A stretch of 8,265 nt of DNA from Actinotalea sp. (GTDB lineage: Bacteria; Actinomycetota; Actinomycetes; Actinomycetales; Cellulomonadaceae). The notes under the pieces are model-generated. The model had not been told where the DNA came from. It saw only the letters and a list, made by a program, of their open reading frames with translations, and did no database searches. A program made the position numbers and the translations under genes. Of the stretch, positions 1 through 8,265 are shown in pieces; the stretch's first letter is position 1; each line of letters opens with the position of its first letter. The stretch lies in the NCBI GenBank assembly GCA_014360395.1, contig JACIXM010000199.1, positions 1-8,265 on the forward strand, written 5' to 3'.

Positions 1-1413
<1,413 letters not shown>

Positions 1414-1467
1414 GGGAACTCCCCAGGGCTGTGCCCGGCGCGCGCCGGGACGAGGGTGTGGGTTCCC
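1414..1467 (-). promoter_or_regulatory. Probable expression platform between glycine aptamer 2 and the gcvP start
   Basis: The transcript segment GGGAAC (1467-1462), right after aptamer 2, is exactly complementary to GUUCCC (1419-1414), which touches the GTG start codon. Between them lies a 16-nt perfect palindrome, CCCGGCGCGCGCCGGG (1449-1434), that can fold as a compact GC hairpin. Closing both helices would bury the GGGGAG ribosome binding site and the start. No T-run follows either helix, so translational control is more likely than termination. This is inferred from base pairing alone. Confidence 0.45.
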
Positions 1468-1469
1468 CG

Positions 1470-1705
1470 CTCTGTCATCCGCGGCGGGGCCGCGACCTGA
1501 GAGTTTTGCCGGTCCGCCATGGCCCCGCTCGTCGCGGGGGCCCGGGGCGCGCCGACTTGCACCGTCGGTGGGGCGACGTCGTCGGACGCCGGCCCGCTTT
1601 CCAGAGTTGCCTCACCGCGGCGGTACCTGGGCCTGAGAGATTCCCGGGGAGGTTGCTCCTTCGGCGCCCTTGCCCTGGGTGGGCAGTGGGCTCTCCCGTC
1701 GCGGT
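1470..1705 (-). promoter_or_regulatory. Tandem glycine riboswitch (two aptamers) upstream of gcvP
   Basis: Aptamer 1 spans 1705-1614. Its P1 is ACCGCG (1705-1700) with CGCGGT (1619-1614), enclosing GGGAGAG, the hallmark GCCGAAGGAGCAA (1665-1653) and TCTCTCAGGC (1640-1631). Aptamer 2 spans 1606-1470. Its P1 is CTCTG (1606-1602) with CAGAG (1474-1470), enclosing CCGACGGTGCAAGTCGG (1568-1552) and AACTCTCAGGTC (1505-1494). The short linker and the CTCTG-to-CAGAG closure follow the known tandem architecture. Aptamer 2 departs slightly from consensus (CCGACGG for CCGAAGG). In known cases glycine binding turns the downstream gcv gene on, which fits a catabolic gene. Long ORFs across this stretch are incidental. 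Confidence 0.95.
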
Positions 1706-1740
1706 TCGAGCAGCGATTCAGTTGTGGTGGACCGACGCCC

Positions 1741-1771
1741 AGCGTACCCATCCCGACCGGCAGCCTGTCGG
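1741..1771 (-). promoter_or_regulatory. Weak candidate promoter for gcvP
   Basis: TACGCT (1746-1741) fits the actinobacterial TANNNT -10 pattern and would start transcription near 1734, about 30 nt before riboswitch aptamer 1. The best -35 is CCGACA (1771-1766), with a long 19-nt spacer. A better hexamer, TTGACC (1777-1772), has a 25-nt spacer and is unlikely to work with this -10. Only position and the -10 support this. Confidence 0.3.
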
Positions 1772-1827
1772 GGTCAAGGACGACCGCACGGTCATCGCCG
1801 ACCCGTGCCGGTCCCTCGCCCGGTCGC

Positions 1828-1895
1828 CGAGTTCGTCACGTCGACACGAGTTCGTCAGTCAGAACTGACGAACTGACCACGAGCTGACGAACTCG
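1828..1895. repeat. 68-bp symmetric nested palindrome with four copies of a 9-11 bp box
   Basis: The box CGAGTTCGTCA occurs at 1828-1838 and 1847-1857. Its reverse complement occurs at 1866-1874 (TGACGAACT, lacking the outer two bases) and complete at 1885-1895. Spacing is 19 bp within each pair and the whole element is exactly symmetric about 1861.5. The inner arms AGTTCGTCAGT (1849-1859) and ACTGACGAACT (1864-1874) form a perfect 11-bp stem with a 4-nt loop. It begins 31 bp past the aminotransferase stop codon and about 60 bp upstream of the candidate gcvP -35. It could be a terminator for the aminotransferase transcript, though no T-run follows, or a multi-site operator; 19 bp is close to two helical turns. 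No regulator for it is visible in the window. Confidence 0.85.
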
Positions 1896-1925
1896 CCCCC
1901 GCCCATCGCGAGAGGTGCACGCCGG

Positions 1926-3080
1926 TCAGCGCTGCCAGGCGGCGATGCGGTCCAGGGCCTCGGCGACCACGGCCTCGCCCGCGGCGAAGGACAGACGGAC
2001 CCACCGGGCGCCGTCGACCGGGTCGAAGTCCGTCCCCGGAGTCAGCGCGACACCCGTGTCCGCGAGCAGGCGCGCGCACCAGGCCACCGAGTCGTCCGTG
2101 CCGACGTCGGCGTAGAGGTAGAACGCACCGTCCGGCGGTGCGACGGACCACCCCAGCGACGGCACCCGCTGCAGCAGCAGGTCCCGCGCGGCCGCGTAGC
2201 CGCGCACCCGCTCGTCCGCCTCCGCGTACGACTCCTCGGTGAACGCCGCGAGCGCCGCGTGCTGGGCCAGCGCCGGCGGGCACAGGGCGAGGTTCCCGGC
2301 GAGCGCGTCGACCGGCGCCACGAGGTCCGGCGGCAGGACCAGCCAGCCGAGCCGCCAGCCGGTCATCCCCCAGTACTTCGAGAAGCTCGAGACGACGACG
2401 GCGCCCTCGTCCGCCCGGTCTGCCGCCGTCGCCCCGCGACCAGCGTCGCCGTAGGTGATGCCGTGGTAGATCTCGTCGCTGATCAGGCGCACCCCGTGGT
2501 CGGCGCACCAGCGGACGACGGCGTCCAGCTCGGCGGCACTCACCATCGTCCCCGTCGGATTGGCGGGGCTCGCCAGGACCAGGCCGGACAAGGGGGCGTC
2601 GTCGTGCGCGGCGGCGAGCTGGTCCGTCGTTGGCCGGAAGCCCGTGGCCGGACCGCAGTCCAGGTCCACGACGTCCACGTCCAGCGACGTGAGGATGTTG
2701 CGGTAGGCCGGGTACCCGGGGCGGGCCAGCGCGACGCGGTCCCCGGGCTCGAACGCGGCGAGGAAGGCGAGCAGGAACGCGCCGGAGGACCCGGTCGTGA
2801 CGACGACGCGCGCCGGGTCGAGGCCGACGTCGTACCAGCGGCCGTAGTGCGTCGCGAGGGCCGACCGGAGCCCCGGGGTGCCGATCGCCTCGGTGTAGCC
2901 GAGGTCGCCGTCCGCGAGCAGACCCATCGCGGCGGCGCGCACGGCCGCCGGCGCGCCCGCCGCGGGCTGGCCGGCGCACAGGCTGATGACGGACTCGCCG
3001 GCGGCGGCCCGCGCGTTCGCCGCCGCGAGGACCTCCATGACGGCGAACGGCGGGACGAGCGAGCGTCGGGCGATCCTCAT
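1926..3080 (-). CDS. PLP-dependent aminotransferase, class I/II (fold type I)
   Basis: The 384-residue protein is a normal length for the aspartate-aminotransferase superfamily. Visible motifs are SPANPTG at 171-177 (Asn174 contacts the cofactor), SDEIYHGITYGD at 201-212 (Asp202 pairs with the pyridine nitrogen, Tyr205 with the PLP oxygen), and SFSKYWGMTGWRLGW at 232-246 with the Schiff-base Lys235. WVRLSFA near the C-terminus carries the expected carboxylate-binding Arg. It should be a soluble cytoplasmic transaminase; the substrate cannot be read from sequence, so I give no gene symbol. The ATG at 3080 (MRIARRSLVPPF) is preferred over an upstream TTG at 3110 because the family alignment begins there. 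Neither start has a convincing ribosome binding site; a G-run lies only 1 nt before the ATG. It lies 50 bp after the zinc-ribbon gene on the same strand and may be cotranscribed with it. Confidence 0.95.
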   Translation of the reverse strand: MRIARRSLVPPFAVMEVLAAANARAAAGESVISLCAGQPAAGAPAAVRAAAMGLLADGDLGYTEAIGTPGLRSALATHYGRWYDVGLDPARVVVTTGSSGAFLLAFLAAFEPGDRVALARPGYPAYRNILTSLDVDVVDLDCGPATGFRPTTDQLAAAHDDAPLSGLVLASPANPTGTMVSAAELDAVVRWCADHGVRLISDEIYHGITYGDAGRGATAADRADEGAVVVSSFSKYWGMTGWRLGWLVLPPDLVAPVDALAGNLALCPPALAQHAALAAFTEESYAEADERVRGYAAARDLLLQRVPSLGWSVAPPDGAFYLYADVGTDDSVAWCARLLADTGVALTPGTDFDPVDGARWVRLSFAAGEAVVAEALDRIAAWQR

Positions 3081-3130
3081 GCCCCCATGGTGCCGGTGCT
3101 CCCGGGGCAAGCGGGGATCGGCGGGGCGGG

Positions 3131-3502
3131 TCAGTCGAAGTCGAAGAGGTCCTCGAGGAAGCCCTTCTTCTTCTTGCGCTTCTTGCCGGGGGCGTGACCG
3201 GGCGGGAAGCCGCCGCCGGTCCGGGGGTCGTGGCCGCCGAACCCACCGCCGGGCACCGGCGTCGGCGCGGGGCGTCCGTCGCCGAAGCGCGGGGTGAACC
3301 GCGGGTCGTGGTGGTCGGGCCGGTACTCACCGGTCGCCGCGTCGAGGACGGACTGGGCCGCGACCGGCGTCGTGGATCGCTCGATGATCTTGTCGAGCTC
3401 GCCGCGGTCGAGCCACACGCCGCGACAGCTCGGGCAGTAGTCGATCTCGATGCCCTGGCGGTCGGTCATGACGAGCTCGACGCCGTCGATGGGGCAGCGC
3501 AT
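3131..3502 (-). CDS. Small zinc-ribbon protein (zf-TFIIB family)
   Basis: The 123-residue protein begins MRCPIDG and continues to CPSCRGVWLDRGELDKII (about 22-39). This gives a zinc ribbon whose second half, CPSC-GVWLDRGEL, is the hallmark of the bacterial TFIIB-type zinc-finger family. Only one CxxC is complete, since the N-terminal half has a single Cys (CPID). The middle is a Gly/Pro/His-rich linker (about 60-105) and the end is a lysine run followed by FLEDLFDFD, a terminal layout typical of this family. Its molecular function is unknown. The start is ATG at 3502, not the adjacent GTG at 3505, because AGGAGG lies 6 nt before the ATG but only 3 nt before the GTG. The 174 bp up to the phosphatase gene holds only short GC palindromes and no clear promoter. 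Confidence 0.93.
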   Translation of the reverse strand: MRCPIDGVELVMTDRQGIEIDYCPSCRGVWLDRGELDKIIERSTTPVAAQSVLDAATGEYRPDHHDPRFTPRFGDGRPAPTPVPGGGFGGHDPRTGGGFPPGHAPGKKRKKKKGFLEDLFDFD

Positions 3503-3676
3503 CACAGGCCTCCTCGGGCAGGTCGGTCAGGGCACGGGCGCCCGGCCGCAGGACCGCAGGTCAGGAGTCGAGCATCCCACTGCGTCGACGCCCGGGGCGC
3601 GGCGGTGGTTCCCGCCGGGGCCGGCCGGCCTGGACGTCGGGCGCCGCCGGGGGCGCCGTCGTCGGCAGCGCCCCGG

Positions 3677-4207
3677 CTACGCCTGCTCTCGCTGCGCCAG
3701 GGCGCGGCGCACGTGCTCGACGATGCCGTCGGCCGCCGCCTCGACCTCGGCGAGCGTCGTCTCGAACCCGGCCTGGTCGCCGTACCAGGGGTCGTCCATG
3801 TCGAGGGCGTGCTCGGCCGCGTCGGCCGGGAACACGGGGTCGAAGGACCGGTACATGCGGATCCGCCCGACGACCGCGGGCTCCTCGTGCGCGATCCGGC
3901 GCAGCGCCCGCGCGTGGCTCGCCGTCATGGCCAGCACGAGGTCGTGCGAGGCGAGGTCGACCGCCGTGACCTGCCGTGCGCGGCGGCGGGGGACGTCGTA
4001 GCCGTGCGCCCGCAGGACCACCTGCGCGCGGTGGTCGATCGGGTTGCCGCGCTCCTCGTCGCTCACCCCGGTCGAGTCGACGACGACGGCGTCGCCCAGC
4101 CCGGCCTGCTCGAAGCGGTCGCGCAGGACGACCTCGGCCATCGGGGAGCGGCAGATGTTGCCGGTGCACACGGTCATGACGCGGTAGGGGCGGCTCACGC
4201 GCCCCAT
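3677..4207 (-). CDS. Low-molecular-weight protein tyrosine phosphatase
   Basis: The 176-residue protein dephosphorylates phosphotyrosine by a cysteinyl-phosphate mechanism. The P-loop VCTGNICRSPMAE starts near residue 13, with nucleophile Cys14 and Arg20 in the canonical C-X5-R-S arrangement. The general acid lies in DPWYGD (Asp139). All catalytic residues are present. The protein is soluble with no signal peptide. In actinobacteria such enzymes either act in regulation or are exported to modify host proteins; nothing here points to a specific role, and no tyrosine kinase gene is adjacent. The ATG at 4207 was chosen because it puts the P-loop at the usual distance from the N-terminus. A longer frame to 4342 crosses the hairpin repeats and is unlikely. 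A GTG at 4198 is an alternative start, and neither has a strong ribosome binding site. No TANNNT promoter is visible just upstream. Confidence 0.95.
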   Translation of the reverse strand: MGRVSRPYRVMTVCTGNICRSPMAEVVLRDRFEQAGLGDAVVVDSTGVSDEERGNPIDHRAQVVLRAHGYDVPRRRARQVTAVDLASHDLVLAMTASHARALRRIAHEEPAVVGRIRMYRSFDPVFPADAAEHALDMDDPWYGDQAGFETTLAEVEAAADGIVEHVRRALAQREQA

Positions 4208-4231
4208 TGTCGGGCACCACCGCCAGGACGG

Positions 4232-4344
4232 GAGCACGTGGGGAGCCCCTGGACCGGATGCCGGTGCACCGGCTCCCCGCCACACCGCCCGCCGAGCCCG
4301 TGGGGACGGCCCGGGCCGGATGTCGACGCACCCGCTCCCCACGA
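4232..4344. repeat. Two related hairpins in imperfect direct repeat (62-bp offset)
   Basis: Copy A (4232-4282) and copy B (4294-4344) match at 40 of 51 positions. Each folds: A pairs GTGGGGAGCC with GGCTCCCCGC (one wobble), B pairs CGTGGGGA with TCCCCACG and adds CGG/CCG across a one-base bulge. Substitutions between the copies keep the stems. A also contains the palindrome CCGGTGCACCGG at its tip. They lie in the 5' region of the phosphatase gene, and no T-run follows on either strand. Function unknown. Confidence 0.75.
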
Positions 4345-4352
4345 GATCAGGA

Positions 4353-4428
4353 GGGCGGGGCCGGCAGGGCGGGGCCGGCAGGGCGGAGCCGGGAGGCCGG
4401 GGCCGGCAGGGCGGGGCCGGTAGGCCGG
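4353..4428. repeat. 14-bp minisatellite, about 5.4 copies
   Basis: The consensus unit is GGGCGGGGCCGGCA. Units begin at 4353, 4367, 4381, 4395 and 4409, with a partial sixth at 4423. Units 1 and 2 are identical; the others differ at one to three positions. The 14-bp period is not a multiple of three and no credible gene crosses it, so it is intergenic. Copy number may vary between strains. Confidence 0.93.
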
Positions 4429-4455
4429 AGACGCGTCGGCGCCCGGGCAGGAGAA

Positions 4456-4519
4456 AGCCCGTGGGCTCCTGGTCTGGGACCAGGGTGTCGTGATGGACGA
4501 GTCACGACCCCCACGGGCT
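4456..4519 (-). terminator. Three-way-junction terminator-like structure
   Basis: The outer stem is a perfect 10 bp, AGCCCGTGGG (4519-4510) with CCCACGGGCT (4465-4456). Inside it are two perfect 7-bp hairpins. One is GTCGTGA (4508-4502, read in transcript sense) with TCACGAC (4493-4487). The other is CCTGGTC (4484-4478) with GACCAGG (4474-4468) and a 3-nt loop. The transcript then reads TTTCTCC, the only T-rich tail in this GC-rich interval, so termination is proposed on the minus strand. A branched fold is unusual for a simple terminator. Confidence 0.6.
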
Positions 4520-4596
4520 CCGGCGACTGCCTGGGTCTCGCTCGCCGCTCGAGGCGGGTCGGGACCGGAAGCACTCCGTCCGATGTTCTCGGGCGA

Positions 4597-4635
4597 CTAG
4601 CGGACAGTCACCTCACGCGTCCTGGATGAATTCAC
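4597..4635 (-). CDS. 12-codon ORF behind a near-perfect Shine-Dalgarno (possible leader peptide)
   Basis: The ORF reads GTG through TAG and encodes MNSSRTREVTVR. Support for translation is its setting: AGGAGG lies 10 nt before the GTG inside a 14-nt anti-SD match, and a strong promoter lies just upstream. There are three arginines, one encoded by AGG, which is expected to be rare in this genome. There is no run of one amino acid as in classical biosynthetic attenuators. Too short for codon statistics or homology. A competing minus-strand frame ends at 4613 in overlapping sequence but is an extension of antisense sequence within the lipoprotein gene. Confidence 0.5.
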   Translation of the reverse strand: MNSSRTREVTVR

Positions 4636-4639
4636 CGTC

Positions 4640-4653
4640 GGACCACCTCCTTT
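4640..4653 (-). promoter_or_regulatory. Extended Shine-Dalgarno complementary to the 16S rRNA 3' end
   Basis: AAAGGAGGTGGTCC pairs over all 14 positions with the 16S 3' end GGATCACCTCCTTT, with a single G-U wobble. Typical genes here have only 5-6 matching bases (GGGGAG, AGGAGG). The plus strand therefore resembles a 16S tail, but flanking bases do not match rRNA. Confidence 0.8.
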
Positions 4654-4666
4654 CCCGTGTGGCACG

Positions 4667-4695
4667 ACGGTAGGTCGCCGTCGGGCGTCTGCCAA
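4667..4695 (-). promoter_or_regulatory. Predicted sigma-70-type promoter for the small transcript
   Basis: The -35 is TTGGCA (4695-4690), the spacer is exactly 17 bp and the -10 is TACCGT (4672-4667, TANNNT). This is the best-formed promoter in the window and reads away from the lipoprotein gene. The predicted start near 4660 gives a leader of about 25 nt that begins almost at the extended Shine-Dalgarno. Confidence 0.65.
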
Positions 4696-4730
4696 GAGGT
4701 TTGCGCGGTGCGGTCCTCAGCCGGTCCCCG

Positions 4731-4736
4731 TATGGT
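4731..4736 (+). promoter_or_regulatory. Weak candidate -10 for the lipoprotein gene
   Basis: TATGGT fits TANNNT and would start transcription near 4743, leaving a leader of about 54 nt before the ATG at 4797. No acceptable -35 lies 16-19 bp upstream, since the nearest candidate TTGCGC is 24 bp away. Assigned on position only. Confidence 0.25.
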
Positions 4737-4796
4737 CGTGCGGCCGGGCCGGTGCGTCCGGTGCCGTCGTCCGCCACCGTCAGGACCCAGGACCGC

Positions 4797-6740
4797 ATGC
4801 CTCGCTCCCTCCGGACCGCTCTCGTCGCCGTCACCGCCCTCGCCCTCGTCGGCTGCGCCGCCGTCGTCGCACCCGACGGCGAACGGGAGGAGGCCCCCAC
4901 CGCGAGCCCGACGCCGACACCGACGCCCGAGCCGCCGACCGTGCACGTCGGCGAGGTCGCGCTGCCCGACGCGGCGACGACGGTCCTCGACGCGACGGAC
5001 CCGGTCCAGGCCGCCGTCCGCACCAGCGAGGCCCTCTTCGCCACCGCCCCCGTCGCGGTGGTCGCCCCGGCCGACGACGCCGCGGCGCAGCTCCGGGCGG
5101 CCTCCGTCGCCGTGGCGCTCGGCGCGCCCCTCCTGCTGACCGCGGACGACGCCACGGCCGGCGACGGGAGCGAGCCGGCCGAGCCCTCCGAGAGCACCGA
5201 CGGCTCCGAGGACGGGACGGACGCAGGTGCGGACGCGCCCGCCACGCCCGACGGTGACGCCACGCGTGCGGAGCTGGAGCGGCTGGAGGTGCTGGCCGTC
5301 CTGACGGTCGGCGCCGTGGCTCTCGAGCTCGACGACGACGTCCTCGTCCTCCCCGCCCCCGACGACGACGCCGCCCTCGCCGACCTCGTCCGGCTCGAGC
5401 TCGCGGCGGCGGAGCCGGTGGCGGCCGGGTCGGAGACGGGAGCGGTCGTCGCCCTGGACCGGGACGCCCCGACGCTGCTGACGAGCGGCGCGGACACGCC
5501 CGACGCCACCGAGCCGGGAGACGCGGAGGGTGCCGCGCCGGAGGCCGATGACGCTGAGGCCGCAGAGGGCGCGGAGGGCGCAGCGACGGCTACGCCCGGA
5601 CCCACGGACGCGGCTGACCCCACACCGACCCCCCGGCCCACGGGCACGCCTGCGCCGGCGCCCACCGACGACGCCGACTCCGCCTGGCCCCTCACCGAGC
5701 TCCCCGAGGCGCCCGGGTCCGCAGCGGTCCTGGTCGCCGGCGGACCGCAGGACCTCGCCCCGGCCGCCACCGCGCGCGCGGCGGGCGTCGCCGTCGTCGT
5801 CGTGCCCGACGGTGACCCGCGCGCGACGAGCGCCACCGTGCAGACCCTCGCCGAGGCGGCCCCGGAGACCGTCGTGGCGGTCGGACCGGGCTTCGGCGCG
5901 GTGGAGGACCTGGAGTGGAAGGTCCGGACCGCGGCCACCGGCGTCGAGCTGCCGGGCGGCGGGCAGGTGCTCTTCCCGGGCCGTCGGATGATCGCGCTGT
6001 ACGGCACGCCCGGGACGGCGGCGCTGGGCAAGCTCGGGGAGCAGGACCTCGAGGGCAGCATCGCGCGCGCCCGGGGGCTGGCGGCGGAGTACCAGGAGCT
6101 GACGTCGGACGTCGTGGTGCCGGCGTTCGAGATCATCGTCACGATCGCGGCGCGGGAGGCCACGCCCGAGGGCAACTACTCCCGTGAGCTGCCCGTCGAG
6201 TCGTTCGTCCCGTGGGTCGAGGCGGCGCAGGACGCGGGCGTCTACGTCGTCCTCGACCTGCAGCCGGGCCGCACCGACTTCCTCACGCAGGCCCAGATGT
6301 ACGAGCCGCTCCTGCGCTACCCGAACGTCGGCCTGGCTCTGGACCCCGAGTGGCGACTGCTGCCGGACCAGGTGCACCTGCGCCAGATCGGGTCCGTCGA
6401 CGTCGACGAGGTCAACGCCGTGGCGGCCTGGCTCGCCGATCTGACGCGCGAGCACGCCCTGCCGCAGAAGCTGCTGATCCTGCACCAGTTCCGGCTGTCG
6501 ATGATCCGCGAGCGCGAGCGTCTGGACCTGTCACGCGAGGAGCTGGCGCTCATGGTGCACGTGGACGGGCAGGGCTCCCAGCCGGCCAAGCAGGACACCT
6601 GGCGGGCGCTGCGGGCGAACGCGCCGGAGGGCCTGTGGTGGGGCTGGAAGAACTTCGTCGACGAGGACTCGCCGATGCTCACGCCCGAGCAGACGTACGG
6701 CGGCGTGGACCCCGTGCCGGACTTCGTCAGCTACCAGTAG
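4797..6740 (+). CDS. Secreted lipoprotein with cell-wall-binding-repeat-like N-terminal region and barrel-like C-terminal domain
   Basis: The 647-residue protein starts MPRSLRTALVAVTALALVGC, a lipoprotein signal with lipobox LVGC and lipidated Cys20, so it should be anchored on the outer face of the membrane. A Pro/Thr spacer (about 33-48) follows. Residues 70-115 and 158-230 resemble cell-wall-binding repeat 2 sequence (alternating hydrophobic strands, LGAPLLL at 108-114). Two acidic low-complexity stretches interrupt it (about 117-157 and 230-296). From about 305 the sequence is compact and conserved-looking, with regularly spaced hydrophobic strands: RRMIALYG, FEIIVTIA, GVYVVLDLQPG, NVGLALDPEW, KLLILHQF, LALMVHVDGQG, GLWWGWKNF. 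This suggests an alpha/beta barrel, possibly hydrolase-like, but no catalytic pair is assigned. The ATG at 4797 places the signal peptide at the N-terminus; the 32 codons upstream to 4701 look untranslated. AGGA lies just before the start. A role at the cell envelope is likely, with the reaction or ligand unknown. Confidence 0.92.
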   Translation: MPRSLRTALVAVTALALVGCAAVVAPDGEREEAPTASPTPTPTPEPPTVHVGEVALPDAATTVLDATDPVQAAVRTSEALFATAPVAVVAPADDAAAQLRAASVAVALGAPLLLTADDATAGDGSEPAEPSESTDGSEDGTDAGADAPATPDGDATRAELERLEVLAVLTVGAVALELDDDVLVLPAPDDDAALADLVRLELAAAEPVAAGSETGAVVALDRDAPTLLTSGADTPDATEPGDAEGAAPEADDAEAAEGAEGAATATPGPTDAADPTPTPRPTGTPAPAPTDDADSAWPLTELPEAPGSAAVLVAGGPQDLAPAATARAAGVAVVVVPDGDPRATSATVQTLAEAAPETVVAVGPGFGAVEDLEWKVRTAATGVELPGGGQVLFPGRRMIALYGTPGTAALGKLGEQDLEGSIARARGLAAEYQELTSDVVVPAFEIIVTIAAREATPEGNYSRELPVESFVPWVEAAQDAGVYVVLDLQPGRTDFLTQAQMYEPLLRYPNVGLALDPEWRLLPDQVHLRQIGSVDVDEVNAVAAWLADLTREHALPQKLLILHQFRLSMIRERERLDLSREELALMVHVDGQGSQPAKQDTWRALRANAPEGLWWGWKNFVDEDSPMLTPEQTYGGVDPVPDFVSYQ

Positions 6741-6812
6741 TCACGCCGGCACTCGGGGCGTCGTCGACCCGCGGCGGCGGCGGACCGGGGCACTGGCGGA
6801 CCGGGCGCACGA

Positions 6813-6853
6813 CGACGCCCGGGGTACCGCCCTCCGCGGCACCCCGGGCGTCG
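6813..6853. terminator. Bidirectional terminator hairpin between convergent genes
   Basis: A perfect 13-bp stem pairs 6813-6825 (CGACGCCCGGGGT) with 6841-6853 (ACCCCGGGCGTCG). One mismatch and four more pairs follow, and the loop is CCTCC. It lies between the stop codons at 6740 (plus strand) and 6865 (minus strand), where a two-way terminator is expected. There is no T-run on either side, as is common in high-GC actinobacteria. Just left of it are two copies of a 16-bp unit beginning GGCGGACCGGG at 6779 and 6795. Confidence 0.8.
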
Positions 6854-6864
6854 AGGTCCTTGCG

Positions 6865-7017
6865 TCAGGCCGTCTTGGCCTGGTGGGGCAGGAAGCCCAC
6901 GAGCGCGCGCTCGGCGGCGATGGCGGCCCAGCGGGCGATGACCTGCGGCGGAACAGCGGCGGCGACGTCCTCGCGTGCAGTGGAGGTCCCGGCGTTGGTG
7001 ACGGCGAAATCACCCAT
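6865..7017 (-). CDS. Unrecognised 50-residue protein downstream of a c-di-GMP-I riboswitch
   Basis: The ORF begins MGDFAVTNAGTSTARED and ends LVGFLPHQAKTA. I do not recognise the family. It is Ala-rich (14 of 50) with no Cys, signal peptide or clear membrane segment. A segment from about 24 to 43, PQVIARWAAIAAERALVGFL, looks like one amphipathic helix. Nearly every codon ends in G or C, in contrast to the AT-richer leader upstream, which supports genuine coding. The ATG at 7017 is the first start after the riboswitch, and AGG lies 8 nt upstream in GAAGCAGG, partly overlapping the 3' strand of riboswitch helix P1. The same frame stays open upstream to 7338, but that extension runs through the aptamer and is rejected. 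The gene is followed by a strong terminator, so it appears monocistronic and is probably the only target of the riboswitch. Confidence 0.8.
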   Translation of the reverse strand: MGDFAVTNAGTSTAREDVAAAVPPQVIARWAAIAAERALVGFLPHQAKTA

Positions 7018-7029
7018 GATGTGACCTGC

Positions 7030-7119
7030 TTCCGTTCGGTAGCCCGGCTGACCCAGATCGGCCCCGTGGCTTTGCGTCCCCGCCTTTCGACGGGTTTGCC
7101 CTTGTCGCTGACAACGGAA
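7030..7119 (-). promoter_or_regulatory. Cyclic di-GMP-I (GEMM-I) riboswitch
   Basis: The 90-nt element is closed by a perfect 7-bp P1, TTCCGTT (7119-7113) with AACGGAA (7036-7030). Inside, ACAAGGGCAAACC leads into a hairpin CCCGUC/GGCGGG capped by a GAAA tetraloop (7088-7085). Then come GGACGCAAAGCC and a second, receptor-side helix ending CAGCCGGGCTACCG. Aligned to the Vibrio cholerae Vc2 aptamer, the ligand-contacting bases are all present: G20 (7100), A47 (7073) and the C92 equivalent (7038). G at position 20 favours c-di-GMP over the cGAMP-selective GEMM-Ib variant, which has A there. The P1 3' strand is adjacent to the ribosome binding site of the 50-codon gene, suggesting translational control, and no terminator lies between. 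No TANNNT promoter is visible in the leader (7120-7260), so an alternative sigma factor or a distant start is possible. Confidence 0.95.
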
Positions 7120-7260
7120 CTCTCCTCCTGTGACTTGAGTGATGTCAGCGGTCTGAAGATCGACTTCACCCTTTCGGAGCAGTTCTTTCACCCGCTCGTC
7201 CAGCGCGTCGTCGTTCGGTGGTCCCAGAACGGCGTCGCCACGACCGACGGCGACGGCCGG

Positions 7261-7278
7261 GGACGGACTGGTCCGTCC
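7261..7278 (-). terminator. Inverted repeat abutting the phzF-family stop codon
   Basis: GGACGGAC and GTCCGTCC form a perfect 8-bp inverted repeat with a 2-nt centre, realistically a 7-bp stem with loop CTGG. It begins 1 nt past the PhzF-family stop codon. It probably ends or stabilises that transcript and separates it from the riboswitch gene downstream. No T-run follows. Confidence 0.55.
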
Positions 7279-7279
7279 G

Positions 7280-8125
7280 TCAGAGAGCCGCCGCGCCCTC
7301 CAGGACGGTGACGCTCCCCCCGCCGACCCAGACGACACCGTCGACGGCCTCGACGTGCACCCGTCCCGCGCGACCCAGCGCCGTGCCCTGGGCGGCTACG
7401 TACCGCTCGGCCACCCGGCCCTCCTCGATCAGCCACTGCCCGACGGCGGCGTTCAGGGAACCGGTCACCGGGTCCTCGGCGAAGCCGCCGGGCCCGGGGA
7501 AGAACCCGCGGACCTCCAGCGCGACACCCTCGGCGTCGTCAGCGGGCCGGGGTCCGACGACGCCGACGAACCGCTCACCCAGCAGCTCGGCGCGGGGCCG
7601 GGCGGCCAGGACGTCGTCGGCGGAGCGGAGCAGGAGCACCTGCCACGGCGGGCCGTTGTCGCACCAGGCGTGGGCGACGACGGCGTCGTCGGGCAGGCCC
7701 AGCCCCGCCGCGATCGTCCCCGCCTCCTCGCCGTCCAGCGGGCCGGTGCGCCGACGCTCCGGTGCCGCGAAGGCGAGGGTGCCGCTCGGGTCACGCCGGA
7801 CCGTCACCAGGCCGGCGCCGCACTCCTGGACGACGACGTCGCCCCGGGGCACACCCCCGGCCGCGAGCCACGCGTGGCAGGTCCCGAGCGTCGGGTGGCC
7901 GGCGAAGGGCAGCTCCTGCGCCGCAGTGAAGATCCGGACCGCGTAGTCGGCGTCCGGGTGCGTCGGCGGCAGGAGGAAGGTCGCCTCGGACAGGTTGGTC
8001 CACGCGGTGAAGCGCTGCATCTGCTCGGTGGTCAGGCCCTCGGCGTCGAGGACGACGGCGACCGGGTTGCCGAGCAGCGGGGTCGTCGTGAAGACGTCGA
8101 CCTGGGCGAAGCGGCGGGTGATCAT
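7280..8125 (-). CDS. PhzF-family isomerase/epimerase
   Basis: The 281-residue protein has the usual PhzF length and a DapF-like two-lobed fold is expected. VDVFTTTPLLGNPVAVVLDAEGL (about 9-31) opens the N-terminal lobe. NLSEATFLLPP carries the catalytic Glu (Glu47, equivalent to PhzF Glu45). ELPFAGHPTLG (71-81) carries the conserved GHPT with His77. EDPVTGSLNAAVGQWL (217-232) carries the Asp of the C-terminal lobe. All key residues are present, so it should be an active proton-shuttling isomerase; the substrate is unknown. No phenazine genes are adjacent, so it is not a phenazine enzyme on context. The ATG at 8125 (MITRRFAQVDVF) matches family N-termini; a longer frame to 8221 adds low-complexity sequence. 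There is no ribosome binding site before the ATG. Confidence 0.95.
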   Translation of the reverse strand: MITRRFAQVDVFTTTPLLGNPVAVVLDAEGLTTEQMQRFTAWTNLSEATFLLPPTHPDADYAVRIFTAAQELPFAGHPTLGTCHAWLAAGGVPRGDVVVQECGAGLVTVRRDPSGTLAFAAPERRRTGPLDGEEAGTIAAGLGLPDDAVVAHAWCDNGPPWQVLLLRSADDVLAARPRAELLGERFVGVVGPRPADDAEGVALEVRGFFPGPGGFAEDPVTGSLNAAVGQWLIEEGRVAERYVAAQGTALGRAGRVHVEAVDGVVWVGGGSVTVLEGAAAL

Positions 8126-8132
8126 GGCGCAC

Positions 8133-8138
8133 ACGGTA
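8133..8138 (-). promoter_or_regulatory. Possible -10 element giving a leaderless phzF-family transcript
   Basis: TACCGT (8138-8133, TANNNT) lies 7 nt before the ATG at 8125, so transcription would start at or within a base of the start codon. That agrees with the absence of a Shine-Dalgarno. No good -35 is seen. Confidence 0.35.
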
Positions 8139-8235
8139 GTGCCGGGCCCGCGGACGCGGACAGGGGCACCGGCCGTCGGGCGGTGCCGGGACGGCGTGGG
8201 TCGGCGTGTGCTGCCGGGCACGGTGGACGTGACGA

Positions 8236-8265
8236 CGGCGGCGCACCCGGCCCGGTGCGCCGCCG
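8236..8265. terminator. Perfect 12-bp hairpin at the right edge
   Basis: CGGCGGCGCACC (8236-8247) pairs fully with GGTGCGCCGCCG (8254-8265) across a 6-nt loop. It lies upstream of the PhzF-family gene and most likely terminates a gene whose body is beyond the right edge. The stem may continue past the window. Confidence 0.6.

Follow-up and report, generated by a model that had tools for sequence, protein, structure and literature searches.

What might a bacterium control with a c-di-GMP riboswitch that stands in front of one very small gene? The window (the whole stretch of DNA analysed here, 8,265 nucleotides from an Actinotalea genome) raises this question, since a preliminary description claimed that a c-di-GMP-I class aptamer is followed directly by a single, unrecognised protein of 50 residues. 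This claim is borne out. Here we ask whether aptamer and gene stay together in other genomes, whether the protein itself matters and what it could act on.

The aptamer and the gene behind it

The aptamer lies at 7034–7109 on the minus strand. It matches the Rfam covariance model for c-di-GMP-I-GGC riboswitches (RF03167) with 72.7 bits, where the gathering score is 59, and the match covers the full length of the model (positions 1–80 of 80, E = 3.4e-16). The sister model for c-di-GMP-I (RF01051, cut-off 35) gives 71.3 bits. The covariance check hence agrees with the class assigned earlier, and the reported GAAA tetraloop is present as well, as a CGAAAG hairpin with a GAAA loop in the aligned aptamer sequence. 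Judged by these matches, the window's riboswitch is an ordinary member of its Rfam family. Folding 19 leaders gives a mean of 0.61 for the Shine-Dalgarno sequence being unpaired; no clear alternative fold and no switch direction are visible. By eye, TTCCGTT and AACGGAA could pair around the aptamer in the window and in genome G017, a pairing that we set aside as it hinges on where the RNA starts.

The gene of the orphan protein occupies 6865–7017 on the minus strand (ATG at 7017, stop included), an assignment that rests on its relatives and on dN/dS. Between aptamer and gene lies a 16-nt spacer (7018–7033, minus strand) with a predicted Shine-Dalgarno-like AGCAGG at 7025–7030, 7 nt before the ATG. 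The gap had previously been put at 12 nt; measured, it is 16 nt. The remark that codons ending in G or C begin right after the riboswitch was a fair one: third-position GC is 0.86 in the reading frame versus 0.60 in the 30 in-frame codons upstream.

Next after the small gene comes a convergent gene on the plus strand (4701–6740). The space between the two holds a predicted GC-rich hairpin of 18 pairs (6813–6853, minus strand), a possible terminator 3′ of the small gene that, because of its site between convergent genes, could serve either of them. Of the “strong terminator” described before, the hairpin stands, but a scan of 6700–7330 found no T run and the assignment to the small gene is ambiguous. 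A sigma-70 scan of the same interval found no promoter. The window holds two further RNA matches. A glycine riboswitch (1611–1708, minus strand, 58.4 bits, cut-off 32) precedes a gcvP-like gene at 1–1413 on the same strand, and Ms_IGR-5, an actinobacterial sRNA family, is matched at 4448–4660 (minus strand, 78.2 bits, cut-off 45), upstream of a gene resembling low-molecular-weight phosphatases (3677–4342).

Conservation of the small protein

The nearest small proteins within the genus are those of G004 and G017 (78–80%). Compared with the window, differences at codon positions 1, 2 and 3 number 7, 3 and 12 for G017, and 7, 5 and 13 for G004. Among the three closest genomes dN/dS is 0.19–0.29; two other close pairs give 0.15 and 0.34 and three distant pairs 0.56–0.67, so that all eight pairs tried fall between 0.15 and 0.67. 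The 50-codon frame, whose conservation the preliminary description had proposed to check, is conserved, and by these sequence comparisons purifying selection acts on the small open reading frame in close relatives. The dN/dS values rule out a non-coding frame.

A profile search returned 89 proteins at E up to 1, and 85 of them are 45–62 residues long. Named sources, in keeping with Actinotalea as GTDB defines it, include Actinotalea ferrariae, A. fermentans, Cellulomonas carbonis, C. bogoriensis and an Isoptericola-named strain; no relatives were found in viral contigs, and plasmids gave no match. We aligned 84 of the 89 proteins, leaving out P0021, P0027, P0074, P0088 and P0089 for their length or weakness. 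Invariant over all 84 are M1, A28, R29, A31, A34 and P44. In the genus the frames (47–58 codons) share the core PPQVLARWAAxAxxRA...PxQ. The window's protein has no Pfam match, and among 19 members the only Pfam match is a weak one to Lsr2 (E = 0.2) in one of them. PDB sequences hold no match at E 1. A single-chain structure model predicts one helix at residues 24–42, with a mean pLDDT of 69 (54, 54, 89, 83 and 64 by block along the protein). The helix is not clearly amphipathic.

Aptamer and gene across genomes

An aptamer stands just before a frame with the shared core in all 19 Actinotalea genomes. A search for the small gene at E 0.01 matches 17 of the 19. In the two that it misses, G003 and G011, the frame behind the aptamer has diverged, and we therefore count the gene as present throughout the genus. 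Its ATG lies 12–17 nt past the RF01051 match; the frames of G003 and G011 could also start 6 nt after the match, at an ATG 9 nt ahead of the aligned one. It had been asked whether homologues keep the riboswitch upstream, and they do, throughout the 19 genomes of the genus and in remote relatives from three more genera.

RF03167 finds matches in 116 of the 221 genomes of the family (7 of 25 genera). Outside Actinotalea we read 79 sites among the matches listed, 19 sorted by hand and 60 by script: 44 precede bldC, 24 the small gene and 11 other genes. Among these listed matches, 20 of the 24 small genes are from Cellulomonas, and 1 and 3 are from two other genera. A 63-residue frame in G181 that ends in VPTQER was left among the others and not counted as a small gene. 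Compared as profiles, the Actinotalea set and 20 distinct outside members score 31.5 (probability 90.5%), whereas the maximum in 200 column shuffles is 16.6. Since the comparison lies so far above the shuffles, we treat both sets as one family.

Within the genus, RF01051 has 85 matches: 34 before bldC-like genes (three of them decayed), 19 before the small gene and 32 before others. The commonest identified target of the aptamer in Actinotalea is thus bldC. Among the 32 other targets are EAL-domain genes, genes of large secreted proteins and short frames with a secreted-protein gene behind them. The window's own genome has two matches, the aptamer described here and L002 (G000:C340:5746-5822, plus strand, 52.4 bits), which lies before a bldC homologue. 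The solved structures closest to the BldC of this genome are 6ama and 6amk.

Several of these loci are worth recording in their own right. The decayed or altered bldC copies behind an aptamer are at G007:C22:139703 (L102), G015:C22:26208 (L115) and G009:C1:1537444 (L100); two of the three have no BldC wing sequence and end in LLSGLPTQVR. At L093 (G014:C31:119791-120301, minus strand) there is a tandem pair of aptamer-bldC-like cassettes, with flagellin-type genes about 4 kb away. At L070–L080 and further loci of the “other” class, several aptamers are followed by frames of 23–43 codons and then by the gene of a secreted protein of 130–150 residues (MNSRTRKAASVALVALALVGVRTASAAG...); the fragment of it that we tried has no Pfam match.

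A promoter box upstream of the aptamer

At 7166–7181 (minus strand), 55 nt before the aptamer, the window has a predicted box TGCTCCGAAAGGGTGA, one mismatch away from the BldM-WhiI Group II consensus of Streptomyces, TGnnCCGnnCGGGTGA (PMC4125116). A second GGGTGA lies nearby at 7188–7193. We scanned the 250 nt upstream of each aptamer for TGnnCCGnnCGGGTGR (last base A or G) and took controls from downstream DNA. With one mismatch allowed, the box occurs at 17 of 19 small-gene loci (G011 and G012 have none), at 9 of 34 bldC-like loci, at 10 of 32 others and in 9 of 1640 control segments. Exact boxes number 9 of 19, 2 of 34, 4 of 32 and 0 of 1640, respectively. In the 19 Actinotalea genomes TGNNCCGNNCGGGTGR occurs 341 times, versus 78 for the reversed control, an excess that points to a wider regulon of a BldM-WhiI-like kind. 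A sigma-28-like promoter in the clade of the window was also considered, by eye.

Flagellar genes and the sigma factor

We found flhA in 16 of the 19 Actinotalea genomes; it is absent from the window's genome (G000), G004 and G017. In five genomes flhA and the small gene sit on different contigs, and in all 11 genomes where they share one contig the small gene follows flhA on the same strand at a distance of 11–27 kb. The intervening stretch in G012 holds csrA-, cheA-, cheW-, cheB-, cheR- and cheY-like genes (several of them named by eye) and, on the opposite strand, a VanY gene. Seven of the ten genomes checked keep the small gene and have no fliG: G000, G004, G017 and Cellulomonas G061, G045, G101 and G062. 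We therefore reject the idea that the gene is no more than a flagellar component. What muddies the loss of flagella is a Flagellin_N match in G004 (E = 1.3e-27); the assemblies of G000 and G004 are drafts in 545 and 630 contigs, whereas that of G017 comprises 6.

A gene for a WhiG/FliA-type sigma factor is present in 19 of 19 Actinotalea genomes, including those without flagella, and in G017 a FlgN gene is kept beside it. The sigma gene scores below the curated FliA_WhiG cut-off (152.9 versus 189.6 bits). The best PDB match of the protein, 6pfv, is entered as RNA polymerase sigma factor; we take it to be Streptomyces WhiG. The sigma factors of the genus (L232–L250) have a tail of about 68 residues after region 4, in which AYFAxVAARAA is conserved and VPxQ mostly present. 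A VPxQ-type motif occurs in 16 of 19 Actinotalea tails and 11 of 23 Cellulomonas tails. The motif is short, and it also ends 40 of 62 BldC-like proteins.

Two faint resemblances of the conserved core

In BldC, Val23 and Trp31 belong to the oligomer interface of a head-to-tail filament and Arg30 contacts DNA (PMC5859096). The motif V-x-P-x-x-V/I-x-R-W-A of the small protein aligns with V23-D-P-K-T-V28-T-R30-W31-A of BldC. In Cellulomonas members the R of RWA is missing, and RLA takes the place of RWA in G003 and G011. Comparison with hhalign gave scores of 14.9, 16.8 and 16.2 at probabilities of 2.3–4.7%; out of 120 column shuffles each, 1, 0 and 0 came up to these scores. For a smaller BldC set, decayed copies included, the probability is 12.8%. 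The alignment needs a gap of 17 columns. Against the BldC profile, at least 7.9 is reached by 8 of 104 small proteins, and at least 8.0 by 3 of 4000 shuffles. Against the Actinotalea profile, sequence by sequence, the best BldC-like protein reaches 11.0, the best decayed copy 11.3 and the best sigma tail 10.9, where the best of 4000 shuffles has 10.8; single members are thus barely above the best shuffle (11.0 versus 10.2–10.8). With a merged profile BldC, at 9.7, stays below the best shuffle. None of the 19 members matches the BldC model or a helix-turn-helix model of Pfam.

The sigma tail (AYFAxVAARAA...VPTQR) fares better. Here hhalign scores are 21–22 and probabilities 22.7–28.4%; in each of two comparisons 0 of 200 shuffles reached the score, and in three others, with 120 shuffles each, 1, 0 and 0 did. 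In the merged profile the best sigma tails score 15.0 and the best shuffle 11.9. By score, the sigma tail is hence the stronger resemblance of the two. Both the likeness of the core to the BldC recognition helix and that to the WhiG/FliA-type tail are weak: they lie above most shuffles and far below proof of homology.

Discussion

Our results suggest that c-di-GMP likely sets the amount of small protein that is made. Because only 16 nt and no terminator separate the aptamer from the ATG, and because the Shine-Dalgarno-like stretch directly follows the closing stem, control would act at the start of translation, where the aptamer would set the synthesis of the small protein. c-di-GMP could either raise or lower it. 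Transcription of the gene would be set by a BldM-WhiI-like factor. The small protein, which belongs to no known family, is probably a regulator.

What it regulates is harder to say. The reading that we prefer, with a probability of roughly 0.3, is that translation depends on c-di-GMP through the predicted aptamer 16 nt upstream, and that the small protein modulates BldC, whose own gene also follows this kind of aptamer. In that case bldC and its modulator would both depend on c-di-GMP. The steps that we hold least firmly concern the contact between the two proteins. The helix with V-x-P-x-x-V/I-x-R-W-A may mimic the recognition helix of BldC and keep the Val and Trp of the subunit contact; having neither the wing nor the other half of the contact, the small protein might cap or break head-to-tail BldC filaments. 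It would be a distinctly long shot to propose, in addition, that the small protein descends from a riboswitch-bldC cassette, by loss of the wing and retention of the oligomer-contact helix, and became a cap set by c-di-GMP that breaks BldC filaments. If this descent were true, a regulator and its antagonist would be under copies of the same aptamer.

Several other explanations compete with the BldC reading. One could argue for mimicry of the WhiG/FliA-type sigma factor at its C-terminal tail: the small protein would compete for whatever binds that tail, which would tie c-di-GMP to sigma. The scores of the tail, beyond nearly all shuffles, the VPxQ-type motifs and the retention of the sigma factor throughout the genus, flagella or not, speak for this idea. 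We nevertheless consider it rather improbable, given that the hhalign probability is low, that VPxQ is shared with so many BldC-like proteins and that no such sigma gene is found at E 1e-40 in the Cellulomonas genomes G061, G045, G101 and G062, all of which have the small gene. The small gene is thus kept without flagella and, in these four genomes, without sigma; the aptamer was read before bldC in two of them (G061 and G101). It is on the absence of sigma from the four genomes, and on bldC standing behind the aptamer in Actinotalea, G061 and G101, that we prefer BldC to sigma as the target, with low confidence. The small protein might instead be an accessory or a brake of flagellar motility or chemotaxis, its level set by c-di-GMP. 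Its constant place behind flhA, with chemotaxis-like genes in between in G012, fits such a role, but the seven genomes that keep it without fliG do not, and the Cellulomonas loci read do not show, within 1.5 kb or less of it, the gene that is next to it in Actinotalea. We regard a motility role as unlikely. A little easier to entertain, if still on the unlikely side, is a new small effector of some other process (surface, envelope or pili) that has nothing to do with BldC or sigma. The protein matches no family, and other targets of the aptamer in the genus include secreted and EAL-domain proteins, although nothing positive points to a process of this kind and the helix shows no clear amphipathic character.

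Two more alternatives we find very hard to believe. If the frame were a mere leader, the RNA or its translation would matter and the protein would not. The small size, the loose N-terminal half and the frames of 23–43 codons that precede secreted-protein genes behind other aptamers of the genus would suit a leader, but a dN/dS of 0.15–0.34 in five close pairs and the invariant M, A, R, A, A and P columns over 84 members would not, and in the window only the convergent gene comes after the frame. Likewise, the GEMM-I class has relatives that sense other cyclic dinucleotides such as cGAMP, and the aptamer could be one of them. Against this stand the matches to both c-di-GMP models, well above cut-off, and the base that we take to be the ligand-contacting G (by eye), which is G in the window's aptamer.

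Should the preferred reading hold, what would follow? In Streptomyces, two proteins, BldD and WhiG, carry the action of c-di-GMP on the Bld/Whi circuit (PMC9530166). Were BldC or a WhiG-type sigma factor the target of the small protein, c-di-GMP would reach this circuit through RNA too. As the gene is kept without flagella, its role could be followed separately from swimming, in strains that are non-motile. By sequence match, the genes found behind c-di-GMP riboswitches now include bldC and that of a conserved orphan small protein. In the literature searched, which left most subscription papers outside, we recognised no paper on this small gene or on a bldC riboswitch; as far as this search shows, a small orphan protein under the same aptamer as bldC seems not to have been described.

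How does the locus compare with known systems? RF03167 and c-di-GMP-I (RF01051) belong to the same clan (CL00126), and like other c-di-GMP-I-GGC riboswitches the window's aptamer matches at full length and lies 5′ of and close to a start codon. The usual c-di-GMP-I targets named in the preliminary description are genes for motility, adhesion, pili or secretion, whereas here the target is an orphan small protein. The promoters of the small gene resemble Streptomyces BldM-WhiI Group II promoters in their box, which 17 of 19 have within one mismatch, but the last base in Actinotalea is often G instead of the A of the consensus. The WhiG/FliA-type sigma factor and its anti-sigma factor RsiG (PMC8325347) form a circuit in which c-di-GMP takes part, as it would at this locus, and the tail of the Actinotalea sigma factor weakly resembles the small protein; unlike the sigma factor, the small protein has no sigma domain, and four Cellulomonas genomes have it without the sigma gene. 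A further comparison is with BldC of Streptomyces, a MerR-like protein of 68 residues (6ama, 6amk), a homologue of which stands behind the same aptamer in the window's genome. The small protein weakly resembles BldC in its V-x-P-x-x-V-x-R-W-A core and also in its PxQ-type C-terminus. It differs from BldC in having neither a wing nor a Pfam helix-turn-helix match, and the sequence similarity falls short of establishing homology.
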